Assembly: GCF_026241855.1 (NCBI RefSeq)
Contig: NZ_JAPJDC010000002.1
Span: 21,486 to 85,485, forward strand
Direction: 5' to 3'
DNA length: 64,000 nt
From: Curtobacterium flaccumfaciens pv. betae
GTDB taxonomy: Bacteria; Actinomycetota; Actinomycetes; Actinomycetales; Microbacteriaceae
Of the stretch, positions 1 through 64,000 are shown in pieces. Both the position numbers and the translations under genes were made by a program. How positions within the stretch are numbered: the stretch's first letter is position 1; the number at the start of each line of letters is the position of its first letter. The notes beneath the pieces are model-generated. The model made no database searches. It was given only the letters and a program-made list of their open reading frames with translations, and had not been told where the DNA came from.

Positions 1-63
1 CTCGATCGCTCGCGCAATCGCCTGCGAGAACTCGTCCGCGGCGCCTTGGGGTACATCCGGCAT
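1..63 (-). CDS. 5' end of a gene cut by the window edge, unknown product
   Basis: An ATG at 63 opens a minus-strand frame that stays open to the window edge, giving 21 residues beginning MPDVPQGAADEF and ending QAIARAIE. The short acidic start followed by an amphipathic helix resembles the beginning of many small Xre-type DNA-binding proteins, but too little is visible to assign a family. It is divergent from the transfer operon, and the 40-bp palindrome lies between them, so it could be the regulator of that operon. This role is inference from position only. Confidence 0.4.
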   Translation of the reverse strand, partial: MPDVPQGAADEFSQAIARAIE

Positions 64-98
64 CTACCCAGGATAGGGACTCCCGCCAGGGAAATATG

Positions 99-138
99 TA
101 GTGTGCCGCCAGCGGCACGTGCCGCTGGCGGCACACTA
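99..138. promoter_or_regulatory. 40-bp perfect palindrome, probable operator or partition site
   Basis: Two 20-nt arms are exact reverse complements and meet at 118/119, with the core half GTGCCGCTGGCGGCAC. Part of the same arm (GCCGCTGGCGGCA) recurs at 158-170. It is followed by a second small inverted repeat, AACAAGT-TT-ACTTGTT, at 171-186. The cluster sits between two divergent starts (63 and 219), the usual place for an operator of the transfer operon. A centromere-like parS role is also possible, and a terminator is unlikely because no gene ends here. Confidence 0.6.
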
Positions 139-218
139 ATTACCGAATGCGGCTTGCGCCGCTGGCGGCAAACAAGTTTACTTGTTCCGGAACACATACC
201 CCCCGGAGGAGGTACAGC

Positions 219-1286
219 ATGAGCGGAGCAATTGGCGATGCCCACCCGGCCGCAGATGTACCTGGCCGGGGTGCGGGCACGGAGTCCATTGACCCGCGGA
301 CCGAGTTTTCTGACGGCTCTGGTTCCGCGTCCGTCGTCGGCAACGGCGACGACGGTCAGGTGCAGGCGCGTCGACCCCTCGCGCGGCTGCACCTGGCCCA
401 CCACCCGCGCACGATCATCGTGCGGAACGTTCTCGTGGCTGCCGCGGCCGCGGCCGTCGTTGGTGCCTGCATCACGGTCGCCGTGATGTCTCGTCCGGCC
501 GAGCAGTTTTCTGCGCCGACGGCGGCGCCGAGCACTGCGGTTTCGATCCCGGTCCGTCCCGGCCCGTTCCGCGCTCTGACCGCCGACCAGGTGGCCTCCC
601 TGCCGGAGGCCCGGTATGACGCGGTGATCCCGGGCCTGATCCGCTACGCCAGCACGGACACCACGGCATTGGCCCGTTCGGCGACGCTCGCGAAGGACGT
701 TGCCCTCTACGGTGCCGCGCAGAAAAGTGCAGTGGCGCACCTTTCTGCGACGAACTTCCTCGGCGACCCGACGACCATCGTCCCGGTCCGGACGGACGGC
801 GCGTGGACGCTGATCCTGACACCGGCCCGCCAGCAGCTCCCCTCGAGCACGAGCGGTGACGCTGCAGCGCAGACCGCAGCGTGGGTCCGGACGGACGCCC
901 TCACCGCGGGGGAGGCCTTGCCGTCCCGCGTGGTGGTGTCCGTGGGCGAGCAGACGCTCAGCATCGTCACCGGCAAGGACGTCGCCACCTACGAGGTGGG
1001 TGTCGGCACGAAGACGACCCCGACGCCCACCGGCGTCACTGGGTACCTGCAGGCCCGCTACCTCGACCCGAAGCAGGGGCAGAGCGTCCACCCGATCGAG
1101 CTGACGTCGCTGCACTCTGCGGCGAAGGACGAGCCGTTCGGCGGCTCGGACGGCGGCCTGATCGGGGTGCACTTCAACACCACGAGCTCCGGTGCGGTCT
1201 CGCACGGATGCATCCGGCTCACCGCCGAAGCGATCACGGCAGTCAACCGACTGCCGCTGGGTACTCCGATCACGATCACGAAGTGA
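219..1286 (+). CDS. membrane-anchored L,D-transpeptidase (YkuD domain)
   Basis: The 355-residue product should form 3-3 cross-links in peptidoglycan outside the membrane. A basic and acidic N-terminal tail of about 68 residues precedes one membrane segment (about residues 69-90), then a spacer and a C-terminal YkuD domain. The catalytic motif SHGCIRL lies near residues 327-333, with a conserved His in GVHFNT just before it. The start is the ATG at 219, which follows a strong GGAGGAGGT at 205-213; an ATG at 147 in the same frame has no such site and lies in the operator region. It is the first gene of the transfer operon, so it probably adjusts the wall for the conjugation channel (inference). 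Confidence 0.9.
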   Translation: MSGAIGDAHPAADVPGRGAGTESIDPRTEFSDGSGSASVVGNGDDGQVQARRPLARLHLAHHPRTIIVRNVLVAAAAAAVVGACITVAVMSRPAEQFSAPTAAPSTAVSIPVRPGPFRALTADQVASLPEARYDAVIPGLIRYASTDTTALARSATLAKDVALYGAAQKSAVAHLSATNFLGDPTTIVPVRTDGAWTLILTPARQQLPSSTSGDAAAQTAAWVRTDALTAGEALPSRVVVSVGEQTLSIVTGKDVATYEVGVGTKTTPTPTGVTGYLQARYLDPKQGQSVHPIELTSLHSAAKDEPFGGSDGGLIGVHFNTTSSGAVSHGCIRLTAEAITAVNRLPLGTPITITK

Positions 1287-1293
1287 GAGCACG

Positions 1294-2889
1294 ATGACGG
1301 ACACCACGCACGACTCCGCAGACGTCGACGAGCGTCCCGCCGTGACCTGCCCGTTCTGCACGGAGGCGGTGCCTCAGGCAACGTTCTGCATGCGCTGCGG
1401 CCGTCAGATCGGCCAGCTCGACCTGACGAAGATCTTCACCTCCTCCGAACGAGCCGCCGGCTACGCCGAGGTCGACCAGCGCACACCGTTGGCCCGGACC
1501 GATGACGTCGATAGCGCTGTGCTCGAAGAGCCCGAGGTGGAGCACGAAGAGCCCGTGGGTGAACCCGATGCCCGCCCGACGCTCCGCGTGCTGTTCGGTG
1601 GCCTGTTCGGCCGCGGCGCCCGCCCGACCGACGCCGCGGCCGATTCGCCAGCCGTCGAGGGGGAGGCTGCCTCGAGCGCAGAGGACGAGAACCCGAGCCT
1701 GCTGACCTTGTTCGCCAGCTGGTTCCACCGCGCACCGGTGGACCCCTCGGCCGAGAAGGACGAGCAAGGCGGCGTGAACACTGCCCCGCTTCTCGACGAG
1801 AGTCACCGCCGGTGGGTCTGGGTTGCGGCTTTCGTCGTCGTCGTGGTGGGTACAGCGGCCTTGTTCGTGGCCGGCAGCGGACAAGAGGATCAGCAGAGCT
1901 CGACGGCGGAAGTCGCCTCGACTCCCGCGACGACGCTGCCTGGGTGGGCGAAGAAGCCCACGTGGGCGAAGAGCGGCGCGGTTGGCGCGGTCGGCGTGAC
2001 CAGCGACGGGAACTACGTCGGCTACGCCCACGGGCGCACCGTCACCGTCCTGCACGCCGGTTCCGGCCGCACCGCCGCCACGCTGACCCTGCCGGGGAAG
2101 GCCGTCGGTGGTGTGTCCGCCGTGACCGTCGACGGCAAGCCGGCACTCGCGGCCGCGTCCAAGACGGCCGTGACCGTCTGGGGTGCTGGGAAGCTGCAGC
2201 TCGAGGCAGGGATCCCGACTGGCGGCGAGTTCCAGGTGCGCGCCGGAGTGCCGTTCGTGACCACCGACACCACCGCGGCGATGCTCACCGGACACGGCGC
2301 CGTCCCGGTCACGTTCCCGCGGCCGGGGGCACTCATCATGGGCGGCACCGCGAACGGGCAGGTGCTGTGGGCCTCCGCTCGAGGTGAAGTCCTCACCGCG
2401 GCCACGAATGGCACCGTCACCCGCACCGCGAAGCTCGCTGCCCCGAAGAACGCGACGGAGATCTCCTCGTGGGTCGTCGCCACCGACAGCACGGTGTGGG
2501 TGCGGTGGAAGACCCGCGAGAAGGGTTCCGTGCTCGCCGCCCACGACGTCCGCGACGGCAAGGCCGTCAGCAGCACCGGCACGAGTTCGGATGAGCCGGT
2601 CACGGCCAGCCAGGACGGGAAGACCCTCCTGGTGCAGGGGACCGCGTTCACGGCCGCCGGGAAGACCGTCGCCATGCCGAAGGGGTTCGTCGCGGACGGA
2701 TTCGTGGGCAACCACCTCTACGGCGCTGACCAGGACGGCACGACCGCATACGTCGCCGGCGACGACGTCCGCACCGGTCCTGCACCGACTGTCGTCCCGG
2801 TCGCCGAGACCGGATCCGGCGACCTCATCGCCGTCACCGACGGCCGCATCAGCACCTACGCCACCTCCGACCAGACCACGAAGCAGTAA
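1294..2889 (+). CDS. zinc-ribbon membrane protein with large extracytoplasmic domain
   Basis: The 531-residue product begins with a CPFC...CMRC zinc ribbon near residues 10-30, then an acidic linker. One membrane segment (about 173-195, rich in V and A) follows, then some 330 residues of Gly/Thr/Val-rich sequence with repeated short beta-strand patterns like a degenerate beta-propeller. The cytoplasmic ribbon and outer propeller-like part suggest a scaffold or sensor in the envelope. The start at 1294 lies 7 nt after the previous stop. No family name can be given with confidence, and the role in transfer is inferred from the operon. Confidence 0.8.
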   Translation: MTDTTHDSADVDERPAVTCPFCTEAVPQATFCMRCGRQIGQLDLTKIFTSSERAAGYAEVDQRTPLARTDDVDSAVLEEPEVEHEEPVGEPDARPTLRVLFGGLFGRGARPTDAAADSPAVEGEAASSAEDENPSLLTLFASWFHRAPVDPSAEKDEQGGVNTAPLLDESHRRWVWVAAFVVVVVGTAALFVAGSGQEDQQSSTAEVASTPATTLPGWAKKPTWAKSGAVGAVGVTSDGNYVGYAHGRTVTVLHAGSGRTAATLTLPGKAVGGVSAVTVDGKPALAAASKTAVTVWGAGKLQLEAGIPTGGEFQVRAGVPFVTTDTTAAMLTGHGAVPVTFPRPGALIMGGTANGQVLWASARGEVLTAATNGTVTRTAKLAAPKNATEISSWVVATDSTVWVRWKTREKGSVLAAHDVRDGKAVSSTGTSSDEPVTASQDGKTLLVQGTAFTAAGKTVAMPKGFVADGFVGNHLYGADQDGTTAYVAGDDVRTGPAPTVVPVAETGSGDLIAVTDGRISTYATSDQTTKQ

Positions 2890-2898
2890 GGACTCTCC

Positions 2899-3504
2899 AT
2901 GCACCCCCGCACCCGCATCGCGCTCACCGCCGCCGCGATCGCCACGATGACGCTCGGCCCGGCCGCCGTCAGCCACGCCGACACCGCAGCCCCCGCCGCC
3001 TCGATCGCCGTCGACGTCCCGGTCGACCCCACCCAGCCGGTCGACCCCACACTGCCCGGGGACCCGACCGTCCCGGTCGACCCGATCCCGACAGACCCGA
3101 TCCCGGTTCCGACCGACCCGACGGACCCGACCGACCCGGGCACGGACCCGACGGTGCCGACGGACCCGATCCCGGACCCGTCGGAGCCTGCCCCTGCGGA
3201 CCCGACGACGCCGGTCGACCCGGATCCCGCCCCTGCGGACCCGGGCACGGATCCCACGCAGCCCACCGACCCCGGGACGCCGGCACCCGCGCAGCCCGCC
3301 GACCCCGGCACGCCGGCACCCGCGCAGCCGGCTCCGGCTCCGGCTCCGACGGCAGCGCCGTCCTCGGCCGCGAGCTCGCCGACGCAGGCTGCCGCTCCTC
3401 GCTCATCCGGAGCGTCACAGACCCGTGGCACCAGCACTCCCGCCACGACTCCCCAGCAGCACACCCCTAACCCCGGAACGACGCTCCCCGTCGTCGCCGG
3501 CTAA
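2899..3504 (+). CDS. secreted proline/aspartate/threonine-rich repeat protein
   Basis: A signal peptide (about residues 1-30, likely cut after SHA) is followed by about 130 residues built from repeats of the pattern DPT, VDP, TDP and PADPGT, then a Ser/Ala/Gln-rich tail ending LPVVAG. Such extended Pro-rich stretches span or bind the wall. No sortase motif with a following membrane segment is present, so anchoring would be non-covalent or via partners. It starts 10 nt after the previous gene and is co-transcribed. The repeats are coding, low-complexity and not a CRISPR-like array. Confidence 0.75.
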   Translation: MHPRTRIALTAAAIATMTLGPAAVSHADTAAPAASIAVDVPVDPTQPVDPTLPGDPTVPVDPIPTDPIPVPTDPTDPTDPGTDPTVPTDPIPDPSEPAPADPTTPVDPDPAPADPGTDPTQPTDPGTPAPAQPADPGTPAPAQPAPAPAPTAAPSSAASSPTQAAAPRSSGASQTRGTSTPATTPQQHTPNPGTTLPVVAG

Positions 3505-3522
3505 CCCCGAAAGGCACCGCTC

Positions 3523-3897
3523 ATGAGCGCACTCCTCGCCCCGGTCATCAACATGACCACCCGCGCCGTCGTCGCGACCTACACGCCGTCCGAGGTGACG
3601 GCGAAGGGCGCCAACATCAACCCGTTCGACGGCGTCAAGCCGGACCCGTCCTGGCTCGGCGACAACTTCACCACCCAGTGGAAGGTCGCGCTCGGCGGTA
3701 TCTGGTTCCTGTTCATCCTCGCCTCGGCGTTCTTCCTGCTCAAGGCCGTCTCGAAGCTGCGCCACTTCAAGAACGCGAAGATGCCGCAGAAGGCGGAGGC
3801 CGCCAAGGGCGAGGTGCTCGGCACGTCGCTGATGACCGGCGGAATCATCATCGTCCCGGCGATCTTCGGGTTCATCCTCAACGCCGTCAACGGCTGA
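3523..3897 (+). CDS. small two-helix membrane protein, possible pilin-like (VirB2-like) subunit
   Basis: The 124-residue product has a hydrophobic segment near residues 58-75 (GGIWFLFILASAFFLL), a basic cytoplasmic loop, and a second segment near 100-120 (GGIIIVPAIFGFIL). Size, two helices and a place upstream of the VirB6-like gene fit a VirB2/TrbC-type subunit. Sequence alone does not prove it, and other small transfer-channel proteins look similar. It is preceded by GAAAGGCACCGCTC upstream of the ATG. Confidence 0.6.
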   Translation: MSALLAPVINMTTRAVVATYTPSEVTAKGANINPFDGVKPDPSWLGDNFTTQWKVALGGIWFLFILASAFFLLKAVSKLRHFKNAKMPQKAEAAKGEVLGTSLMTGGIIIVPAIFGFILNAVNG

Positions 3898-3926
3898 ACC
3901 GTCCACACCAGCGAGGGGAATCGCAC

Positions 3927-4637
3927 ATGAGCAAGCAGACCGCATCCCAGCCCCGGCGTCGCCGCCGGTGGTGGCTGATCCCGGTCGGGATCATCGCGGC
4001 GATCGCACTCGTCGCGGTCGGCGTCACCATCGCGAACCTCGCCTCACCGAACACCACCCGAACCCCGGCCGGGGCAGCAACCGAGGCCCCAACGGGCACC
4101 GGGAGCACTGCCCCGGTCAAGGGCGTCGACTACGCCTCGGGCTGCGTCGCCGGTCCCGGCATCACATCGAAGGACCTGCTCGAGCTCCGTGAGAAGAAGC
4201 AGTTCACCCCGGCCGGGGCCGCCGAGTTCCTCGGCGCGTTCATGCAGCTTTACAGCGCCGCGGACCCCGATCGCCGACCGAACCTGCGGGAGACCGTCGA
4301 CGACGTCACGGACGGCACCGCGCACTCGATGCTCGCCGCGTCCGACCTGTCCAAATCGGGCTACGACGACGGGCAGACACACGGCGTCGACCTGTCCGGT
4401 TCGGCGTACCTCGTCCGTGACAGCACCGACACCACCGTCACCATCGCGTTCGCCGGACTCACCACGACGAACGGCAAACCTGACCCCGCCGAGGACAGCG
4501 CCTCCAAGTACCAGTACACGGGCGGCACCTTCACCCTCACCACCAGCGCGCAGGGCTGGGTCATCTCCGACGCCGACCCCTCTCCCGGCTGGGACGAGGG
4601 CCTGACGTCCGGCAACAAGTACAAGGAGGGCTGCTGA
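3927..4637 (+). CDS. bitopic transfer protein with possible VirB8-like outer domain
   Basis: The 236-residue product starts with a very basic cytoplasmic stretch (QPRRRRRWW), one membrane segment (about 16-36), a Thr/Ala-rich linker and a soluble outer domain. That domain has two Cys residues far apart (GC near 70 and the final GC), which could form a disulphide. VirB8/TcpC proteins have the same topology and an NTF2-like outer fold, so this is a candidate equivalent. The start at 3927 follows GCGAGGGGAATC. Its stop shares one base with the next gene's ATG. Confidence 0.6.
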   Translation: MSKQTASQPRRRRRWWLIPVGIIAAIALVAVGVTIANLASPNTTRTPAGAATEAPTGTGSTAPVKGVDYASGCVAGPGITSKDLLELREKKQFTPAGAAEFLGAFMQLYSAADPDRRPNLRETVDDVTDGTAHSMLAASDLSKSGYDDGQTHGVDLSGSAYLVRDSTDTTVTIAFAGLTTTNGKPDPAEDSASKYQYTGGTFTLTTSAQGWVISDADPSPGWDEGLTSGNKYKEGC

Positions 4638-6124
4638 TGGCATGCCAAGCAGGAGCAATCGTCTGCGGCGGCGGTGACGCGATCGCCACGGGCTTGTCGT
4701 GGATCTCCGGCGTCTTCGCCAAGGGCAAGGGCGCCGTCGAGGGTGTGAAGAAGGGCATCGAGTTCGCCCAAGACCCGCTTGGGTTCATCACGCAGCAGAT
4801 GCAGGACGCCGTGCACGCTGTCGCTGGCGTGCTGATCCCGTGGCTGCTCAGTGCCCTGCACCCGAACTACGACGCGCAGTGGTGGCTGAAGTCCTACGCG
4901 GTGTCGTTCTCGATCTCAATGTTCGTGCTCGCCGTGCAGCTGCTCATCGTCACCAGTCGCCGCCGGAAGGGATCGCTGGGCGCGAAGGAGATGCTCGAGT
5001 CGATCTTCGTCGCCGCACCCGCGTTCCTCATCGGCGCCGCCTTCGGACCCGTGGTCGGTATCGCGCTGACGAAGGTGTTCACCGCCGCTGGCGACTCGAT
5101 CGCTGCGTGGGCGGTGAACTCCACCACCCAAGAGTTCTTCACCAAGATCGCCAAACTCGCCGCTGCCGACGACGCCGGAGCGCTGCTGAACTCGGCGATC
5201 GTGTCGATAGTCGTCCTCGGGACCCTGTTCCTGAGTCTGCTCGGGGTGGCGTTCATCTTCATCATCCAGCTCGCCACCCAGTACCTCGTCGGCGCGGTGC
5301 TGCCGCTCGGGTTCGTGTGGATCGTGAACCCGGACACTCGAAAGCTAGGCAAGGCCGTCCCGATCATCTGGGTCGTCATCGGTCTCACGCAGGTCGCGTT
5401 GATCCTCCTCGTCGGCCTGGCGTTCCGCGCCATCAACGGGATCTCGATCACCGCTGACCCGGGCACCCTCGGCAAGCTCGTTAACCCGATCCAGACGTTT
5501 GTGAACCTCGCGGTGCCGGCGGTCATCTCCTTCATCGTCGTGTTCGCGCCGCTGTCGATGCTGAAGTGGATCCCGCGCCCCGGCGGCGGGGGCGGCACGT
5601 CCCGCACGAGCGGGTTCACCCCGCCACAGGTGGCCCCGCAGATCCCGAACACCCCATCCCACGCCCCGCAGACCGCGCACCAGACCGCGGCTTCACAGCC
5701 GACAGGTCAGGGCGGCGGCTACCAGTGGAACCTCCCGACCGCTCCGGCTCAGGTCGGGTACGGCGGACAGGCGTCACAGGTTGGTGCCGCCGGGAACGCT
5801 GCAGCGGCCGGTGGCGGCGGGGGCACAGCCAACGTGACCGCGTCCGCGGCGACCACGGCCGGCAAGCACGCCGCCGGCGCAGCCGGCGCTGCCGGGAAGG
5901 CGGGAGCCGCCGGCGCTGGCGCTGGTGCCGCTACCGGCGCTGGCGCTGCCGGTGGAGCGGGAGCCGCGGCCACGGCGGGCACAGCATCGACCGGTGTCGG
6001 CGCGCCCCTGGCCGTCGGGATGCTGCTGGCCAACTCGGCGCTCAAGGTCGCGCAGCAGGCCTCCCAGGCCGCGTCGACGGCCGCTGAGCAGGCCGTCGAG
6101 CACGGCACCCACCAGGAGGCATGA
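4637..6124 (+). CDS. VirB6/TrbL-like polytopic transfer protein
   Basis: The 495-residue product has an N-terminal soluble part, about six hydrophobic segments between residues 50 and 315, and a 170-residue tail rich in Gly, Ala, Gln and Thr. This polytopic core plus low-complexity tail is typical of VirB6/TrbL proteins, which form the inner-membrane pore of type IV secretion systems. It overlaps both neighbours (TGATG at 4635-4639, ATGA at 6121-6124), so translation is coupled. The tail is made of Ala/Gly repeats and may vary between relatives. Confidence 0.8.
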   Translation: MACQAGAIVCGGGDAIATGLSWISGVFAKGKGAVEGVKKGIEFAQDPLGFITQQMQDAVHAVAGVLIPWLLSALHPNYDAQWWLKSYAVSFSISMFVLAVQLLIVTSRRRKGSLGAKEMLESIFVAAPAFLIGAAFGPVVGIALTKVFTAAGDSIAAWAVNSTTQEFFTKIAKLAAADDAGALLNSAIVSIVVLGTLFLSLLGVAFIFIIQLATQYLVGAVLPLGFVWIVNPDTRKLGKAVPIIWVVIGLTQVALILLVGLAFRAINGISITADPGTLGKLVNPIQTFVNLAVPAVISFIVVFAPLSMLKWIPRPGGGGGTSRTSGFTPPQVAPQIPNTPSHAPQTAHQTAASQPTGQGGGYQWNLPTAPAQVGYGGQASQVGAAGNAAAAGGGGGTANVTASAATTAGKHAAGAAGAAGKAGAAGAGAGAATGAGAAGGAGAAATAGTASTGVGAPLAVGMLLANSALKVAQQASQAASTAAEQAVEHGTHQEA

Positions 6125-7746
6125 GCATGCGCACCTCGATCATCGGCGGGGACAGCGCCCACCGTGGCCTGTTCGGCGGACGGATCTCCAAGCCTCGGCT
6201 CTGGGCGCTCGGATCGAGCGTCGTCCTGACGCTCGTGCTCGTGTTCCTCATCGGGCTCTGGGCGCTGCTGGTCGGCGTGGTCCTCATCGGGGCCGCGTGG
6301 TTCGCGACGATCGACACGGCGAACAACACCATCCTGCAGCGCCGGATGAAGGACGCCCGGTGGAAGGAACGCCTCCGCCGCGGGACGACGAAGTTCGTCC
6401 CGTACGACCAGGACGGTTGGGACATGCTCACCGACCGGTGGGCCGAGGCGAGCACCCGCGAGGAGAAGCGGGAGTCCATGCAGGAGCTCCACGCGATGCG
6501 GGACACCCCGGACGGCGTCAGCAGGATGGTGTGGCTGCAGGACGGTGTCGGCGAACCGGGCATCCAGTGGCACCAGACCCCGGAAGGGGAGGAGTACCTC
6601 GCGGTCACATTCACCACGACCGGGCAGGTCACCGGCATCGAGACCGACCAGGTGTTCGACGTCGCCTCCGCCGGCTTCTCCGCCGTCGTCGCGTCGCTCG
6701 GCGACCCACTCGGGTTCGCCAAGCGCATCCAGACCATCAGCCGCAACATGCCCACCGACTCCGCGCAGCACGAAGCATGGATGGCGGAGAACGGCGACAA
6801 CAGCGTCCCCGCGGTGCTGCTGCACTCCTACAAGGACGTCGTCGACGGCGTCGCCGCCGGCCAGCTCATGCAGCGGCCGATGTTCACCGTCTCCTGGCCC
6901 ATCTCGGACCGGTTCGTCCGACGAGCCGCCCGCCACGGCGACGCGGCCCTCGGATGGCGGCTGTTCATGGCGAACGAGATCGAAGGGATGCGGCGCATGC
7001 TCGTCGGCGCCGGCTACAAGAACGTGCACGCGATGACCGCCCGGCAGACCGCCGCGGTGATCCGACACATGCAGCACCCCGGCTTCCCAATGGAGCAGGT
7101 CGCCGACGTCACCCCGACCACCGGGTGGCTGCCCTCCGAAGACGCATGGTCGTACACGACGTACGTCGGCGCACCCAAGGGCGGCCAGGTGTCGGTGTCA
7201 CTGTCGCGCACCGCACGCATCACCGCGAAGAACCTCGAAGTGATCGAGCGGAACGCGCTATGGATGGCGCCGCTGCTCGGCGGAATGCAGTCCCAGGTGG
7301 TCCGGACGATCGCCTGGCACATCGAAGGATCCCCGCAGGACGAAGCCCGCCACCTCTCCGAGCAAGACCGGGTCTCCGACATCGCCGACCAGATCAAGCG
7401 CGACAAGGACGGACAGATCGAAGACGTCGCCCTGAACGTCGAAGCCGACGCAGCCCGGCGCCGCCACCAGGACCTCATCCCAGGAACCGGCCACGTCGGC
7501 GCGAACTGGGTCGGCTACATCACCGTCACCGACGGCACCGAACGCGGCCTGGCTGACGTCTCCGAGCTCATCGAAGACGCCGCGAGCCGAGCCGGGATCC
7601 GCACCCTCGAGTGGCTGGAGGTCGACTCCGCCACCGCCAACGCATTCACCTGGCCCGTCGGCCGTGGCATCGCGCCGGCGAACGTGTCGATCGGCTCGAA
7701 GGTCGAGCAGTTCGCACAGGGCAAGGAAGCGAAGGAAGCCCTGTGA
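6121..7746 (+). CDS. SCO6880-family transfer protein (VirB3/PrgI-like membrane part plus VirB4 N-terminal-like domain)
   Basis: The 541-residue product has two adjacent membrane segments (about residues 28-48 and 50-66), as in PrgI/VirB3 proteins, then a long cytoplasmic part without a P-loop. Its final 120 residues (RTIAWHIEGSP through FTWPVGRG) resemble the N-terminal domain of VirB4 ATPases. This layout matches the SCO6880 family of actinobacterial conjugative elements. The ATPase half is the next gene, so the usual VirB4 appears split in two. ATGATG-like overlap with the VirB6-like gene supports the start at 6121. Confidence 0.8.
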   Translation: MSMRTSIIGGDSAHRGLFGGRISKPRLWALGSSVVLTLVLVFLIGLWALLVGVVLIGAAWFATIDTANNTILQRRMKDARWKERLRRGTTKFVPYDQDGWDMLTDRWAEASTREEKRESMQELHAMRDTPDGVSRMVWLQDGVGEPGIQWHQTPEGEEYLAVTFTTTGQVTGIETDQVFDVASAGFSAVVASLGDPLGFAKRIQTISRNMPTDSAQHEAWMAENGDNSVPAVLLHSYKDVVDGVAAGQLMQRPMFTVSWPISDRFVRRAARHGDAALGWRLFMANEIEGMRRMLVGAGYKNVHAMTARQTAAVIRHMQHPGFPMEQVADVTPTTGWLPSEDAWSYTTYVGAPKGGQVSVSLSRTARITAKNLEVIERNALWMAPLLGGMQSQVVRTIAWHIEGSPQDEARHLSEQDRVSDIADQIKRDKDGQIEDVALNVEADAARRRHQDLIPGTGHVGANWVGYITVTDGTERGLADVSELIEDAASRAGIRTLEWLEVDSATANAFTWPVGRGIAPANVSIGSKVEQFAQGKEAKEAL

Positions 7747-7807
7747 GCGGCCGCCGCCTCCGAGAGCCCAGCGAGCACATCACCGTTGAACGAACAGGAA
7801 CGAACCG

Positions 7808-9214
7808 ATGACCGACATCACCGTGCTCGAGCAGACGCAGCTCCCCATCGGCGATTGGGAGTTCCCCCGCCTCGAGCCCCGCGGCTACGTCGAACCGCGC
7901 AACCGGATCTTGAAGCGCACCGGCTACTACGGCGGCCCCGTCAAGGGCGCCCCGTCGACGTCGCGGCAGGTCGAGGTGCTGAACCAGGGGATCCTGGAAT
8001 CTCCGATGCAGTTTGAGGGTCTGCTGTCCGGGGTCGAGACGCTGTCGAAGACGCCGAGCGTGAACGACCAGTTCCAGGCGTACGCGCTGGGTCTGGTCGA
8101 CTCCCCGAACGTCGTCGAAGCCGGCGACGTCGGCGTGGGCAAGTCGACGCTGATGAAGTGCGACTACGTCCTGCGCGCGCTGACGCTCCTGCGCCGCCGG
8201 GTAGTCGTCGTCGACAAGAAGCAGCAGTCCCCGACGGAACCGTGGGGCGAGTACACCAACGTCGCCCACACCGCCGGGGTCGACCCGATCCGGCTCGCCC
8301 TCGGCGACCGAGACGGGTCCCGGATCAACATGCTCGATCCGGCGCTGTCGCAGACCCGGTTCATCGCCGGCGACACTGGCGCCCTCATGGTGCTGCAGCA
8401 GGCGGCCGCGCTCCTGAACGACGGCACCCCGCTGGACACGTGGGAGCGGAAGGCGCTGCGAGCAGCGCTCCGCGACGGCGCCGCCCAGGCTCGGGCCCGT
8501 CAGCGGGTGGTGAACATCTACGACGTCCTTGACCACTGCGGTGTCATCAGCGACGAGCTCACCAGGCAGATGAGCCCCACCGCGCTCGAGCGGATGCACG
8601 AAGCCGGCCTCACGCTGCGGTTCATCCTCGAACGTCTCCCGGAAGAGATGCCGGGCCTGTTCGACGGCGAGACGTCGGAGAACGTCAAGCTCGGCGAGAA
8701 GCTGACCGTGTTCGACATCTCGCAGCTGCCCGAGGACGGCCCCGCGGTCCCGCTGGCGATGATGCTCGCCAACGCGTGGACCCTCGGCACGATCCGGCGG
8801 TCCGAGCCGGGGTGGAAGACGACGTTCTGCGTCGACGAGGGCTGGTTCCTCGTCGGCGGGCCGATGGGGAAGGTCATCCAGTCCAACGCGAAGCTCTCCC
8901 GCGCGCTGGGGCTGTCGAACGTGGTGAACATCCACCACATCTCCGACATCCCCGCCGACGACCCGGCGGTGGCGTTCATCAAGGAGGCCGGGACGATGCA
9001 CCTGTTCCGGCAGTCGAAGGCCGACGACGCTGTCGCGGCCGCGCAGATCGCCGGGCTGAAGCCCGGCGCGGCCGAGCAGCTCATGACCCTGCCGAAGGGG
9101 CAGCACTTCAAGAAGGTCGGCCTCGCCGCGGAGGTTCGGATCGCGCACTTCCGCTCCGAGCTCGAACGGCAGATCACCGACACCAGCGCCGGCCTGACGG
9201 GAGCAGCACTGTGA
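7808..9214 (+). CDS. VirB4-like conjugation ATPase (C-terminal ATPase half)
   Basis: The 468-residue product carries a Walker A GDVGVGKST near residue 105 and a Walker B-like FCVDEGWFLV near residue 338, followed by conserved Gln/Arg-containing strands (FRQSKADD, LPKGQHFKK). It would power assembly of the transfer channel and substrate passage at the inner membrane. Full VirB4 proteins are about 800 residues; here the N-terminal domain appears to be supplied by the preceding gene. A 61-nt gap with GAACAGGAACGAACCG lies before the ATG at 7808. The 3' end overlaps the lipoprotein start (GTGA). Confidence 0.9.
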   Translation: MTDITVLEQTQLPIGDWEFPRLEPRGYVEPRNRILKRTGYYGGPVKGAPSTSRQVEVLNQGILESPMQFEGLLSGVETLSKTPSVNDQFQAYALGLVDSPNVVEAGDVGVGKSTLMKCDYVLRALTLLRRRVVVVDKKQQSPTEPWGEYTNVAHTAGVDPIRLALGDRDGSRINMLDPALSQTRFIAGDTGALMVLQQAAALLNDGTPLDTWERKALRAALRDGAAQARARQRVVNIYDVLDHCGVISDELTRQMSPTALERMHEAGLTLRFILERLPEEMPGLFDGETSENVKLGEKLTVFDISQLPEDGPAVPLAMMLANAWTLGTIRRSEPGWKTTFCVDEGWFLVGGPMGKVIQSNAKLSRALGLSNVVNIHHISDIPADDPAVAFIKEAGTMHLFRQSKADDAVAAAQIAGLKPGAAEQLMTLPKGQHFKKVGLAAEVRIAHFRSELERQITDTSAGLTGAAL

Positions 9215-9750
9215 ACCGCACCAGGCTCGCGATCGGCGCCGCCGTAGTGGTCGCCGCAGCTCTCAGCGGGTGCGCGAGCACGCCGGCGCAGCCGTCCGTG
9301 TCGGTCCCCGCACCAGCACCCACCAGTGCGGCCACGGGCGACGACGGGCAGCCGAAGGTCACCGGGCCCGGCCAGGTGACCCCGTCCGCGCAGCCGACAG
9401 CACCGGTGAACGCTGAGGACCCGATCACGCCGACGCAGGAGGGCGCCGCGACGGGGACGGCGTCCGGGTTCGTGTCCGCGTACGTCGACAAGAGCGTCAC
9501 CGGTGACGTGTGGGCCAAGGGATGGATGCCGTACCTCACCACGCAGGCGCAGGCCGCGTACGAGGGCACCAGTCAGCGGGCCGTCCCCGGGACCACCCTC
9601 TCCGGCACGGTGAAGCTCGAGGACGGTGGCACCAACGGCGCCGCGATCGCCGACGTCCCCACCGACGCCGGCACGTACACGGTGCAGCTCAACCAGGTGA
9701 ACGGCTCCTGGAAGGTGCTCCGCGCGATCCTCCCCGGCGAGGACGACTGA
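9211..9750 (+). CDS. secreted lipoprotein of the transfer operon
   Basis: The 179-residue product starts at a GTG that overlaps the VirB4-like stop. A signal peptide ends in the lipobox ALSGC, so Cys21 should be lipidated and tether it outside the membrane. A Pro/Thr/Ala-rich linker follows, then a domain of about 110 residues with the pattern of an NTF2-like fold (SGFVSAYVD, NGSWKVLRAIL). Such domains occur in VirB8-like and other transfer proteins, and a structural role in the outer channel is likely (inference). Confidence 0.8.
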   Translation: MNRTRLAIGAAVVVAAALSGCASTPAQPSVSVPAPAPTSAATGDDGQPKVTGPGQVTPSAQPTAPVNAEDPITPTQEGAATGTASGFVSAYVDKSVTGDVWAKGWMPYLTTQAQAAYEGTSQRAVPGTTLSGTVKLEDGGTNGAAIADVPTDAGTYTVQLNQVNGSWKVLRAILPGEDD

Positions 9751-9751
9751 C

Positions 9752-10828
9752 ATGGTGAAGTTCGTTGTCGGCGCCGTCGCGGTCATCGTGCTGTTCATCG
9801 GAATGCTCCTCGGAGCCTCCGGTGGCGGCTCGACCGCGGCCGCGGCGTGCGGTGCGGGCGCCGGCGACACCGCGGCGGTCACGAAGGACCTCCCGAAGAA
9901 GGTCGGCACGTGGGACACCGACCAGGTGAAGATGGCCGCACGGCTCGTCGCGGCCGCGCACGAGGTGAAGGCCAACGAGCAGGCCACCACCATCGTCGTG
10001 ATGACGGCGATGGGTGAGTCGTCGTTGACGAACTTGAACCATGGCGATGCCGTCGACAACACCACCATCGGCGTGCTGCAGCAGGACGACAGCTACGGAG
10101 AGCGCGCCGACCGGCTGAACCCGGAGAAGGCTGCCAAGGCGTTCCTGGCGAAGCTGGTCAAGGTGCCGGACTGGGAGACGCTCGAGCCGACGCTCGCCGC
10201 GCACAAGGTGCAGGTCAACGCCGACCCGTACCACTACGCGAAGTTCTGGACCGACGCGCAGGAGATGGTTGCCGCCGTCACCGGCGCCGCGACGACGTCG
10301 GGCTGCGACGTCTCCGGCGACCAGGTGGAGCTCGCGAAGACCCTCAAGGCCGCGTGGAAGAAGGGCACCTTCACCGACACGTACCACCCGCAGATGGTGG
10401 AGCAGGAAATCCTCCCCATCGTCGACGGGACCACGAAGGACGGCTGCCAGGTCGACACCCGCATCCTGCAGCTGCTCGTCGCGGCACTCAACAAGTACGG
10501 CTCCGTGCAGATCAGCGACATGAACCGTCCGTGCGTCGGCATCGGCACGCACTGCGAGTCCGGATCGCTGCACTGCAAGAACCCCGCGGTGGCCGTGGAC
10601 TTCAACGCCGTCGGAGGGAACGTGCTCCTCGGCTCCGGAAAGCAGGACATCGAGTTCCTGCAGTGGCTGGACACCGTGATGCCGAAGGGCTCCCAGGCAG
10701 GCCAGGTGCAGTGCCGGCCCAACACGCCGCTGGAGAACTTCCGCCAGTTCGAAGACCCCTGCTCGCACCAGCACATCGACCTCGGCTCCACCACGGAGCC
10801 CTTGACCCTCGGCAAGGACGCCTCATGA
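9752..10828 (+). CDS. two-domain peptidoglycan hydrolase (lytic transglycosylase plus M15-like peptidase region)
   Basis: The 358-residue product has an N-terminal signal/anchor (residues 1-22). Its lysozyme-like domain has a probable catalytic Glu89 in MGESSLTNL followed by GVLQQDDSYG, as in actinobacterial transfer transglycosylases. The C-terminal half carries SLHCKNPAVAVDF (about 272-284) and HQHIDLG near the end, which resemble the S-x-H...A-x-D and His motifs of zinc D-Ala-D-Ala carboxypeptidases, though spacing is imperfect. It probably opens the wall for the channel. It starts one base after the lipoprotein stop. Confidence 0.8.
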   Translation: MVKFVVGAVAVIVLFIGMLLGASGGGSTAAAACGAGAGDTAAVTKDLPKKVGTWDTDQVKMAARLVAAAHEVKANEQATTIVVMTAMGESSLTNLNHGDAVDNTTIGVLQQDDSYGERADRLNPEKAAKAFLAKLVKVPDWETLEPTLAAHKVQVNADPYHYAKFWTDAQEMVAAVTGAATTSGCDVSGDQVELAKTLKAAWKKGTFTDTYHPQMVEQEILPIVDGTTKDGCQVDTRILQLLVAALNKYGSVQISDMNRPCVGIGTHCESGSLHCKNPAVAVDFNAVGGNVLLGSGKQDIEFLQWLDTVMPKGSQAGQVQCRPNTPLENFRQFEDPCSHQHIDLGSTTEPLTLGKDAS

Positions 10829-11583
10829 GCACCCTGACCATGCCGCTCGACGCGGCAACCGTCACGTTCGAGATCCTCGACCAACTGCAGGAGCACGCAC
10901 CCATCAGCTGGGGCGGACTCACCGCACCCACCGGCGGGCTGCACTCGCCGCTGCGGGGCGATGCCCTGCCGGACTACTCCGTCTTCCCCGACCGCAACAG
11001 CACCGACCACGTGCTCGTACTCCACCGCTGGATCGACGTCGACGGCCGTCCCGGCCAAGACCGCGTCCGGCTGCAGCACCGCACCATCGGCGACGCCCTC
11101 AACCACCTGCAGACGGCAGAGCCGGTGTACCGGTTCACGATCGGACACGACATCGACCCGTTCGACGGGGACGGATCCCGAGACCTGCCCGTGCTGTCCG
11201 TGTGGACCGGCCCCGTCATCGTTGCCGGCGACGTGCCGGCATCCAGGCCTGGCCCCGAGCTCCGCGGCCGCGTGCTGTTCCGCGGCCGCCTCTCCGACCG
11301 CACCAACGTGCTCGAGGAACATCCCGGGATGATCGCAATGGAGCGGCTCCTCCTCGAGCAGACCCCCTCGCTCGAGGAGTGGGTCCTGCGATCCGGGCCA
11401 CGCATCGCGGACGACCTCCAGGTCCACGAGCACGCCTCCGAGCTCAACACCCTCGACGACGTGTTGACGTGGGCGGAGCAGTGGCTGCATACCTCGTACG
11501 ACTCCCCGCACCTGATGAGCGTCAACTCGTTCGTGGTGTCCTGCGCCGGCGCCGGGCAGCCGATGACGGTGCGGGTCTGGTGA
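10825..11583 (+). CDS. uncharacterised transfer-operon protein
   Basis: The 252-residue soluble product overlaps the hydrolase gene by ATGA and the next gene by GTGA. It has no signal peptide, membrane segment or recognised catalytic motif. It is acidic, with several short conserved-looking blocks (HVLVLHRWIDVDG, YRFTIGHDIDPFDGDG). Its position inside the secretion operon is the only clue to its role. I do not recognise the family. Confidence 0.75.
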   Translation: MSTLTMPLDAATVTFEILDQLQEHAPISWGGLTAPTGGLHSPLRGDALPDYSVFPDRNSTDHVLVLHRWIDVDGRPGQDRVRLQHRTIGDALNHLQTAEPVYRFTIGHDIDPFDGDGSRDLPVLSVWTGPVIVAGDVPASRPGPELRGRVLFRGRLSDRTNVLEEHPGMIAMERLLLEQTPSLEEWVLRSGPRIADDLQVHEHASELNTLDDVLTWAEQWLHTSYDSPHLMSVNSFVVSCAGAGQPMTVRVW

Positions 11584-11825
11584 GCGTCGTGGGGAAGATC
11601 GTCGGCGCTGTCACGGGCGGGGTTGACGAAGTCCACCGGACCGTCGCGGCGTACAAGGCCGCCCGAGAAGCACGCGACCTCGCGATCGCCGAGGCCGCCC
11701 TGACGGTCGGCCACCACCGAGTCGCACAAGAAGCCGGCCTCTCCCCGTCGCGGGTGCGGCAGATCCTCCACGACGTCACCACGCCGCAGGACCACCACGA
11801 TGACCGGGAAGGGGACCCCCAGTGA
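11580..11825 (+). CDS. small helix-turn-helix protein
   Basis: This 81-residue product begins at GTG 11580, overlapping the upstream stop, and ends in an overlap with the nuclease gene at 11822. Residues about 40-65 (TVGHHRVAQEAGLSPSRV then RQILHD) look like a helix-turn-helix, while the N-terminus is a hydrophobic and charged helix. It could be a small regulator or adaptor of the transfer operon. Evidence is the tight coupling on both sides and codon use like its neighbours. Confidence 0.65.
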   Translation: MSVVGKIVGAVTGGVDEVHRTVAAYKAAREARDLAIAEAALTVGHHRVAQEAGLSPSRVRQILHDVTTPQDHHDDREGDPQ

Positions 11826-12517
11826 GACGCCGCACGAAGCAGCAGCTCGTCACAGCGGCCGCGCTGTTCGCGGCCGCTGCTGTCGGCACGATCGCCGCAC
11901 CCTACGTGCACCCCACGACGTCGATGGAACAGCCTTCTCCCTCGAGCACGGTGTCCGCGGCCAAAGCGCTACGAGATCTCCGCACGCTGGGGATCTCCGA
12001 CGCCTACGTGCCGGCGCCCTACGACCGCGCCGCATTCGGGCAGGCATGGGCCGACACCGACCACAACGGCTGCGACACCCGCAACGACGTCCTCCGGCGC
12101 GACCTGACGGCCGTCGTGACGAAGCCGGGCACCAACGGCTGCGTGGTGCTCTCCGGGACGCTCCACGACCCGTACACGGGCCGCACGATCGCGTTCGAGC
12201 GTGGGAACACGTCAAGCCTGGCCGTGCAGATCGACCACCGCGTCCCGTTGTCCTACGCATGGCGCCACGGCGCCGCGTCCTGGACGCCGCAGCAGCGGGA
12301 GCTGTTCGCCAACGACCAGGCGACGAACCTCGTCGCCGTCGACGGGCCAGCGAACGAAGAGAAGTCCGACTCCGGGCCCGCGGAGTGGATGCCGACGAAC
12401 ACCGGCGACGCCTGCAACTACGCGGCGTCGTTCGTCACCGTGGCCACGAAGTGGCAGCTGTCGATCTCCACCGACGACAAGCACGCGCTCGCACGCACCC
12501 TGACCACCTGCAGCTGA
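11822..12517 (+). CDS. secreted HNH-type nuclease (DUF1524/GmrSD C-terminal-like)
   Basis: The 231-residue product has a signal peptide or anchor (residues 6-28) and a nuclease domain with the motif QIDHRVPLSYAW near residue 140 and FANDQATNLVAVDG...KSD near 165-185. This is the pattern of secreted HNH nucleases of the DUF1524 group common in actinobacteria. Being exported, it would act on extracellular DNA, perhaps free or incoming DNA around mating cells (inference). The start is GTG 11822. Cys residues in NGC, DTRND and TGDAC could form disulphides. Confidence 0.8.
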   Translation: MRRRTKQQLVTAAALFAAAAVGTIAAPYVHPTTSMEQPSPSSTVSAAKALRDLRTLGISDAYVPAPYDRAAFGQAWADTDHNGCDTRNDVLRRDLTAVVTKPGTNGCVVLSGTLHDPYTGRTIAFERGNTSSLAVQIDHRVPLSYAWRHGAASWTPQQRELFANDQATNLVAVDGPANEEKSDSGPAEWMPTNTGDACNYAASFVTVATKWQLSISTDDKHALARTLTTCS

Positions 12518-12522
12518 AGGAC

Positions 12523-12882
12523 ATGACGATGACCGACAAGCCCGTTGACACAGACCGTTCCCACGCACCGCGGTTCGGCCTGTCCCGCACCCGCGTGGTG
12601 TTCCTCATCCTCGCCGTGGTGCCCGTCCTTGTCGGCATCGGCTGCTGGATCGAGTCCTTCCGCGCAGGGTGGCAGTCCTACGTGCCGTACTGGGGCGCCG
12701 CGATGCGGACCGTTCCCGCCAATGACGCCGCCACCGCCTGGTGGCTCGCGGGAGTGGCGGCAATCTGCGTCGGCGTCGGAACGGCGATCAGCGCCACGGC
12801 GCCGAAGCCGTTCATCGGCGCCGCGTCGATCGCCGGCGTGGTAACCGCGCTGTTCTTCCTCGTGCTGGCGGCGATCGCATGA
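12523..12882 (+). CDS. small three-helix membrane protein
   Basis: The 119-residue product has three hydrophobic segments (about residues 23-44, 67-87 and 94-117) and a short charged N-terminus. It follows the nuclease gene after a GAAGGAC ribosome-binding region and overlaps the next gene by ATGA. No family was recognised. It may be a channel component or simply a conserved membrane partner of the next small protein. Confidence 0.7.
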   Translation: MTMTDKPVDTDRSHAPRFGLSRTRVVFLILAVVPVLVGIGCWIESFRAGWQSYVPYWGAAMRTVPANDAATAWWLAGVAAICVGVGTAISATAPKPFIGAASIAGVVTALFFLVLAAIA

Positions 12883-13169
12883 AGCGGCCGACAGTCCCTG
12901 AGCCGCGGGCGGCGGTGCGGCGTGGTCGCCTGGCGATCGCGCGGCTGTGTCTGCTGCTCGGCGCGGTGTGCGGGATCGCCGCCACCGTGGTGGGGCTGCC
13001 CGTCGTGCAGCTACTTCCGGGCGGGCCTGTGACGGAACCGGAGCTGCACCTGACCGCGCAGGCGGTGTGGGCGCTGCTCGGCATCGCACTCCTCATCGCC
13101 GGCAACGCGCTCGTCGCCGCCGAGTTCAACCGCATCGACTGGGAATGGCAGCTGGAGGACCTCCTATGA
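12879..13169 (+). CDS. small two-helix membrane protein
   Basis: The 96-residue product has a basic N-terminus, two hydrophobic segments (about 22-42 and 62-80) and an acidic end (FNRIDWEWQLEDLL). The start at 12879 and the stop at 13169 overlap its neighbours by four bases each, so it is translated as part of the operon. Function unknown. Confidence 0.7.
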   Translation: MKRPTVPEPRAAVRRGRLAIARLCLLLGAVCGIAATVVGLPVVQLLPGGPVTEPELHLTAQAVWALLGIALLIAGNALVAAEFNRIDWEWQLEDLL

Positions 13170-13702
13170 CCCCGATCCCCACGGAGTGGGACATCACCCA
13201 CACCTGCGGTCACACCGTCCGTAAGAACCTGTCCGACAAGCCCGCCGGCCAGCGTGCAGGCACGGCACGGTGGTTCGCGAAGAACCGTCAGTGCCCCGCG
13301 TGCGAAGCGGAACAGCGGGCCGCGGAGGACGTCGAGCTCCGTGCGGAAGCCGTACGGGACGGCATGCCCGAGTTGGTCGGCAACGACGGCGCCGTGCGGT
13401 GGGCGGTGCGGATCCGGCAGGAGTTCCTGCGTGCATCGTTCCGCGAGCTCGTCGAAACGAACCTGGTCGACCCGGCGGTATTCCAGCGGGACGTGCTCGA
13501 GGCAGCACGCCGCGTGACGTCCGCGCGGTGGTGGATTGACAACCGGGAGATCGCACCCGCCGACCTACCCGAACTCCTCGCCGAGCCCGGCCCCGGCGCC
13601 ATCGCGAAGACGCGGGCGCCGGCCGCTCCTGCATCCACATCATCCGAACCAGCACCCGCCGCCGGCAGGGTGTCGTTCTTCGACAAGAAAGCGAACCGCT
13701 GA
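13166..13702 (+). CDS. cytoplasmic zinc-finger-like protein upstream of the coupling protein
   Basis: The 178-residue product has a Cys/His pair (THTCGHTV near residue 15) and CPAC near residue 45, which could bind one zinc ion. A helical acidic middle and a Pro/Ala-rich tail ending FDKKANR follow. It overlaps both neighbours and immediately precedes the VirD4-like gene, so it might act as a substrate adaptor for it (inference). Similar small zinc-ribbon proteins are common on actinobacterial plasmids. Confidence 0.7.
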   Translation: MTPIPTEWDITHTCGHTVRKNLSDKPAGQRAGTARWFAKNRQCPACEAEQRAAEDVELRAEAVRDGMPELVGNDGAVRWAVRIRQEFLRASFRELVETNLVDPAVFQRDVLEAARRVTSARWWIDNREIAPADLPELLAEPGPGAIAKTRAPAAPASTSSEPAPAAGRVSFFDKKANR

Positions 13703-15375
13703 TGGACACGCTCAAGGAACTCTGGGCCACGGTGCAGGTGTACGTGTGGCTCGGCGTCGTGGTGGTCGCGGCTTGGACCGGGCTGCACATCGCATCCGTC
13801 CAGGATCCGAAGGTGCGGGATCTGTCGTGGAACCCGCTCGACGTCGCCATGGACGCATTGAAGGGCCGGTTCCGGATGCCGGAGAGCGGCATCGTGTTCG
13901 CCATCGGCGCGGTCATCGTCGCCGTGGTGATCCTCATGGTGCTCTGGTTCGCCCTCCCGGCGATCTGGCACAAGGTGTTCGGGCCGTCGAAGCCGAAGGC
14001 GGAGGAAGGTTTCGCCGGCGTGCAGGAGCTGCAGGACCGAGCCGAGATCGGGTACAAGGTCGAGACGACCGCGCCCTACGCCTACATGGGTGACCACCCG
14101 ATCCGCGCGACGACCGAGGACGTGGCCACCGTCGTAGCACCACCCCGGTCCGGCAAGACGATGCGCCTGGTCATCCGGCTGATCCTCAAGGCGTTCGGTC
14201 CGGTCGTGTCGACGTCGACGAAGCCCGACGTCGTCCGGCTCACGGCCTGGCTCCGGGCCAAAGTCGGCACCGTGCACGTGTTCGACCCGGAGGGCGTGAC
14301 GAACTGGCCGACCCGGGTGAAGTGGGACATCGTCGCCGGGTGCGAGTCCGCGAAAGAGGCCACCCGGCGGGCGAAGACGATCATCGCGGCCCGTCCGCTC
14401 GCGGATGCCGGCAACGCGAAGTTCTTCGCCGGCACCGCGCAGAACGTGCTGCAGTGCCTGCTGCACGCAGCAGCACTGGGTGGCCACTCGATGCGCGACG
14501 TCGTGCTGTGGTCGAAGGACTTCTCGATCGACACCCCCTACGACGTGCTGCGGGAGCACCCGGACGCGAACCCGGGGTGGCTGTCGGACCTGCGGCGCTT
14601 CTGCCGATCCGAGGCTCACGACACGGTCGACAGCACCGACATGACTCTCCGCCTGGCGTTGGAGACCCTGGCGCTCGAGGAGATCCTCGACGCCGTCTGC
14701 CCGAAGGACGGCGACCCGGTGTTCGACGTCGACGCGTTCCTCGAGTCGACCGACACGCTCTACCTGCTCAGCGAGTCTGGAGAAGCATCGCTCGCGGCGC
14801 CCGTCATCACCGCGCTGGTGTCCACGATCGAGCGGCGCGCGAAGGCGCACGCGACGAAGTACCGCAACGGACGCCTGCCGAAGCCGTTGACGCTGGTCCT
14901 CGACGAGGTCGCGAACATCGCCCCGATCCCGGGCTTGCCGGCGCTCGTCACCGACGGCGGCGACCGCGGCATCATCACGTGGTCGTTCCACCAGGACCCC
15001 AAGGACGCCGAGACCCGATGGGGGAAGGCCGGCGGGAACAAGATCCTGAAGTCCTCGAACATCCTGATGGTGCTGGGCGGGATCAAGGACGACGACTATC
15101 TGGAGAGCCTGTCGAAGCTGTGCGCGGAGAAGGAAGCCGAGCGCATCGGCACCACTGAGTCGGTCAACGGCATGTCCACGTCGACGTCGACGATCAAGGA
15201 ACGCGTGATGACCGCCGGCGCGATCCGTCAGCTCGAGCCAGGCAAGGGGATGCTGTTCTACCGAGAGCTGCCGGTCGCGATCGTCGACCTGCCCGGCTGG
15301 TGGGAAGAGGACGACAAAGCTGCGATCGAAGAGGGCCAGAACTGGGCCTTCGAGCAGGAAGGGATCGCAGCATGA
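13702..15375 (+). CDS. VirD4/TraG-family coupling protein
   Basis: The 557-residue product links the relaxase-DNA complex to the channel. It has two membrane segments (about 14-32 and 71-95), Walker A APPRSGKT near residue 148 and Walker B LVLDEVANIAP near 397. A TraM-recognition-like region follows with TWSFHQDPKD and ILMVLGGIKDDDYLESL. The start shares one base with the previous stop (TGATG). Size and motif order fit VirD4/TraG proteins of Gram-positive elements that lack the N-terminal TcpA variation. Confidence 0.92.
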   Translation: MDTLKELWATVQVYVWLGVVVVAAWTGLHIASVQDPKVRDLSWNPLDVAMDALKGRFRMPESGIVFAIGAVIVAVVILMVLWFALPAIWHKVFGPSKPKAEEGFAGVQELQDRAEIGYKVETTAPYAYMGDHPIRATTEDVATVVAPPRSGKTMRLVIRLILKAFGPVVSTSTKPDVVRLTAWLRAKVGTVHVFDPEGVTNWPTRVKWDIVAGCESAKEATRRAKTIIAARPLADAGNAKFFAGTAQNVLQCLLHAAALGGHSMRDVVLWSKDFSIDTPYDVLREHPDANPGWLSDLRRFCRSEAHDTVDSTDMTLRLALETLALEEILDAVCPKDGDPVFDVDAFLESTDTLYLLSESGEASLAAPVITALVSTIERRAKAHATKYRNGRLPKPLTLVLDEVANIAPIPGLPALVTDGGDRGIITWSFHQDPKDAETRWGKAGGNKILKSSNILMVLGGIKDDDYLESLSKLCAEKEAERIGTTESVNGMSTSTSTIKERVMTAGAIRQLEPGKGMLFYRELPVAIVDLPGWWEEDDKAAIEEGQNWAFEQEGIAA

Positions 15376-16043
15376 GCGACGTCGACGGCGCAGCACCGGA
15401 GCAGGGCGAGAACGCCGGCGAGAGCGGAACGCCGCTGACGCCGGAGGACCGGATCCACGCGCTCGAGCAGCTCGTCGTGCCCATGTTCAAGGACTGGGCC
15501 AGCCGCGACACCGGCGAAGACGACGGACCCGCTGTCGGGACCGCGGGCGCCGTCTCCGAGACCGCCGAAGAGGACGCCGGCGGCCCCTGGGCCTGGGACC
15601 GCGTGAACGATGAGCGACGGCAGGCGCTCGCGGGCGAACTAACCGAGTTCGTCACGTACCTGACGGACCGGTACCTCCGGCACCTCAGCGCGGAAACGTA
15701 CCCGTTCGCGGCCCGCTGGTTCGAGAACCCGATCGCGGTGGAGATCCTCACCGGCGTGATGGTCGCCCACCAGGCGGTCTACACCGACTACAAGACCGAG
15801 CCGAGCCGGGACCTCGCGGACTGGCACGAACACATCCTCTGGCCCGCACTCGATCGCATCAGGGCCCTCGCGCTGTTCCCGAACGGCGAGATCAATCCAC
15901 GGAGCCGGAACGTCGACGTCGACGACGACGCACGGGCGTTCCTCGCCGGCGAGCTCGCCGATGAGGACGCGGCGCCGGCGGCGGACGCGCAGACGGCCGC
16001 TGACCTCCATAGCGCTCCGACCGGACCAATCACGCTGCCGTAG
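15372..16043 (+). CDS. DUF4913-like acidic protein, last gene of the transfer operon
   Basis: The 223-residue product is acidic at both ends. Its central block (VEILTGVMVAHQAVY, then DLADWHEHILWPALDRI) matches the pattern of DUF4913 proteins found next to coupling proteins on actinobacterial plasmids. It overlaps the VirD4-like stop by ATGA. A strong terminator follows 44 nt downstream. Its role is unknown; a link to the coupling protein is likely from position. Confidence 0.75.
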   Translation: MSDVDGAAPEQGENAGESGTPLTPEDRIHALEQLVVPMFKDWASRDTGEDDGPAVGTAGAVSETAEEDAGGPWAWDRVNDERRQALAGELTEFVTYLTDRYLRHLSAETYPFAARWFENPIAVEILTGVMVAHQAVYTDYKTEPSRDLADWHEHILWPALDRIRALALFPNGEINPRSRNVDVDDDARAFLAGELADEDAAPAADAQTAADLHSAPTGPITLP

Positions 16044-16086
16044 TTGGGACGGAACCGCGACGTTTTACAGGCGGGAGAAACAACGG

Positions 16087-16119
16087 GAGACGCCCCGTGC
16101 AGTTTGCACGGGGCGTCTC
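16087..16119 (+). terminator. intrinsic terminator of the transfer operon
   Basis: Two 15-nt arms (16087-16101 and 16105-16119) pair perfectly around a GTT loop, and GTTGT follows. It lies 44 nt after the last transfer gene and faces the right way. Confidence 0.85.
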
Positions 16120-16130
16120 GTTGTCTACGT

Positions 16131-16238
16131 TCACCACACCGTATGGATGTTTTCCAACCAGTTCCACGCTGCGTACGCGTAAGACGCGGCGGTAACTATG
16201 GAAGTTATGACGGTTATGAATTTCACGAACTCGTTCAT
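16131..16238 (-). CDS. possible 35-aa hydrophobic peptide
   Basis: An ATG at 16238 opens a minus-strand frame of 35 codons encoding MNEFVKFITVITSIVTAA and ending WNWLENIHTVW. It is one membrane-spanning helix with flanking charges and aromatic residues. The stretch is clearly AT-richer than the surroundings. No good ribosome-binding site is visible. Size and composition recall small membrane toxins of type I systems, but no antisense RNA gene can be shown. Confidence 0.4.
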   Translation of the reverse strand: MNEFVKFITVITSIVTAASYAYAAWNWLENIHTVW

Positions 16239-16726
16239 GATTTTCAAACCGTAATAACGTAGGCATCCGCGGACGCATGTAGTACGGTGGAGCCACGGAA
16301 TCGGACGCGGTTCAGGGCTGAACACAGTCATGACGTGGAACTTTCCGCCAGCGGTACGCTCCGCCGTGAGAAGTGAACGCGTACCACTGGGCTTGTTAGA
16401 GCAGCCGCCCCAGCCGAGTGCTGGGGCGTTCTGCTGCACCAGGTGCATTCCTAAGATACCGCGGTACTCACACATTCGAGGAGGGTTCCGCAAAAGAGTG
16501 TTACACCCAGGTGGAACCGCCCGGGGCGTTTAGTGAGACTCAATAGCGGCCGATCCGCGGATTTATGCGGAAGTAGCCACTCAGGACGCAAGGCGCCTAG
16601 AAGAAAGCGCAGAGGACACGACGCTCCGGTGTAATGCACCTTGGGCGTGTCGCTCCACGCTCCCACGCCCGCGCGGACGGACGATGCCCGGGACACGTGC
16701 CGGTCGCACGACGCAGGGTGCGACGG
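16239..16726. other. gap between convergent transfer and relaxase genes
   Basis: No convincing gene is seen. It holds a GC-rich hairpin (CGCCCCAG at 16406-16413 with CTGGGGCG at 16421-16428) that may end transcription from either side. Another nested hairpin at 16615-16651 (GACACG...CGTGTC around GGTG...CACC) lies just beyond the relaxase stop and could be its terminator. Composition is AT-richer than the flanks between 16170 and 16290. Confidence 0.5.
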
Positions 16727-19700
16727 TCAGAGACGCGGTCCGCGACGCTGATCCTGCTGCTGCCGCTGTCGTTCGGCCGCTTCCTGCTGCCTGCGGACCT
16801 GCTCGGTGCGCTCCTGCACGGCCGCGGTGGCAGCGCGCTGCTCGGCGGTCTGGTCAGCCTGCTGCGCTGCCGTCTGCCGTGCACGGAGCTCGGCAGCGAG
16901 CCGTGCGACCTCGTCGGCGGCCGACGCCGGCGCCAGCGCCAGCGCCGCCGGCTTCTCGACGGGTTCCACCGCGGGAGTGGCCACCGGAGGATCCGCAGGG
17001 CCGTCGCCGGGGCTGACGGCCTTGGGCACGCCTGCGGCGCGCTCGGGGGCGTCCGCGGCCGCGGTGCGGTCGGTCGCCGGCGGGGCCGCTTCGACAGTCG
17101 TCTCGGCCACGGGAACGGGGCCGGCGGTGTTCCGTTCGGCGCCGTCGCGATCGCGCATCCATCCGGTGCGGCGGAGGTCCTCGTGGGCCTGCTCCGCTTC
17201 CGCGAACGCGTGCCGGCTGTCGCGGTCGACCATGCCCGGGTCTGGAAGACGGTAGGCCTCGTCGGGGACGCCGTGGGCGTCGCGGTACGCGGCCACGGTG
17301 GCGACCTGCTCGCGCCAGGTGTCGCGAGCGTCGCCGTCCGCCGGCTGCATGCCGTACTGCGCCACCCACGCCGGCTTCTGCTCGAGGAGCCGGTCGACGT
17401 CGACCACGACGGCCGTCTCGGGCAGCGTGGCGGTCGACGTCGCGGCCGTGCGCGCGGTCGGGTCGATGCCCATGCGCTCGAGGGCGGCCGCGGACGCCTG
17501 CTCACGCGCCAGGCGGTCCTGCTGGGTGCGCAGGTCGAGCCCCGCTGCGCGGGCGTCCTGCCACGCCTGGACGGCGTGGGAGCCGCGGGGTTCCTCGCTG
17601 AGGACGGCTTCGCTCGCGGGCACCTCGAACGCTTCCCGGTACGCGACGATGCGGCCCATGTTCTCTCGCCACCGCTCCGCCTGCGCGGGGTCCGTGGGGA
17701 TCTGCCCGAACGGTTCCGCCCACGCCGGCGGTTCGGCAACGACCTGGTCGACGAGGGAGGTGATGCGGTCGCGCATCAGCTCCTGCTGGCCGTGGAGCCA
17801 GGTCCGCACCTCGGGTTCGCCGATGCGGTCGTTGAACGGCGTCACCCACTTGGGCAGCCCTGGCACGGGTTCGAGGTCGGTGCCGATCGCGGTGACCGGT
17901 CCGAGCCGATACCAGTAGACGCGAGCCGGCGACTGGATCGGGGAGATCTCGTCGAGATCCCGCGGACGGACAAGTCCCTGCAGCCGAGTGTGGAGTGCGG
18001 TGCCGGCGAGATCGTGGTCGACGAGGCGCGCGGCGAATGTCGACCAGGCTTCGTCGTTGATGATGTTCGCGGCGAGCTCAGCGGGAAGCGCGTCGCGGAC
18101 GGCCTGCGCGGCGCGCTCGAGTGCCTTCGGGTCGAGTGCCGCGACGCGGCCGTGGTCGTACTGCGGCAGCAGCGTCGTGAGGGAGTGCGCGTTGTCCTGC
18201 TCGCCCCGCAGGGTCTCCGTGGCGCTCTTGGTCGCGCCCTCGCGGCCGAGGACCTGCTCGAGGGCGCCCCGGATCGAGTTCTCACGCTCGTCGTCAGTGT
18301 GGCCGGAGGAGTCCAGCGGCTTGTCGATGACGACGTAGAGGCGGTTCTCCTCCTTCGCGCGGGTGCTGTCGACGTAGAGCTCTTCGCGGGTGGTGCGGTC
18401 CGGATCGATCACCGCGCCGCCGGTGGAGACGGTGTCGCCCTGGGTGCCGTGGCTGGTGCGTGCGTAGCCGAGCTGCACGTGCTCGTCGACGTACTCGAGC
18501 GGAAGCGTGACGGTGCCGCCGTGTACGTGCGACTTCGCCATGACGCCGTACGGGCCAACGGCGGTGACGGTCCACATGGCGTTGTTGGTGACCCAGTCCT
18601 TGCCCTGGTTCATCCGAAGGGACCGGTCCGTGTTGCGGGTGAGGATGACGTCTCCGGTGCCGACGGTGTTCCCGTCTGCGAGAAGCCGGCCGTCCTCCTG
18701 CACCTGGCCCTGGGCGACGCGGTCGGCGCGGGCCCGGGCGTTCAGCGCGGACACTTCCTCGTTGGTGCCGGCGATCATCAGCGACGACTTCCCGGCGGTC
18801 GTGTCGGCGTGCCAGTCGGTGTAGATCCGGTCCATGACTTCGTCGCGGGTGCCGGCGAACACCCGGCCGCGCTCGATGTAGAAGTCGAGACCGGTGGTGT
18901 CGCCGGTGCGGAGCTTCAGGGACGCGGCAGCTTCAGCGGTGGCGTGCTCGCCGGTGAAGCGGTGCACCTCCTCCAGGCGGGTGACGTCGGTCTCGCGCTC
19001 GAGCAGGCGGAGGACACCGCCGGCGCCGATGGAGCCGTGCTGCGCAGGGTCGCCGAGGGGACGGAGCGCAGCACCATGCTCGTCAGCGAGGGCGAGGAGA
19101 CGTCCCATGAGCGGCGTGCCGGCCATGGACGCTTCGTCGACGAGGAGAAGCGTGTTCGCGTCGATGCGGTGCTGCTCCGCCACGGGCCGTCCGCTGCGCT
19201 TCGCGTTCGCGTGGGCCTGCAGGAGCATGTCGGCTGTATCCGCGGTCGCGTCGAGCTCGCGGCCGAGAACTTCCGCCGCCTTACCGGTGGTGCCGAGCGC
19301 GAGCACGCGACCACCGCCAGCCTCGACGGCGTAGATCGTGGCCCGCATGGCGGTGGTCTTGCCGGTGCCGGCAGGGCCGATACCGGTCTCGATCCGGTGG
19401 CCACCGGTCGCGAACCGGCGTGCCAGCTCGACCTGCCCGGCGTTGAGCTCGTGGTGTCCGTCGGCGATCGCGCGGTCGTTGAACCGACGCATCGCGTCGT
19501 CGAACGCCTGCCGCTCCATTGCGAAACCGCCCCGGGTGCGGGCCGCGTCGAGGATCGCTTCTTCGGTGCGGAGGGTCTTCTCGGAGGTGAACTCCTCGGC
19601 GCGGTGGATCCGGAAGACGCTCTCACCGTTGCTGCGCTGCAGCTGCGCCGGCGTGGGGTTCAGCTCCGGCGGGGTGAGCGATATCGACCGCTGCACGGCC

Positions 19701-21355
19701 GCGGCGGTGATGTCGCGGGTGAGGGCCTGGACGTCCTGCCCGGTGGCCTGCGCGACGCGGCGCGCGACGCGCTCTGCCTCGGCCTGCAGGTGCGAGTCCT
19801 TCCACGTCGACCGGTCCTGCTCAACCCGCGTGACGACCAGGTTCCCGAGCTGCTGCACGCTCTGCCCAGCAAGCAGATCCTGCGCCGGCATCGCGTTCGA
19901 CTGAGCAACGATGCCCGCCGCCCACCCGTGGACATGCACCTTCTCGGAAGCAGAACGACGCCACTCGGCGACCTGGTCCTGCTCCGACGACGGCGGTGCT
20001 TTGTGATCGCGTGTGGCGAGGTTCGCCTGCTCGTAGAGCTTGTGCTGGATGTTCTTCGGCGGGGTGTGTCCGTGGGCGGCCACGTACTCGTCGACGAGCT
20101 CCGCGTACGCCTGCTCGATCCCGACGCGGCGTGAAGAGAAGCCCTCGCGGAGGCTGCGATCGACGCCCATGATCTCGCGCACGTCACGCTTGCCAGCGCC
20201 CCGGGACTCGTCGACGAACTGCACACCGAGACGGTTCCGCAACTCCTCCTCGACGAGCGAGTTGTACCGCTCGGAGGCAGCGACACCGAGGCGGTGCAGC
20301 ATGCGCCCGTCGAGCGATCGCCACTTCCCATCGACGCCCTCAACCTTGGTCGAAACGGCGACGTGGGTGTGCAGGTCGGGGTCGCCGGTGCGGGAGTCGC
20401 GGTGCTCGAACGCAGCGACGAGGAGGCCCTTCGTTTCGACCTGCGCGACGCCGCCGGCTCCGGTCCGGGTGAACGCTGCTTCCTCCTGCAGGAACGTCAT
20501 CGCACCCTGCCACGCAGCCTCGTGGGAGGCGTGCACCTCGCGTGCGATGTGCGCCTCACGGGGGTCGTTCCGGTCCGCCAACGCCCACAGCAGGGAGACC
20601 GACTTCACGGGGCTGAACACCAGGTCGTAGCCCGCGACGGGCTGGCGAGGCGGGGTGCCACGCTCGGTCAGGAACCGTGCGACCTCACCGGTGGTGGCCT
20701 CTCGGCCGAGCGCGCCGCGCAGGTGATCGGCGGCGAGGTTGTGCTTCACCAGGTCACGTTCCGGACCGGTCTCGGGGTTCCGGCCGACCTCGTCGCGGAA
20801 CCCCTGGTAGCCGCGGGAGACCTGCTGCTTCCAGTCCGGGACACGGAGCGCGACGAACCAGGACACCTCGTCCGACGTGGCCGGGCGACGCAGCGACTTC
20901 TGCAGCATGGCGAACGCGACGTCGGCCTTGATGCCGGACAGTTCGGCGGCGGCAGGGGCGCGGTGGTTGTCCCGCTCGAACGCGACGGACGCAGCGTGGA
21001 TCTGCACCTGCCACTCGGTGTCGGGGTCGTTCGTGGTCATGAACCGACGGCCCAGCCGGGCGGCGTCGATGGCCTCGGAGGCGGACGCGCCGGCGGCGAT
21101 CTGCTCCTGAATGAAGGCGGTTGCGTCAGGGCGCAGCCCCTCACCGAAGAGGGCCTGCATCTGCTCTGCGGACACCTGCCCGGACACCCCCAGGGACGCC
21201 AGGCCGTTGCCCCACCACTGGCCGGGCTTGGCACCCTCAGCGGTGTAGTAGTCCGTGAGGTCTTCGCTTCGCCGGACCTGCTGATCGCCCGCCGCAACCT
21301 GGTTCGTCAGATATGAGTATCCGTCACCTGCGTGCAGGACGTGCACCGTCATCAC
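16727..21355 (-). CDS. traA: MobF-type relaxase-helicase (TrwC/TraA-like)
   Basis: The 1542-residue product nicks oriT and unwinds the transferred strand. The N-terminal relaxase part has candidate catalytic Tyr residues in GDGYSYL and TDYY, the block LVFSPVKSVSLLWAL near 240, and the metal-binding HTHVAVS near residue 335. The helicase has Walker A GPAGTGKTT near 660 and LLVDEASMAG with a following GDPAQ. The C-terminal 350 residues hold repeats of the type PAWAEPFG...WRENMGRIVAYREA and a Glu/Gln-rich coiled tail. The start could be GTG 21355 or ATG 21352, with AGGAGG 9 or 12 nt upstream. A long open frame on the opposite strand is a shadow. Confidence 0.95.
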   Translation of the reverse strand: MMTVHVLHAGDGYSYLTNQVAAGDQQVRRSEDLTDYYTAEGAKPGQWWGNGLASLGVSGQVSAEQMQALFGEGLRPDATAFIQEQIAAGASASEAIDAARLGRRFMTTNDPDTEWQVQIHAASVAFERDNHRAPAAAELSGIKADVAFAMLQKSLRRPATSDEVSWFVALRVPDWKQQVSRGYQGFRDEVGRNPETGPERDLVKHNLAADHLRGALGREATTGEVARFLTERGTPPRQPVAGYDLVFSPVKSVSLLWALADRNDPREAHIAREVHASHEAAWQGAMTFLQEEAAFTRTGAGGVAQVETKGLLVAAFEHRDSRTGDPDLHTHVAVSTKVEGVDGKWRSLDGRMLHRLGVAASERYNSLVEEELRNRLGVQFVDESRGAGKRDVREIMGVDRSLREGFSSRRVGIEQAYAELVDEYVAAHGHTPPKNIQHKLYEQANLATRDHKAPPSSEQDQVAEWRRSASEKVHVHGWAAGIVAQSNAMPAQDLLAGQSVQQLGNLVVTRVEQDRSTWKDSHLQAEAERVARRVAQATGQDVQALTRDITAAAVQRSISLTPPELNPTPAQLQRSNGESVFRIHRAEEFTSEKTLRTEEAILDAARTRGGFAMERQAFDDAMRRFNDRAIADGHHELNAGQVELARRFATGGHRIETGIGPAGTGKTTAMRATIYAVEAGGGRVLALGTTGKAAEVLGRELDATADTADMLLQAHANAKRSGRPVAEQHRIDANTLLLVDEASMAGTPLMGRLLALADEHGAALRPLGDPAQHGSIGAGGVLRLLERETDVTRLEEVHRFTGEHATAEAAASLKLRTGDTTGLDFYIERGRVFAGTRDEVMDRIYTDWHADTTAGKSSLMIAGTNEEVSALNARARADRVAQGQVQEDGRLLADGNTVGTGDVILTRNTDRSLRMNQGKDWVTNNAMWTVTAVGPYGVMAKSHVHGGTVTLPLEYVDEHVQLGYARTSHGTQGDTVSTGGAVIDPDRTTREELYVDSTRAKEENRLYVVIDKPLDSSGHTDDERENSIRGALEQVLGREGATKSATETLRGEQDNAHSLTTLLPQYDHGRVAALDPKALERAAQAVRDALPAELAANIINDEAWSTFAARLVDHDLAGTALHTRLQGLVRPRDLDEISPIQSPARVYWYRLGPVTAIGTDLEPVPGLPKWVTPFNDRIGEPEVRTWLHGQQELMRDRITSLVDQVVAEPPAWAEPFGQIPTDPAQAERWRENMGRIVAYREAFEVPASEAVLSEEPRGSHAVQAWQDARAAGLDLRTQQDRLAREQASAAALERMGIDPTARTAATSTATLPETAVVVDVDRLLEQKPAWVAQYGMQPADGDARDTWREQVATVAAYRDAHGVPDEAYRLPDPGMVDRDSRHAFAEAEQAHEDLRRTGWMRDRDGAERNTAGPVPVAETTVEAAPPATDRTAAADAPERAAGVPKAVSPGDGPADPPVATPAVEPVEKPAALALAPASAADEVARLAAELRARQTAAQQADQTAEQRAATAAVQERTEQVRRQQEAAERQRQQQDQRRGPRL

Positions 21356-21395
21356 GAGCGATCACCTCCTCCCACACCCCCACCGTAGCGGCTTT

Positions 21396-21450
21396 TGGAG
21401 GACCACACACTGTTAGTGCAAGAGGTGTGTAAGTTCGGTAGTGTGGTGTC
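21396..21450. other. oriT: candidate origin of transfer (oriT)
   Basis: The region between the divergent relaxase and accessory genes holds an inverted repeat (ACCACACACT at 21402-21411 with AGTGTGGT at 21440-21447) and an inner repeat CACACAC...GTGTGT. The right arm reads TAGTGTGGTGTC, close to the F-plasmid nick region GGGGT^GTGGTGC used by another MobF relaxase. It is AT-richer than the flanks. Position, repeats and the nick-like string together support oriT, but the exact nick is unproved. Confidence 0.5.
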
Positions 21451-21540
21451 AGGCGGTCGGTCAGACTGCGTCAGCACCTACCAAAGCTGTCGTTGCGATC
21501 GTCGGAACTCGTTGAGGGGACCAGCGAGAGGGAACCAACC

Positions 21541-21933
21541 ATGGCTCGAACCAGCACGAAGAAGGACAACCGCGAACGAGCACGTCAGCGCCGGGCAGAA
21601 CTCGACGCTGAACGAGCCCGACGTGACGCCGCGATCGAAGAAGCCGCCTCGACGTTCTTCGACGCCAACGACGACCGGGACGAACTCATCGCCAAGCTCG
21701 ACGCGATCGACGTGGACCGCGCCCTCGCCGTCCAGTCCCTCGTGGAGCTGAAGGAGACCAACCCGCGGATCGCGCAGCTGCTCGACATTCCGGTGACGGA
21801 AGTGCGCCGCCTGCGAGACCTCGGCGCCGAGTCCGCCAGCCCGCGCGCGGACGATGGTGCGACGTCAGACGAGGAGGCCAGGGAGGGTTCCGTGGACTCG
21901 GAGCACGCGGGTGAAGCCGGGCAGGCGGCGTGA
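21541..21933 (+). CDS. small charged mobilisation accessory protein
   Basis: The 130-residue product has a strongly charged coiled-coil N-terminal half (RERARQRRAELDAERARRD). A helix-turn-helix-like segment (RIAQLLDIPVTEVRRLRDLG, about residues 78-97) and an acidic tail follow. It starts at ATG 21541, after GAGAGGGAACC. Divergent from the relaxase and next to the candidate oriT, it fits a DNA-binding accessory protein of the relaxosome (inference). Confidence 0.75.
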   Translation: MARTSTKKDNRERARQRRAELDAERARRDAAIEEAASTFFDANDDRDELIAKLDAIDVDRALAVQSLVELKETNPRIAQLLDIPVTEVRRLRDLGAESASPRADDGATSDEEAREGSVDSEHAGEAGQAA

Positions 21934-22562
21934 ACGTCGGAGCGGCGATCGTCGCGTCCGCGGTCGGCGTCGCGTGGATCGTCTGGTACCTCGGGTGGCG
22001 GCTTCGCAGCCGGACGGGTCTGCGCCGCACTGACCGGGCCCGGCGCGCGTCGAACGCTCTGATGGGGTGGGCTGCGTTCGAAGGGCTCGTGCTGACAGGC
22101 ACCCTCGTGTGGACGCCTGCGCTCGGCGCGGTGCTCGTACTCCTGCCGCTCTGGCTGGTGCTGCGCGGAGTGATCGCGATCGTCGACCGCAGCGCCGAGC
22201 GCGCCGCGCAACGTCGCGACATGCTCAACGGGTATCCACCGGAACCGCGACCGGTCAGCTGGGACAACGTGCCCATGGTGGTCGTGCTCTGGTGGTTCGC
22301 GATCGCCTACGTCGGGGTCTTCCTGACGATCGTGTTCCTCGTCGCGTTCGCCGGCCCCGACGCGCTCGAGTCGGACCTCTCGACGAACGTGCTCATCGGC
22401 AGTGTCGCCGTGTGTGCCGTCCCGGCAATCGTGATCGGCGTGGTCCGTAAGCTTCGCCGCGATCAGGCGATCCGCGACTTCCAAGCCCTCACCGCCGGCA
22501 TCGAGTCGCGAGTGCGGCTCGCTCAGGGCTCGCAGCCGGACGGCCCGCGCGACAAGCAGTAA
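21930..22562 (+). CDS. polytopic membrane protein coupled to the accessory gene
   Basis: The 210-residue product starts at GTG 21930 overlapping the upstream stop. It has about four membrane segments (near 3-18, 50-80, 115-140 and 150-170) and a charged C-terminal helix. No enzyme motif is seen. It may be an entry-exclusion or mating-stability protein, because such genes often follow relaxosome genes, but this is only inferred from position. Confidence 0.7.
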   Translation: MNVGAAIVASAVGVAWIVWYLGWRLRSRTGLRRTDRARRASNALMGWAAFEGLVLTGTLVWTPALGAVLVLLPLWLVLRGVIAIVDRSAERAAQRRDMLNGYPPEPRPVSWDNVPMVVVLWWFAIAYVGVFLTIVFLVAFAGPDALESDLSTNVLIGSVAVCAVPAIVIGVVRKLRRDQAIRDFQALTAGIESRVRLAQGSQPDGPRDKQ

Positions 22563-22665
22563 GCACCGCCGGCCGCGCGTAAGCGGGCAGGCAAGATAGG
22601 AACCGACGGGCCCGGCGCCGCGATGCGCGGGGTGCTGTGGCCGTTAGGGATGAGGAGTCACGACG

Positions 22666-22899
22666 ATGGGTGCACGAGCCGCGATGGTCATCACCTGCGA
22701 CGTCGTCGGCTGCGACCAGGTCATCGTCCCGATAGCCGGACCCGACGACAACAGCAGCCGCACCGAAGCACGCGCCTACGCCCGCACCCGCGGGTGGACG
22801 ACAGCCGACCGCTCCCCCAGCTGGACCGACACCTGTCCCGCGCATGCCGGTGACGTCGTCGCTCGGACCGCTGGCCAGGTTGGGGCCTCTGGCCGTTAG
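22666..22899 (+). CDS. small Cys-containing protein, unknown
   Basis: The 77-residue product has CDVVGC near residue 11 and CPAH near 57, which could form a zinc site. It starts after GATGAGGAGTCACG. The 11-mer TGGCCGTTAGG occurs both before it (22638-22648) and across its stop (22890-22900), so the gene sits between short direct repeats. Function unknown. Confidence 0.6.
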   Translation: MGARAAMVITCDVVGCDQVIVPIAGPDDNSSRTEARAYARTRGWTTADRSPSWTDTCPAHAGDVVARTAGQVGASGR

Positions 22900-22909
22900 G
22901 TGTCGGTGG

Positions 22910-23410
22910 TCACCAGAGCGTCGGGGTGTCTGGCGCGATCCCTGTGCGGCACGCACGGATTGCTGCCGGGTCCCACCCGTGATCCCGGAACGCTTCGCGG
23001 AGCTCACGAGACAGCGTCACTCGTTCGCCGCGCTGTAGGCCGGCCATCCGAACCGCGGTCGCCCCGTTGCGGTGACGGCCGCGCTGCACACGCTCGAGCA
23101 TGTTCCCTCGGTGCGTACCCGGTGCCAAGTGCGACACCGAGTTGTCGACGTCGACGTGGACGCACAACGGGATATCGCAGGCGTGCAGCAGCAGCACCGT
23201 CGGGTGCAGCGCCGTGCCAGTGAGGTGTTCATACAGCCACCGCTGCGGCCGCATCGCACGCTGACCACCGTCGGGTTGCGGAACCCAGAAACGGCCGTAG
23301 CCGTCGTCTCCAATGGCACCGGTCCAGATCCAGCAGTCACTGGGCGCCGGCCCCCGCACGACGTGCGAGAAGAAGCGTTCCTCAGCGCTCACCGGAGTCG
23401 GCCCGCTCAT
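22910..23410 (-). CDS. HNH endonuclease, homing/phage type
   Basis: The 166-residue product has the pattern of HNH_3 nucleases. It reads CWIWTGAIGDDGYGRFW, then a helix with RPQRWLYEHLTG, then LLHACDIPLCVHVDVDNSVSHLAPGT and a final GNMLERVQRGR. This ordinarily binds one metal and nicks or cuts DNA. The start at 23410 (MSGPTPVS) is preferred over 23491 because the extra residues are low-complexity basic. The C-terminal 45 residues look like a DNA-contact extension. It lies alone between convergent small genes, as mobile nuclease genes often do. Confidence 0.8.
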   Translation of the reverse strand: MSGPTPVSAEERFFSHVVRGPAPSDCWIWTGAIGDDGYGRFWVPQPDGGQRAMRPQRWLYEHLTGTALHPTVLLLHACDIPLCVHVDVDNSVSHLAPGTHRGNMLERVQRGRHRNGATAVRMAGLQRGERVTLSRELREAFRDHGWDPAAIRACRTGIAPDTPTLW

Positions 23411-23450
23411 GGACCGGCGCTGACGTCGGGACAGAACGGGAATCGCCCAA

Positions 23451-23681
23451 TCACGCCAGCAGCAGGATCGCGAAAACGACCGCGATGACACCGACGATCG
23501 CGCATCCGATCCACAGTCTTACGATGACCGGGCTATGCCGCGCGCTCGGGACGGTGAACCACCCGACGACGCCGGCGATCGCTACGACGGCCGCGACGAC
23601 GGCTAGGCCAACACACCAGCGCCCAAGGGTCTCGAAGATGGGCAGCGGCGGACGGATGGGCCGGGTATCGAGTCCGTTCAT
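23451..23681 (-). CDS. small two-helix membrane protein
   Basis: The 76-residue product has two hydrophobic segments (about 22-43 and 53-76). Its start at 23681 overlaps the upstream gene's stop (ATGA), so it is the last member of a short operon with the next two genes. Function unknown. Confidence 0.65.
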   Translation of the reverse strand: MNGLDTRPIRPPLPIFETLGRWCVGLAVVAAVVAIAGVVGWFTVPSARHSPVIVRLWIGCAIVGVIAVVFAILLLA

Positions 23682-24133
23682 AGCTGGCAGCCTTCCGTTT
23701 GGGACGCGTACTGGGGGAACATGCGGTCCATCGTTGCTTCGTGGCGTGCGGCGCGGTCGTCCTCGCCGCGGACGCGGGAGATCTCCGCGAACGTGGCGCG
23801 GTCCGGTTCGGCGGGGGCGGGTCGGCGGCACATCTCGGCGTAGTACCGGTTGGCGTCGTGCTCGGCCTGCTCGAGGCGGGCCCGTAGTTCGAGGACCTCT
23901 GCGATGAGCGCCGGGGCGGCCATCTGGAACCCGACCATGTAGCCGGCCTCCCACACCTGCCGCTGCTCGTCGGTGAGCTCCCACTCGCGGACGTTCTCGG
24001 TCGGGTCGGCGGTCGCAGCGTCGATGGCGCGGAACGCGGCCACGGTATCGCCGGCGTAGAGCTCGTCGACGGCGTCACGGGTGGACTGCTGCACGATGTC
24101 AGGGCGGACGGCGGTCGGACGCTCGAGGGTCAT
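23678..24133 (-). CDS. hypothetical cytoplasmic protein
   Basis: The 151-residue product is mostly helical and acidic, with a coiled segment (AEVLELRARLEQAEHDANRY) and a C-terminus with CRR and GCQL Cys residues. It starts at 24133 five nt after the NrdH-like stop and overlaps the next gene. I do not recognise the family; it is typical of plasmid or phage-type small proteins. Confidence 0.65.
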   Translation of the reverse strand: MTLERPTAVRPDIVQQSTRDAVDELYAGDTVAAFRAIDAATADPTENVREWELTDEQRQVWEAGYMVGFQMAAPALIAEVLELRARLEQAEHDANRYYAEMCRRPAPAEPDRATFAEISRVRGEDDRAARHEATMDRMFPQYASQTEGCQL

Positions 24134-24138
24134 CGTAA

Positions 24139-24387
24139 TCACGCGGCCGCGCTCGAGGCGAGTTCGCCGATCTTGTCGGGGCGGAACCCGCTCCAGGAGC
24201 CGGTCTCCGTGTCGGTGACGACGATCGGGGCGTTCATGCCGAGGGTGGTCTTCCACTCTTCGATCTGCGCCTGGTCGACGTCGTCGAGGATCGCCTCGGT
24301 GTACTCGATGCCGGCGGAGTCGAGGGCACGCTCAGTGGCCAGGCACATGCCGCAGAAACCAGACTTGGTGTAAACCGTGATGCTCAT
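24139..24387 (-). CDS. nrdH: NrdH-type glutaredoxin-like redoxin
   Basis: The 82-residue product is a thioredoxin-fold electron donor. The active site is FCGMC (Cys near residues 11 and 14), and the C-terminal WSGFRPDKI is the diagnostic NrdH end. It would reduce ribonucleotide reductase or another dithiol partner in the cytoplasm. No reductase gene is nearby, so on this element it may support nucleotide supply during transfer or act as a general redoxin. The start MSITVYTK at 24387 follows CGGAAGGTGATTTCG. A hairpin at 24414-24440 lies in its leader. Confidence 0.85.
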   Translation of the reverse strand: MSITVYTKSGFCGMCLATERALDSAGIEYTEAILDDVDQAQIEEWKTTLGMNAPIVVTDTETGSWSGFRPDKIGELASSAAA

Positions 24388-24741
24388 CGAAATCACCTTC
24401 CGAAAGTTTGTGATGCAGTGGGGGCCCCTCCCCCGTTGCATGCTTCTATTCTATAACGCGCGGGCCTATATCGGTACCTTTTTCCGCACATTCTTCTACT
24501 ATTTTCTGCCGATCGGCACACCTGTTGCCAACCTATGCACCTGCATTGTTTGACACCAGGGCATGACGTTTACGAACGTACGGCTGGGGCATCGATAACA
24601 GCGGGAGGGCTGGGAATCCCCAGGAGCATTGAACCGGTAACGCAATCACCGGAAGCCGTTAGGAGTAGCGGGCTGCGCATTCCTGAACTGTGTCGTCCCG
24701 GCGCTTTTCACCATGTCGCCGACCGCCACCGTCCCGGCGGG
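24388..24741. other. 354-nt gap upstream of the redoxin gene
   Basis: No gene is supported. It includes a GC-rich hairpin (TGCA...TGCA ends, 24414-24440) in the probable redoxin leader, then an AT-rich stretch around 24445-24530 with TATAGAAT (minus strand), the likely promoter. The remaining 200 nt show no repeat or RNA gene I can recognise. Confidence 0.5.
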
Positions 24742-25182
24742 TCAGCCCGTGACGGGGTGCAGGGTGCTGGTCGCGGTGGTGGCCACGGTGACGTCGTCGT
24801 GGTCGCACTCCCAGAACACGGATCGGATCTCGTCGGCGATCGCTTCGGGCAGCTGCTCGTTCGTCCATGCCGTCGACGGGAACGACACCGTGACGGTGAC
24901 CGTGGTCATCGGGTCGGTGGAGGACGGGCCGTGCCCGGCCCCGCCCCACTCGTACTGCCAGGCGAAGCCGACTTCACCGGTGGGTCCGCCGCCGTGGACA
25001 TCGAATGCGGCGCGGTGTTCGTCGTCGGTGTGGTTCGGGCGGCGGGTGCAGTGCCATTCAAGGCCGCCGACGTCGTACGTCGTCGCTGCGCACTCGGCGC
25101 CGGTCGGGTCGAGGTCCGCGGCGGGAGCTGCAGAGTCGATCTGCTCGCCGATGGTGGCGGGGCGTTCGTAGGTGATGTGCAT
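24742..25182 (-). CDS. hypothetical protein with Cys/His pattern
   Basis: The 146-residue product starts at ATG 25182, after GAGAGGAACGCCCCTC. It contains CTRRPNHTDDEH, a Cys/His-rich string that might bind metal, and then a Thr/Val-rich beta region. It lies downstream of the LPD29-like gene on the same strand and is probably co-transcribed. Family not recognised. Confidence 0.65.
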   Translation of the reverse strand: MHITYERPATIGEQIDSAAPAADLDPTGAECAATTYDVGGLEWHCTRRPNHTDDEHRAAFDVHGGGPTGEVGFAWQYEWGGAGHGPSSTDPMTTVTVTVSFPSTAWTNEQLPEAIADEIRSVFWECDHDDVTVATTATSTLHPVTG

Positions 25183-25293
25183 GAGGGGCGTTCCTCTCTA
25201 GGCTTCGTGGCCGGGTGCACGCTTGGTCGGCGGTCGCACCCTGTGGGAAAGGGGGCCGCGTCGCCGTCGCTATCGGCGGCGCGGCCCGCCCGG

Positions 25294-25830
25294 CTACTGG
25301 TGGGCCGGGGTGGGGGTGAGGTCGACGCGTTCGAGAACGAACCGGACCGCGGACCATGCCGACAGGTTCGGGTGCGCCCACCCGCGGCCGCCGGCGCTGA
25401 AGTCCTCGGCGCGGCCGTCGGTGAGGTCGTGGTGGCCGTTGAGGGTGCCGTGCTCGTCGCAGATGACGAGGTGCCGCATGCTGCTGTCCTCGCGGATCAC
25501 CCGCTGTGCGGCCAGGTGGCCCGCGGGCGAGTAGTTGCGGGCACAGCTGTATCGGACTTCGGTCGGCAGCTGGTCGACTTCGCCCGCGACGAGGGTGGTC
25601 ACGTGTTCGTCGTAGGAGTCGGTCTGGCCGTTGAACGATCGTCCCTGGAACTTTCGCGTGATGGCGTCGACCTGTAGCCAGGTGGGGCCGTCGTCGTAGG
25701 TGACGTTGATCCACGCGGCCGCGGTGCCGGTGGCGCAACGAACGGAGAACTTCACGCCGGGGAACGTGGTCCGCAGCTCCTTGCGGAGCAGCGCGGCGAC
25801 GTCCTTGGTCGGGATGATGGTGCTGGTCAT
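25294..25830 (-). CDS. LPD29-like domain protein
   Basis: The 178-residue product has an N-terminal helix (TKDVAALLRKELRTTFPGVKFSV) followed by strands WINVTYDDGPTWLQVD and KFQGRSFNGQTDSYD. This is the pattern of the LPD29 domain (large polyvalent protein-associated domain 29), which occurs in phage and plasmid antirestriction-type polyproteins. Cys and His residues in the C-terminal part (SCARNY, CDEHGTLNGHHD) may bind metal. A hairpin with a conserved TAATTGCC loop lies just upstream of its start. Host-defence evasion in a new recipient is the suspected role. Confidence 0.75.
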   Translation of the reverse strand: MTSTIIPTKDVAALLRKELRTTFPGVKFSVRCATGTAAAWINVTYDDGPTWLQVDAITRKFQGRSFNGQTDSYDEHVTTLVAGEVDQLPTEVRYSCARNYSPAGHLAAQRVIREDSSMRHLVICDEHGTLNGHHDLTDGRAEDFSAGGRGWAHPNLSAWSAVRFVLERVDLTPTPAHQ

Positions 25831-25871
25831 GGGGTGCCCCTCACTGGGTGTGATCGGTGATGATGGGTGGA

Positions 25872-25906
25872 GCGGGAGGGGGCAATTACGACTTGTCCCC
25901 TCCCGC
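25872..25906 (-). promoter_or_regulatory. hairpin element A upstream of the LPD29-like gene
   Basis: Ten paired bases (25872-25881 with 25897-25906) close a loop that on the minus strand contains GACAAGTCGTAATTGCC. The element before the ParB-like gene (28815-28867) has an unrelated stem but the same loop elements GACAA and TAATTGCC. Shared loop with different stems suggests an RNA signal or protein-binding hairpin rather than a plain terminator. Confidence 0.5.
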
Positions 25907-25912
25907 GTTGGA

Positions 25913-26119
25913 TCACTCCGCGGGTGGCGTGTAGGTGATCGTGTCGACGAACGTGGCGAGTTCGATGCCCTCCAGGACGGCCGTGTTCGTGAGCGTCCAG
26001 CCCAACGACGCGGCGGTCTTGAGTTCCGCGGATCGCTCTCGCAGAGCCGCCGTCCTCGCTTCCGTTGCGTCGTCCGCCTTGCTAACTGCGGTGACAATGG
26101 TTTCGATCTGATATCGCAT
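25913..26119 (-). CDS. small leader-associated protein
   Basis: The 68-residue product begins MRYQIETIVTAVSKADD and is a predicted alpha-beta protein with a hydrophobic middle. A long purine-rich ribosome-binding stretch (GAGAGGGAGAGGAAG) precedes its ATG, nearly the same as before the DUF3846-like gene. It is translated immediately after structured RNA copy 1 and is followed by hairpin A. Function unknown. Confidence 0.65.
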   Translation of the reverse strand: MRYQIETIVTAVSKADDATEARTAALRERSAELKTAASLGWTLTNTAVLEGIELATFVDTITYTPPAE

Positions 26120-26144
26120 TTGTTCTTCCTCTCCCTCTCGTTTT

Positions 26145-26335
26145 TTTGCCGTGAAGGCGACTTGTCGCCGCTAGGACGGGAGGGTGTAGTGCAACCCGAA
26201 GGGCGGAGGGGGAGAGAATTTCGGCGCGAAATAAGGGAGCGAAGCGACCGCGTGCCGAAAATCTCGGAGGATCCGGCGGCTTGCCGCTTGCGCGGAACCC
26301 GGATGGACGTACGCTGCCGAAGGCTTCACGGCAAA
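26145..26335 (-). ncRNA. structured leader RNA, copy 1
   Basis: On the minus strand this 191-nt stretch is closed by a 12-bp stem (26145-26156 with 26324-26335). It contains a middle stem (26214-26225 with 26254-26265) and a small hairpin GGCGAC-AA-GTCGCC next to the closing stem. Copy 2 at 29311-29527 keeps the same order and the same single-stranded strings (GAAGCCTTCGGC, GTCCTA) but changes both sides of each stem together, which is covariation. It ends 25 nt before the 68-aa gene, so it is a 5' leader or a processed RNA. I do not recognise it as a named class. Confidence 0.65.
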
Positions 26336-26466
26336 GAAACGGGCCGGAGGCCCAGACAGTGCCGGCGAAGTCGGTTCCACCCGGAGCGAAGCGACTCCCG
26401 GCCTCCGGCCGGAAGCCCTGCCCCGGAAACCCTGTCCGCTACTGTGTGGGCGATTCAGGGGGTCAC

Positions 26467-27102
26467 ATGAAGCGACGACAACGACGGGTACCCGTCCCGT
26501 CTGCTGCAACGCTCGGAGTGCGTGCCGGCGGGGTGCGAGATGTTCCTCGCCTCACGGTTTGGTCCTGGCGCATGGTGCCGCGCAACCCGGTCTACGTCTG
26601 GCTCATCGTCGGGGTCGCGGCGATCTCGTGTGTGGGAATGCTGCTGTTCGGAGATCCGCTGTGGATAGCGCTTGCTATCGCACCGATTGTCGCGGTCCTC
26701 ACGGCGTTCACGATCACCGCGGCGTCAGGACTCGCGTGGGCCTGCCTCGCTTTGGGCCGACACACGGTGATCTATATGACCGCCGACGCTGCGCTGAGCT
26801 TGTCGACCGGCATCGACCGTCGGGGGCAACCTCGCTGGCAGGTTTTCGAGCACCTTGCCCGCGATCGGGGCGGCTACGGGCGTGCACTGCGAGACCAGAT
26901 CGCGCCCGGCATCTGTGCGGCGGCCGACCACGCCGGCGTCCCGATCATGGCGACGGCGGTCGATCGGCGCGTCCTCGGGATCTACCTCAACACCCTCGCC
27001 GCGTTCGAAGTTGAGCGGTGGAAGGGCCGCAGGGTCATCCGCTGGCCGCGACAGGCTGCGGACGTGAGCCAGGCGCCTACCGGGAACCTGTCGGCCTCCT
27101 AG
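26467..27102 (+). CDS. membrane-anchored protein with GNAT-like cytoplasmic domain
   Basis: The 211-residue product has a basic N-terminus, two close membrane segments (about 41-60 and 64-95), then a soluble part. In it RDRGGYGRALRDQI and the following IMATAVDRRVLGIYLN segment resemble motif A and the end of GNAT acetyltransferases. The start at 26467 follows GGGGGTCAC. It is alone on the plus strand and divergent from the structured leader. The acetyltransferase idea is tentative; without the anchor match it would be a hypothetical membrane protein. Confidence 0.7.
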   Translation: MKRRQRRVPVPSAATLGVRAGGVRDVPRLTVWSWRMVPRNPVYVWLIVGVAAISCVGMLLFGDPLWIALAIAPIVAVLTAFTITAASGLAWACLALGRHTVIYMTADAALSLSTGIDRRGQPRWQVFEHLARDRGGYGRALRDQIAPGICAAADHAGVPIMATAVDRRVLGIYLNTLAAFEVERWKGRRVIRWPRQAADVSQAPTGNLSAS

Positions 27103-27286
27103 GCGCTGTTTAGCGCGGCGCCGCTCTGCGGTGTCGTCGCGATGCGAGCTCCGTCGAGCAGCGCCGGGGTCGGGGAGGGGGCGGGGCCCCTTGCCGCGGC
27201 GGCGGAGCCGTCGCGCAGCCACGGACACCAGGACGGCCCGATGCGACACCTACGGGCCGGAATGGGACACGAACCGGGGCCGGGTG

Positions 27287-27319
27287 GGCGTGGGGGCCGC
27301 TGGCTGCGACCCCCACGCC
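27287..27319 (-). terminator. hairpin after the ParB-like gene
   Basis: GGCGTGGGGG (27287-27296) pairs with CCCCCACGCC (27310-27319) just beyond the ParB-like stop. No T tract follows, as is common in GC-rich actinobacteria, so function as terminator is probable but not certain. The rest of 27103-27326 shows no gene. Confidence 0.45.
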
Positions 27320-27326
27320 GGTTCAC

Positions 27327-28790
27327 CTACTCGGCGGTCGTGGCCTCGCCGTCCTCCGGCTCTGCGTCGGGCTGGATGCCTGCGGCGATCTTCTCGACCG
27401 GGCTGAGTGGGTAGCCCCACGCGGCCAACTGGTTGAGGTAGCCGCGGGAGTCGGCGTCCGGGGTGCGCCACCACTCACGGTTCGCCGTGTTCTCGAACCC
27501 GGCGAACACCACCGCGAGGGACATGTGCAGCCCCTTCGCGGGGTGCTGCTCGACCCACTGGGAGAGCGTGTCGCCGTCCCACCCGCTCGACTCGATGCCG
27601 AGCAGACTGCGGGCGCTCACCATGCCGGAGGCGTACCGGGTGTTGGCGTGGCGCGTGAGCGCGATCGCCAGGAACCGGGCGGCGTCCTTCGGCGCGTTCT
27701 TGCGCTGCAGGAGCGTCGCAACGAACTCGCGGCGCACGTCGTCGGCGGCGTCCCACGCCTTGTTGTTGGCGACCAGGAGCCGACGTGCGGCCTTCCGTTC
27801 CTCCGCCTCGGCTTCGGCGTCCGCGTCGGACTTCGGCTCGGCCGGGGTCGACGCCGGGACGCCGACGCCGATGCGCCCGACGCGGAGCGTGTGGACGTTC
27901 GGCGTCGCGCACACGGGAACGGCGACGACCTCGCCGTACTGTCGCACCTCGTACGCCGCGCCGGGGCACTCGGCGTGCTCGTCCTCGGTGATCGGGGTTC
28001 GGTCGTCGTAGGCGATCACGTCGTCACCGGCGTTGGTGAACCGGGACAGCGGTGCGTAGTCGTCGTCATCGGTCACAACCCGCTTGCCCGCTGCGGTCAG
28101 TTCCGCGGTGAGCGCGTCCACCGCGGCGGCACGCTCCCGGTCACGGCGGAGGCGCGCAGCGACGTGGGCCAGTTCGTCGTCGTCGTAGCCCTCCGCAATC
28201 CACTCCGTCAGTTCGGTGACTGCTTCGTCGTCGCCGTCGAACTCGGCCAGCAGCAGCGCCTGGGTGAACGTCGCCTGCCCGGACGCCACGGCCGTGGCTG
28301 CCGCGTCCGACTTCGCGACGGTCAGGGTCTGCTTCACGGCGTCACGCTTCGTGCCTGTCTCGCGGGCGATCGCGGTGACCGACAGGCCCTCGATTTCCAA
28401 CTGGCGGTACGCCGCCAGGCGGTCGCCGTCCGACAGGGCGGTGCGGCGCTCGTTGGCGACCAACTGCTCCGCGATCCGCTTGGCGGTGCTGTCGTCACGG
28501 GCCGTGACGAACACCGGGACGGCCACAGCAGCCTCGCGGGCGGCGAGGACGCGCATCTGCCCGTCGCGGACCAACACAGCCCCGTCAGCGTTCCGGTAGC
28601 CGATGGTCGGCAGGAGCACCCCGTGACGCTTCACGGAGGCTAGGAACGCCGGGTCGAGGTCGGCCGCGGTGCGGACGTTGTTCTCGATCACCACGTCCGC
28701 CGCGGGGACGTGCACCAGGTCGACGCCGCTCGCGTCGGGCTGGGGCTGGTCGGTCAGGTGGGTGACGGTGATGTGTTCTGCAATGCTCAT
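27327..28790 (-). CDS. ParB-like protein
   Basis: The 487-residue product has a ParB/Srx-type N-terminal domain. It reads VPAADVVIENNVRTAADLD, then the block VKRHGVLLPTIGYRN, then VRDGQMRVLAAREA with VPVFV. A central helix-turn-helix region (GLSVTAIARETGTKRDAVKQ, about 140-160) and a long C-terminal helical part follow. It could bind a centromere-like site or act as a regulator. No ParA gene is in the window, so classical partitioning is unproved. Its leader contains hairpin B and it lies downstream of the DUF3846-like gene. Confidence 0.85.
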   Translation of the reverse strand: MSIAEHITVTHLTDQPQPDASGVDLVHVPAADVVIENNVRTAADLDPAFLASVKRHGVLLPTIGYRNADGAVLVRDGQMRVLAAREAAVAVPVFVTARDDSTAKRIAEQLVANERRTALSDGDRLAAYRQLEIEGLSVTAIARETGTKRDAVKQTLTVAKSDAAATAVASGQATFTQALLLAEFDGDDEAVTELTEWIAEGYDDDELAHVAARLRRDRERAAAVDALTAELTAAGKRVVTDDDDYAPLSRFTNAGDDVIAYDDRTPITEDEHAECPGAAYEVRQYGEVVAVPVCATPNVHTLRVGRIGVGVPASTPAEPKSDADAEAEAEERKAARRLLVANNKAWDAADDVRREFVATLLQRKNAPKDAARFLAIALTRHANTRYASGMVSARSLLGIESSGWDGDTLSQWVEQHPAKGLHMSLAVVFAGFENTANREWWRTPDADSRGYLNQLAAWGYPLSPVEKIAAGIQPDAEPEDGEATTAE

Positions 28791-28814
28791 GGTCTTGATA
28801 CGCTTTCCGGTAGT

Positions 28815-28867
28815 GACCGGGTGCGGGTCCTGGCAATTAGTGGTTGTCGGGAACTCCGCACCCGGTC
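28815..28867 (-). promoter_or_regulatory. hairpin element B upstream of the ParB-like gene
   Basis: Twelve paired bases (28815-28826 with 28856-28867) close a loop that on the minus strand holds CGACAACCACTAATTGCC, matching the loop signature of hairpin A. On the plus strand TTTTT follows at 28868, so it could also block antisense transcription. It lies 24 nt before the ParB-like start. Confidence 0.5.
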
Positions 28868-28894
28868 TTTTTCTATGGGTGGGACTGCTGGGTG

Positions 28895-29290
28895 TTACTG
28901 CTGGCGGAACACTGCGGACAGTGCTTCCGCCCGGGTGAGCGCCGTTCGTGCATGTTGGAAGGCGCGCATGACGGCCGTGTACTGATCCGGCGACAGCGAC
29001 CGGGTGTCCCCGGCTTCGTCGTAGGTCAGGAACAGGACCGTCCCGTACAGCGGCGACGCCGCCCGGGAACGCCCGAGGTCAACCGCTGCGACGGTGGCGA
29101 GGTCGTTGCGCTCCCCCGCGTACATGCCCTCGTCATCGATCCACGCGTCGATCCGGCCGTCGAGGCGGACCACGTCCACCAGGCGGCACCCGATCTGCTC
29201 CCGCGTGCCCTGCAGGGTCGACTCACGTGCGTTCACGACGACGCCTTCAACCGCACCATCTGCGGTCGCTCGAATACCCATCAACTTCAT
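28895..29290 (-). CDS. DUF3846-like protein
   Basis: The 131-residue product has the features of DUF3846: an early GTREQIG string and VVRLDGRIDAWIDDEGMYAGERNDLATVAA, followed by LYGTVLFLTYDEAG. These proteins are common on actinobacterial plasmids and phages and are of unknown function. The ATG at 29290 follows the purine-rich GAAAGGGAGAGGAAG; an ATG at 29281 is possible. The gene is preceded by structured RNA copy 2 and followed by hairpin B and the ParB-like gene. Confidence 0.8.
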   Translation of the reverse strand: MKLMGIRATADGAVEGVVVNARESTLQGTREQIGCRLVDVVRLDGRIDAWIDDEGMYAGERNDLATVAAVDLGRSRAASPLYGTVLFLTYDEAGDTRSLSPDQYTAVMRAFQHARTALTRAEALSAVFRQQ

Positions 29291-29310
29291 TTCCTCTTCC
29301 TCTCCCTTTC

Positions 29311-29527
29311 GTTGTTTGCCCGGGAAGGCACGTAGTGCCGATAGGACGAGGAGCCGGGGTGCAAGCCCAAAGCGGCGACGCTCCGAGAAGTTTCGATCGG
29401 CGCCGTCCATTGACGGAGGAGATGAGCCCGACGGTGCCGGTCGAAAGTTCTCGCGTGCGGCGGTGGCGACGGCTTGCGGCCCGGAACCTCGTCCGTACAA
29501 TCGCCGAAGGCTTCCCGGGCAAACAAC
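29311..29527 (-). ncRNA. structured leader RNA, copy 2
   Basis: A perfect 17-bp stem (29311-29327 with 29511-29527) closes a 217-nt region. A near-perfect 20-nt inner stem joins 29385-29404 with 29433-29452. The small hairpin GGCAC-TAC-GTGCC next to the closing stem matches the place of GGCGAC-AA-GTCGCC in copy 1. The unpaired strings GAAGCCTTCGGC and GTCCTA are shared. It ends 20 nt before the DUF3846-like start. Paired positions differ in compensating ways, which supports an RNA rather than a DNA repeat. Confidence 0.65.
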
Positions 29528-29852
29528 GAACCCGTCAGGGTTCGACAAGCACTGGCCGGCTTGCCGGCTCCCCTCAGACAAGATCAGCCCGCCGAAGGCG
29601 GCCCGCTCAGACCAGAACAGGCCGCCGCCGGCGGTCCGCTTGGATCCCGCGTGCTTGAGGAGCTCGCCGGCGCGCAGAGACCAGCGAACGTGAAGCGGCC
29701 CCGGCCTGTTGGGGGGAACAGACCGGGGCCGGCTGCAGCTCGAGCGAATTGGGGGGCTGCTCGAGCCGCGACGCCCGAAGCCACTGGGGGGAATGGTCCG
29801 GACGCAGACCATCACGGTACGCATGACCCCCGACGTCGGCAACCGGGGCCGG
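29528..29852. other. gap with three G-tract repeats
   Basis: No gene is supported. Three runs of six G (29711-29716, 29751-29756 and 29786-29791), each preceded by T and flanked by partly complementary short arms, are spaced about 40 and 35 bp. They could be protein-binding iterons or hairpins. The part at 29545-29650 is rich in short GCCGGC palindromes. A promoter for leader copy 2 should be here. Confidence 0.4.
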
Positions 29853-30128
29853 CTATGACGTCGCTGAGAACTCCACACGGTGCTTCACGGCGGCCCGCCA
29901 CACCCACGCCGCAGTCGCGGCCTGCCCACTCCCCCACTCGACCAGGACCGCGTCACCGGTCGCGGCGATCGCCTTCGCTTCCACGCGGCGATCGACACCA
30001 CGGTAGGTGCGGATCCACGCGTGTACGGGCGCGGGCGGCACGACGTCGCCCACCGGGCCACCGCGGGCGTCTGCGGGCAGCGACACGGCTTCCTCGGGCA
30101 CCCAGCGGCCACGCCGGCGCTGACCCAT
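29853..30128 (-). CDS. small hypothetical protein
   Basis: The 91-residue product (from MGQRRRGRWVPEE at 30128) has short strands (VHAWIRTYRGVDRRVEAK, DAVLVEWGSG) of an SH3-like pattern. It shares one base with the stop of the upstream gene, so the two are co-translated. Family not recognised. Confidence 0.6.
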   Translation of the reverse strand: MGQRRRGRWVPEEAVSLPADARGGPVGDVVPPAPVHAWIRTYRGVDRRVEAKAIAATGDAVLVEWGSGQAATAAWVWRAAVKHRVEFSATS

Positions 30129-30412
30129 CAGCGGCGGCCCTGCGGCTTCAGAGCACGCTTCTTGATCCGCTCGAGGGGCAACCACACGTGGTGCACGAAG
30201 CCCATATGCACGAGCTGCACGTAGACGGCGTCGCCGTCCGCCTGCTCAACGAACCCGGGGCACGTCTGCAGGCCCGACCGGGTGAACTCGACCCGCACCC
30301 ACACCGCCGGGTAGCCCGACACCCTGTCAGGCGCCGGCGGGGCGTCGATGCCGAGCGGCTGGTCCTCGGGCGGATCGGGGTGGATGGGCGGCGCCCACCG
30401 GTGTTCGGGCAT
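30128..30412 (-). CDS. small hypothetical protein paired with the previous one
   Basis: The 94-residue product starts at ATG 30412 (MPEHRWAPPIHP). It has a Pro-rich N-terminus and a beta-rich core with VWVRVEFTRSG and VYVQLVHMGFVHHVWLPLERI, again SH3-like, so the two genes may be paralogues. An in-frame ATG at 30478 would overlap the facing small gene and is less likely. Confidence 0.6.
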   Translation of the reverse strand: MPEHRWAPPIHPDPPEDQPLGIDAPPAPDRVSGYPAVWVRVEFTRSGLQTCPGFVEQADGDAVYVQLVHMGFVHHVWLPLERIKKRALKPQGRR

Positions 30413-30476
30413 GCCACCGATGATGACCGCGGCCGCCGACGCCGCAGGTGTCGGAGCGCGCTGCGAGGATGGATCC

Positions 30477-30620
30477 ATGACCACCGTCCGCGGCACGATC
30501 CGCTCCACGAACACCATCACCGCCGACGGCCACGCAGACGATCAGAGCACCGCCCTGGCCGCCTACCTGCAGTCGATCCCCGAAGGGTGGATCAGCCTCG
30601 GCATCACCGTCGACGCCTGA
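30477..30620 (+). CDS. 47-aa hypothetical protein
   Basis: The frame starts at ATG 30477 (MTTVRGTIRSTNTITADG), after GCGAGGATGGATCC, and ends SIPEGWISLGITVDA. Codon use is like neighbouring genes. It is divergent from the previous pair. Function unknown and the gene call is moderate because of the length. Confidence 0.5.
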   Translation: MTTVRGTIRSTNTITADGHADDQSTALAAYLQSIPEGWISLGITVDA

Positions 30621-30629
30621 CGCCGACGG

Positions 30630-30815
30630 TCACTGCCGGCGCCGCTCGTCTTGCACCAGTCCGATCAGCGCGAGGGTGCGCTGCAGCTCAGCCTCGGACT
30701 CCCAGAAGCCGGCCACAGAACGGTCGAGGAGGTTCAACTGCTTGATCGCACGCCGGCGTGCAGCCGCGAGTTCGTCGACGGTGAGCCACTGCAACGCCTC
30801 GAACTCGTCTGTCAC
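30630..30815 (-). CDS. 61-aa helical protein
   Basis: The product starts at GTG 30815 (VTDEFEALQWLTVDELAAA) and is wholly helical, probably two or three helices with a Leu pattern. No strong ribosome-binding site is visible. It faces the 47-aa gene with a 9-nt gap. Function unknown. Confidence 0.5.
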   Translation of the reverse strand: MTDEFEALQWLTVDELAAARRRAIKQLNLLDRSVAGFWESEAELQRTLALIGLVQDERRRQ

Positions 30816-30998
30816 ATCGCGGAGCGTACCCGTGCCTCAACTGCCATCTTCACTGACCAGCCACCTCGAACAACCGCGCCGACGTGGCACGCCTGACCAT
30901 GACTGTTCCGATGGCCTGCGCAGCGAAGCGAAGACAGGGCGCCGCGCGTAGCGCGTATCCGTGTGCCCTCTGCCGGTGCCCCGAACTACGGTGGCCGC

Positions 30999-31376
30999 AT
31001 GGAGACCGACTACGCAGCACCCCGCGACGGACTGCGGATCCTCGTCGAGACGGCCAGCGAATACGAAGGCATCCGGGCGGCACGACTCTTTGACCCAGCC
31101 GTCGGCGAGCCGTTCGACCCCGGTCATCGATGGGGGCGAATCCTCGCCTACGCGTGGCCCATTGACCCTGACCTCGTCCTGTTCTCCGGAGTGTCCTACA
31201 TAGCTGGTGTGCGCGCGGAGTGTGACCGTTTGCAGCGGCGCCCGCCTGCTTGGGATGAAGTTGTCGACCATCTGGCGATTGCAATCGATCCCGGGCGTTA
31301 CCCGGAGATCGTCGTCGACGACCTTGGCCGGTTCATCCGAGGACAGGTACCGCACCTCTACGGCGCCCGGATCTGA
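30999..31376 (+). CDS. hypothetical protein
   Basis: The 125-residue product from ATG 30999 (METDYAAPRDG) has mixed helix and strand with LDVL-type pattern in AWPIDPDLVLFSGVSY and a C-terminal VDDLGRFIRGQ. No family recognised. An upstream ATG at 30963 is possible but the added residues look non-coding. Confidence 0.6.
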   Translation: METDYAAPRDGLRILVETASEYEGIRAARLFDPAVGEPFDPGHRWGRILAYAWPIDPDLVLFSGVSYIAGVRAECDRLQRRPPAWDEVVDHLAIAIDPGRYPEIVVDDLGRFIRGQVPHLYGARI

Positions 31377-31416
31377 CGGCTCACCGCTCGCACACAGCGT
31401 CTCGATAGCCGATCGT

Positions 31417-31596
31417 CTACCGGTCGCTGGAACGACGCTCGGCTCGAGCTCGACGTCGCTCGTCACGCCTCGCCCGCCACTCGGCGTCCTGCTGATCCTG
31501 CAGCGGGCTTCGACTCATGCTCCCGCGGGCCGCGAGGAAGATGAGCACGGCGACGACAACCAGGACTACCGGCACGAGCAACTGCAGAATCAACAT
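31417..31596 (-). CDS. 59-aa single-pass membrane protein
   Basis: An ATG at 31596 follows GATAGGGGTAGCA and encodes one N-terminal helix (LILQLLVPVVLVVVAVLIFL). A very basic Arg-rich cytoplasmic tail rich in RRDERRR follows, ending at TAG 31417. Clear ribosome-binding site, membrane helix and positive-inside tail support a real gene. Its stop is 2 nt from the motif GTCTCRATAGCCGATCG at 31399-31415. Function unknown. Confidence 0.6.
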   Translation of the reverse strand: MLILQLLVPVVLVVVAVLIFLAARGSMSRSPLQDQQDAEWRARRDERRRARAERRSSDR

Positions 31597-31862
31597 TGCT
31601 ACCCCTATCGATCGGTCGTGCCACTCCAGATGTGGGTGGAGCTTAGCGAGCCGTTGGCGACAGAGGTGCCGTCCGGTTGCCGATCGCTCGCCGGACGGTC
31701 TGCAGGGGCCCGCTGGGCTGTGTGGACGGGCCGGAGGAGCTTCGTCTCAACTCCGGCCCGCGCAGGAGCTGGTGAGACCCCTGCGCGTGACCGTAACCCG
31801 GGGGACGCGACAGCATCAGCGAGAGTCCGCGATGCGTCGCGCCCGATGCCGAGCGCCGGCGG

Positions 31863-32435
31863 TCAGATCTTCGCGAGGGCGCCAGCCGTTGCAGCTGCCG
31901 CTTCCCAGTCGATGTTCGCGTCAGCAGCAGGGGCGTGGAACTTGACCCGTCCACGCACGGCGGCCTCGGTCGCCGTGTAGAGCGGGTTGTCGAACCCAGC
32001 GATGAGCGCCGCGACAGCGTCCTGCAGCCCTCGGTACGCGTCGACGTCGTGCGCGTCGACGCCAGCAGTTACCTTGCTCGCAGCAGCAGCCGCGGTCTTC
32101 CTCGCATCAGCGATGGCTTCGCCAGCGTGATCGATCGCCCACGCGTGCAGCGCAGCCAGGAGCATGGCCGCCTGATCGTGCGCAGGACCCGAAAGGCTAG
32201 CGACCCGGGTGTACCGGTTCGCGGCCATCTCCACGAGACCTTCGGACTCAAGCCGGGCGATCGCTTCCCGCACCGGAGTACGAGAGACACCGAGCCAGCT
32301 CGTGAGCTCCTCATCGTTCAGACGCTCCCCCGCCTCGAGGGTGCCGTTCTCGATCGCCTCGAGCATCTGCTCGTAGACGACGTCACGGAGAAGACGGCGG
32401 GGACCCTGGCTGGTCGGAGACTTCGGAACAGGCAT
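31863..32435 (-). CDS. GntR-family repressor, copy 1
   Basis: The 190-residue product has a winged helix-turn-helix (VVYEQMLEAIENGTLEAGERL, then DEELTSWLGVSRTPVREAIARL, about residues 19-66). A short helical ligand-binding region of FCD type follows. It differs from copy 2 (35301-35873) at about 12 residues, all in the C-terminal half, so the ligand-sensing part is diverging while DNA binding is conserved. It probably represses itself through the palindrome just upstream (32445-32457) and may act on the neighbouring hydrolase. Confidence 0.9.
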   Translation of the reverse strand: MPVPKSPTSQGPRRLLRDVVYEQMLEAIENGTLEAGERLNDEELTSWLGVSRTPVREAIARLESEGLVEMAANRYTRVASLSGPAHDQAAMLLAALHAWAIDHAGEAIADARKTAAAAASKVTAGVDAHDVDAYRGLQDAVAALIAGFDNPLYTATEAAVRGRVKFHAPAADANIDWEAAAATAGALAKI

Positions 32436-32444
32436 GCCGGGACC

Positions 32445-32457
32445 ATATCCCGGATAT
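32445..32457. promoter_or_regulatory. GntR operator candidate, left copy
   Basis: ATATCC-C-GGATAT is a 13-bp palindrome 10 nt before the GntR start. It is conserved in the right copy at 35883-35895. Overlapping it is CCGGGA (32437-32442) with TCCCGG (32448-32453). Palindromes of this kind in front of the gene are usual GntR autoregulatory sites. Confidence 0.65.
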
Positions 32458-32461
32458 CAGT

Positions 32462-32865
32462 GCATGGTCCGCTCGCCACTCCGGTCGATGGAAGCCGTGG
32501 GCCGGTAGCGACGCGGGCAATCGCGCCCCGGCCCGAGCGCTAGGGCAACGCTCCAGGACCGGAGCGTCGATGCTCACCAGCGAGCCCTAGTCAGAGACCA
32601 ATCGGGTGTGGCTCGCACAAGGAACCTACGCGTCCCCCCTTTGGAGGACAAGGGGTTGGGCAGCTCACGCAGCACAAGAGCACTTCGGCTCGGTGTGCGC
32701 ACACATGTTGCGCGAGGACTGTGACGGGTAGGTGCCGGACCGATCGGGTCGGAATGGCACCTGGATGGGGACAGCGTTCTTCTGGCCCCGGCGGGTCGAG
32801 CCGGGGTTAGGGAGAACGGCACCCCGCTCGACCCGTACCTACGCGCCGACGGGGTGAGCTGGAAA
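32462..32865. other. 404-nt gap between GntR copy 1 and the TetR gene
   Basis: No gene, strong hairpin pair or repeat is supported here. One short frame on the minus strand has poor codon use and is rejected. The region may carry the promoter of GntR copy 1. Confidence 0.5.
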
Positions 32866-33420
32866 TCAATGAGCCGGTGGCCGAAGCCCGGTAAGCACCA
32901 GGGTGAGAACCCGGTGCCATGCGTCTGCAGGTGCGGGCGGATTCATGACGGATACGACTGCGGCACAGACCGCTCGAAAGTCAGCGAACGAGAAGTCGTC
33001 ACGGACGAGCCCTTGGGTATGGTCGGCGGCGATGAGGGCACCTATGGGCCCCTCCGACTCCTCGATCGCGAGGCGGACCTCGTTGCCGAGTCCCGTTGCG
33101 TGGCCAAGCAGCGCAGCACGCAACGCTCCGTCCTCTGCGGCGCTGGCCATGTACGCCTCAAGCAGCGTTCGCACGCGAGAGCGCCCGTCGGCCTGCTCGC
33201 CGGCGAACCGAACAGCATCGTCCGCGAGTCGACGAATGCGGAGCGCGGCGATCGCGTCGACGAGGGCCGCCTTGTCAGGAAAGTGCCGGTAGAGCGTCCC
33301 CACACCAACGCCAGCATCCGACGCGATCTGCTCCATGGACACTCCAGTGCCCGAAGCGCGAAGAAGCACCGCGGCATGCTCCGTGATCCGCTGGCGATTG
33401 CGCTCCGCATCCGCTCGCAT
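32866..33420 (-). CDS. TetR-family repressor
   Basis: The 184-residue product has an N-terminal helix-turn-helix (about residues 8-50, with VSMEQIASDAGVGVGTLYRHF and DKAALVDAIA). A helical C-terminal domain for ligand and dimerisation follows. It is divergent from the amidohydrolase with a 22-bp palindrome between, so it probably represses both until a substrate-like ligand binds. The start MRADAERNRQR at 33420 is chosen because an upstream in-frame start at 33462 would overlap the operator. Confidence 0.9.
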   Translation of the reverse strand: MRADAERNRQRITEHAAVLLRASGTGVSMEQIASDAGVGVGTLYRHFPDKAALVDAIAALRIRRLADDAVRFAGEQADGRSRVRTLLEAYMASAAEDGALRAALLGHATGLGNEVRLAIEESEGPIGALIAADHTQGLVRDDFSFADFRAVCAAVVSVMNPPAPADAWHRVLTLVLTGLRPPAH

Positions 33421-33460
33421 CGTGCCCCTTCCTTCTGCAACGTCTGAGGCGTACCGTATC

Positions 33461-33482
33461 AAACGGAAGCATGCTTCCGTTT
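33461..33482. promoter_or_regulatory. TetR operator
   Basis: The perfect 22-bp palindrome has half-site AAACGGAAGCA and lies in the 78-nt gap between the divergent TetR and amidohydrolase starts. Length and symmetry are typical of TetR sites. It lies 17 nt before the hydrolase start, so binding would block its promoter or leader. Confidence 0.85.
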
Positions 33483-33498
33483 ACGAATTGGAGACCCT

Positions 33499-35118
33499 AT
33501 GAACGCCCCAGCCGAACTCATCGTCGAAGCTCGCACCGACACCACCCGGGCGGCAGTCGCCGTGCGCGGCGGCAGGATCGTGGCGGTCGCCGCGGATGCC
33601 GCCGGCGTCGATGCACTGCACGGCACCTGGCGCGGCGACTCCACCTCCGTCCTCCCACAACACGGGGTCCTTGCTCCGCTCTTCATCGACACGCACAACC
33701 ACCTCGCGTTGGCATCTCGGAACGTGCTCGGAGTGCCCATGCACGACGTGCGAACGATCGACGAGATCCTCGATCGCATCCGGGAACGCGCCGCGCAGAC
33801 TCCGGCAGGATCCTGGGTCATCACCGCGGCGGACTGGCACGAGATGCAGCTACAGGAACGCCGCTTCCCCACCGCAGTCGAGCTCGACGACGCAGCACCG
33901 GACCACCTCGTCCTGGTGCAGCGTGGCGGCCACAACGCCGTCCTGAACAATGCAGCGCTTGCTGCTGCCGGCGTCACCGCAACCTCCGGCGACGTCGCTG
34001 ACGGGTATGTCGCTCGGGCCGACGACGGGACCCCCACCGGGCTGCTCCAGGACGGTGCGCTCACCGCGATGCAGTCAATGCTCCCCGGGGTATCCCAGGA
34101 GGACCTCATCAAGGGGATCGAAGCGACGAGTCGCACCTACCGGGCAGCCGGCGTCGGCGTCGTCCGGGACCCAGCCGTGTCCGTGGAGGAGTGGGGTGCG
34201 TTGCAGCGGGCCCGATCAGAGAACCGGTTGCACGTTCGAGCGTTCTCGATGATCTTCTCCCCCTCTCCGCTCATCGCTGCGGCTGGCTCCATGGATGCAT
34301 ACCTCGACGGACTTGAGGCAAAGGGAATCCACCCGGACGACGGCGACGACCTCCTCCGACTCTGGGGCATCAAACTCGTCGTCGACGGCGGGGTGGAAGC
34401 CGCCGCGCTCCGCGAGCCCTACGCCGACCGGCCGGACTTCACCGGCACCCTGCTGATGACGCCCGACGCGCTGACGGATGCACTGCGCGCCTGCGTCACC
34501 CGCGGATGGCCCGTCGGCACCCACGCCTGCGGAGACGCCGGAATCGACGCGTTCCTCGACGCCGTCCAGCGGAACGTGGACCGCGGCATCCAGCACGAAC
34601 ACGGTCACGTCGTCATGGAGCACGGCGCCCTCATGGACGCCGACCAGATCGCGCGAGCAATCGCACTCGACGTGCACATCACCGCCCAGGAAGCGCTCCG
34701 AGATGGGCTCATCGCACCGTTCGTCGAAGCATGGGGACAGCAGCGGGCCTCCGCGATGTTCCCCTGGCGGGAACTGCTCGACGCTGGCGCATCCGTCAGC
34801 GCCGGCACCGACCACCCCATCAGCCCCCTCGACCCGATCGCCGGCATCCTCGGAATGACGACCCGACGCACGACGCTTGGGATCCTCGGCGCAGAGCACG
34901 CGTGCACCAGAGACGAGGCGCTCGAGCTCTACACACGTGCAGGCGCGGCGCTCCTTGGGCACGACCTCACGGGAACGATCACGGTCGGAGCGCCGGCCGA
35001 CTTCGCCGTGTACCCGGTCGATTTGCACCGAGCCTCAGACGAGTCGCTTGCCGGCGCCCGTCCAGCCCTGAGCATCCTCGCCGGCGAGGTGTTGCACCAC
35101 CAGGAGGAGTCTCGATAG
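33499..35118 (+). CDS. amidohydrolase-3 (YtcJ-like) metal-dependent hydrolase
   Basis: The 539-residue product is a TIM-barrel hydrolase with the metal motif IDTHNHLA near residue 64. It also has IKLVVDGGVEAAA (a probable carboxylated-Lys region), PVGTHACGDAG near 340, MEHGALM near 375 and SAGTDHPISP near 440. These proteins hydrolyse amide or ester-type bonds in small cyclic or N-acyl compounds; the substrate is not predictable. There is no signal peptide, so it acts in the cytoplasm. The start follows GAATTGGAGACCCT. The stop lies in the shared motif GTCTCGATAG. It is cargo between direct repeats. Confidence 0.85.
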   Translation: MNAPAELIVEARTDTTRAAVAVRGGRIVAVAADAAGVDALHGTWRGDSTSVLPQHGVLAPLFIDTHNHLALASRNVLGVPMHDVRTIDEILDRIRERAAQTPAGSWVITAADWHEMQLQERRFPTAVELDDAAPDHLVLVQRGGHNAVLNNAALAAAGVTATSGDVADGYVARADDGTPTGLLQDGALTAMQSMLPGVSQEDLIKGIEATSRTYRAAGVGVVRDPAVSVEEWGALQRARSENRLHVRAFSMIFSPSPLIAAAGSMDAYLDGLEAKGIHPDDGDDLLRLWGIKLVVDGGVEAAALREPYADRPDFTGTLLMTPDALTDALRACVTRGWPVGTHACGDAGIDAFLDAVQRNVDRGIQHEHGHVVMEHGALMDADQIARAIALDVHITAQEALRDGLIAPFVEAWGQQRASAMFPWRELLDAGASVSAGTDHPISPLDPIAGILGMTTRRTTLGILGAEHACTRDEALELYTRAGAALLGHDLTGTITVGAPADFAVYPVDLHRASDESLAGARPALSILAGEVLHHQEESR

Positions 35119-35300
35119 CCGATCGTTCACCGCACGGTCGGCACGAGCCCACTGGGCCGTTTGGACGGACCGGAGGAGCTTCGTCTCAACTCCGGCCCGC
35201 CCAGGAGCTGGTGAGACCCCTGCGCGTGACCGTAGCCGTGCGGACACGACAGCAGTGGCAACAGTCCGCGATACGTCGCGCCCGGCCTCGGCACCGGCGG

Positions 35301-35873
35301 TCAGTTATTCGCGAGGGCGCCAGCCGTCGCGGCCGCCGCGTCCCAGGCGATGTTCGCGTCCGGGGCAGGGGCGTGGAACTTCACCCGGCCACGCACCGCG
35401 GCCTCGGTCGCCGTGTAGAGCGCGTTGTCGAATCCGGCGATGAGCGCCGCGACAGCGTCCTGCAGCCCCCGATACGCGTCGACGCCGTGCGCGTCGACGC
35501 CGGCAGTGAGCTTGCCTGCAGCAGCAGCCGCAGTCTTCCGGGCATCAGCCGTCGCATCGCCAGCGTGCTCGATCGCCCACGCGTGCAGCGCAGCCAGGAG
35601 CATGGCTGCCTGGTCATGCGCCGGGCCGGAAAGACTGGCGACCCGGGTGTACCGGTTCGCGGCCATCTCCACGAGACCTTCCGACTCGAGCCGGGCGATC
35701 GCTTCCCGCACCGGAGTACGAGAGACACCGAGCCAGCTCGTGAGCTCCTCATCGTTCAGACGCTCCCCCGCCTCGAGGGTGCCGTTCTCGATCGCCTCGA
35801 GCATCTGCTCATAGACGACATCACGGAGAAGACGGCGGGGACCCTGGCTGGTCGGAGACTTCGGAACAGGCAT
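35301..35873 (-). CDS. GntR-family repressor, copy 2
   Basis: The 190-residue protein is a near copy of the one at 31863-32435. The winged-helix region is identical; changes such as DH to EH, SKVT to GKLT and a different end (LANN versus LAKI) are in the effector-binding half. It lies downstream of and convergent with the amidohydrolase and keeps its own operator. It may have been retained to regulate a different but related signal. Confidence 0.9.
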   Translation of the reverse strand: MPVPKSPTSQGPRRLLRDVVYEQMLEAIENGTLEAGERLNDEELTSWLGVSRTPVREAIARLESEGLVEMAANRYTRVASLSGPAHDQAAMLLAALHAWAIEHAGDATADARKTAAAAAGKLTAGVDAHGVDAYRGLQDAVAALIAGFDNALYTATEAAVRGRVKFHAPAPDANIAWDAAAATAGALANN

Positions 35874-35882
35874 ACCGGGACC

Positions 35883-35895
35883 ATATCCCGGATAT
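35883..35895. promoter_or_regulatory. GntR operator candidate, right copy
   Basis: Same 13-bp palindrome ATATCC-C-GGATAT as at 32445-32457, 10 nt before the start of GntR copy 2. Confidence 0.65.
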
Positions 35896-36019
35896 CAGTC
35901 GCGCGTGGGGCGCCGCACTGACCCGTCGCCAGCTGACGCGTGGGTCAGCAGTGCGCGTGTGATCGATTTCGGAAGTAGCCGCCGGTGTAGACAGCAAGGA
36001 TCCCGACCCCGGCGACTTG

Positions 36020-39000
36020 CTATCGGCCGATAGCTCCTGGTTCATGTTCATGCTCAAACAGGTCGTTACGGCGCCGTCGGAGAACACTGGGCGCCGTCAG
36101 GAGGGCAGCGCCGAGGACGATGAGGCCGGCACTCAGTGGCAGCAGCCACGCCTCGTTGAACCCAGTGAATGCCAGGCCCGGCGGAGCGGGAGAGGCAGCC
36201 GGAGGTGCGGACGGGACAGGAGTGGCCGCCGGATGGGTGGGAGACGTCGGTGTGACCGTCCGCACGTCGGCCGTGGACGGGTTGGAGCCCACCGGGTCAC
36301 CGTTCGGGGTGGTGCCGACCGCGGTCGCGGTGTTCGACAGCGTCCTGTCTGTCAGGTCAGCGTGGGTGGTGGAGTACACGGCGGTGCAGGTCACCGATTG
36401 GCCGGGCGCGAGTGACTGCGCGGCGGCTGGACAGGTCGGTGCCGGAAGGGTGCCGGAGCCGGTGAAGGTTCCCTCGGCGGGACGCACGTCCCGCTGGGTC
36501 ACTTCGCCGGTGTTGGTGATGGTGAACGAGTACGTCACCTTCTGGCCGACGGTGTGCACCTTCGTCAGGTCGGCTGTCTTCAGCAGCGCGAGCGCCGGGT
36601 GGGTGGTGCCGGGCACGGTCGCCGTCGATGCGTTCGAGGTCACCGGAGTCCCACCGGGCGGGGTGCCGGCAGCGGTTGCGGTGTTCGTGATCTTCCCCGC
36701 GTCGACGTCGGACTGGGTCACCGTGTACGTGGCGGTGCAGGTCGCCGCAGCGCCGACGGGGAGACTATCGACTGGGCAGGTGATTGCAGACAGTTCGCCG
36801 GTGCCGGTGAAGTCACCGTCGTCGATCGCGACATCCTCGAGCGGCACGTTGCCGGTGTTGGTGACCGCGAACGAGTACGTGATCGTCGTGCCGACCTGGA
36901 TACCTCCGCGACCGGTCAGCGTGGCGGTCTTCACGAGCGACAGGCCGGGTGCCGGCGTGGTGGTCGGTGTGTGGGTTGTGGAGGGCTCGGACGAGGTTGC
37001 CGTGTCGGCGTGTGGCGGGGTTCCGTGGGAGGTGGCGGTGTTCTCGACCGTCCCTGCGCGGACATCGGCGGCGGTGACCGCGTACGGAGCGTCAGCGGTG
37101 CAGGTCTGCTCTGCGCCGACATCGAGCATCCGTGTGGGGCATGTCACTGGTCCGGCTTTTGTGTCGGTGACGCCGACGTCGGTCATCGTCGTGTTGCCGG
37201 TGTTGGTGACGGTGAACGTGTAGGCGATGGTGTCGCCGGTGTCGGTAATGCCGTTGCCGTTGCCGTCGACCGGGGTTCCGGCGTGCTTGACGATCCCCAT
37301 CGAGGGGTGCTGGTGTACGGGGATCCGCACGGTGGAGGGCTCAGACGTGATCGGGGTGTCCGAACCGGGTGGGGTGCCCTGCGCCGTTGCCGTGTTGGTG
37401 AGGTTCCCGCCGGCGTCGATGTCGGCCTGGGCGGTCGTGTACGTCGCAGTGCAGGTCGCATCCTGTCCAGATGCGAGTGCGGTCTCGGGGCAGTCGATCG
37501 CGGAGAGGTCGCCCGTTCCGGAGAACGTCCTGTCGGTGATGGTCGGTTTCGACAGCGTCACGTTGCCGGTGTTGGTGATGGTGAACGAGTAGGAGATCTT
37601 CTCCCCCGCGGCAGTGATCTCCGTGGCGTCTGCGGTCTTCTGCACGCTGATCGCGGGAGTCTGATCGACGGTCACCGTCGCGGTCGACGGGGTGGACGTG
37701 ATCGGCTTGTCGGTGCCGGGCGGGGTGCCGGTCGCGGTCGCCGTGTTCGTGATTGTGCCGGCGTCGATGTCGGCTTGGGTGGTCGTGTAGGTCGCAGTGC
37801 AGGTCACGGCCGTTGCGGGGGCGAGGGAGCCGTCGGGGCAGGTGATGGTGGAGAGCTCGTCGGTGCCGGAGAAGTCCTGATCGGTGACGCCCACGTCGTG
37901 GAGGGTGACGTTGCCGGTGTTCGTGACGACGAACGAGTACGTCACCGTCTGGCCCGCTTTCGACACCGTTCCCGGGTCCGCGGTCTTCGTCACCGTGAGG
38001 GCGGGCGTCTGGTCGGCGGGCACCGTGACGGTGGAGGGGTCAGCGGGGACCGGGTCGCCGTCGGGCGTGGTGCCGGTGGCGGTCGCGGTGTTGGTGAGCG
38101 TCCCGGCGTCGACATCTGCCTGGGTCACGACGTACGTCGCCGTGCAGGTCACGCTGGCGCCGGGTTCGATCGACGCTGCTGCGGCTGGGCAGGCGGGGTC
38201 GGTCAGGGTGCCGCTGCCGGAGAAGTCCCGCTCGGTGGGGTGGACGTCGGTGAGGGTGGTGTTGCCGGTGTTGGTCATCGCGAATGAGTACGTGACGGTT
38301 GCGCCGACGGTGTAGGACGCTTGGTCGGCTGGTGCAGCAGTCTTCTGCAGCGACAGCCCCGGTCGCTGGTCGATCGGGATGGCAACGGTCGACGGGTCAG
38401 ACCGTGTCGAGCTGCTGGCGGCTGAGCCGGTGCCGGCCGCCGTTGCCGCGTTGGTGAGGTCCCCGCCGGCGTCGATGTCAGCCTGGGTCGTCGTGTACGT
38501 CGCGGTGCAGGTCTGGTCGTCACCGACCGGCAGGCTGGTGCTCGGGCAGACGATGGTGGAGAGCTCGCCGGTGCCGGAGAAGTTGCGGTCGGTGACGGCG
38601 ACATCGTGGAGGGTGACGTTGCCGGTGTTCGTGACGACGAACGAGTACGTCACCGTCTGGTTGGCGGCAGTGAGCCGCTGCCGATCCGCGGTTTTCACGA
38701 CGGTGATCGCCGGGCGTTGGTTCACAGCGACCGTTGCTGTTGACGGGTCGGAGATGGTGGGTGCATCCGCTCGGGGTGGGGTGCCGTTCGCGGTTGCCGT
38801 GTTCGTCAGCGTGCCGGCGTCGATGTCGGCCTGGGTGACGGTGTACGTCGCCGAGCAGGTTTCCTGTCGGCCTGTGGCGAGGGACGCTTCGGGGCAGGTG
38901 ATGGTGGAGAGCTCCCCGGTGCCGGAGAAGTCCTGATCGGTGACGCCCACGTCGTGGAGGGTGACGTTGCCGGTGTTCGTGACGACGAAGGAGTACGTCA

Positions 39001-41044
39001 CCGTCTGGCCCGCTTTCGACACCGTTCCCGGGTCCGCGGTCTTCGTCACCGTGAGGGCGGGGGCGGCCGTGTTCGGGATCGTCGCGGTGGACGAGTCCGA
39101 CTGGGTCGGGGTGTCGGATCCGGTCGGTGTTCCCTGAGCGGTGGCGTTGTTGGTGAGGGTTCCGGCGTCGACGTCCGCTTGGGTGAGCTCGTACGTCGCG
39201 GTGCAGGTCACGGCGCCGCCGACGGCGATGGAGGTGGTCGGGCAGGTGGGGTCGGAGAGTGTTCCGGTGCCGGTGAAGTCGCCTTCGGTGATGCTGACGG
39301 TGTGCATCGGCACGTTGCCGGTGTTGGTGACGGCGAATGAGTACGTGATCCGCTGCCCGGGCTCGTAGGATCCGGGTCCGGCGGGGTCCGCCGTCTTCAC
39401 CAGCGACAGTGCCGGCGCGGGTGCGGTCACCGGTGTCGATGTCGTCGACGGTGCAGAGGTCACCGCGGTGCCGGTCGGCGGGGTCCCTGATGCGGTCGCG
39501 GTGTTCTCCACCGACCCTGCTCGCTCGTCGGCAGCGGCGATCGTGTAGCTGGAGGCTGCGGTGCAGGTTTCGTTCGCGCCGACGGCGAGGGCGGTGCTCG
39601 GGCAGGTGACTGCGCCGAGCTTGACGTCGGTCACACCGACTCCGGTGAGGGCGACGTCGCCGGTGTTGGTGACGGTGAACGTGTAGGGGATGGTGTCCCC
39701 GCTGTCGGTGATGCCGTTGCCGTTGGCGTCGACCGGGGTGCCGGCGTGCTTGACGAGGCCGATGCTGGGTGCGCTGAACTCGACGGTGGCAGTGCCGGGT
39801 GCGTTCAGGCCGGACGTTGTCACGTTGCTGGGCCCGTTGCTGTAGGTGCCGGCAGCCGCTGCGGTGACCTGCAGGCTGACCGTGCAGGCGGTTTGGCCCT
39901 GGTTCAGGTTCCCTCTCACCCCGACTGACCCGCCGCCGGCCGGCGCGGTCACAGTCCCCGCAGCGCATGTCGTGGTGGCAGCGTTCGGGTTCGCGACGGT
40001 GAGTCCGGCCGGAAGGGTGTCGGTGAAGGACCAGCCGTTCTTCGCACCGAGCTCGCTGGTGTTGGTGATCGTGAACGTGAGCGTCGACGTTCCGCCGGTT
40101 TTCACCGATTGCGGGGAGAAGGACTTGTCCAGCTGCGGGGTGACGTCGAGGATCCTGACGTTGTCGATCGTGTGGTCGTTGCCGACGCCGGAGCCGTTGT
40201 TGTTGAGCATCCGGATGCCGATGGATGCGCCGGAGAACAGCACAGCGCCGTTGGAGGTCGCGGTCGCCACGTTGACGTTTCTCGCCGCGGCGGTTCCGAG
40301 CGCGGGCACCGCGACCGTCTTGCCGGACGTGCACGCGTTCACCTGCGAGCCGGCGTTGGTGGGTGTGCCAGCGTCGTTGAGAAGTTGGAACTGCAGCAGC
40401 GGCGCGGACACGTTGCAGTTCGCGGCCGCGACGTCAGCGCTGAAGGAGATGAACCGGTTCGATGCGGTGAAGGGGATGTTGCTGGTGGTCTGGAACTCCA
40501 CCAGGCCGGCGCCGGGGTTGCCCGCGGTGAATGCTGTGTCGGCGTAGTTCCCGCGCGCCGCCGCCGCGGTCTGCCCGCTGTAGATGCCCAACGCCTGCGC
40601 GAGCTGCTGGGACTGGTTCCAGGTGCTCTGCCCTGCCGCGCTCGTGCCGCCGGCGCTCGTGCAGTCGGAGACTTGCGCTGCCGCCGTAGTCGACTGGTTC
40701 GCTGACGCGATCCACCCGTTGCACAACGTCAGCCATGCGGGGTTCGCGGTGTACTTCTGACCAGACGTACCCGTATAAGACGTCAGCCGCTGGATCGGCG
40801 TGGTCCCCGGAACGTTCTGGAAGCCCTCAGTGAACACGGTCGTTGGCGCCGAGGGCGTTCCAGGGTTCCCGGGCGCCGCTGTTGCTGATCCCGCGAGCGA
40901 CACCGATCCGGCGGTGAGCACGGCCCCGACAAGCACGATGACGAGTAGCGACGTCACCCGTCGAGTTCCGGCCGAGGTCAGGCGCGGCAGGTGGGCTCGC
41001 GAACGGCGGTGCCGTCGGTGCAGAGCAGGGAGGCGTGGCGCCAT
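36020..41044 (-). CDS. giant wall-anchored surface protein with ten DUF11/DUF7507-type repeats
   Basis: The 1674-residue product has a long signal peptide (basic first 28 residues, hydrophobic 30-48, cut near ATAAPG), an N-terminal adhesin-like domain of about 300 residues, and a Thr-rich joint. Ten tandem repeats of about 110 residues follow, with the pattern VTYSFVVTNTGNVTLHDV...ATYTVTQADIDAG...NTATA. The sorting signal LAFTG is followed by a membrane segment and RRRRN. Repeats 3 and 6 are identical over more than 130 bp, which allows recombination to change length. It shares one base with the upstream gene. It is probably attached by a sortase and mediates adhesion. Confidence 0.9.
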   Translation of the reverse strand: MAPRLPALHRRHRRSRAHLPRLTSAGTRRVTSLLVIVLVGAVLTAGSVSLAGSATAAPGNPGTPSAPTTVFTEGFQNVPGTTPIQRLTSYTGTSGQKYTANPAWLTLCNGWIASANQSTTAAAQVSDCTSAGGTSAAGQSTWNQSQQLAQALGIYSGQTAAAARGNYADTAFTAGNPGAGLVEFQTTSNIPFTASNRFISFSADVAAANCNVSAPLLQFQLLNDAGTPTNAGSQVNACTSGKTVAVPALGTAAARNVNVATATSNGAVLFSGASIGIRMLNNNGSGVGNDHTIDNVRILDVTPQLDKSFSPQSVKTGGTSTLTFTITNTSELGAKNGWSFTDTLPAGLTVANPNAATTTCAAGTVTAPAGGGSVGVRGNLNQGQTACTVSLQVTAAAAGTYSNGPSNVTTSGLNAPGTATVEFSAPSIGLVKHAGTPVDANGNGITDSGDTIPYTFTVTNTGDVALTGVGVTDVKLGAVTCPSTALAVGANETCTAASSYTIAAADERAGSVENTATASGTPPTGTAVTSAPSTTSTPVTAPAPALSLVKTADPAGPGSYEPGQRITYSFAVTNTGNVPMHTVSITEGDFTGTGTLSDPTCPTTSIAVGGAVTCTATYELTQADVDAGTLTNNATAQGTPTGSDTPTQSDSSTATIPNTAAPALTVTKTADPGTVSKAGQTVTYSFVVTNTGNVTLHDVGVTDQDFSGTGELSTITCPEASLATGRQETCSATYTVTQADIDAGTLTNTATANGTPPRADAPTISDPSTATVAVNQRPAITVVKTADRQRLTAANQTVTYSFVVTNTGNVTLHDVAVTDRNFSGTGELSTIVCPSTSLPVGDDQTCTATYTTTQADIDAGGDLTNAATAAGTGSAASSSTRSDPSTVAIPIDQRPGLSLQKTAAPADQASYTVGATVTYSFAMTNTGNTTLTDVHPTERDFSGSGTLTDPACPAAAASIEPGASVTCTATYVVTQADVDAGTLTNTATATGTTPDGDPVPADPSTVTVPADQTPALTVTKTADPGTVSKAGQTVTYSFVVTNTGNVTLHDVGVTDQDFSGTDELSTITCPDGSLAPATAVTCTATYTTTQADIDAGTITNTATATGTPPGTDKPITSTPSTATVTVDQTPAISVQKTADATEITAAGEKISYSFTITNTGNVTLSKPTITDRTFSGTGDLSAIDCPETALASGQDATCTATYTTAQADIDAGGNLTNTATAQGTPPGSDTPITSEPSTVRIPVHQHPSMGIVKHAGTPVDGNGNGITDTGDTIAYTFTVTNTGNTTMTDVGVTDTKAGPVTCPTRMLDVGAEQTCTADAPYAVTAADVRAGTVENTATSHGTPPHADTATSSEPSTTHTPTTTPAPGLSLVKTATLTGRGGIQVGTTITYSFAVTNTGNVPLEDVAIDDGDFTGTGELSAITCPVDSLPVGAAATCTATYTVTQSDVDAGKITNTATAAGTPPGGTPVTSNASTATVPGTTHPALALLKTADLTKVHTVGQKVTYSFTITNTGEVTQRDVRPAEGTFTGSGTLPAPTCPAAAQSLAPGQSVTCTAVYSTTHADLTDRTLSNTATAVGTTPNGDPVGSNPSTADVRTVTPTSPTHPAATPVPSAPPAASPAPPGLAFTGFNEAWLLPLSAGLIVLGAALLTAPSVLRRRRNDLFEHEHEPGAIGR

Positions 41045-41553
41045 CAGGGTGTGTCCCGTTCGGATTCGGGTGAGCGACGCGGCAATCCATCGAACTGCTC
41101 ACGAAGCTCGGGAGGCGGGAACGCACTCCAGGTGGTGAGATACCAGGTGATGAGCTCGCGGGGATCGACGGGTGTCTCCTCGAGTGGCTCGGGGTCCCAC
41201 ACCCCCGCCGCTGCGGCAACCGGCTTCAGGTGCGGCACGAGGGCGAGAAACGCGCTTGGGAGCACCGGGGTGATGACGCTGCTGCGGTTTCGCACGGATC
41301 CTGGCGAGACGCCGAGCATCGCTGACAGGTCCGAGAGTGTGAACCCGAGGGCCCGGGATGCAGCGATCAGGGACCGTGTTGCCCGGTACGCGTCTCGGCG
41401 CCGTGGTCCGCGTGCGGACTGTTCGACAGCGGTCGATCGCAACAGCAGCATCTGCAGGGCTGCGCGTTCGCGTGCGCTTCGGATCACGGGCACCGTGTGC
41501 GCTTCCGTGCGGAACACCGAGCTGTACTCGTCTGGTGCGGTTGGGGCAGTCAT
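41044..41553 (-). CDS. helix-turn-helix protein upstream of the giant surface protein
   Basis: The 169-residue product has a helix-turn-helix like that of sigma or Xre factors (LGFTLSDLSAMLGVSPGSV then RNRSSV, about 68-92) within a helical protein. Its stop shares one base with the start of the surface-protein gene, so it is translationally coupled and may control or sense its expression. Family not firmly assigned. Confidence 0.7.
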   Translation of the reverse strand: MTAPTAPDEYSSVFRTEAHTVPVIRSARERAALQMLLLRSTAVEQSARGPRRRDAYRATRSLIAASRALGFTLSDLSAMLGVSPGSVRNRSSVITPVLPSAFLALVPHLKPVAAAAGVWDPEPLEETPVDPRELITWYLTTWSAFPPPELREQFDGLPRRSPESERDTP

Positions 41554-41566
41554 CGCAGTGTCCGGG

Positions 41567-41860
41567 TCACGGCTGGTTCTGCCGGTCGGGTTCAGCGTTG
41601 GTGTAGGAGTCGGTTCGGAGGTCCTGCAGATGCTGGAGCGCTGCGTTCAGGATCCGTTCGGTGCCGCGGACCTCGGCAATCCCAGCGGCGCCATGGATGG
41701 TGCGCTTCGGCCCGACAGCAGCCTTGGTCGCTGCGTAGTCGGCGACGGTACGGGCGATGACGACGAGCGCGAGGGCGCGTTCGACGGGGTTGTCAGTGTG
41801 TTTGAGCATGCGGCGGGTGCGTGCCGCGAGGGCTGCGAGCCGGAGTTTGTGCGTGCCCAT
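41567..41860 (-). CDS. hypothetical helical protein
   Basis: The 97-residue product from ATG 41860 (MGTHKLRLAALAARTRRML) is helical with a hydrophobic segment ERALALVVIARTVADYA. It lies 13 nt before the helix-turn-helix gene and is likely co-transcribed. A start at 41989 would run through the terminator at 41890-41942 and is rejected. Confidence 0.65.
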   Translation of the reverse strand: MGTHKLRLAALAARTRRMLKHTDNPVERALALVVIARTVADYAATKAAVGPKRTIHGAAGIAEVRGTERILNAALQHLQDLRTDSYTNAEPDRQNQP

Positions 41861-41889
41861 GGTTCCGTCGTTTCGCGTGCGGGGGTGTG

Positions 41890-41942
41890 GTGAGAAAAAG
41901 AGGAAGCGTGGGACTGCCGCTAGGGGACGGCAGCCCCACGCT
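41890..41942 (-). terminator. terminator after the sortase gene
   Basis: AGCGTGGG (41905-41912) with CTGCCG pairs with CGGCAG and CCCACGCT up to 41942. On the minus strand the hairpin is followed by TTCCTCTTTTTCTC. It ends the surface-protein/sortase operon, 80 nt after the sortase stop. Confidence 0.8.
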
Positions 41943-42021
41943 CTCGTTGTGCGGCCGGGAGGTGTCGTCCCGGCCCCTCCATGCCGCAAACCCGAGCGGC
42001 AGGGCAGGTTTTGGTGGTCGT

Positions 42022-42657
42022 TCAGGCTCTGACGGCTTGGATGACCAGGTTGTCGATCGACGGGCCGCCCTCTCGCCGTTGCAGGCAGGTGATCACGACG
42101 AGCCGGTTCGGCGTGTCGGCCCAGATCGTTTTGGACTGGGACAGGGCGGTCTTCTGCACCTTCTGCGACCCGGTCACCTTGTAGGTGATCCCGTCGACCT
42201 GGATCTTCGTGCCGAGGCCGACTTTCGCTTTCTGGTCCTTGACGTCGATGAGGTAGTTCCCGGGGCCGACACCGCCGTTTCGGAGCGAATGCATGACCAC
42301 GAACACGGTGCCCTTCGACGACCTCGAGGTGGAGACGCCCTCGTTGCGGATCCGGTAGGCGGAGGTGAACCCGGGCGGTTCGACGGTCCCTCCGACGACG
42401 TTCAACGCGCCCAGCGGCACGTCGAGCCCGACGGACTTCACCACGAACTGGCCACCGGTGTCCGGGTCCGCTGACGCCGAGGCAGCAGCGGTGGGGACGT
42501 CTTCCGCTTGCACCCGGTTGCCGTTCAGATCAACGGGGCCGGAGTGGGTGGTGACGTAGCCGAGGATGCTGCCGGTGAGGGCGAGGGCGGTGGCGACGCC
42601 GACGATGAGGAACACCCACCGTCGACGCCGCCCACCCGCATGCGTGGTGTCAGTCAC
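42022..42657 (-). CDS. sortase, class F-like
   Basis: The 211-residue product joins sorted proteins to peptidoglycan or to each other. One N-terminal membrane segment (about 14-35) precedes the catalytic domain with a His in FVVMHSLRNGG, the active Cys in LVVITCLQRR and a terminal DNLVIQA block. The His/Cys pair and final strand fit sortases of the actinobacterial class F type. Its start overlaps the stop of the 1032-aa surface gene, and the giant protein with LAFTG lies nearby, so these are the likely substrates. Confidence 0.85.
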   Translation of the reverse strand: MTDTTHAGGRRRRWVFLIVGVATALALTGSILGYVTTHSGPVDLNGNRVQAEDVPTAAASASADPDTGGQFVVKSVGLDVPLGALNVVGGTVEPPGFTSAYRIRNEGVSTSRSSKGTVFVVMHSLRNGGVGPGNYLIDVKDQKAKVGLGTKIQVDGITYKVTGSQKVQKTALSQSKTIWADTPNRLVVITCLQRREGGPSIDNLVIQAVRA

Positions 42658-45600
42658 CGAGGTTCAGGCCCCGACGACGACGCAGGCCCATCAGTGCCAG
42701 CGTGACCATGCCGGCCAGCGCCGCAGCACCGGAACCGATCCACGGCCACACCGGAGCCGGGGAGAGCACCGTGCCACCGGTCGCAACCGACGGACCAGCC
42801 GGCGGGGTGACCGTGGTGTTCGTGGTGCAACCACCGTCAGTGGCGCAGGCGCCGTTGGGGTCGGTCGGAACGACGACGTTGGTCAGCTTCAGATCCCCGG
42901 TGTCGGGGCTGTTGACCGTGACCGAGTACGTCACCTTCGTCGTCGCGCCAGCCTTGAGCGGACCGGCCCAGGTGAGCGTGTTCCCCTTCACCGTCGCACC
43001 GTTGGAGGCGTCACCGTTGTAGGTGGCGTCATCGAGGACCTTGGACATGTCGTCCTTGAACGATGCCGGCACGTCGGTGGTGTAGTCCACCGTGCCGGTG
43101 TTCTTCACCGTGACTGTGTACGTCACGCTCTGCCCGGGCTTCGCCGAAGTCGCAGAGGCGGCCTTCGCGACCGTGTACGACGGCTTGGCGACGTCGGTGT
43201 TCGTCGTGCAACCACCGTCGGTCGTGCAGCCACCAGTAGGGTCGGTCGGAACGACGACGTTGGTCAGTTTCCGGTCACCCTTGTCGGGGTTGTCGACCGT
43301 CACCGAGTACGTCACCTTTACCGTTGCACCAGCCTTCAGCGCACCGGACCAGGAGAGCGTACTGCCCTTCACCGTCGCGCCATCGGAGGCGTCGCCGTTG
43401 TACTTGGCATCATCGAGGACCTTCGAGAGGTCGTCCTTGAACGACGCCGGACGATCCGTGGTGTAGTCCTCACTGCCGGTGTTCTTCACCGTGACCGTGT
43501 AGGTGACCTTCTCACCGGGCTTCGTCGACGCCGTCGATGCAGCCTTCTCGACGGTGTACGACGGGTCACCGACGAGGGTGTTGGTCGTGCAGCCCGCAGT
43601 CGTGGTGCAGTCGCCGCCCGGCGTGGTTGGAACAACCACATTGGTCAGCTTCCGGTCACCAGTGTCGGGGTTGTTGACCGTCACCGAGTACGTGACCTTC
43701 GTCGACCCGCCGACGGGGACTGCGCCCTTCCACGAAAGGGTATTGCCGGTGACAGAACCGCCAGAGCTGACGTCGTCGTTGTAGGTGGCGTCGTCGAGGA
43801 CCTTCGAGAGGTCGTCGTCGAACGTCGCCGGAGCGTCGTCGGTGTAAGCCACCTGGCCAGTGTTGGTGACCGTCACCGTGTACGTCACCGTGTCACCCGC
43901 ATCTGCGGTCGCGGCTGACGCGGTCTTCTCCACCGTGTAGGAGGCCACCGGCGTGTCCGTGGCACAGCCACCATCCGTGGCGCACTCACCATTTTCACCA
44001 GGTGTGACCGAGTTGCTGAGGTGCTTATCCCCGGTGTCGGGATCGTTGACGGTGAACGAGTACGTGATCGTCGCCACTTCACCAGCAGCAAGTGGACCCG
44101 ACCAGGTCAGCGAGTTTCCGTCAACCGCGGGTGCGTTGCCGGTGGAAGTGCCCGAGTAGGACACAGCCGCGTCGCCGTTGTAGGTGGCGTCGTCCGTGAC
44201 CTTGGAGAGGTCGTCGGAGAACGAGGCAGGGTTGTCGGCCGTGAAGTTGCCGGTGCCGGTGCTGGTGACCTTCACCGTGTACGTGACGGTGTCGCCAGCG
44301 ACGGCGCTGGTCGCGCTCGAGGTCTTCGCGACGGTGTAGCAGAGCCCACCGATCGAGATGTCACCTGTGCCGAGGTTGATCGGGTTGTACGTCCAGTCGT
44401 CGATGGTGCGGTTGTTGCCCCAGGGGTTCCCCCCACCGTCGTAGGCCCAGCCGTGGACGCCGCCGGCACTGTTCACGCCACCCGTGCCGTTGGTCTGCGG
44501 GGTGGTGCTGGTACGGCCGTCGGTGCTGAGGTTGGTGTCGTCCCAGTAGATGGTGTTGCTCGGGCTGTTCGACCCGTTCGTCCGGGTGATCTGGATCCCG
44601 CCGGCACGGCCTTCGACGTCCTGGTTGAGGACGTGCACCTCGCCGACCTGGTCGAACAGGACGCGCGCGTTCATGAGGGTGCAGTCCGCGATGGGGTTGC
44701 CCTGACCGTCGAGCCCGTCGAAGTCGTAGCTGTACGAGCCGGAGCCATCGGCGCCGAGCTGCACGGTGCGGTCGACCGCGTCGTCGTACGAGCCGTTGCC
44801 GTTGGTGTCGACCTGCAGCTTGTAGCCGCCCTGGAAGCGGTCGTTGATCGAGTAGTTGAACGTGCCCTTGGCGGAGTTCGCGGCAGCTGGCGTGAACTGC
44901 AGGTCGTTCACGGCGAGGTCCGCCGCGTTCAGGACCGGCGGGACGACGTTGAGCGTGCCGTCCGCAGACTGTGCCGTGGCCGGCAGCACCGCCGAGGGCT
45001 GCTGGAAGAAGATCCGGAAGTTCGTCCCGCAGGTTCCGAGGTTCCCGTCCTTTGACTGGTAGGTCGGCGTGCAGTCGGCGGTGGCGTTTCCGAGGCTGTT
45101 CGCGCGGATGACCGAGCCAATGCCGTTGTAGCTGTTGAGGTCGACCGTGTACCGGTATCCGGTGTCATTCACCAGGTAGTACGTCATGTCCCTGACGCCA
45201 TCGGTCTGCAGGATCGTGTAGTTCGTTGACCACACACGGCCTGATTGGGCAACCCCGCCGTTGTTGACGGTGATGTTCCAATCGTAGGAAGAGTCGCCCG
45301 AAGCGTTCGTCGTCGTCGTGACGATCTTCCACGCTCCCGTCGTCGGGGACGTCAGGTTCTGCCGTGAACACTCCGTGCCTACTGCCCCACCCACAGCGAT
45401 CGTGCAGGTCGCTGCCTGTGTTCCGTCCGGCGTGTACGCCGTGATCGTCATACCGGTGCCGGCGTCGTTCTGTCGCACCTTGGTGAAGTCGAGGTTCACC
45501 GTCTCACCGGCCTGCGCGTAGGCGTAGAACGTGTTGCTCTGGAAGATCGGTGCTCCCGCAACGTTGCTCTCAGCGTTCGCCGGCGAAGCACCGGTGAGGG

Positions 45601-45748
45601 TGCTCACCGCGGCGAGGCCGGACACTGCCAGGGCGCCGGTCGCGATCAGGGCGCCGATGCGCAGCTGGCGCGATTTGTTCTTCCGCCGTTGCGCGGTGGT
45701 CGGTGGCGCTCCTGCGCGCCAGCGGCGAATGGTGTCTGTGATGGACAC
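42650..45748 (-). CDS. surface protein with four DUF7927-type repeats
   Basis: The 1032-residue product has a signal peptide (hydrophobic about 31-50, cut near NAES) and an N-terminal domain of about 430 residues with EF-like calcium motifs (DTNGNGSYDDAVD). Four tandem repeats (KPGEKVTYTVTVKNTG...DDLSKVLDDATYNGDA...) follow. The C-terminal membrane segment is followed by RRRRG. The preceding motif VATGG is close to, but not, LPxTG. Overlap with the sortase start suggests co-translation. It is the first gene after the AraC-type divergent promoter. Confidence 0.88.
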   Translation of the reverse strand: MSITDTIRRWRAGAPPTTAQRRKNKSRQLRIGALIATGALAVSGLAAVSTLTGASPANAESNVAGAPIFQSNTFYAYAQAGETVNLDFTKVRQNDAGTGMTITAYTPDGTQAATCTIAVGGAVGTECSRQNLTSPTTGAWKIVTTTTNASGDSSYDWNITVNNGGVAQSGRVWSTNYTILQTDGVRDMTYYLVNDTGYRYTVDLNSYNGIGSVIRANSLGNATADCTPTYQSKDGNLGTCGTNFRIFFQQPSAVLPATAQSADGTLNVVPPVLNAADLAVNDLQFTPAAANSAKGTFNYSINDRFQGGYKLQVDTNGNGSYDDAVDRTVQLGADGSGSYSYDFDGLDGQGNPIADCTLMNARVLFDQVGEVHVLNQDVEGRAGGIQITRTNGSNSPSNTIYWDDTNLSTDGRTSTTPQTNGTGGVNSAGGVHGWAYDGGGNPWGNNRTIDDWTYNPINLGTGDISIGGLCYTVAKTSSATSAVAGDTVTYTVKVTSTGTGNFTADNPASFSDDLSKVTDDATYNGDAAVSYSGTSTGNAPAVDGNSLTWSGPLAAGEVATITYSFTVNDPDTGDKHLSNSVTPGENGECATDGGCATDTPVASYTVEKTASAATADAGDTVTYTVTVTNTGQVAYTDDAPATFDDDLSKVLDDATYNDDVSSGGSVTGNTLSWKGAVPVGGSTKVTYSVTVNNPDTGDRKLTNVVVPTTPGGDCTTTAGCTTNTLVGDPSYTVEKAASTASTKPGEKVTYTVTVKNTGSEDYTTDRPASFKDDLSKVLDDAKYNGDASDGATVKGSTLSWSGALKAGATVKVTYSVTVDNPDKGDRKLTNVVVPTDPTGGCTTDGGCTTNTDVAKPSYTVAKAASATSAKPGQSVTYTVTVKNTGTVDYTTDVPASFKDDMSKVLDDATYNGDASNGATVKGNTLTWAGPLKAGATTKVTYSVTVNSPDTGDLKLTNVVVPTDPNGACATDGGCTTNTTVTPPAGPSVATGGTVLSPAPVWPWIGSGAAALAGMVTLALMGLRRRRGLNLGD

Positions 45749-45875
45749 GGAGTCTTCCCCTAGGAGTACCAGCTCCAGTGCCGGATGCCGGTGGGGGAGC
45801 TGCGGGTGAGCGATGGTCGCGCTCAGTCAAAGGGCAAGCTGTGCGTCCGCCCAACGTCTCCCTGATAAAGCGCAC

Positions 45876-45912
45876 GATTTGGCAAGCAGGTCCGCCGAAT
45901 CTGGCACGCAGC
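45876..45912. promoter_or_regulatory. tandem AraC-type binding site
   Basis: Two direct half-sites, GATTTGGCAAGCAG (45876) and GAATCTGGCACGCAG (45897), share TGGCA and CGCAG and are offset by 21 bp, two DNA turns. That is the arrangement of AraC-type activator sites. It lies between the divergent surface-protein and AraC-like genes, nearer the surface gene's upstream region. Confidence 0.65.
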
Positions 45913-45994
45913 GCCCCCTTGGCCCACAAATAGGGGACACGTCCCGGGGTTGTGCAGTGCAACCATGACCGGACATGCGCGACAAGGAGACAGA

Positions 45995-46864
45995 ATGACG
46001 ATGGGAATCGCTGCCGCAGAGCGGTGCGACGACTTCGGCTGGCACCCTCGCGGGCGCATCGACACGTCTCTGGTTGCCGAGATCGAGCAACACCCTCGAT
46101 TCGGTATGGGGCACGCCTGGTCACGGTCGGCCGCCTACAACCTCACCACCGCCCCAACCCGCACCTACCTCGTACTGACGATGGAGGGCGGCTTCGAGTT
46201 CGACGTTGACGGCTCCCCCGTCCTCACCGAACCAGGATCACTGATCCTCCTCGACGGGGAAGCCCCCACCATCGCCCGCACCCTGACCGAAACGGCCCGC
46301 TTCGTATGGCACCTCGAGCCGACGATGCTCAACGCGAACCGTTCCCGGTTCCGGTACGGCGAGCCCATCCCCACCGGCGGTGCCGCGATTCAAGCGCTGA
46401 CGTCGATGACCAACGCGCTGCTCAGTTCCCCCACGCCCACCAGCGACACGATCCGGCACCACCTGGCCCTGTCGTTCGAGAACCTCCTGATCGCCTCCCT
46501 CGACGAAGCCGGACAGTACCGTCATGACGGGACTCACCGTGACGGCCTGTTCATGGCGGCGCTTGCGGAGATCGAAGCGCACTTCCGCGATCCAGGGTTC
46601 ACCGTCCCCCGCCTCGCGAAGGAAGTCTCGTGCAGTGTCCGGACGCTGCACGAGACGTTCCGGAGCATGGGCAGCACCCCGCGCCGGGAGATCGAGCGGC
46701 GGCGGACCACCGAGGCGAACAAGCTCGCCGATGCTCTGCCCCTGTCACTGGGGGAACTCGCAGTGCGTTCCGGTTTCACCTCTGCGCGACAGCTCGCACG
46801 CGCACTGAATCGCACAGACCCGAGCCCAGCACAGCCGAACGAGCCGTTCGGCAACCGGATCTAG
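45995..46864 (+). CDS. AraC-family regulator
   Basis: The 289-residue product has an N-terminal cupin-like ligand region (about 10-150) and a C-terminal AraC helix-turn-helix pair. The two helices are visible in FTVPRLAKEVSCSVRTLHETF and ALPLSLGELAVRSGFTSARQLARAL. The start at 45995 follows AAGGAGA. Because the wall-protein operon is divergent and the shared gap contains a direct-repeat site, it probably controls surface-protein expression. Confidence 0.88.
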   Translation: MTMGIAAAERCDDFGWHPRGRIDTSLVAEIEQHPRFGMGHAWSRSAAYNLTTAPTRTYLVLTMEGGFEFDVDGSPVLTEPGSLILLDGEAPTIARTLTETARFVWHLEPTMLNANRSRFRYGEPIPTGGAAIQALTSMTNALLSSPTPTSDTIRHHLALSFENLLIASLDEAGQYRHDGTHRDGLFMAALAEIEAHFRDPGFTVPRLAKEVSCSVRTLHETFRSMGSTPRREIERRRTTEANKLADALPLSLGELAVRSGFTSARQLARALNRTDPSPAQPNEPFGNRI

Positions 46865-46960
46865 CAACGGCGACGGCGCACCCACGGACGGATCAGCTCC
46901 TCAATTCACCAGCATCCGCTCCCCGAAGGAACGAACCCTCGCCGTGCGGTGGCCCAGCTG

Positions 46961-48190
46961 CTATTGCAGGCGTCGCTCGAGGGAGAGCAGATACTGCAGG
47001 TCGCGCTGTGGGTGGTCCTCCATTCGCCGTGCCCGTTCGGCGATGGCTTTGACTCCAGCGGCGCTTGCGGCCGCTGCGACGCCGGCCGCGCCGGCGACGA
47101 TGGCACCGGTGCCAGACACCGGAGCCAGTCCCGCGATGCCCAGCATCATCACTGCTCCACCGAGCGTTGCTGTCGTCAGCGTGCTCTTGTCTTGCCCGAG
47201 CGCCAGGGCCGCGTCCTTCGCAACACGAGATCCTCGCACTGCCGCGCGGAGATCAGCTAGCGCTGGCTGCACATCCACGCGCCAGAGATGCTCGAGCTCC
47301 GCGTCGAAGTCAGCATCGGTGACGTCGGACCCGAGTTTCGCCGACAGGTTCGCAACCGCTCGACGGTAGCGAACGAGCTCGTCGGCAAGAACTGACTTCG
47401 CAGCGATCACCGCAGACATAGGGGCGTCCGGGAACGCCTGCAGGTACTCGATGAATCGGGTTCCCGTGCCGGCCTCCTGCGCGTTCAGCAACGCCTGCGG
47501 CGCTGCCGCAACACGGCCTTCCTCTCGCAGGTGCGAGACGAGCTCTGCCGTCGGCTCGTCGAAGAGCATGTGCCGGCGCGGATCTTCAATGAGCCCCGCG
47601 AGTTGCTCGACGTACGCCTCAACCTGCTCCCCCGCGGTCACCCAGTCCGGACTACGCACCTCCAACAAGCCTGCAGCCGACGCCTCGGACAGCTCTTCTC
47701 CCCCTGCGCTCACCCACTGCTCATCCAGTGCGCTGAGCATCGAATTCTCCCCCGTCGCAACGCCGTCCAGAACAGAGGTGGCATCGGCGAAAGCGGCCCG
47801 CATCGCGGGCGGGAGATCTCGACGCTGCTGCCGAGGAAGCGCCCGGAACCGGCGCATCGTGTCCAGGACGGTTCGCACTTGCGCTGGATCTTTCATGCCG
47901 ACGTACTCAAGCTGCTCATCACTGAGCACCAGCAGGCCATCGAGGATCGTCAATGGATCCTGCCGAACGCCCGCCGCCATAGTCGCGAGCAACGACGCGG
48001 CGGGCGACCACAACTCGACCTTGTCCGCGTACAACAGGCCTGCCCGCGTCAGGCGCACATCCTCAGCGACGGACAATCCGCCAGCGCTGGTGTCGGGCGA
48101 CGTGGCGATGACCAAAGTCACTCCCCCGGCGTTCCCCAGACCAGCCGCCGCGACTCGGCCCGCCTGCTTGCGGCGAGACGCTTTCCCCAC
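46961..48190 (-). CDS. unknown 409-aa protein downstream of a toxin-antitoxin pair
   Basis: The product starts at GTG 48190, eight nt after the antitoxin stop. It is mostly helical, with an N-terminal beta-rich part (GGVTLVIATSPDTSAGG...DKVELWSPAASLLA) and hydrophobic C-terminal segments near residues 320-375 (GGAVMMLGIAGLAPV, AIVAGAAGVAAAASAAG). The C-terminus is charged. I do not recognise it. Its coupling to the pair makes it a candidate third component, effector or sensor. Confidence 0.7.
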   Translation of the reverse strand: MGKASRRKQAGRVAAAGLGNAGGVTLVIATSPDTSAGGLSVAEDVRLTRAGLLYADKVELWSPAASLLATMAAGVRQDPLTILDGLLVLSDEQLEYVGMKDPAQVRTVLDTMRRFRALPRQQRRDLPPAMRAAFADATSVLDGVATGENSMLSALDEQWVSAGGEELSEASAAGLLEVRSPDWVTAGEQVEAYVEQLAGLIEDPRRHMLFDEPTAELVSHLREEGRVAAAPQALLNAQEAGTGTRFIEYLQAFPDAPMSAVIAAKSVLADELVRYRRAVANLSAKLGSDVTDADFDAELEHLWRVDVQPALADLRAAVRGSRVAKDAALALGQDKSTLTTATLGGAVMMLGIAGLAPVSGTGAIVAGAAGVAAAASAAGVKAIAERARRMEDHPQRDLQYLLSLERRLQ

Positions 48191-48198
48191 GCGCTGGC

Positions 48199-48573
48199 TC
48201 AGCTTGCGATCGAGTGCATGTCGCGCTCGTGGCGCTCGAGGTACTCATCGATCGCGTCACGGACCAGGTCCGACGCGTACTTTCGGTGCTGCGCAATCCG
48301 CAGCTGCTCGAGGCGCTCTTTTCGATCCTGCGGCACCCGCACGCGGATTGTCGGCGAGTGCTCACCGTCCGGAGCGGCGCCGTCGAGTCTGGGGCGGCCG
48401 ATCGCTTTGGATACGGCCGCGTCGGTGCCGAGCGCTTCGAGTAGCAGCTGCTGCCCGATCGCAGCGGCGTCCGCGCCGTGCGCGCTGTCGCCGGCAAGCA
48501 CCTCGCCGTCGACAGCTTCCTCTACAGCGGCCATTCGGCTGTAGCGGTCCTGGTCCTTCTTCGAGAGAGCCAT
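48199..48573 (-). CDS. ribbon-helix-helix antitoxin
   Basis: The 124-residue product has an acidic, disordered N-terminal part and a C-terminal ribbon-helix-helix (TIRVRVPQDRKERLEQLRIA then YASDLVRDAIDEYL). Ribbon-helix-helix antitoxins bind the promoter and neutralise the toxin through the other end. Its ATG directly follows the toxin stop (TAA then ATG on the minus strand), so both are translated together. Confidence 0.8.
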   Translation of the reverse strand: MALSKKDQDRYSRMAAVEEAVDGEVLAGDSAHGADAAAIGQQLLLEALGTDAAVSKAIGRPRLDGAAPDGEHSPTIRVRVPQDRKERLEQLRIAQHRKYASDLVRDAIDEYLERHERDMHSIAS

Positions 48574-48843
48574 TTACTCCTCCTCCATCACTCGTCGGTA
48601 GTACGACCCGAGCGGCATCACGTGATAGATCACGAAGCCACCCGGGATCATTTCAACGAGCACCTCGATGAGCCGATCTGTCTGCGCATGCTGTGGGCCG
48701 ACGAACACTCGACGCTTACCGCCAGGGTCTCCGTCGTTCACCTTCACGCGAGTGGACGTCCACTCCGCGTTTTGGATCGCGAACAACGCATCGGGCTCTG
48801 GGATGCCGTGCTTGCCGGCGCTAGCCGTGAACTCGATGCCCAT
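48574..48843 (-). CDS. small toxin-like protein
   Basis: The 89-residue product has the layout of a small actinobacterial toxin family. It reads KHGIPEPDALFAIQNAEW with a basic strand RRVFVGPQHAQTDRLIEVLVE, then YHVMPLGSYYRRV. A BrnT/RelE-like fold seems likely, and His and Tyr residues in the last strand could be catalytic. Two TGTGCCACA palindromes lie just upstream of its start. Target not predictable. Confidence 0.75.
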   Translation of the reverse strand: MGIEFTASAGKHGIPEPDALFAIQNAEWTSTRVKVNDGDPGGKRRVFVGPQHAQTDRLIEVLVEMIPGGFVIYHVMPLGSYYRRVMEEE

Positions 48844-48851
48844 GGACCTAG

Positions 48852-48880
48852 TGTGCCACAGAAAACAGTTATGTGCCACA
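48852..48880. promoter_or_regulatory. tandem palindrome operator of the toxin-antitoxin genes
   Basis: TGTGCCACA occurs at 48852-48860 and 48872-48880, 20 bp apart, both symmetric about the central base. It lies immediately upstream of the toxin start, a usual site for repression by a ribbon-helix-helix antitoxin. One more copy is at 57089-57097. Confidence 0.7.
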
Positions 48881-48975
48881 CAACTGCTCGTACTGCGTCT
48901 CAATAGCCGATCGGCTACCGAGACGGGTCGAGCTCGAATCGGAACCCGCGGAACGCCTGGCGGCGACACGTCTCT

Positions 48976-49031
48976 GTGAGCAGCTTCGCTCCGTGTCGTC
49001 CTTCTAGCTTCGCTTCGTGTCGTCTGCTTGC
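48976..49031 (+). repeat. inverted repeat, left end
   Basis: The sequence contains AGCTTCGCTCCGTGTCGTC then AGCTTCGCTTCGTGTCGTC, 20 bp apart. The inner part overlaps the last codons of the resolvase gene, so its C-terminus DDTKRS is encoded by the repeat. Confidence 0.8.
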
Positions 49032-49603
49032 AGCAGCCGGATGCGGCGGTACAGGGTGGCTCGGGACATGCCAAGGTCACGGGCAACTTGGGCGGCTGGC
49101 TCGCCGGCGTCGAGGAGCCGGATGGCGGCGCGGATTTGGCTGTCGGTGAAGACCGCGCGGCGGCCGCCGAGGTCCTGGCCGGCGGTGCGGCGCTTGGTGA
49201 CGGAGTCGCGGACCCGCTCGCGTTTGATCTCGAGTTCCATCTGCGCGAGCGCCGCCATGACCGAGAACACCATCGACCCCATTGGCGTCGACGTATCGAC
49301 GTCACCACCGCCGAGGTTCAGCACGCGAAGCCCCGCACCCCTGTCACGGAGCTGCGCGGCGAAGCTGAGCATGTCGATCGTGGACCTACCGAGCCGGTCG
49401 AGTGTGGTGACGACCAACGTGTCACCGTCGTGCAGCGCGTCGAGCGCACGATCGAACGCCGGCCGGGAGGCGCGAGCCCCGGACACCCCGTGATCGACGT
49501 AGAGATCGTCACGGCGGACACCCGCAGCGAGGAGATCCTGTTCTTGCCGATCGGTGTCCTGCTGCCGTGTTGATACCCGCGCGTACCCGATCAGCTTCAC
49601 CAT
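49004..49603 (-). CDS. serine resolvase/invertase 1
   Basis: The 199-residue product has the resolvase N-domain (LIGYARVSTRQQDTDRQ with the catalytic Ser near residue 10) and the LDRLGRS block. The GSMVFSVMAALAQMELEIKRER helix follows, and a C-terminal helix-turn-helix (EPAAQVARDLGMSRATLYRR). It recombines res sites. It starts at ATG 49603; 13 nt further upstream begins the res-like site. It is the recombinase of the IR-bounded element. Confidence 0.92.
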   Translation of the reverse strand: MVKLIGYARVSTRQQDTDRQEQDLLAAGVRRDDLYVDHGVSGARASRPAFDRALDALHDGDTLVVTTLDRLGRSTIDMLSFAAQLRDRGAGLRVLNLGGGDVDTSTPMGSMVFSVMAALAQMELEIKRERVRDSVTKRRTAGQDLGGRRAVFTDSQIRAAIRLLDAGEPAAQVARDLGMSRATLYRRIRLLQADDTKRS

Positions 49604-49615
49604 GACGCCGCTTCT

Positions 49616-49746
49616 GTCTCGCAACCAACCTTCATGACAGCGATCATGGCTGATACTTGCGACACATAGTTGTGAGACTCGCCGTACTACGGGCTCGTGC
49701 GGAAATCGCGCACGCGATGGGGACGCCGACGAGACGTCTCGCAACC
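49616..49746. other. candidate res site of resolvase 1
   Basis: GTCTCGCAACC occurs at 49616-49626 and 49736-49746, with GTTGTGAGAC, its inverted variant, at 49669-49678. Such a set of three sub-sites within about 130 bp directly before a serine resolvase gene is the standard res layout. It also holds other partly palindromic strings. The gap to the KAP stop (49604-49868) has no gene and contains a run of eleven C at 49812-49822. Confidence 0.6.
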
Positions 49747-49868
49747 GAAGGGTTGCGCGAACGCAACCTACCTAGATAGCTCGGTTGCCAACATCTCCGC
49801 GCCAGGTAGATCCCCCCCCCCCGACGGGCGCGCCTTGAAGGGGATCAAAGCGGCCGATTTTCCCATAG

Positions 49869-51932
49869 CTAATCGGCCAATATTCCCATTAGGCGTCGAA
49901 CTGCGTAGTCCCGGCGTTCGGCGGAAGTCAGGTCAGGTGTCAGCCGGTCGTCTACTTCATAGCTGGGTAAATCCGTTACCGGCGGCAGCGACTCCGCGGT
50001 GAAACTATTAATCGCATCGCCAACGGCAAATCTAAACTCGTTGGTGTGAAATGATATCTCGTAATGAACATCAGAGCCAACCCATCGATCGAGGTCGACG
50101 AAGAGTTCTGCAATCTGCACCAAGTCATGCACATCTCCAACCAGGTCGGCAAGGTAGCCACGATGCGCAGCGTCGTCCAACGCATGCGCGAAGGCGGTCA
50201 TCACAGCGACATCGTCTGACTCCCCAATGCCGCCCATGCCGTCCCGTTGCACTTGCTCGACCCACAACGCAACCGCTCGGTCGTACGGAGTGCGAACGGA
50301 TTCGAAATCATCTTTATAGAGACGGCGCGTGGCGTAACCAGCACGCACCAATTGTCGGTATCCAAATTCATCGATGAATTCTGATGCACTGATAGCCCTT
50401 AGTCGGATAGCACGCTCGGCCTCCAGGGCTAGCCAGCGGTCGACGGTGGACAGCCGGGAAAACCGATCTCGACCAATTGTTAATATGTCTGCGCGCAGCC
50501 TCCCTATGAAGGCGATAAGTGGCCGCGTAGTTGTGTCTGCATCTTTCCGTGCAGTAGCGAGAAGTTCTATCGCAAGTGCACCGCGCTCGCCGTCACCGCT
50601 GACCATGATGGCTCGGAGTTTGTTCATCTCCGGCATAGCAGTTGCGCCGGCAACCGCCTCGGCAAGGGCCAGTTCTACGAGCCGCTCGCTGACATCGGCG
50701 TCGGTCAGCGCCACGACGAAGTAGCGGTGGAAGTAGCGCTCATGATGCAGCCGCCACTTCCTGCCGGCAAGGCCGCCGGCGGTTGTTCGAACGAAGAGGA
50801 ACTGAAGCACGCGGGCCACGACCACGCTCTGTCCACGCATGACGATGTGCGGAAGATGCTCCATTCGCGGGTCAGGGAGTTCGCTTGGATCGTTCTCCGA
50901 CCAACCCAGATACCTGTCGGAGTGGGTACGGATGTCTTCCCACACCGCATGCTGCATGAGCCGCAGCCACGTCAACGCGATGAAGTCGAGTGCGTCAATC
51001 TCCGCTTCGGCAGCGAGTGGCGCCATACTGTCGAGTTGTTCCTTAAGTCGCCGAGCGGATCGTGGGGTCTCTATTCCGTCTGCGAGGAGCCGAATCAAGT
51101 CTTCCTTTTGCTCTAAGTAATAGTTGTCGAGATTGTCACTGACGGCAACTCCGGGGTGGGCATCGACGATCGCTCGGCACCAGCTCCGCCTCGTTACCAT
51201 CGGCACAGGAGGGACTTCAAACGGGTGTTGAACAATCTTCTCCATGAACTCCGAGCTGCTGCCCTCAGAATTCCCGGCGTGCAGGTTCCGGTCAATGGTG
51301 ACTTGATCGTAAGCGAGCAGATAGTGCACATTTTGGAAACGCCCGAGAAGGCGAACGACTCTCAGGACAGTCCTGAGCTCTTCGTAATCGAGTCGGTCGA
51401 CGTCATCGACGATAACGAGAACCCTTTTTTCCTGGCGCGCAACTTCTTTGCTTATTTGGTCGAAAGTTACATGCCAGGCCGGCTGGCTGGCTGCATACGT
51501 GAGTGCAGCGTCCGCAATTTTTTCTGCCGAGCGTCCGGCGATTGGAATGGCGCTTAGGGCAGGCACGCCGAAGCGGGCATATTTGGCCAGTGACCGGCGC
51601 AGAACCTTCCCCTTCTTGTCAGGAAAGGCACCCGCAAGCGTAGAAATGAACTCCGCCGTAATAGAGTTGACGTCTGCCGCAGACCAGGGGCTGAATTCGA
51701 CCACGGTCCATCCCCGGTTGCTCAGATGAGTGCGCATCTCCGACAGAAGTGTGCTCTTCCCTGTTCCCCAGGAGCCGACGAGGCCGAAGACCGCCGAATT
51801 TCGGCCCGGCTGGACATGATCGATCCGCTGTGCCATGGCAGCGGCGAAGTCTGCTCGGCCGGGGATGTCTGAGGCTTCGAGTGCATCGTCGTTCCAAATT
51901 GCATCGGTCATCACCGCCACATTCAAGCGCAT
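49869..51932 (-). CDS. KAP-family P-loop NTPase
   Basis: The 687-residue product has Walker A GSWGTGKST near residue 55 and Walker B VLVIVDDVDRLD near 160. The typical KAP sequence around it includes VVEFSPWSAADVNS and FQNVHYLLAYDQVTI. A long helical C-terminal region follows. KAP NTPases are associated with phage exclusion and membrane-linked assemblies. This one has no obvious membrane insertion in the P-loop domain. The start at 51932 (MRLNVAV) follows GGGAGCAGG; an alternative is 51911. AT-richer codon use suggests transfer. Confidence 0.88.
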   Translation of the reverse strand: MRLNVAVMTDAIWNDDALEASDIPGRADFAAAMAQRIDHVQPGRNSAVFGLVGSWGTGKSTLLSEMRTHLSNRGWTVVEFSPWSAADVNSITAEFISTLAGAFPDKKGKVLRRSLAKYARFGVPALSAIPIAGRSAEKIADAALTYAASQPAWHVTFDQISKEVARQEKRVLVIVDDVDRLDYEELRTVLRVVRLLGRFQNVHYLLAYDQVTIDRNLHAGNSEGSSSEFMEKIVQHPFEVPPVPMVTRRSWCRAIVDAHPGVAVSDNLDNYYLEQKEDLIRLLADGIETPRSARRLKEQLDSMAPLAAEAEIDALDFIALTWLRLMQHAVWEDIRTHSDRYLGWSENDPSELPDPRMEHLPHIVMRGQSVVVARVLQFLFVRTTAGGLAGRKWRLHHERYFHRYFVVALTDADVSERLVELALAEAVAGATAMPEMNKLRAIMVSGDGERGALAIELLATARKDADTTTRPLIAFIGRLRADILTIGRDRFSRLSTVDRWLALEAERAIRLRAISASEFIDEFGYRQLVRAGYATRRLYKDDFESVRTPYDRAVALWVEQVQRDGMGGIGESDDVAVMTAFAHALDDAAHRGYLADLVGDVHDLVQIAELFVDLDRWVGSDVHYEISFHTNEFRFAVGDAINSFTAESLPPVTDLPSYEVDDRLTPDLTSAERRDYAVRRLMGILAD

Positions 51933-52015
51933 GGGCGGAAACCTGCTCCCATCAGTCGGCAACTGCGATCGACGTGCTGGGGCTTGCGTCTGATAACTAC
52001 CCACGCTGCGTAGCC

Positions 52016-52075
52016 GCAAGCAGCGACGCGACACGAAGCGAAGCTAAGAGGACGACACAGAGCGAAGCTGCTCAC
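52016..52075 (-). repeat. inverted repeat, right end
   Basis: On the minus strand it reads GTGAGCAGCTTCGCTCTGTG then CCTCTTAGCTTCGCTTCGTG, matching the left end with a few changes. It lies just after the YhcG-type gene's stop and before the KAP start. Confidence 0.8.
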
Positions 52076-52085
52076 ACACCCCTGG

Positions 52086-53117
52086 TCAGGACTCGAGAGT
52101 GTCGGTCTCCGTCGCCAGTGCGGCTGCGAGGTCCGCTTCCGACGGCAGAGCAGCGCGGACCGCCGGCGGGAGGAGGTCGTAGCTGGCGACACCGATCGGG
52201 GTCTGCTGTCCCGCGAGGGAGTAACGGACGACGGCGTCGTTCTTGTCCGCGACCAGCAGCAAGCCGACCGTGTCCGCATGCTGGGGTCGGCGGAGCTTGT
52301 CGTCGACGAGTGCGACGTAGAAGCCGAGCTGGCCAAGGTACTCCGGCCTGAACTTCCCAGTCTTGAGCTCGATCACCACGTACCGGAGCTGCTCGACGTG
52401 GAAGAACAGCAGGTCGACGTAGAAGTCGTCCCCGTCGACGTCGAAGTGCACCTGCCGGCCGACGAACGCAAAACCCTCCCCGAGCTCGCGGAGGGTGTCG
52501 ATGATCCGATCGACCAGTGCCTGCTCGAGGTGGCGTTCCTTCGCATCACCGTCGAGAGCGAGGAAGTCCAACACGTACGGGTCCTTCGTGATCTGCTGCG
52601 CCAGATCCGAGTCCCCCGGCGGCAGGACCTCGGCGAAGTTCGTCGGCGCCGCCTGCAGCCGGCTGTGCGCTGCGCTACGGATCTGGTGCTCGAGGACGTT
52701 CCGCGACCACCCATTCGCGGCCGCCTGTCCGGCGTACCAGTCCCGGAGCTCGTGATCGTCGAGCCGGTCAAGGAGGACAGTGATGTGCCCCCAGGGCAGT
52801 TGTCCAACAGCCTGTTGGACAACCGCATCCGCCGACCACTCCCCCGCGAACCGGCGCATGTAGAACAGGTTCGCCCTGGAGAAGCCCTTCATCTCCGGGA
52901 ACTCAGCACGCAGATCCGCCGCGAGCCGGCCGATGACGTTGCTCCCCCACCCCTCATCGCCCTGGCGCTGCAGGATCGTCGCACCGATCCCCCAGTACAG
53001 ACGAATGAGTTCGGTATTCACGCGGCGCTGCGCCGCAAATCGGGCAGCACGCACTTGCTGCTTCACCTCGGCAAGAGCAGCGGCATACCCGGATACGGCT
53101 GGCGACGAATGAGACAT
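52086..53117 (-). CDS. YhcG-type PDDEXK nuclease (DUF1016)
   Basis: The 343-residue product starts with the DUF1016 N-terminal region (RVNTELIRLYWGIGATILQRQ, LAADLRAEFPEMKGFSRANLFYM). It ends with a PDDEXK nuclease (FYVDLLFFHVEQLRYVVIELK then FRPEYLGQLGFYVALVD). Active residues are probably the Asp of VDLL and the Glu and Lys of IELK. Such nucleases are thought to act in defence or DNA repair and are common on mobile elements. It is next to the KAP element and may form part of a defence cluster. Confidence 0.9.
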   Translation of the reverse strand: MSHSSPAVSGYAAALAEVKQQVRAARFAAQRRVNTELIRLYWGIGATILQRQGDEGWGSNVIGRLAADLRAEFPEMKGFSRANLFYMRRFAGEWSADAVVQQAVGQLPWGHITVLLDRLDDHELRDWYAGQAAANGWSRNVLEHQIRSAAHSRLQAAPTNFAEVLPPGDSDLAQQITKDPYVLDFLALDGDAKERHLEQALVDRIIDTLRELGEGFAFVGRQVHFDVDGDDFYVDLLFFHVEQLRYVVIELKTGKFRPEYLGQLGFYVALVDDKLRRPQHADTVGLLLVADKNDAVVRYSLAGQQTPIGVASYDLLPPAVRAALPSEADLAAALATETDTLES

Positions 53118-53225
53118 CACCGCTCAGTCTGCCCGACCAGCCGATCGGACGAAGAACGAACGAAGCGTTCTACGGGATCACCTATGCCAGGCTGGAGAGG
53201 ATCCCCGAGCGAAAGGCGACCTCCC

Positions 53226-53570
53226 ATGGCGCAAAAAGTCACCACGCACCTCGTCGACGACCTCACCGGCGACACCATCGAGGACGGCAAGGGCCGCACC
53301 ATCACGTTCGGCTTCGACGGCGCCTACTACGAAATCGACCTCACCGACGACAACGCAGACGCGCTCCGCGACGCGTTCTCCGACTACATCGCCGCCGCAC
53401 GCAAAGTCACCAGCCGCGCTGGCCGCACCAGTGCCGGCAGCGCGCCGAAGCGCGGCAACTCGGAAGAGCTCGCGAAGATCCGCGAGTGGGCGAACGCGAA
53501 CGGCCACGAGGTCTCCTCCCGCGGCCGCATCAGCCAGGCTGTCCGCGACGCATACAACGCCGCACACTGA
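53226..53570 (+). CDS. lsr2: Lsr2-like nucleoid-associated protein
   Basis: The 114-residue product has the Lsr2 dimerisation domain (AQKVTTHLVDDLTGD, ITFGFDGAYYEIDLTDDNADALRDAF) and the C-terminal DNA-binding helices (AKIREWANANGHEVSSRGRI). It includes a basic linker rich in Arg, Ala and Gly. It is the H-NS-like silencer of actinobacteria and binds AT-rich DNA. On this element it could silence the AT-richer KAP and 797-aa genes on either side. A strong palindromic terminator follows. Confidence 0.95.
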   Translation: MAQKVTTHLVDDLTGDTIEDGKGRTITFGFDGAYYEIDLTDDNADALRDAFSDYIAAARKVTSRAGRTSAGSAPKRGNSEELAKIREWANANGHEVSSRGRISQAVRDAYNAAH

Positions 53571-53583
53571 CGCCACTCCCCCA

Positions 53584-53625
53584 CGAGAAGAGCCGGCCGC
53601 CCTCGAGGGCGGCCGGCTCTTCTCG
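53584..53625. terminator. bidirectional terminator-like palindrome
   Basis: Two 21-nt arms form a perfect 42-bp palindrome, with core GAGCCGGCC-GCCCTCGAGGGC. It lies 14 nt after the Lsr2 stop and 68 nt before the end of the 797-aa gene, so it may end both. T-rich flanks are present on the plus side (GTTGG). Confidence 0.85.
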
Positions 53626-53692
53626 TTGGCGCGGATACGGCGGAATTACGTCAGCTTGTGAAGTTTAACTGAGCCGCCCAGAGGTGACGGAT

Positions 53693-56086
53693 TCACTCCC
53701 TCGCCTCAGGACCCGAACCGGACTCTCCTTTCGCCCGCCGCCGGAGCATGGAATAGGCAAGCCAGTCGAAATTACTCTCTTTCGCGCGAGCGACCAGAAA
53801 AGCGACGAACTTTTCTTCACGCGCAGCGATGTCATCCCTGCTCAGTGGCGCTTGTTCGAATGGATCATCGCCCAGGGCCCACATGGGGTGAGCGTCAAGC
53901 ATGTGGTCGTAGGACAAAGCGACCCGCGCATAGGTACCGTCCGAATTCCGAACCGACAAGGAAGTTCCTTGGGTTAGCTCGGCATCGACAGCGTACTCGC
54001 ACGAAGCCACTCCGCTCCAAGGCGACTGCAACGCCGAACTCAGTGTTGCAAGCTTCTCGAGTTCAGCTCCCGTCAGCCCCGACGCTGTGCGCTTCACTTC
54101 GATCGGAACGAACTCTCCCCATCGCGTCAGCATCAGCAAGTCGGCCTCGCCGATCTCGTTAGACACCTCGAGGTGACTTACGCTCATTCCAGGATGCATA
54201 CCGATTAGCTGGCTTCGGGTCCCAAAGTCGAATATAGACGTAAAGAATCGGGCGGCAAGAACGTGCCCCATCGCGTCGCTTTCATACACTCGGCGGACCT
54301 GCTCACTGAGACGATACTTGAAATCTATGACTGGCCGATCGCCGAATGGATACTCGATTGCCTCCGTGCAACCACGACAGACAATCGGCGGTGCGAAGTT
54401 TCCGACCGGTATCCATTGCTTAGCCCCGCACCGAGGGCACTGTACGGAAAACCCTTTGATAACCACACTCGAACGCTCGGCCCACACGAGCCAAAACTTT
54501 GTAGCCGCTTCGTTATTGCGCAATGCTCGCTTGAAGTCATGGAAAGACTTCTCAGGAAGGTCATCGACGGACTGCCCTACCGCCACAGCATCGTGAGCAT
54601 TCACCCCCGCCTGCCGGAGGCGTTCCTTATACCAATTGAATCCTTGCCGCGCTGCCATAGATTCCAACAGCTTGAGCAGTGGCTCGTGGCACAGCAGGTA
54701 TACGTCGTGCAGATCGCCGAGCATGTCGACCAAGATACGGGCAGCAATACCCGGTGCGGATTCCCTCAACTCAATGCCTCGGACGGAGGCCAAGCTGCTT
54801 GCTATGAGTCCACGAGACGGCCACTCCACGGCTGAAATCGTCAACCCCGCCGCGGGAGAGGACCATACGGTATGGGAGTCGTTATAGAAGGCTCCGTTGA
54901 GCGGATCAACTCTGTAATCCCCACTCAAAGGCAGAGGAGCATCTTCGACTGAGACGTCATACTGCATCATCAAGAGGTCGTTAATATTTCTCGCTTTGAC
55001 CACGTCCTGGTAACTCGACTGATCAAGCGGCTTATAGGACGCTCGACCGTCTTTCCACATGAGGATTTCATCGCGACTCATTCCCAGAACAGTGCCGAAC
55101 ATCAACATCTCGGACGGTGGTCTTACCGCAACCTGGGAAGCGTTACCAATCATCTCTTGTAAGACGTTCGCGTCAATACTTGCACTAGTCACGTACAGTG
55201 AGGATACCGCAACACCATTTCGTGCCAGGCCTGACGCCATAAGTACTTTTTGGATGGACTCACCAGAAAGGGCAGTACTCGGAACTCCCAGGGGTGTGGC
55301 ATAAAAGTCTCCGTGCGCAGCTCGCAAGTTCCACAATAGTGCGAGGTCCTCCATTGCACCGGGGGTGCATATCACGAGGACGTTGGGACCGGCGTCGAGC
55401 CGGGCAGCGCGAGGGTCAGGCAGTACCGCTTTACCTGATCGGAGAGAGCTACTTGCAGTGCCCGCATAGGACAACTTTGTCATTGAAAGCTTTCGTGGTG
55501 TAATTAGAGGTTCTCGTGACCAAGTGCGCGCTAATAGGTCTTCGAGGGACCCGGGAGTTGCCTCACGTCGCACCTCGAGGAAGTCTGAAAAGTCCAGTTC
55601 GGGTAGCCAGTTGCCGGAGCGGATGATTTCCTGGTTGATCTGCGCTGGAAGGGACCCCAAGCATGCAGCATAGATGTCCCGCCACGGGTCGCCGTCGGAA
55701 AGGTCAACGATCTGAAGGGGTGCGACCTTGCCCTGCTCTCGGTAATTGAGCAGCCCCACTGCCAGCTGAGACCGTGATACGTCTCTAAATCCACCCACCC
55801 GAGGACTTTCCTCGATGGCCATTTCGGGGTCGTAGCCCATGCCATTTATGCGGTCAATTTGAGACCCAGGCAAGATAGAACGATAAAGCTCCGGTACGCG
55901 ACCTGAATCCCCGATCGGAAGGATCACGTTCGCGGCCCCACCCCACAGCTGGCACTCCAGATCAATGGCGGCGCGAAACTGTGACGAGTCGCTAGTGTTG
56001 ACGGGAATCGCAATCCTCATCGGGCGCGCACTGATACGAGCAGCGTGGGGGCCATTCAGCCGCTCAGAGTCCAGGAACCTGTTCAT
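53693..56086 (-). CDS. unrecognised 797-aa putative nuclease, candidate defence protein
   Basis: The product from ATG 56086 (MNRFLDSERLNG) has an N-terminal alpha/beta half with a Rossmann-like strand (NVLVICTPGAMEDLALLW). A zinc ribbon follows (CPRCG near 550 and CRGC near 570). A C-terminal region has GEADLLMLTRWGEFVPIEVKR near 646-666, a PDDEXK-like set (Glu, Asp, Glu-Val-Lys). Family not recognised. Codon use and base composition are lower in GC than the flanks. It stands alone between Lsr2 and a resolvase. An alternative start is ATG 56020. Confidence 0.7.
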   Translation of the reverse strand: MNRFLDSERLNGPHAARISARPMRIAIPVNTSDSSQFRAAIDLECQLWGGAANVILPIGDSGRVPELYRSILPGSQIDRINGMGYDPEMAIEESPRVGGFRDVSRSQLAVGLLNYREQGKVAPLQIVDLSDGDPWRDIYAACLGSLPAQINQEIIRSGNWLPELDFSDFLEVRREATPGSLEDLLARTWSREPLITPRKLSMTKLSYAGTASSSLRSGKAVLPDPRAARLDAGPNVLVICTPGAMEDLALLWNLRAAHGDFYATPLGVPSTALSGESIQKVLMASGLARNGVAVSSLYVTSASIDANVLQEMIGNASQVAVRPPSEMLMFGTVLGMSRDEILMWKDGRASYKPLDQSSYQDVVKARNINDLLMMQYDVSVEDAPLPLSGDYRVDPLNGAFYNDSHTVWSSPAAGLTISAVEWPSRGLIASSLASVRGIELRESAPGIAARILVDMLGDLHDVYLLCHEPLLKLLESMAARQGFNWYKERLRQAGVNAHDAVAVGQSVDDLPEKSFHDFKRALRNNEAATKFWLVWAERSSVVIKGFSVQCPRCGAKQWIPVGNFAPPIVCRGCTEAIEYPFGDRPVIDFKYRLSEQVRRVYESDAMGHVLAARFFTSIFDFGTRSQLIGMHPGMSVSHLEVSNEIGEADLLMLTRWGEFVPIEVKRTASGLTGAELEKLATLSSALQSPWSGVASCEYAVDAELTQGTSLSVRNSDGTYARVALSYDHMLDAHPMWALGDDPFEQAPLSRDDIAAREEKFVAFLVARAKESNFDWLAYSMLRRRAKGESGSGPEARE

Positions 56087-56373
56087 GGACAGATACTTGC
56101 ACGCACCTGCGCTTTGAGGCGTCGGAGATGTGCAATCACGGGGCGCGCCGTCCGCGCGGCTCGACGGCCAGTGTCCCGAACCAGCACCACCCCCATCGGC
56201 TGTCGGTTGGCGATGGTGGTGTGGGGTATGCCCCAACACCACGGCCCCATTTCGGTTGAGAGCCGCGGTCAAGGGGTCGGTTCAGGGGGTTCCGCGACAG
56301 ATCTGATCTTGGCTCTAGACATGTCGCGACACCCCGTGCGCACCGGTCGCACGGACCGCGCGGTGCCCGATGG

Positions 56374-56970
56374 TCAGCTGGACGTCTTGCGACGTCGACC
56401 CGCGACTGGTTCACTCTCGCGCCGGAGTGCCCTGTACACCGTGGTCCTACTGACTCCGAGAACGTCGCCGATCTGCGCAACCGTCATGTCCTGTTGCTCG
56501 TACAGGCGCGTGGCAGTTCGTACCTGATCGGCCGACAACCGGGGCGGACGACCGCCGTTCCGCCCTCGAGCTCGAGCAGCCGTGAGGCCGGCGTGCGTGC
56601 GTTCTCGGATGAGATCCCGTTCGAACTCGGCCAGAGCGGCGAAGACGTGGAACACGAGCCGGCCGCCGGGTGAGGTTGTGTCGATCGTCTCTTGCAAGGA
56701 TCGGAACCCGACACCTCGCTCCCCGAGTGCCTGCAGCTGGTCGATCAGATGCCGGATGGATCGCCCGAGCCGGTCGAGCCGCCACACGACGAGGGTGTCG
56801 CCTGGTCGGAGCTGATCGAGCAGTTTCGTGAGCTCCGGACGGTGCTCGAGCGATCCGGACATTGTGTCGACCCACACCCGGTAGCAGCCGGCAGCGTTCA
56901 ACGCGTCGAGCTGCAGCGCCGCGTCCTGATCGGTTGTTGACACCCGCGCGTACCCGAGAAGCTCACCCAT
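56374..56970 (-). CDS. serine resolvase/invertase 2
   Basis: The 198-residue product has the catalytic Ser in LGYARVSTTDQD and the LDRLGRSIRHL block. The FHVFAALAEFERDLIRERT helix follows, with a GRPPRLS linker and helix-turn-helix (MTVAQIGDVLGVSRTTVYRAL). It is a Hin/TnpR-type enzyme, distinct in sequence from resolvase 1. A res-like inverted repeat lies just before its start. The gap 56087-56373 holds no gene. Confidence 0.93.
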   Translation of the reverse strand: MGELLGYARVSTTDQDAALQLDALNAAGCYRVWVDTMSGSLEHRPELTKLLDQLRPGDTLVVWRLDRLGRSIRHLIDQLQALGERGVGFRSLQETIDTTSPGGRLVFHVFAALAEFERDLIRERTHAGLTAARARGRNGGRPPRLSADQVRTATRLYEQQDMTVAQIGDVLGVSRTTVYRALRRESEPVAGRRRKTSS

Positions 56971-56978
56971 GAGTCAGA

Positions 56979-57045
56979 ACGTAGCGGAACCCGTCAGACG
57001 GCAGTGGAAACGGCACGTAGAAACCGGCACTGAGTTCCGCTACGT
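56979..57045. other. candidate res site of resolvase 2
   Basis: ACGTAGCGGAAC (56979-56990) and its reverse complement GTTCCGCTACGT (57034-57045) are separated by 43 bp, directly upstream of resolvase 2. The spacing and inverted arms fit a resolution or inversion site. A weaker motif (GGAAAC, GGCACG) lies between. Confidence 0.6.
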
Positions 57046-57160
57046 GCAACGCCGGCGCGGCGTGCTTTGCGCGCCCCGGAGCGAGAGATGTGCCACAAAC
57101 GGAGGTTTTTGGTACGAAGTGAAGGCAGAGCTCTCCCCGCAGACTCGGCGGGCGCGATTT

Positions 57161-57328
57161 TTAGTTCCGGCGGTTGAAGATCCGCGCGATGGCGTTGAGG
57201 ATCTTCACGACCCGCTTGGTGCGCTTGTCGCTGGAGATGGTCCAGACGAACAGAGCGCACACGATTAGTGCGGGTGTGTTGGTGCCGGAGTTCGCGGCCA
57301 TCTCGATGACGTGTTCCGTCGTGAGCAT
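57161..57328 (-). CDS. 55-aa single-pass membrane protein
   Basis: The frame from ATG 57328 encodes MLTTEHVIEMAANSG, one membrane helix (TPALIVCALFVWTIS) and a basic tail (SDKRTKRVVKILNAIARIF). The positive tail and clear helix support a real gene. It lies just after an IR-like repeat and divergent from the fluoride operon. Holin-like or small toxin-like; function unknown. Confidence 0.5.
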   Translation of the reverse strand: MLTTEHVIEMAANSGTNTPALIVCALFVWTISSDKRTKRVVKILNAIARIFNRRN

Positions 57329-57338
57329 GGCTGTGGGC

Positions 57339-57378
57339 AGCTTCGCTCCGTGTCGTCGGAATCGCTTCCTTCGGTGTC
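57339..57378 (+). repeat. single copy of the element-end repeat
   Basis: AGCTTCGCTCCGTGTCGTC recurs at 57339-57357 and a decayed second half follows (TCGCTTCCTTCGGTGTCG). Same pair as in the ends of the resolvase/KAP element, but no partner was seen on the other side of resolvase 2. Confidence 0.7.
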
Positions 57379-57449
57379 GGGACGTCGCGGGTGCGCGAGA
57401 CGGCCCGCGTGACTTTCGGTTCGGGTGCATACTGGTGGTGTCTTCGGAC

Positions 57450-57541
57450 CCGGTAGTGGGGCTTGCCGGACCCAACCTCGACAGTTGTCGACAACAGTCC
57501 CTATCTCAGCTGGTCGCGCTTCTGCGCGCCTGAGGTAGGGA
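57450..57541 (+). promoter_or_regulatory. fluoride riboswitch (crcB motif) with translational expression platform
   Basis: The 5' stem CCGGTA (57450-57455) with TGCCGG (57464-57469) closes the loop GTGGGGCT. GGGGCT of the loop can pair with AGTCCC (57496-57501) as the pseudoknot. A second stem TCGACA (57478-57483) with TGTCGA (57486-57491) follows AACC. This is the fold of the fluoride aptamer. TCCCTATCTCAG (57498-57509) can instead pair with CTGAGGTAGGGA (57530-57541), which holds the ribosome-binding site of the next gene. So fluoride binding should free the site and switch translation on. No U tract is present. Confidence 0.9.
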
Positions 57542-57546
57542 GTGTC

Positions 57547-58053
57547 ATGACAGCACCAATCGGTACCGGACCGGTCGTCGTCGGCGTCCTGCCCGGCCTC
57601 GCTCCGGGTGTCATCGAGGTTGCGTCGTCCATCGCGCGCCGCTTCGGTACGACGCTGGTGTGCGTCAGCGTGGATGCATCGCTCATCGATGCCGGTACGC
57701 GCTCGGACGGGTCGGTGATGGTGGAACCGATCGACCCTGATACCGCTGACACGACACCGCAGGGCTTGTCGGACAGTGACGAGGCGGCAGTACGTGCTGC
57801 CGCAACGACCTACGGCGTCGACGTCACGTTCGTCCCGGGTGTTGGGGATCCGAGCCGGGCACTGTCGCAGGTGGCCGAAGACCGCGACGCGGCGATGCTG
57901 GTCGTCGGGGCCAGGACGGGAGCGGGTCGAATCGCGGAGTTCTTCACGGGGTCGGTCGCGGCACGGCTGACCCATCAGCAGCACCGTTCAGTGCTCGTAG
58001 TGCCCGTTGATCCGGTCGGGTTCGATGCCCCACTGCCGTGGGACACCCCGTGA
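57547..58053 (+). CDS. universal stress protein, fluoride operon
   Basis: The 168-residue UspA-fold protein has strand VVVGVLPG at the start and VGARTGAGRIAEFF then GSVA, the ATP-binding pattern G-x2-G-x9-GS. Start at ATG 57547, five nt after GAGGTAGGGAGT; a start at 57463 is rejected because it lies inside the riboswitch. It may help cells survive fluoride stress or tune the metabolic enzymes. Usp proteins do appear in fluoride loci, but the exact role is unknown. Overlaps the next gene (GTGA). Confidence 0.85.
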   Translation: MTAPIGTGPVVVGVLPGLAPGVIEVASSIARRFGTTLVCVSVDASLIDAGTRSDGSVMVEPIDPDTADTTPQGLSDSDEAAVRAAATTYGVDVTFVPGVGDPSRALSQVAEDRDAAMLVVGARTGAGRIAEFFTGSVAARLTHQQHRSVLVVPVDPVGFDAPLPWDTP

Positions 58054-58793
58054 CCGGCCAGCTTGTTCTGCTCCGCCACGGACAGAGCACCGCGAACGCT
58101 GCCGGCACCTTCACCGGCTTGCGAGACGTCGCGCTGACCGAACAGGGCACCGCCGAAGCGAATCGGGCTGGGTTGCTCCTTCTGCATGCCGGCATCCGAC
58201 CGGACCTCGTGCTCACGTCGACGCTCGAGCGGGCGCTCCACACGGCGGAGCTCGTCACCGACGTCCTCGGACGTGATGCGCCGATCGAGTCGACGTGGCG
58301 GTTGAACGAGCGGAACTACGGCGCCCTCACCGGCATGTCCAAGCAAAATGCGCAAGCCGCGTTGGGGGCGGAGCAGTTCTTCGCTGTTCGGAGGACCCGC
58401 ACGGGTCGGCCGCCACGCATGTCGATCCGCGCGTGGCTGGCGCTCCGGCGGACGCCGGCGCTTCGTGGACTGCCGTGGGCGGCAGTTCGTCGAACCGAAA
58501 CACTCTCCGACGTCATCCGCCGGGTCCAACCCGTCCTGTCGGACCGCATCACCCCGGCACTCCGCGACGGGCAGACAGTGCTCGTCGTCGCACACGGCAA
58601 CTCACTGCGGGCACTGTGTGCCTGCATGGACGGCCTGACCGACCGTGAGCTCGCGGACCTGAACCTCCCCACCGGCGAACCCCTGATCTACCGGTTCGAC
58701 GGCGACGGAGGGTTCTGTCCGCGGGGTGGGGAGTACCTGCATCCGGCAGCACGAGCAGCAGCGGCAGCGGTCGCTGCGGAAGGTGGAACATGA
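58050..58793 (+). CDS. gpmA: 2,3-bisphosphoglycerate-dependent phosphoglycerate mutase
   Basis: The 247-residue histidine phosphatase starts at GTG 58050, overlapping the Usp stop. Phosphorylated His is in LLRHGQSTAN near residue 10. ERNYGALTG, the pattern of GpmA rather than general phosphatases, follows, and the second His is in VVAHGNSLRAL. It interconverts 3- and 2-phosphoglycerate, the step before enolase. Its presence in a fluoride operon is notable because fluoride blocks enolase and backs up these intermediates. Confidence 0.88.
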   Translation: MTGQLVLLRHGQSTANAAGTFTGLRDVALTEQGTAEANRAGLLLLHAGIRPDLVLTSTLERALHTAELVTDVLGRDAPIESTWRLNERNYGALTGMSKQNAQAALGAEQFFAVRRTRTGRPPRMSIRAWLALRRTPALRGLPWAAVRRTETLSDVIRRVQPVLSDRITPALRDGQTVLVVAHGNSLRALCACMDGLTDRELADLNLPTGEPLIYRFDGDGGFCPRGGEYLHPAARAAAAAVAAEGGT

Positions 58794-59293
58794 CCGCCCG
58801 AACGGACACGGACCTGCCCGATGGGCAGCTCCCGCCCGACCCGGACATCGACGCCAACGACCCGGAACGTATCGCCCGGCCAGTGCATCTGCGGTGGCGG
58901 TACCTCGGTGTCGTCGCACTCGGCGGCGCCATCGGTACCGCCGCACGCGACGGACTCAGCACCGCGTTCCCCGCTCAGCACGGAGTGTCCTGGGCGATCT
59001 TCTGGATCAACATCGCCGGCGCGCTCCTGCTCGGTGTGCTGCTGGAACACCTCGCGCATCGCGGACCTGACGAGGGTCGCCGCCGGACACTGCGCTTGCT
59101 TCTGGGAACCGGTGTCCTCGGCGGGTTCACCACCTACAGCACCCTCGCGACCAGCACCGCGGTGTTGTTCCTCGACGGCCGCGGGTTGTCCGGCACCGGG
59201 TACGGGCTCCTGACGGTCCTCGCCGGCGCGATCGCCACCGGTAGCGGCCTCGCGATCGCGGGCTTGGTCCGACCGAACGGAGCCACATCATGA
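58790..59293 (+). CDS. crcB: CrcB/Fluc fluoride channel subunit 1
   Basis: The 167-residue product has an N-terminal charged extension of about 35 residues and four membrane segments. The signature GGFTTYST lies near residue 111 and [11 protein letters not shown] near 80. Fluc channels are dimers of antiparallel subunits; two adjacent genes usually form a heterodimer. It exports F- passively. Overlaps both neighbours by ATGA. Confidence 0.95.
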
Positions 59294-59661
59294 GCGCCCT
59301 GGCCTTCCTCAGCGTCGCTGTCGCTGGCGGTGTCGGCGCGGCCGCACGGTTCTTCGTGGATGGTGCGATCAACCGGGGTCGGCAGTTCCGGCTCCCGGTC
59401 GGGACGCTGACGATCAACATCACCGGCTCGTTCCTGCTGGGCTTGATCACCGGCGCCGCCGGTCACCTCGGCGCTACCCCCGTCGCGGTGCTCGGAACAG
59501 GGCTCATGGGTGGCTACACCACGTTCAGCACCGCCAGCTTCGAGACCGTCCGCCTCGCACGCACCGGGCGCACCACCGCGGCTGCCGTGAACGGGCTCGG
59601 GATGCTCGTCGTCTCCGTCGCCGCAGCCGCCGCAGGCGTCACCCTCGGCACCCTCACTTGA
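59290..59661 (+). CDS. crcB: CrcB/Fluc fluoride channel subunit 2
   Basis: The 123-residue product has four membrane segments. The signature GGYTTFST is near residue 76 and [11 protein letters not shown] near 45. It is shorter than subunit 1, without its N-terminal extension. It overlaps subunit 1 by ATGA and should complete a heterodimeric channel of opposite topology. Confidence 0.95.
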
Positions 59662-59687
59662 CCATCCGACTGGGAGAAGAACAGCTC

Positions 59688-60173
59688 ATGCACTTCGACA
59701 TCACGATCGAGATCCCCCGCGGCAGCGGCAACAAGTACGAGGTCGACCACGCCACCGGACGGATCCGCCTGGACCGGGCGTTGTTCACCAGCATGGTGTT
59801 CCCGGAGGACTACGGCTCGATCGACGACACTCTCGGCGATGACGGCGACCCCCTCGACGCGCTCGTGCTGCTGCCCCGGCCCACGTTCCCCGGCGTCGTC
59901 ATCGACGTCCGCCCGGTCGGGATGCTCCGCATGGTCGACGAGAACGGCGGCGATGACAAGATCCTCACCGTCCCCGCCGGAGACGTCCGCTTCGACCACG
60001 TCCAGGACATCTCCGACGTCGCCGAGCCGGTCCTGGCGGAGATCGAGCACTTCTTCGCCCACTACAAGGAGATCGAGCACGGCAAGCACGTCACCACCAA
60101 CGGGTGGGCGAACCGTGTCGACGCCGAAGCCATCATCCGCGCCGCACAGGAACGGTTCACCCCGCACCCCTGA
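59688..60173 (+). CDS. ppa: inorganic pyrophosphatase
   Basis: The 161-residue family I pyrophosphatase has [17 protein letters not shown] at the start and the [11 protein letters not shown] signature near residue 62, plus KHVTTNGW near the end. It cleaves PPi to phosphate in the cytoplasm. Start at ATG 59688 after GGGAGAAGAACAG; a TTG at 59658 is rejected. Family I enzymes are strongly inhibited by fluoride, so a second copy under fluoride control is a plausible bypass. Confidence 0.93.
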
Positions 60174-60334
60174 CCGGTACCCGCGCACCCGCGCACCCGC
60201 GCACCCGACACCATCCAGTGCGCGCCCTGAACCGCCGTGGGGAGGCAACTGGCGCCCAGTGATCGCCAGGAGGTCGTCCCTCCGCCTCCCCGCGGCCCAC
60301 ACCCGCACGACCAACCCGAAAGGCGACAACCGCC

Positions 60335-61669
60335 ATGAACGACTACATCAGCAACGTCCACCACACCACCCACCATCAGGGCGAGTACGTGACCCACACC
60401 AGCCGCCCCGTCACCATCAGCAGCCTGCACGGCTCCCGGATCCTCGACTCCCGCGGCTACCCGACGATCCAGGTGCGTCTCGAGCTCGAGGACGGCACCG
60501 TCGTCACCGGTGACGCCCCCGCAGGCGCATCCACTGGCGCGCATGAGGCTGTCGAGCTTCGCGACGGCGGCAGCAGCTACGGCGGCCGCGACGTGAGCCA
60601 GGCACTGCACCTCATCACGGCGGACGTCGCACCGATGATCACCGGCCAGTCGTGGACCTCGATCGGGCAGGCCGACGCCGCCCTCGCTGCCCTCGACGGC
60701 ACTCCGAACTACCGCCGGCTCGGCGCGAACAGTGTCGTCGCGACCTCGATCGCGATGGCACGCGCTCTCGCCGCCGCAGCGGAGCTGCCGCTCTGGCGTT
60801 GGATCGCAGACGTCACCGGCAGCACGCCCCGCCTGCCCGTCCCGCACTTCAACGTGCTCAACGGCGGAGCGCACGCAGCGAACGCGCTCGACTTCCAGGA
60901 GTTCATGATCGCCCCGGTGAACGCCGAGACCATGACCGACGCGGTTCGGATCGGCTCGGACGTCTACCACGCACTGGCGGCACTGGTCCGGGAACGGTTC
61001 GGCAGTCTCGGTCTCGGCGACGAAGGCGGCTTCGCCCCATCGATCGCCGCGCCCGAGGAGGCCCTCGACCTCCTCGTCGCCGCTATCAGTGCCGCTGGCT
61101 ACGAGCCCGGCGTCGACTCCGTCGCGATCGCACTCGACCCGGCGGCGAACGAGTTCGCGCTCGGTGACGGTAGCTACCGGGTCGTGGACCGCCGGCTCGA
61201 CCGAGCAGGCATGGTCGACTACTACCGCGACCTCATCAGCCGGTATCCAATCCGGAGCATCGAAGACGGCTTCTCCGAAGACGACCACGGCGGCTGGAAG
61301 GCGATGTCGTCCGCGCTCGGCGACATGCTCCAGATCGTCGGCGATGATCTCTACGTCACCGACCCGCAGCGCATCCGCGATGGCGGGAAGGACGGGCTCT
61401 CGAACGCAGCGCTCATCAAGCCGAACCAGATCGGCACCGTCTCCCAGACCCTCGACGCGATCGGCGTCGCACGCTCGCTCGGGATGCGGAGCATGGTGTC
61501 GCACCGGTCCGGCGAGACCACCGACACGTTCATCGCGGACCTCGTCATCGGCAGTGGAACCGGGCAGATCAAGTCCGGCGCACCCGCCCGCGGAGAACGC
61601 GTCGCCAAGTACAACCGGCTCACCGAGATCGCGGAGAACAATCCGGAGCTGCCCTACGGGCTGCGCTGA
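60335..61669 (+). CDS. eno: enolase (extra copy in fluoride operon)
   Basis: The 444-residue product has the N-terminal motif DSRGYPT (usually DSRGNPT) and GASTGAHEAVELRDG. It also has DEGGFAPS and the diagnostic VSHRSGETTDTFIADL with KSGAPARGER. A 25-residue N-terminal extension with HH pairs is unusual. It converts 2-phosphoglycerate to phosphoenolpyruvate. Fluoride inhibits enolase with phosphate, so this divergent copy may be fluoride-tolerant or simply raise the dose. It lies 161 nt after ppa with no terminator visible between. Its end overlaps the convergent LysR gene. Confidence 0.9.
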   Translation: MNDYISNVHHTTHHQGEYVTHTSRPVTISSLHGSRILDSRGYPTIQVRLELEDGTVVTGDAPAGASTGAHEAVELRDGGSSYGGRDVSQALHLITADVAPMITGQSWTSIGQADAALAALDGTPNYRRLGANSVVATSIAMARALAAAAELPLWRWIADVTGSTPRLPVPHFNVLNGGAHAANALDFQEFMIAPVNAETMTDAVRIGSDVYHALAALVRERFGSLGLGDEGGFAPSIAAPEEALDLLVAAISAAGYEPGVDSVAIALDPAANEFALGDGSYRVVDRRLDRAGMVDYYRDLISRYPIRSIEDGFSEDDHGGWKAMSSALGDMLQIVGDDLYVTDPQRIRDGGKDGLSNAALIKPNQIGTVSQTLDAIGVARSLGMRSMVSHRSGETTDTFIADLVIGSGTGQIKSGAPARGERVAKYNRLTEIAENNPELPYGLR

Positions 61670-62586
61670 CCCCGCCCGGCCACCTCGTGGGCGACGCGCA
61701 GGAAAGCAGAACCAGCTGGCTGGGGCTCTCCCGACCAGATCGCCCGCAATGGCCGGGCAAGTGGCGGCCCAGCGAGCGGGACCCGCACCAGCGACCCGTC
61801 GTTGATGTCGGCGGCGACCGTGCGAAGGCTCATCACCGCCGGTGCAATTCCAGCCTGCGCGTTCGCCCGGATGATGCTCGTGGTCTCCAGCACCGCGGCC
61901 GGAACCGACATGTTCAAACCGGCCTCCCTGAGCCATGCGGCGAGGGTCGCGCGAGTCCCGGAGCCTTCTTCCCGCAGGAGCAGAGCCGTCGCCGCCAGGA
62001 CCTCCGCCGTGATCCCGGTCGACCGAGCCCAGGGATGGCCCGGCGCGACGACGACCGCGAGCTCATCGTCCGCGATCACCTGCGCGGACACACCTGCCGC
62101 CGTCACCGGGGTCTCCGTGAACCCGAGGTCCGCGCCACCCGACTGCACGAGGTCCGTCACCGCGGCGGAGTTACCCGCGATCAGACGCACCCGCACGTCG
62201 GGTTCGCGGCGTCGGAATTCGAGCAGCCAGCCCGGCAGCAGCAGCTCCGCGATCGTCTGTGACGCTGCGACGACGAGCGAACCCGTCGGAGTCCGCAGCG
62301 CAGCCACTCCTGCCTCGAGGTGGCGAGACGCGTCGAGGACCGGTCCGGCCAGCCCGACGACGAGCCGGCCGGTCTCGGTCAGCACCGACCCCGTGGTCGA
62401 GCGGTGCACCAACAAGTGACCGACCATGCGCTCGGCGACCCGGATCCGAGCAGACACTGCCTGTTGCGTGACGCCGAGCGCTCCAGCGGCAGCGGAGAGG
62501 GAGCCGGTCTCGGCGACGCGTGCGAGCACGTCGAGTGTGTCGAGGTCGAGCGTTCGGTCCGTGAGTCGCCGTAGTGCCACAATCAT
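61654..62586 (-). CDS. LysR-family regulator
   Basis: The 310-residue product has an N-terminal helix-turn-helix (LDVLARVAETGSLSAAAGAL then GVTQQAVSARIRVAERMVGH, residues 16-56). The effector domain follows with LLIREEGSGTR-like LLLREEGSGTRATL. The start at 62586 (MIVALRRLT) is taken; a longer frame at 62703 runs into the divergent gene's start. It shares a 63-nt gap with the divergent TDT transporter, which it probably regulates. Its stop overlaps the end of enolase. Confidence 0.88.
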   Translation of the reverse strand: MIVALRRLTDRTLDLDTLDVLARVAETGSLSAAAGALGVTQQAVSARIRVAERMVGHLLVHRSTTGSVLTETGRLVVGLAGPVLDASRHLEAGVAALRTPTGSLVVAASQTIAELLLPGWLLEFRRREPDVRVRLIAGNSAAVTDLVQSGGADLGFTETPVTAAGVSAQVIADDELAVVVAPGHPWARSTGITAEVLAATALLLREEGSGTRATLAAWLREAGLNMSVPAAVLETTSIIRANAQAGIAPAVMSLRTVAADINDGSLVRVPLAGPPLARPLRAIWSGEPQPAGSAFLRVAHEVAGRGQRSP

Positions 62587-62649
62587 TGATTGTGCCCCGC
62601 CAAGAGGTTCCCGGTACCGCCAGAGGCAGGATTCGCGCAGGCTTGGCCC

Positions 62650-63816
62650 ATGACAACGCTCCGCACCGACCCTGCACCCGCGAACGGTAGCCAGCTGCCC
62701 CAACGGCCGCAGACGGCGTTGTTCCGCGATCTGGAGCGGCCGGGCCTGATCGTGTCGAATCTCACACCGAACTGGTTCGCGTCGATCATGGGCACGGGCA
62801 TCGTCGCCGTCGCAGCTGCGTCACTCCCACTGCAGTTCCCGGGACTCCGGTTCGCGGCGACGGTCGTGTGGGCGATCGCCGCGGTGCTCCTCGTCGCCCT
62901 CACGATCGCGACGGTGCTGCACTGGATCCGCTACCGGAGCACCGCAGCCGGGCACCACCTCAACCCGGTCATCTCCCACTTCTACGGCGCACCACCGATG
63001 GCGTTCCTCACCGTCGGCGCCGGGACACTCCTGCTCGGCAAGGACTGGATCGGCCTGCCCGCCGCCGTGACCATCGACTGGGTCCTGTGGACCATCGGCA
63101 CCATCGGAGGACTGCTCACGGCAGTCCTGGTGCCGTACCTGGCGTTCACCCGCCACGAGAACACGCCCGACTCCGCGTTCGGCGGTTGGCTGATGCCGAT
63201 CGTCCCGCCGATGGTGTCCGCGTCCACCGGCGCGCTCCTCCTGCCCTACGCCCCCGCCGGACAGTGGCGCGAGACACTGCTGTGGTCCTGCTACGGCTTC
63301 TTCGGCCTCAGTCTCGTGACGTCGCTGGTCGTGATCACGTTGATCTGGAACCGGCTCGCGCTCCACAAGGTCGGTGCCGCCGGAATGGTGCCGACCCTGT
63401 GGATCGTCCTCGGACCGGTCGGACAGTCGATCACGGCGGTGAACCTCCTCGCCTCGAACGCCCCCACCGTCGTCGATGCCTCCACCGCCCACGCGCTCCT
63501 GATCGTGGCGCTGGTGTACGGGTTCGCGATGCTCGGCTTCGCGCTGCTGTGGACCGTCATCGCCCTCGCCGTGACTGTCCGGACCGCCCGCGAACACCTG
63601 CCGTTCAGCCTGACCTGGTGGTCGTTCACGTTCCCCGTCGGCACCTGCGTCACCGGACTCAACGGGCTCGCCCTGCACTCAGGCCTGACCGTCGTTGCCG
63701 TCCTCGCCGTCATCTACTACGCCGGCCTCGTCGCCGCATGGATCACCGTTGCCCTTCGCACCTTTCACGGATCCGTCATCCGTGGCACCCTGCTGGCACC
63801 GCCACAGCCGGCATGA
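62650..63816 (+). CDS. TDT-family transporter (tellurite-resistance/dicarboxylate type)
   Basis: The 388-residue product has about ten membrane segments. It contains the TDT pattern FASIMGTGIVAVAAAS near residue 42 and GGWLMPIVPPMVSAS near 180. TDT members export small anions such as dicarboxylates, sulfite or tellurite-related species. A role in exporting an intermediate or fluoride-stress product is conceivable, but the substrate is not visible. Start at 62650; the next gene overlaps by ATGA. Confidence 0.88.
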   Translation: MTTLRTDPAPANGSQLPQRPQTALFRDLERPGLIVSNLTPNWFASIMGTGIVAVAAASLPLQFPGLRFAATVVWAIAAVLLVALTIATVLHWIRYRSTAAGHHLNPVISHFYGAPPMAFLTVGAGTLLLGKDWIGLPAAVTIDWVLWTIGTIGGLLTAVLVPYLAFTRHENTPDSAFGGWLMPIVPPMVSASTGALLLPYAPAGQWRETLLWSCYGFFGLSLVTSLVVITLIWNRLALHKVGAAGMVPTLWIVLGPVGQSITAVNLLASNAPTVVDASTAHALLIVALVYGFAMLGFALLWTVIALAVTVRTAREHLPFSLTWWSFTFPVGTCVTGLNGLALHSGLTVVAVLAVIYYAGLVAAWITVALRTFHGSVIRGTLLAPPQPA

Positions 63817-64000
63817 GTACCCCCGAGGAACTCGCTGACGTTCGATCGCTGAACGGTCTCGCGGAGACGTGGCGGACCGCACCCGACGGCAGCCGACGGT
63901 TCGTCCCGAGCTTCGACCCACGATCCGGCGGCAGGTCCAGCCGCGTCCTGGTCCTGATGCAGTCGCCCGGCCCCCAGACCATCGCCGCAGCGCACGCAGC
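63813..64000 (+). CDS. uracil-DNA glycosylase-like protein, cut by the window edge
   Basis: The frame starts at ATG 63813, overlapping the transporter stop, and is open to the edge (62 codons). WRTAPDGSRRFVPSFDPRSGG followed by VLVLMQSPGP matches the start of actinobacterial uracil-DNA glycosylase superfamily proteins. The active-site region is not complete in the window. Translation coupling with the transporter is likely. Confidence 0.7.
   Translation, partial: MSTPEELADVRSLNGLAETWRTAPDGSRRFVPSFDPRSGGRSSRVLVLMQSPGPQTIAAAHA

Follow-up and report, generated by a model that had tools for sequence, protein, structure and literature searches.

A covarying element before plasmid-type genes of Curtobacterium flaccumfaciens as a candidate single-stranded-DNA promoter

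Two copies of one element and the genes behind them

At positions 26139-26341 and 29308-29530 of the window, the 64,000-nucleotide stretch of Curtobacterium flaccumfaciens pv. betae (contig NZ_JAPJDC010000002.1) analyzed here, a single structured element occurs in two diverged copies. The genes around them are as follows.

25913..26119, minus strand: gene after copy 1 (68 aa; no Pfam family)
27327..28790, minus strand: 487-aa gene (relative in NZ_OR589120 annotated as ParB N-terminal domain protein; no Pfam family at 0.01)
28895..29290, minus strand: DUF3846 gene after copy 2 (Pfam PF12957, E 1.2e-10)
16727..21355, minus strand: MobF-type relaxase gene (TrwC PF08751, E 2.4e-77), towards which both elements read

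BLASTN at E 1e-3 did not match the copies with one another; copy 2 was recovered at E 2.8e-17 by covariance model R1, whose 17 training sequences included copy 1 and excluded copy 2. Their parts, given on the folded strand, are listed below.

26139..26341, folded strand plus, gene served on minus: element copy 1 (219.1 bits with R1, as a training member)
26139..26156, plus: copy 1 closing stem P1, 5' arm (P1 helix of the 17-sequence alignment)
26324..26341, plus: copy 1 P1, 3' arm
26156..26169, plus: copy 1 hairpin P5, adjoining the bubble (covariation left uncounted, because the alignment shifts the P5 loop)
26170..26179, plus: copy 1 stretch opposite the -10-like box in the fold (contains, read on the other strand, the GTCCTA of the first-pass annotation)
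26189..26194, plus: copy 1 GTGCAA, partner of the -35-like box (helix 2, 92.9% of cells paired)
26229..26253, plus: copy 1 conserved apical motif, GAA triloop and facing GA pairs
26288..26293, plus: copy 1 -35-like box TTGCGC
26310..26315, plus: copy 1 -10-like box TACGCT, 16 nt from the -35-like box
26316..26324, plus: copy 1 hairpin GCCGAAGGC, GAA triloop
26341..26374, plus: two extra hairpins beyond P1 of copy 1, with GGA and GAA loops on this strand
29308..29530, folded strand plus, gene on minus: element copy 2, interior different from copy 1 (86.8 bits, outside the R1 training set)
29308..29327, plus: copy 2 P1, 5' arm
29511..29530, plus: copy 2 P1, 3' arm
29327..29339, plus: copy 2 hairpin P5, GTA triloop
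29359..29367, plus: copy 2 GTGCAAGCC, partner of the -35-like box, opposite GGCTTGCGGC at 29471-29480 in the fold
29474..29479, plus: copy 2 -35-like box TTGCGG
29496..29501, plus: copy 2 -10-like box TACAAT, 16 nt from the -35-like box
29503..29511, plus: copy 2 hairpin GCCGAAGGC
29527..29568, plus: two extra hairpins beyond P1 of copy 2

The first-pass annotation had placed both copies at nearly these coordinates; its bounds were close, with more hairpins directly outside them (26341-26374 and 29527-29568). The small hairpins that it described (GGCGAC-AA-GTCGCC and GGCAC-TAC-GTGCC) are both present, and the closing stem that it gave copy 2 exists, at 20 pairs, all perfect, rather than 17 bp. 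P1 of copy 1 has 18 pairs, one of them C.A on the mRNA strand and G.T on the other. A string reported as unpaired is not plainly so, because the closing stem takes up GAAG as its inner end and GCCTTCGGC is able to fold into a hairpin of 3 bp. P1 covaries in each copy, and from its end to the ATG we measured 19 nt (copy 1) and 17 nt (copy 2), short of the 20 to 25 nt given there. The same genome carries three further copies, all chromosomal, one of them truncated.

Covariation and distribution of the family

Copy 1 was aligned with 16 of 26 candidates (17 sequences); the alignment omits one close relative of copy 1, types with longer inserts, and distant members from Dietzia, Gordonia, Kocuria, Paraoerskovia, and the record L082. 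The consensus structure pairs in 94.8% of cells, and 25 of its 49 pairs have changed on both sides, a level of covariation reached by none of 500 shuffled alignments, which bears out the suggestion that the copies covary beyond chance. Slid versions of the structure gave only 6 to 11 pairs and 43 to 51%, part of this excess being expected because the structure was derived from the same alignment.

Covariance model R1 picks up relatives in 22 of 150 Microbacteriaceae genomes and also matches Dietzia, Gordonia, and Paraoerskovia (members found, with copy 2, in a search of 57 sources). The apical motif occurred in 106 distinct instances, 37 of which failed the P1 filter (truncated, distant, or weak stems). 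For strand and box statistics, a set of 30 elements was drawn from 75 of 77 model matches, one truncated and one partial match being excluded. Three oddly named records carry the apical motif (Patescibacteria L021, Planctomycetaceae L071, and Deinococci L082); L021 and L071 had no P1 passing the filter, and L082, which has full elements, is perhaps a misbinned actinobacterial plasmid.

The element was rightly called unnamed: Rfam 15 gave 0 matches at gathering scores over the whole window and 0 at E values up to 1 over 25900-29700. Phage records, searched with copy 1 only, and IMG/VR, searched with the apical pattern, gave no match, and no published description of such elements in Actinobacteria was found in a search that ran mostly outside subscription journals.

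Genes behind the elements include ArdC, ParB-N, DUF3846, glutaredoxin, and other leading-type genes (families assigned for 10 neighbor proteins chosen by eye from 42); the relatives thus stand before DUF3846 and similar plasmid genes, as had been anticipated. An open reading frame with a ribosome-site-like string follows within 130 nt in 86 of 90 instances, at a median distance of 20.5 nt.

The folding strand

The strand that folds is the template strand of the gene, not its mRNA strand. On the template strand of 30 diverse elements, GNA triloops number 30 (26 closed by C-G) and TNC triloops 0; on the mRNA strand, stems of at least 5 bp carry 61 TNC and 0 GNA loops among 98 triloops. The flanks hold 11 TNC and 13 GNA among 88 triloops. 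Composition gives a mild TNC bias, since shuffled elements also have more TNC than GNA (17 versus 6 of 275). Mismatches in 48 distinct P1 stems, read on the mRNA strand, comprise 15 A.C versus 4 G.T, so that the template strand prefers G.T to A.C; the commonest class, T.C (14 of 43), speaks for neither wobble. The mRNA strand is also the less stable in 30 of 30 elements; as a sole strand test, fold energy was set aside as weak, since the flanks lean the same way (67 of 101).

These tests bear on the original interpretation, in which the mRNA strand folds, as a leader, a riboswitch, or an RNA that binds a protein, to control the gene that follows. The element does lie directly 5' of start codons, and the mRNA strand can fold as well (z -6.0 for copy 2 and -2.5 for copy 1), but its loops are TNC rather than GNRA or UNCG, its P1 mismatches are A.C rather than G.U, its fold is the weaker one throughout, and Rfam gives no match. 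We dropped the mRNA leader, now very improbable, on the loop, mismatch, and energy tests, which favor the complementary strand; what stands of the first-pass annotation is a widespread, unnamed, covarying, and probably regulatory element, without the mRNA leader.

Tetraloops were tried as a test of DNA against RNA and rejected as too few (inside P1, 3 GNRA, 11 CNNG, and 17 others; n = 31), so that context and box position are what decides between DNA and RNA of the same strand. With RNA parameters the template strand is again the more stable in 30 of 30 elements.

Promoter-like boxes and known systems

The fold places a -35-like TTG box inside a helix (helix 2) and leaves a -10-like TANNNT box largely unpaired; the usual spacing is 16 nt, and in the folded state the boxes aim along the closing stem into the gene. 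Of 30 elements, 16 have the pattern TTG-(15 to 17)-TANNNT in the 3' half of their template strand and 0 have it on the other strand; for the relaxed NANNNT form the counts are 20 of 30 and 0, respectively. Spacing 16 was seen in 10 of 32 and spacing 15 in 3 of 32, with shuffles near 0. The Dietzia boxes are TTGAC(A/C/G)-16-AAGACT or AATGAT (identified by eye, as was the sequence pairing with the -35-like box in individual members).

The position of these boxes weighs against the least probable explanation that we considered, in which transcription of the opposite strand across the start of the gene yields a structured antisense RNA. RNA of that strand would be in keeping with the GNA loops, the facing GA pairs, and the G.U wobbles, and also with the greater stability of that strand under RNA parameters in all 30 elements; the recurrent boxes, however, sit at the 3' end of the fold, and a transcript started there would miss most of the structure. 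Box orientation raises another account, an ordinary double-stranded promoter and operator for a gene on the other side, with the inverted repeats binding a protein. In duplex DNA the boxes do face away from the downstream gene, and the far-side neighbor is divergent in 7 of 15 annotated cases (by eye, from incomplete gene tables), but it is co-directional in 8 of 15. The copy 2 type in L011 belongs to these eight, as do the two Dietzia elements, which keep their boxes. As this account also leaves unexplained the two-sided covariation over a 200-nt fold and the GNA loops, we regard it as hardly credible.

Single-stranded-DNA promoters are best known from Escherichia coli plasmids. We put at roughly 75% the probability that each copy is a fold-back single-stranded-DNA promoter for leading-region genes, Frpo-like in its working, on the grounds of the covariation, the strand tests, the boxes and the distance between them, the kinds of gene that follow, the agreement with the relaxase strand, and the layout of plasmid F. 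During conjugation, the plasmid would enter the recipient single-stranded, leading region first, and the entering strand would be the template of the leading-region genes. This transferred strand would fold, the long P1 closing it, the -35-like TTG box becoming double-stranded within a helix, and the -10-like TANNNT box staying open in a mostly unpaired stretch, with two small hairpins adjoining. RNA polymerase would bind the fold, initiate near the inner end of P1, and run outward along P1 onto the single-stranded template, the gene starting about 20 nt on. Second-strand synthesis would abolish the fold and leave duplex boxes facing away from the gene, and expression would on that account be a short burst.

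With the relaxase gene as the reference point, element and relaxase gene share a strand in 21 of 23 contigs, and in 18 of 23 the element lies upstream of the relaxase gene, aimed at it as written; in three same-strand contigs it lies past the relaxase gene unless the contig is circular. Against the promoter reading, the element is opposite to the relaxase strand in two contigs (G008:C6 and G028:C4), the strict boxes are missing in 14 of 30 elements, and even the NANNNT form is missing in 10 of 30.

The same strand and the same fold would be expected of a single-strand initiation site only, where primase or RNA polymerase, drawn in by the transferred strand in its folded form, would prime the second strand and ordinary promoters would drive the genes. 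Leading regions carry several copies each, and the original Frpo paper, going by its title, reportedly covers primer synthesis too. Priming alone, however, needs no open reading frame with a ribosome-site-like string at a median of 20.5 nt, and we consider this explanation unlikely by itself; priming and promoter roles may go together.

Taking the promoter reading further, we think it more likely than not that a large family of direction-switching promoters arose on actinobacterial conjugative plasmids, separately from Frpo, in which duplex boxes face away from the gene and the folded entering strand fires the same boxes into it. The -10 box would stand open beside two hairpins, GNA hairpins and facing GA pairs would serve as scaffold, and establishment and anti-defense gene sets would be on for only minutes after entry. 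Two surveys (PMC11541004 and PMC12826799) took Frpo sequences, known or candidate, as BLAST queries, and one of them added consensus searches in four islands; surveys of this kind would be unlikely to catch the actinobacterial family. If the promoter reading holds, the single-stranded-DNA promoter principle reaches Actinobacteria, leading regions and unknown establishment and anti-defense genes gain a marker searchable by covariance tools, and GNA versus TNC loops with G.T versus A.C mismatches provide a sequence-only strand test for DNA elements. Some covariation-based plasmid RNA candidates may, as a caution, be folded DNA of the opposite strand.

Among known systems, the single-strand origins of rolling-circle plasmids (sso, and sti of pIJ101) consist of some 200 nt of single-stranded DNA whose fold serves the host RNA polymerase of Gram-positive bacteria; their known role is to prime DNA synthesis, and they are not known to occur as copies placed about 20 nt 5' of start codons. 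EGeRS1 of the Bacillus pLS20 family, as described in PMC8708921, is a conserved 400- to 600-bp sequence with many inverted repeats that precedes ardC and other establishment operons and has no strong sigma-A promoter. It resembles the actinobacterial elements in its Gram-positive host, inverted repeats, and position before ardC-type genes, but is longer, and the authors of PMC8708921 considered a promoter of the single-stranded-DNA kind highly unlikely in that system, given that the strand transferred is not the template. Model R1 gave no match on positions 1-45000 of the 65774 bases of the pLS20 record, a part that may or may not include EGeRS1.

Single-stranded-DNA promoters have been described for plasmids F and ColIb-P9, where, according to PMC9849209 and PMC11541004, several leading-region copies of Frpo/ssi precede ssb, anti-restriction, and ParB-like genes reading towards oriT, and the folded single strand is said to rebuild -35 and -10 boxes. 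Neither copy resembles plasmid F in sequence (best BLASTN E 1.5 against F 48000-68000), and R1 gave no match on the F region. Our own analysis found the same layout on plasmid F, with the template strand folding better in the Frpo2 region too. Like Frpo/ssi, the actinobacterial elements are multiple, stand before ParB-like and anti-restriction-type genes, and, in 16 of 30 (strict pattern) or 20 of 30 (relaxed pattern) elements, have boxes that the fold may rebuild. They differ in host group (Actinobacteria), in a GC-rich fold with many small GNA hairpins (the tested F regions have no GNA loops, and the GNA signature is therefore not general to such promoters), and in a -10-like box that adjoins two hairpins.

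Two elements of one structured family

The window, taken from an 85,485-base contig, holds a relaxase gene and two elements of about 200 nt, a long closing stem (P1) enclosing each of the two.

Elements and relaxase gene of the window
26139-26341, gene side minus: copy 1, bounded by P1; a 68-aa open reading frame (ORF) starts 19 nt further
29308-29530, gene side minus: copy 2, bounded by P1; a DUF3846 gene starts 17 nt further
16727-21355, minus: MobF gene

The fold of these elements is real. Copy 1 and copy 2 gave no BLASTN match to each other at E 1e-3, and the sequence of P1 is quite different between subfamilies. In an alignment of 17 sequences (A2, including copy 1 and without copy 2), 94.8% of cells were paired and 25/49 pairs had two-sided changes, in 44 cells; none of 500 shuffles equaled any of these values. 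Slid controls gave only 6 to 11 pairs and 43 to 51% paired, part of this difference being expected because the structure was derived from the same alignment (RNAalifold consensus minus three pairs that we removed). Against dinucleotide shuffles (DNA energies), fold z was −3.7 (copy 1) and −10.9 (copy 2) on the template strand, plus in the window, and −2.5 and −6.0, respectively, on the complementary mRNA strand. Covariance model R1, which has 204 positions and 49 pairs and was derived from 17 folded-strand sequences, recovered copy 2 (E 2.8e-17), which was outside its training set, so the two covarying copies of one structured element proposed in the first-pass annotation hold. R1 also recovered Dietzia, Paraoerskovia, and Gordonia members, none used in building it, and matched 22/150 Microbacteriaceae genomes, spread over 18/85 genera. 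Rfam gave no match (whole window at gathering scores; 25900-29700 at E up to 1), and the element remains unnamed, as first described.

BLASTN against plasmid records matched copy 1 in 84 cases (E 0.01), copy 2 in 30 (E 0.01), and a chromosomal copy in 90 (E 0.1), some of the last being short or within the gene part of the query. Every genus was actinobacterial among the matches listed, and the nearest plasmids of copy 1 were from Curtobacterium (up to 98% identity across most of copy 1), which makes Curtobacterium or a close relative the probable host. Phage records queried with copy 1 gave no match.

Three interior types were distinguished: apical, TTTCGCGGCATA-bearing, and that of copy 2. 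The apical motif, a conserved GAA-loop motif (window 26229-26253, AAATAAGGGAGCGNAGCGACCGCGT, folded strand), is the best conserved sequence, beyond what pairing requires, and may be the binding site of a protein; it is absent from copy 2 and the other interior types. Its pattern occurred in 108 stretches of one-genome-per-species contigs, in 19/299 Microbacteriaceae genomes, in 0 IMG/VR sequences, and, in an even draw across the phylum, in 1/396 genomes, namely our own.

Elements of the second interior type (TTTCGCGGCATA and TATTCCACG replacing the apical motif, outer fold unchanged), by locus
L013: 13415-13579
L018: 7101-7267
L050: 2060-2234
L068: 6940-7114
L075: 3346-3512
L117: 5661-5836

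A Paraoerskovia plasmid (L017), matched at six places in the BLASTN search, carries three near-identical elements in about 7 kb (7853-8062, 11933-12142, and 14910-15119), which precede genes for a ParB-N and a DUF4192 protein and a short ORF and all read towards MobC and a relaxase. The chromosome of our own assembly has two further full copies and one truncated copy (G000:C1 2786823-2835000; L003, L006, and L007); this region suggests an integrated conjugative element or plasmid, because it holds a MobF relaxase gene along with these three elements, and all four lie on the minus strand. The third element has the 5′ half only and then runs into a gene resembling the window's 487-aa ParB-like gene.

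The folding strand

The template strand is the folding strand. In a set of 42 non-redundant elements, extended by flanks of at most 70 nt, triloops on the mRNA strand numbered 98 for stems of at least 5 bp (61 TNC, 0 GNA) and 141 for stems of at least 4 bp (81 TNC, 4 GNA). Flank pieces (n = 172) gave 88 triloops (11 TNC, 13 GNA), and mononucleotide shuffles of the elements gave 275, of which 17 TNC versus 6 GNA indicate a mild TNC bias from composition alone. On the template strand, 30 P1-bounded elements had 30 GNA, 0 TNC, and 20 other triloops, the N of GNA being any of the four bases and the closing pair C-G in 26/30. C-G-closed GNA triloops are unusually stable in DNA. Extraordinarily stable hairpins are treated in general terms in PMC10527192.

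Template-strand hairpins of the form GG-xx-GC-loop-GC-yy-CC had GA opposite GA in 28/31 matches and CA opposite TG, normally paired, in 1/31; the facing GA pairs would become pyrimidine mismatches on the mRNA strand. Within P1 (48 distinct stems, 782 pairs, found by Watson-Crick rules only), 43 mismatches included, on the mRNA strand, 4 G.T and 15 A.C, the latter therefore being 15 G.T on the template strand, and 14 T.C, uninformative on strand. In A2, whose structure itself leans towards the template strand, 18 departures from the majority pair were G.T and 6 were A.C as read on that strand. These loops and mismatches speak against the mRNA leader that had been proposed on the minus strand. 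The template strand was also more stable in 17/17 and 30/30 elements, a weak test by energy alone because flank pieces lean likewise (67/101 with DNA and 76/101 with RNA parameters). Gene context and the position of the boxes, rather than loop chemistry, are what distinguish folded DNA from an antisense RNA.

Promoter-like boxes and gene context

Boxes of the window elements (template strand)
Copy 1: TTGCGC 26288-26293, 16 nt, TACGCT 26310-26315
Copy 2: TTGCGG 29474-29479, 16 nt, TACAAT 29496-29501

TTGNNN and TANNNT are frequent in actinobacterial promoters. TTG was retained in 17/17 and TANNNT in 16/17 sequences of A2. In the template strand 3′ half, TTG-(15 to 17)-TANNNT occurred in 16/30 non-redundant elements (14/30 without) and the relaxed NANNNT form in 20/30 (10/30 without); the other strand of the same 30 had 0 of either form. 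An earlier set of 32 had spacing 16 in 10 and 15 in 3, against about 0 on average in dinucleotide shuffles, which take no account of common descent. The far diverged Dietzia elements read, by eye, TTGAC(A, C, or G)-16-AAGACT or AATGAT.

On the 5′ side, GTGCAA is the partner of the TTG box (A2 helix 2, 92.9% of cells), and opposite the −10-like box lies the GTCCTA stretch singled out in the first-pass annotation. Two hairpins stand beside the largely unpaired stretch that contains the −10-like box. By eye, the equivalent place has TAGACA opposite TGTCTA in a chromosomal copy and TTGACCCC paired with GGGGTCAA in one Dietzia element. The boxes run 5′ to 3′ into the P1 3′ arm; in the fold, the 5′ arm would then be the template, and the exit path would continue to the gene. 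In duplex DNA, the same boxes are aimed the opposite way.

An ORF of at least 40 aa with a ribosome-site-like string started within 130 nt in 86/90 instances (median distance, 20.5 nt; 40 nt or less in 66), with ORF calls mechanical, some starts or frames surely wrong, and members related, so that counts across elements are not independent events. Ten downstream proteins chosen by eye from 42 included 8 with a Pfam match (ArdC N-domain, 2; ParB_N, 2; DUF4192, glutaredoxin, DUF3846, and DUF6349, 1 each). Annotated neighbors include SSB, ArdC, Fic with a VbhA-type antitoxin, LPD29, DUF3560, MobC with relaxase, and MobF; ArdC is reportedly needed in the recipient during conjugation (PMC7213743).

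Across 38 genomes (our own and 37 behind selected loci, 40 loci named), 23 contigs carried both the apical motif and a match to TrwC or Relaxase, on the same strand in 21 and opposite strands in 2, cases of agreement that are not independent because some plasmids are close relatives. The element lay upstream of the relaxase, reading towards it, in 18/23 as the contig is written (one of these having a second element that does not fit) and in 3/23 only if the contig is circular. The two exceptions (G008:C6 46335 and G028:C4 14458) may reflect a rearrangement, another oriT, or a true exception.

Comparison with Frpo and EGeRS1

In layout and apparent logic, the elements resemble Frpo, the single-stranded-DNA promoter of plasmid F, and are probable single-stranded-DNA promoters. 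According to PMC9849209 and PMC11541004, leading-region single strands of F fold, rebuild −35 and −10 boxes, and are required for early expression in recipients. The layout in F is alike, leading genes reading towards traM. As a control, the template strand was the more stable in the F region before ssb (reported Frpo2 site; −89.1 versus −81.6) and in that before the anti-restriction gene (−95.4 versus −88.7); in two further stretches of F, the values were −43.7 versus −52.3 and −26.3 versus −23.4. No GNA hairpins occurred in the tested F regions, so this signature is peculiar to the actinobacterial family, not general. R1 matched neither plasmid F 48000-68000 nor pLS20 1-45000.

The nearest Gram-positive case is EGeRS1 of the Bacillus plasmid pLS20, which its authors (PMC8708921) consider highly unlikely to be a single-stranded-DNA promoter because the transferred strand is the non-template strand; in the actinobacterial elements, the template strand folds. 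The loop and mismatch tests are applicable to EGeRS1 (L127, pLS20) and could tell which of its strands folds.
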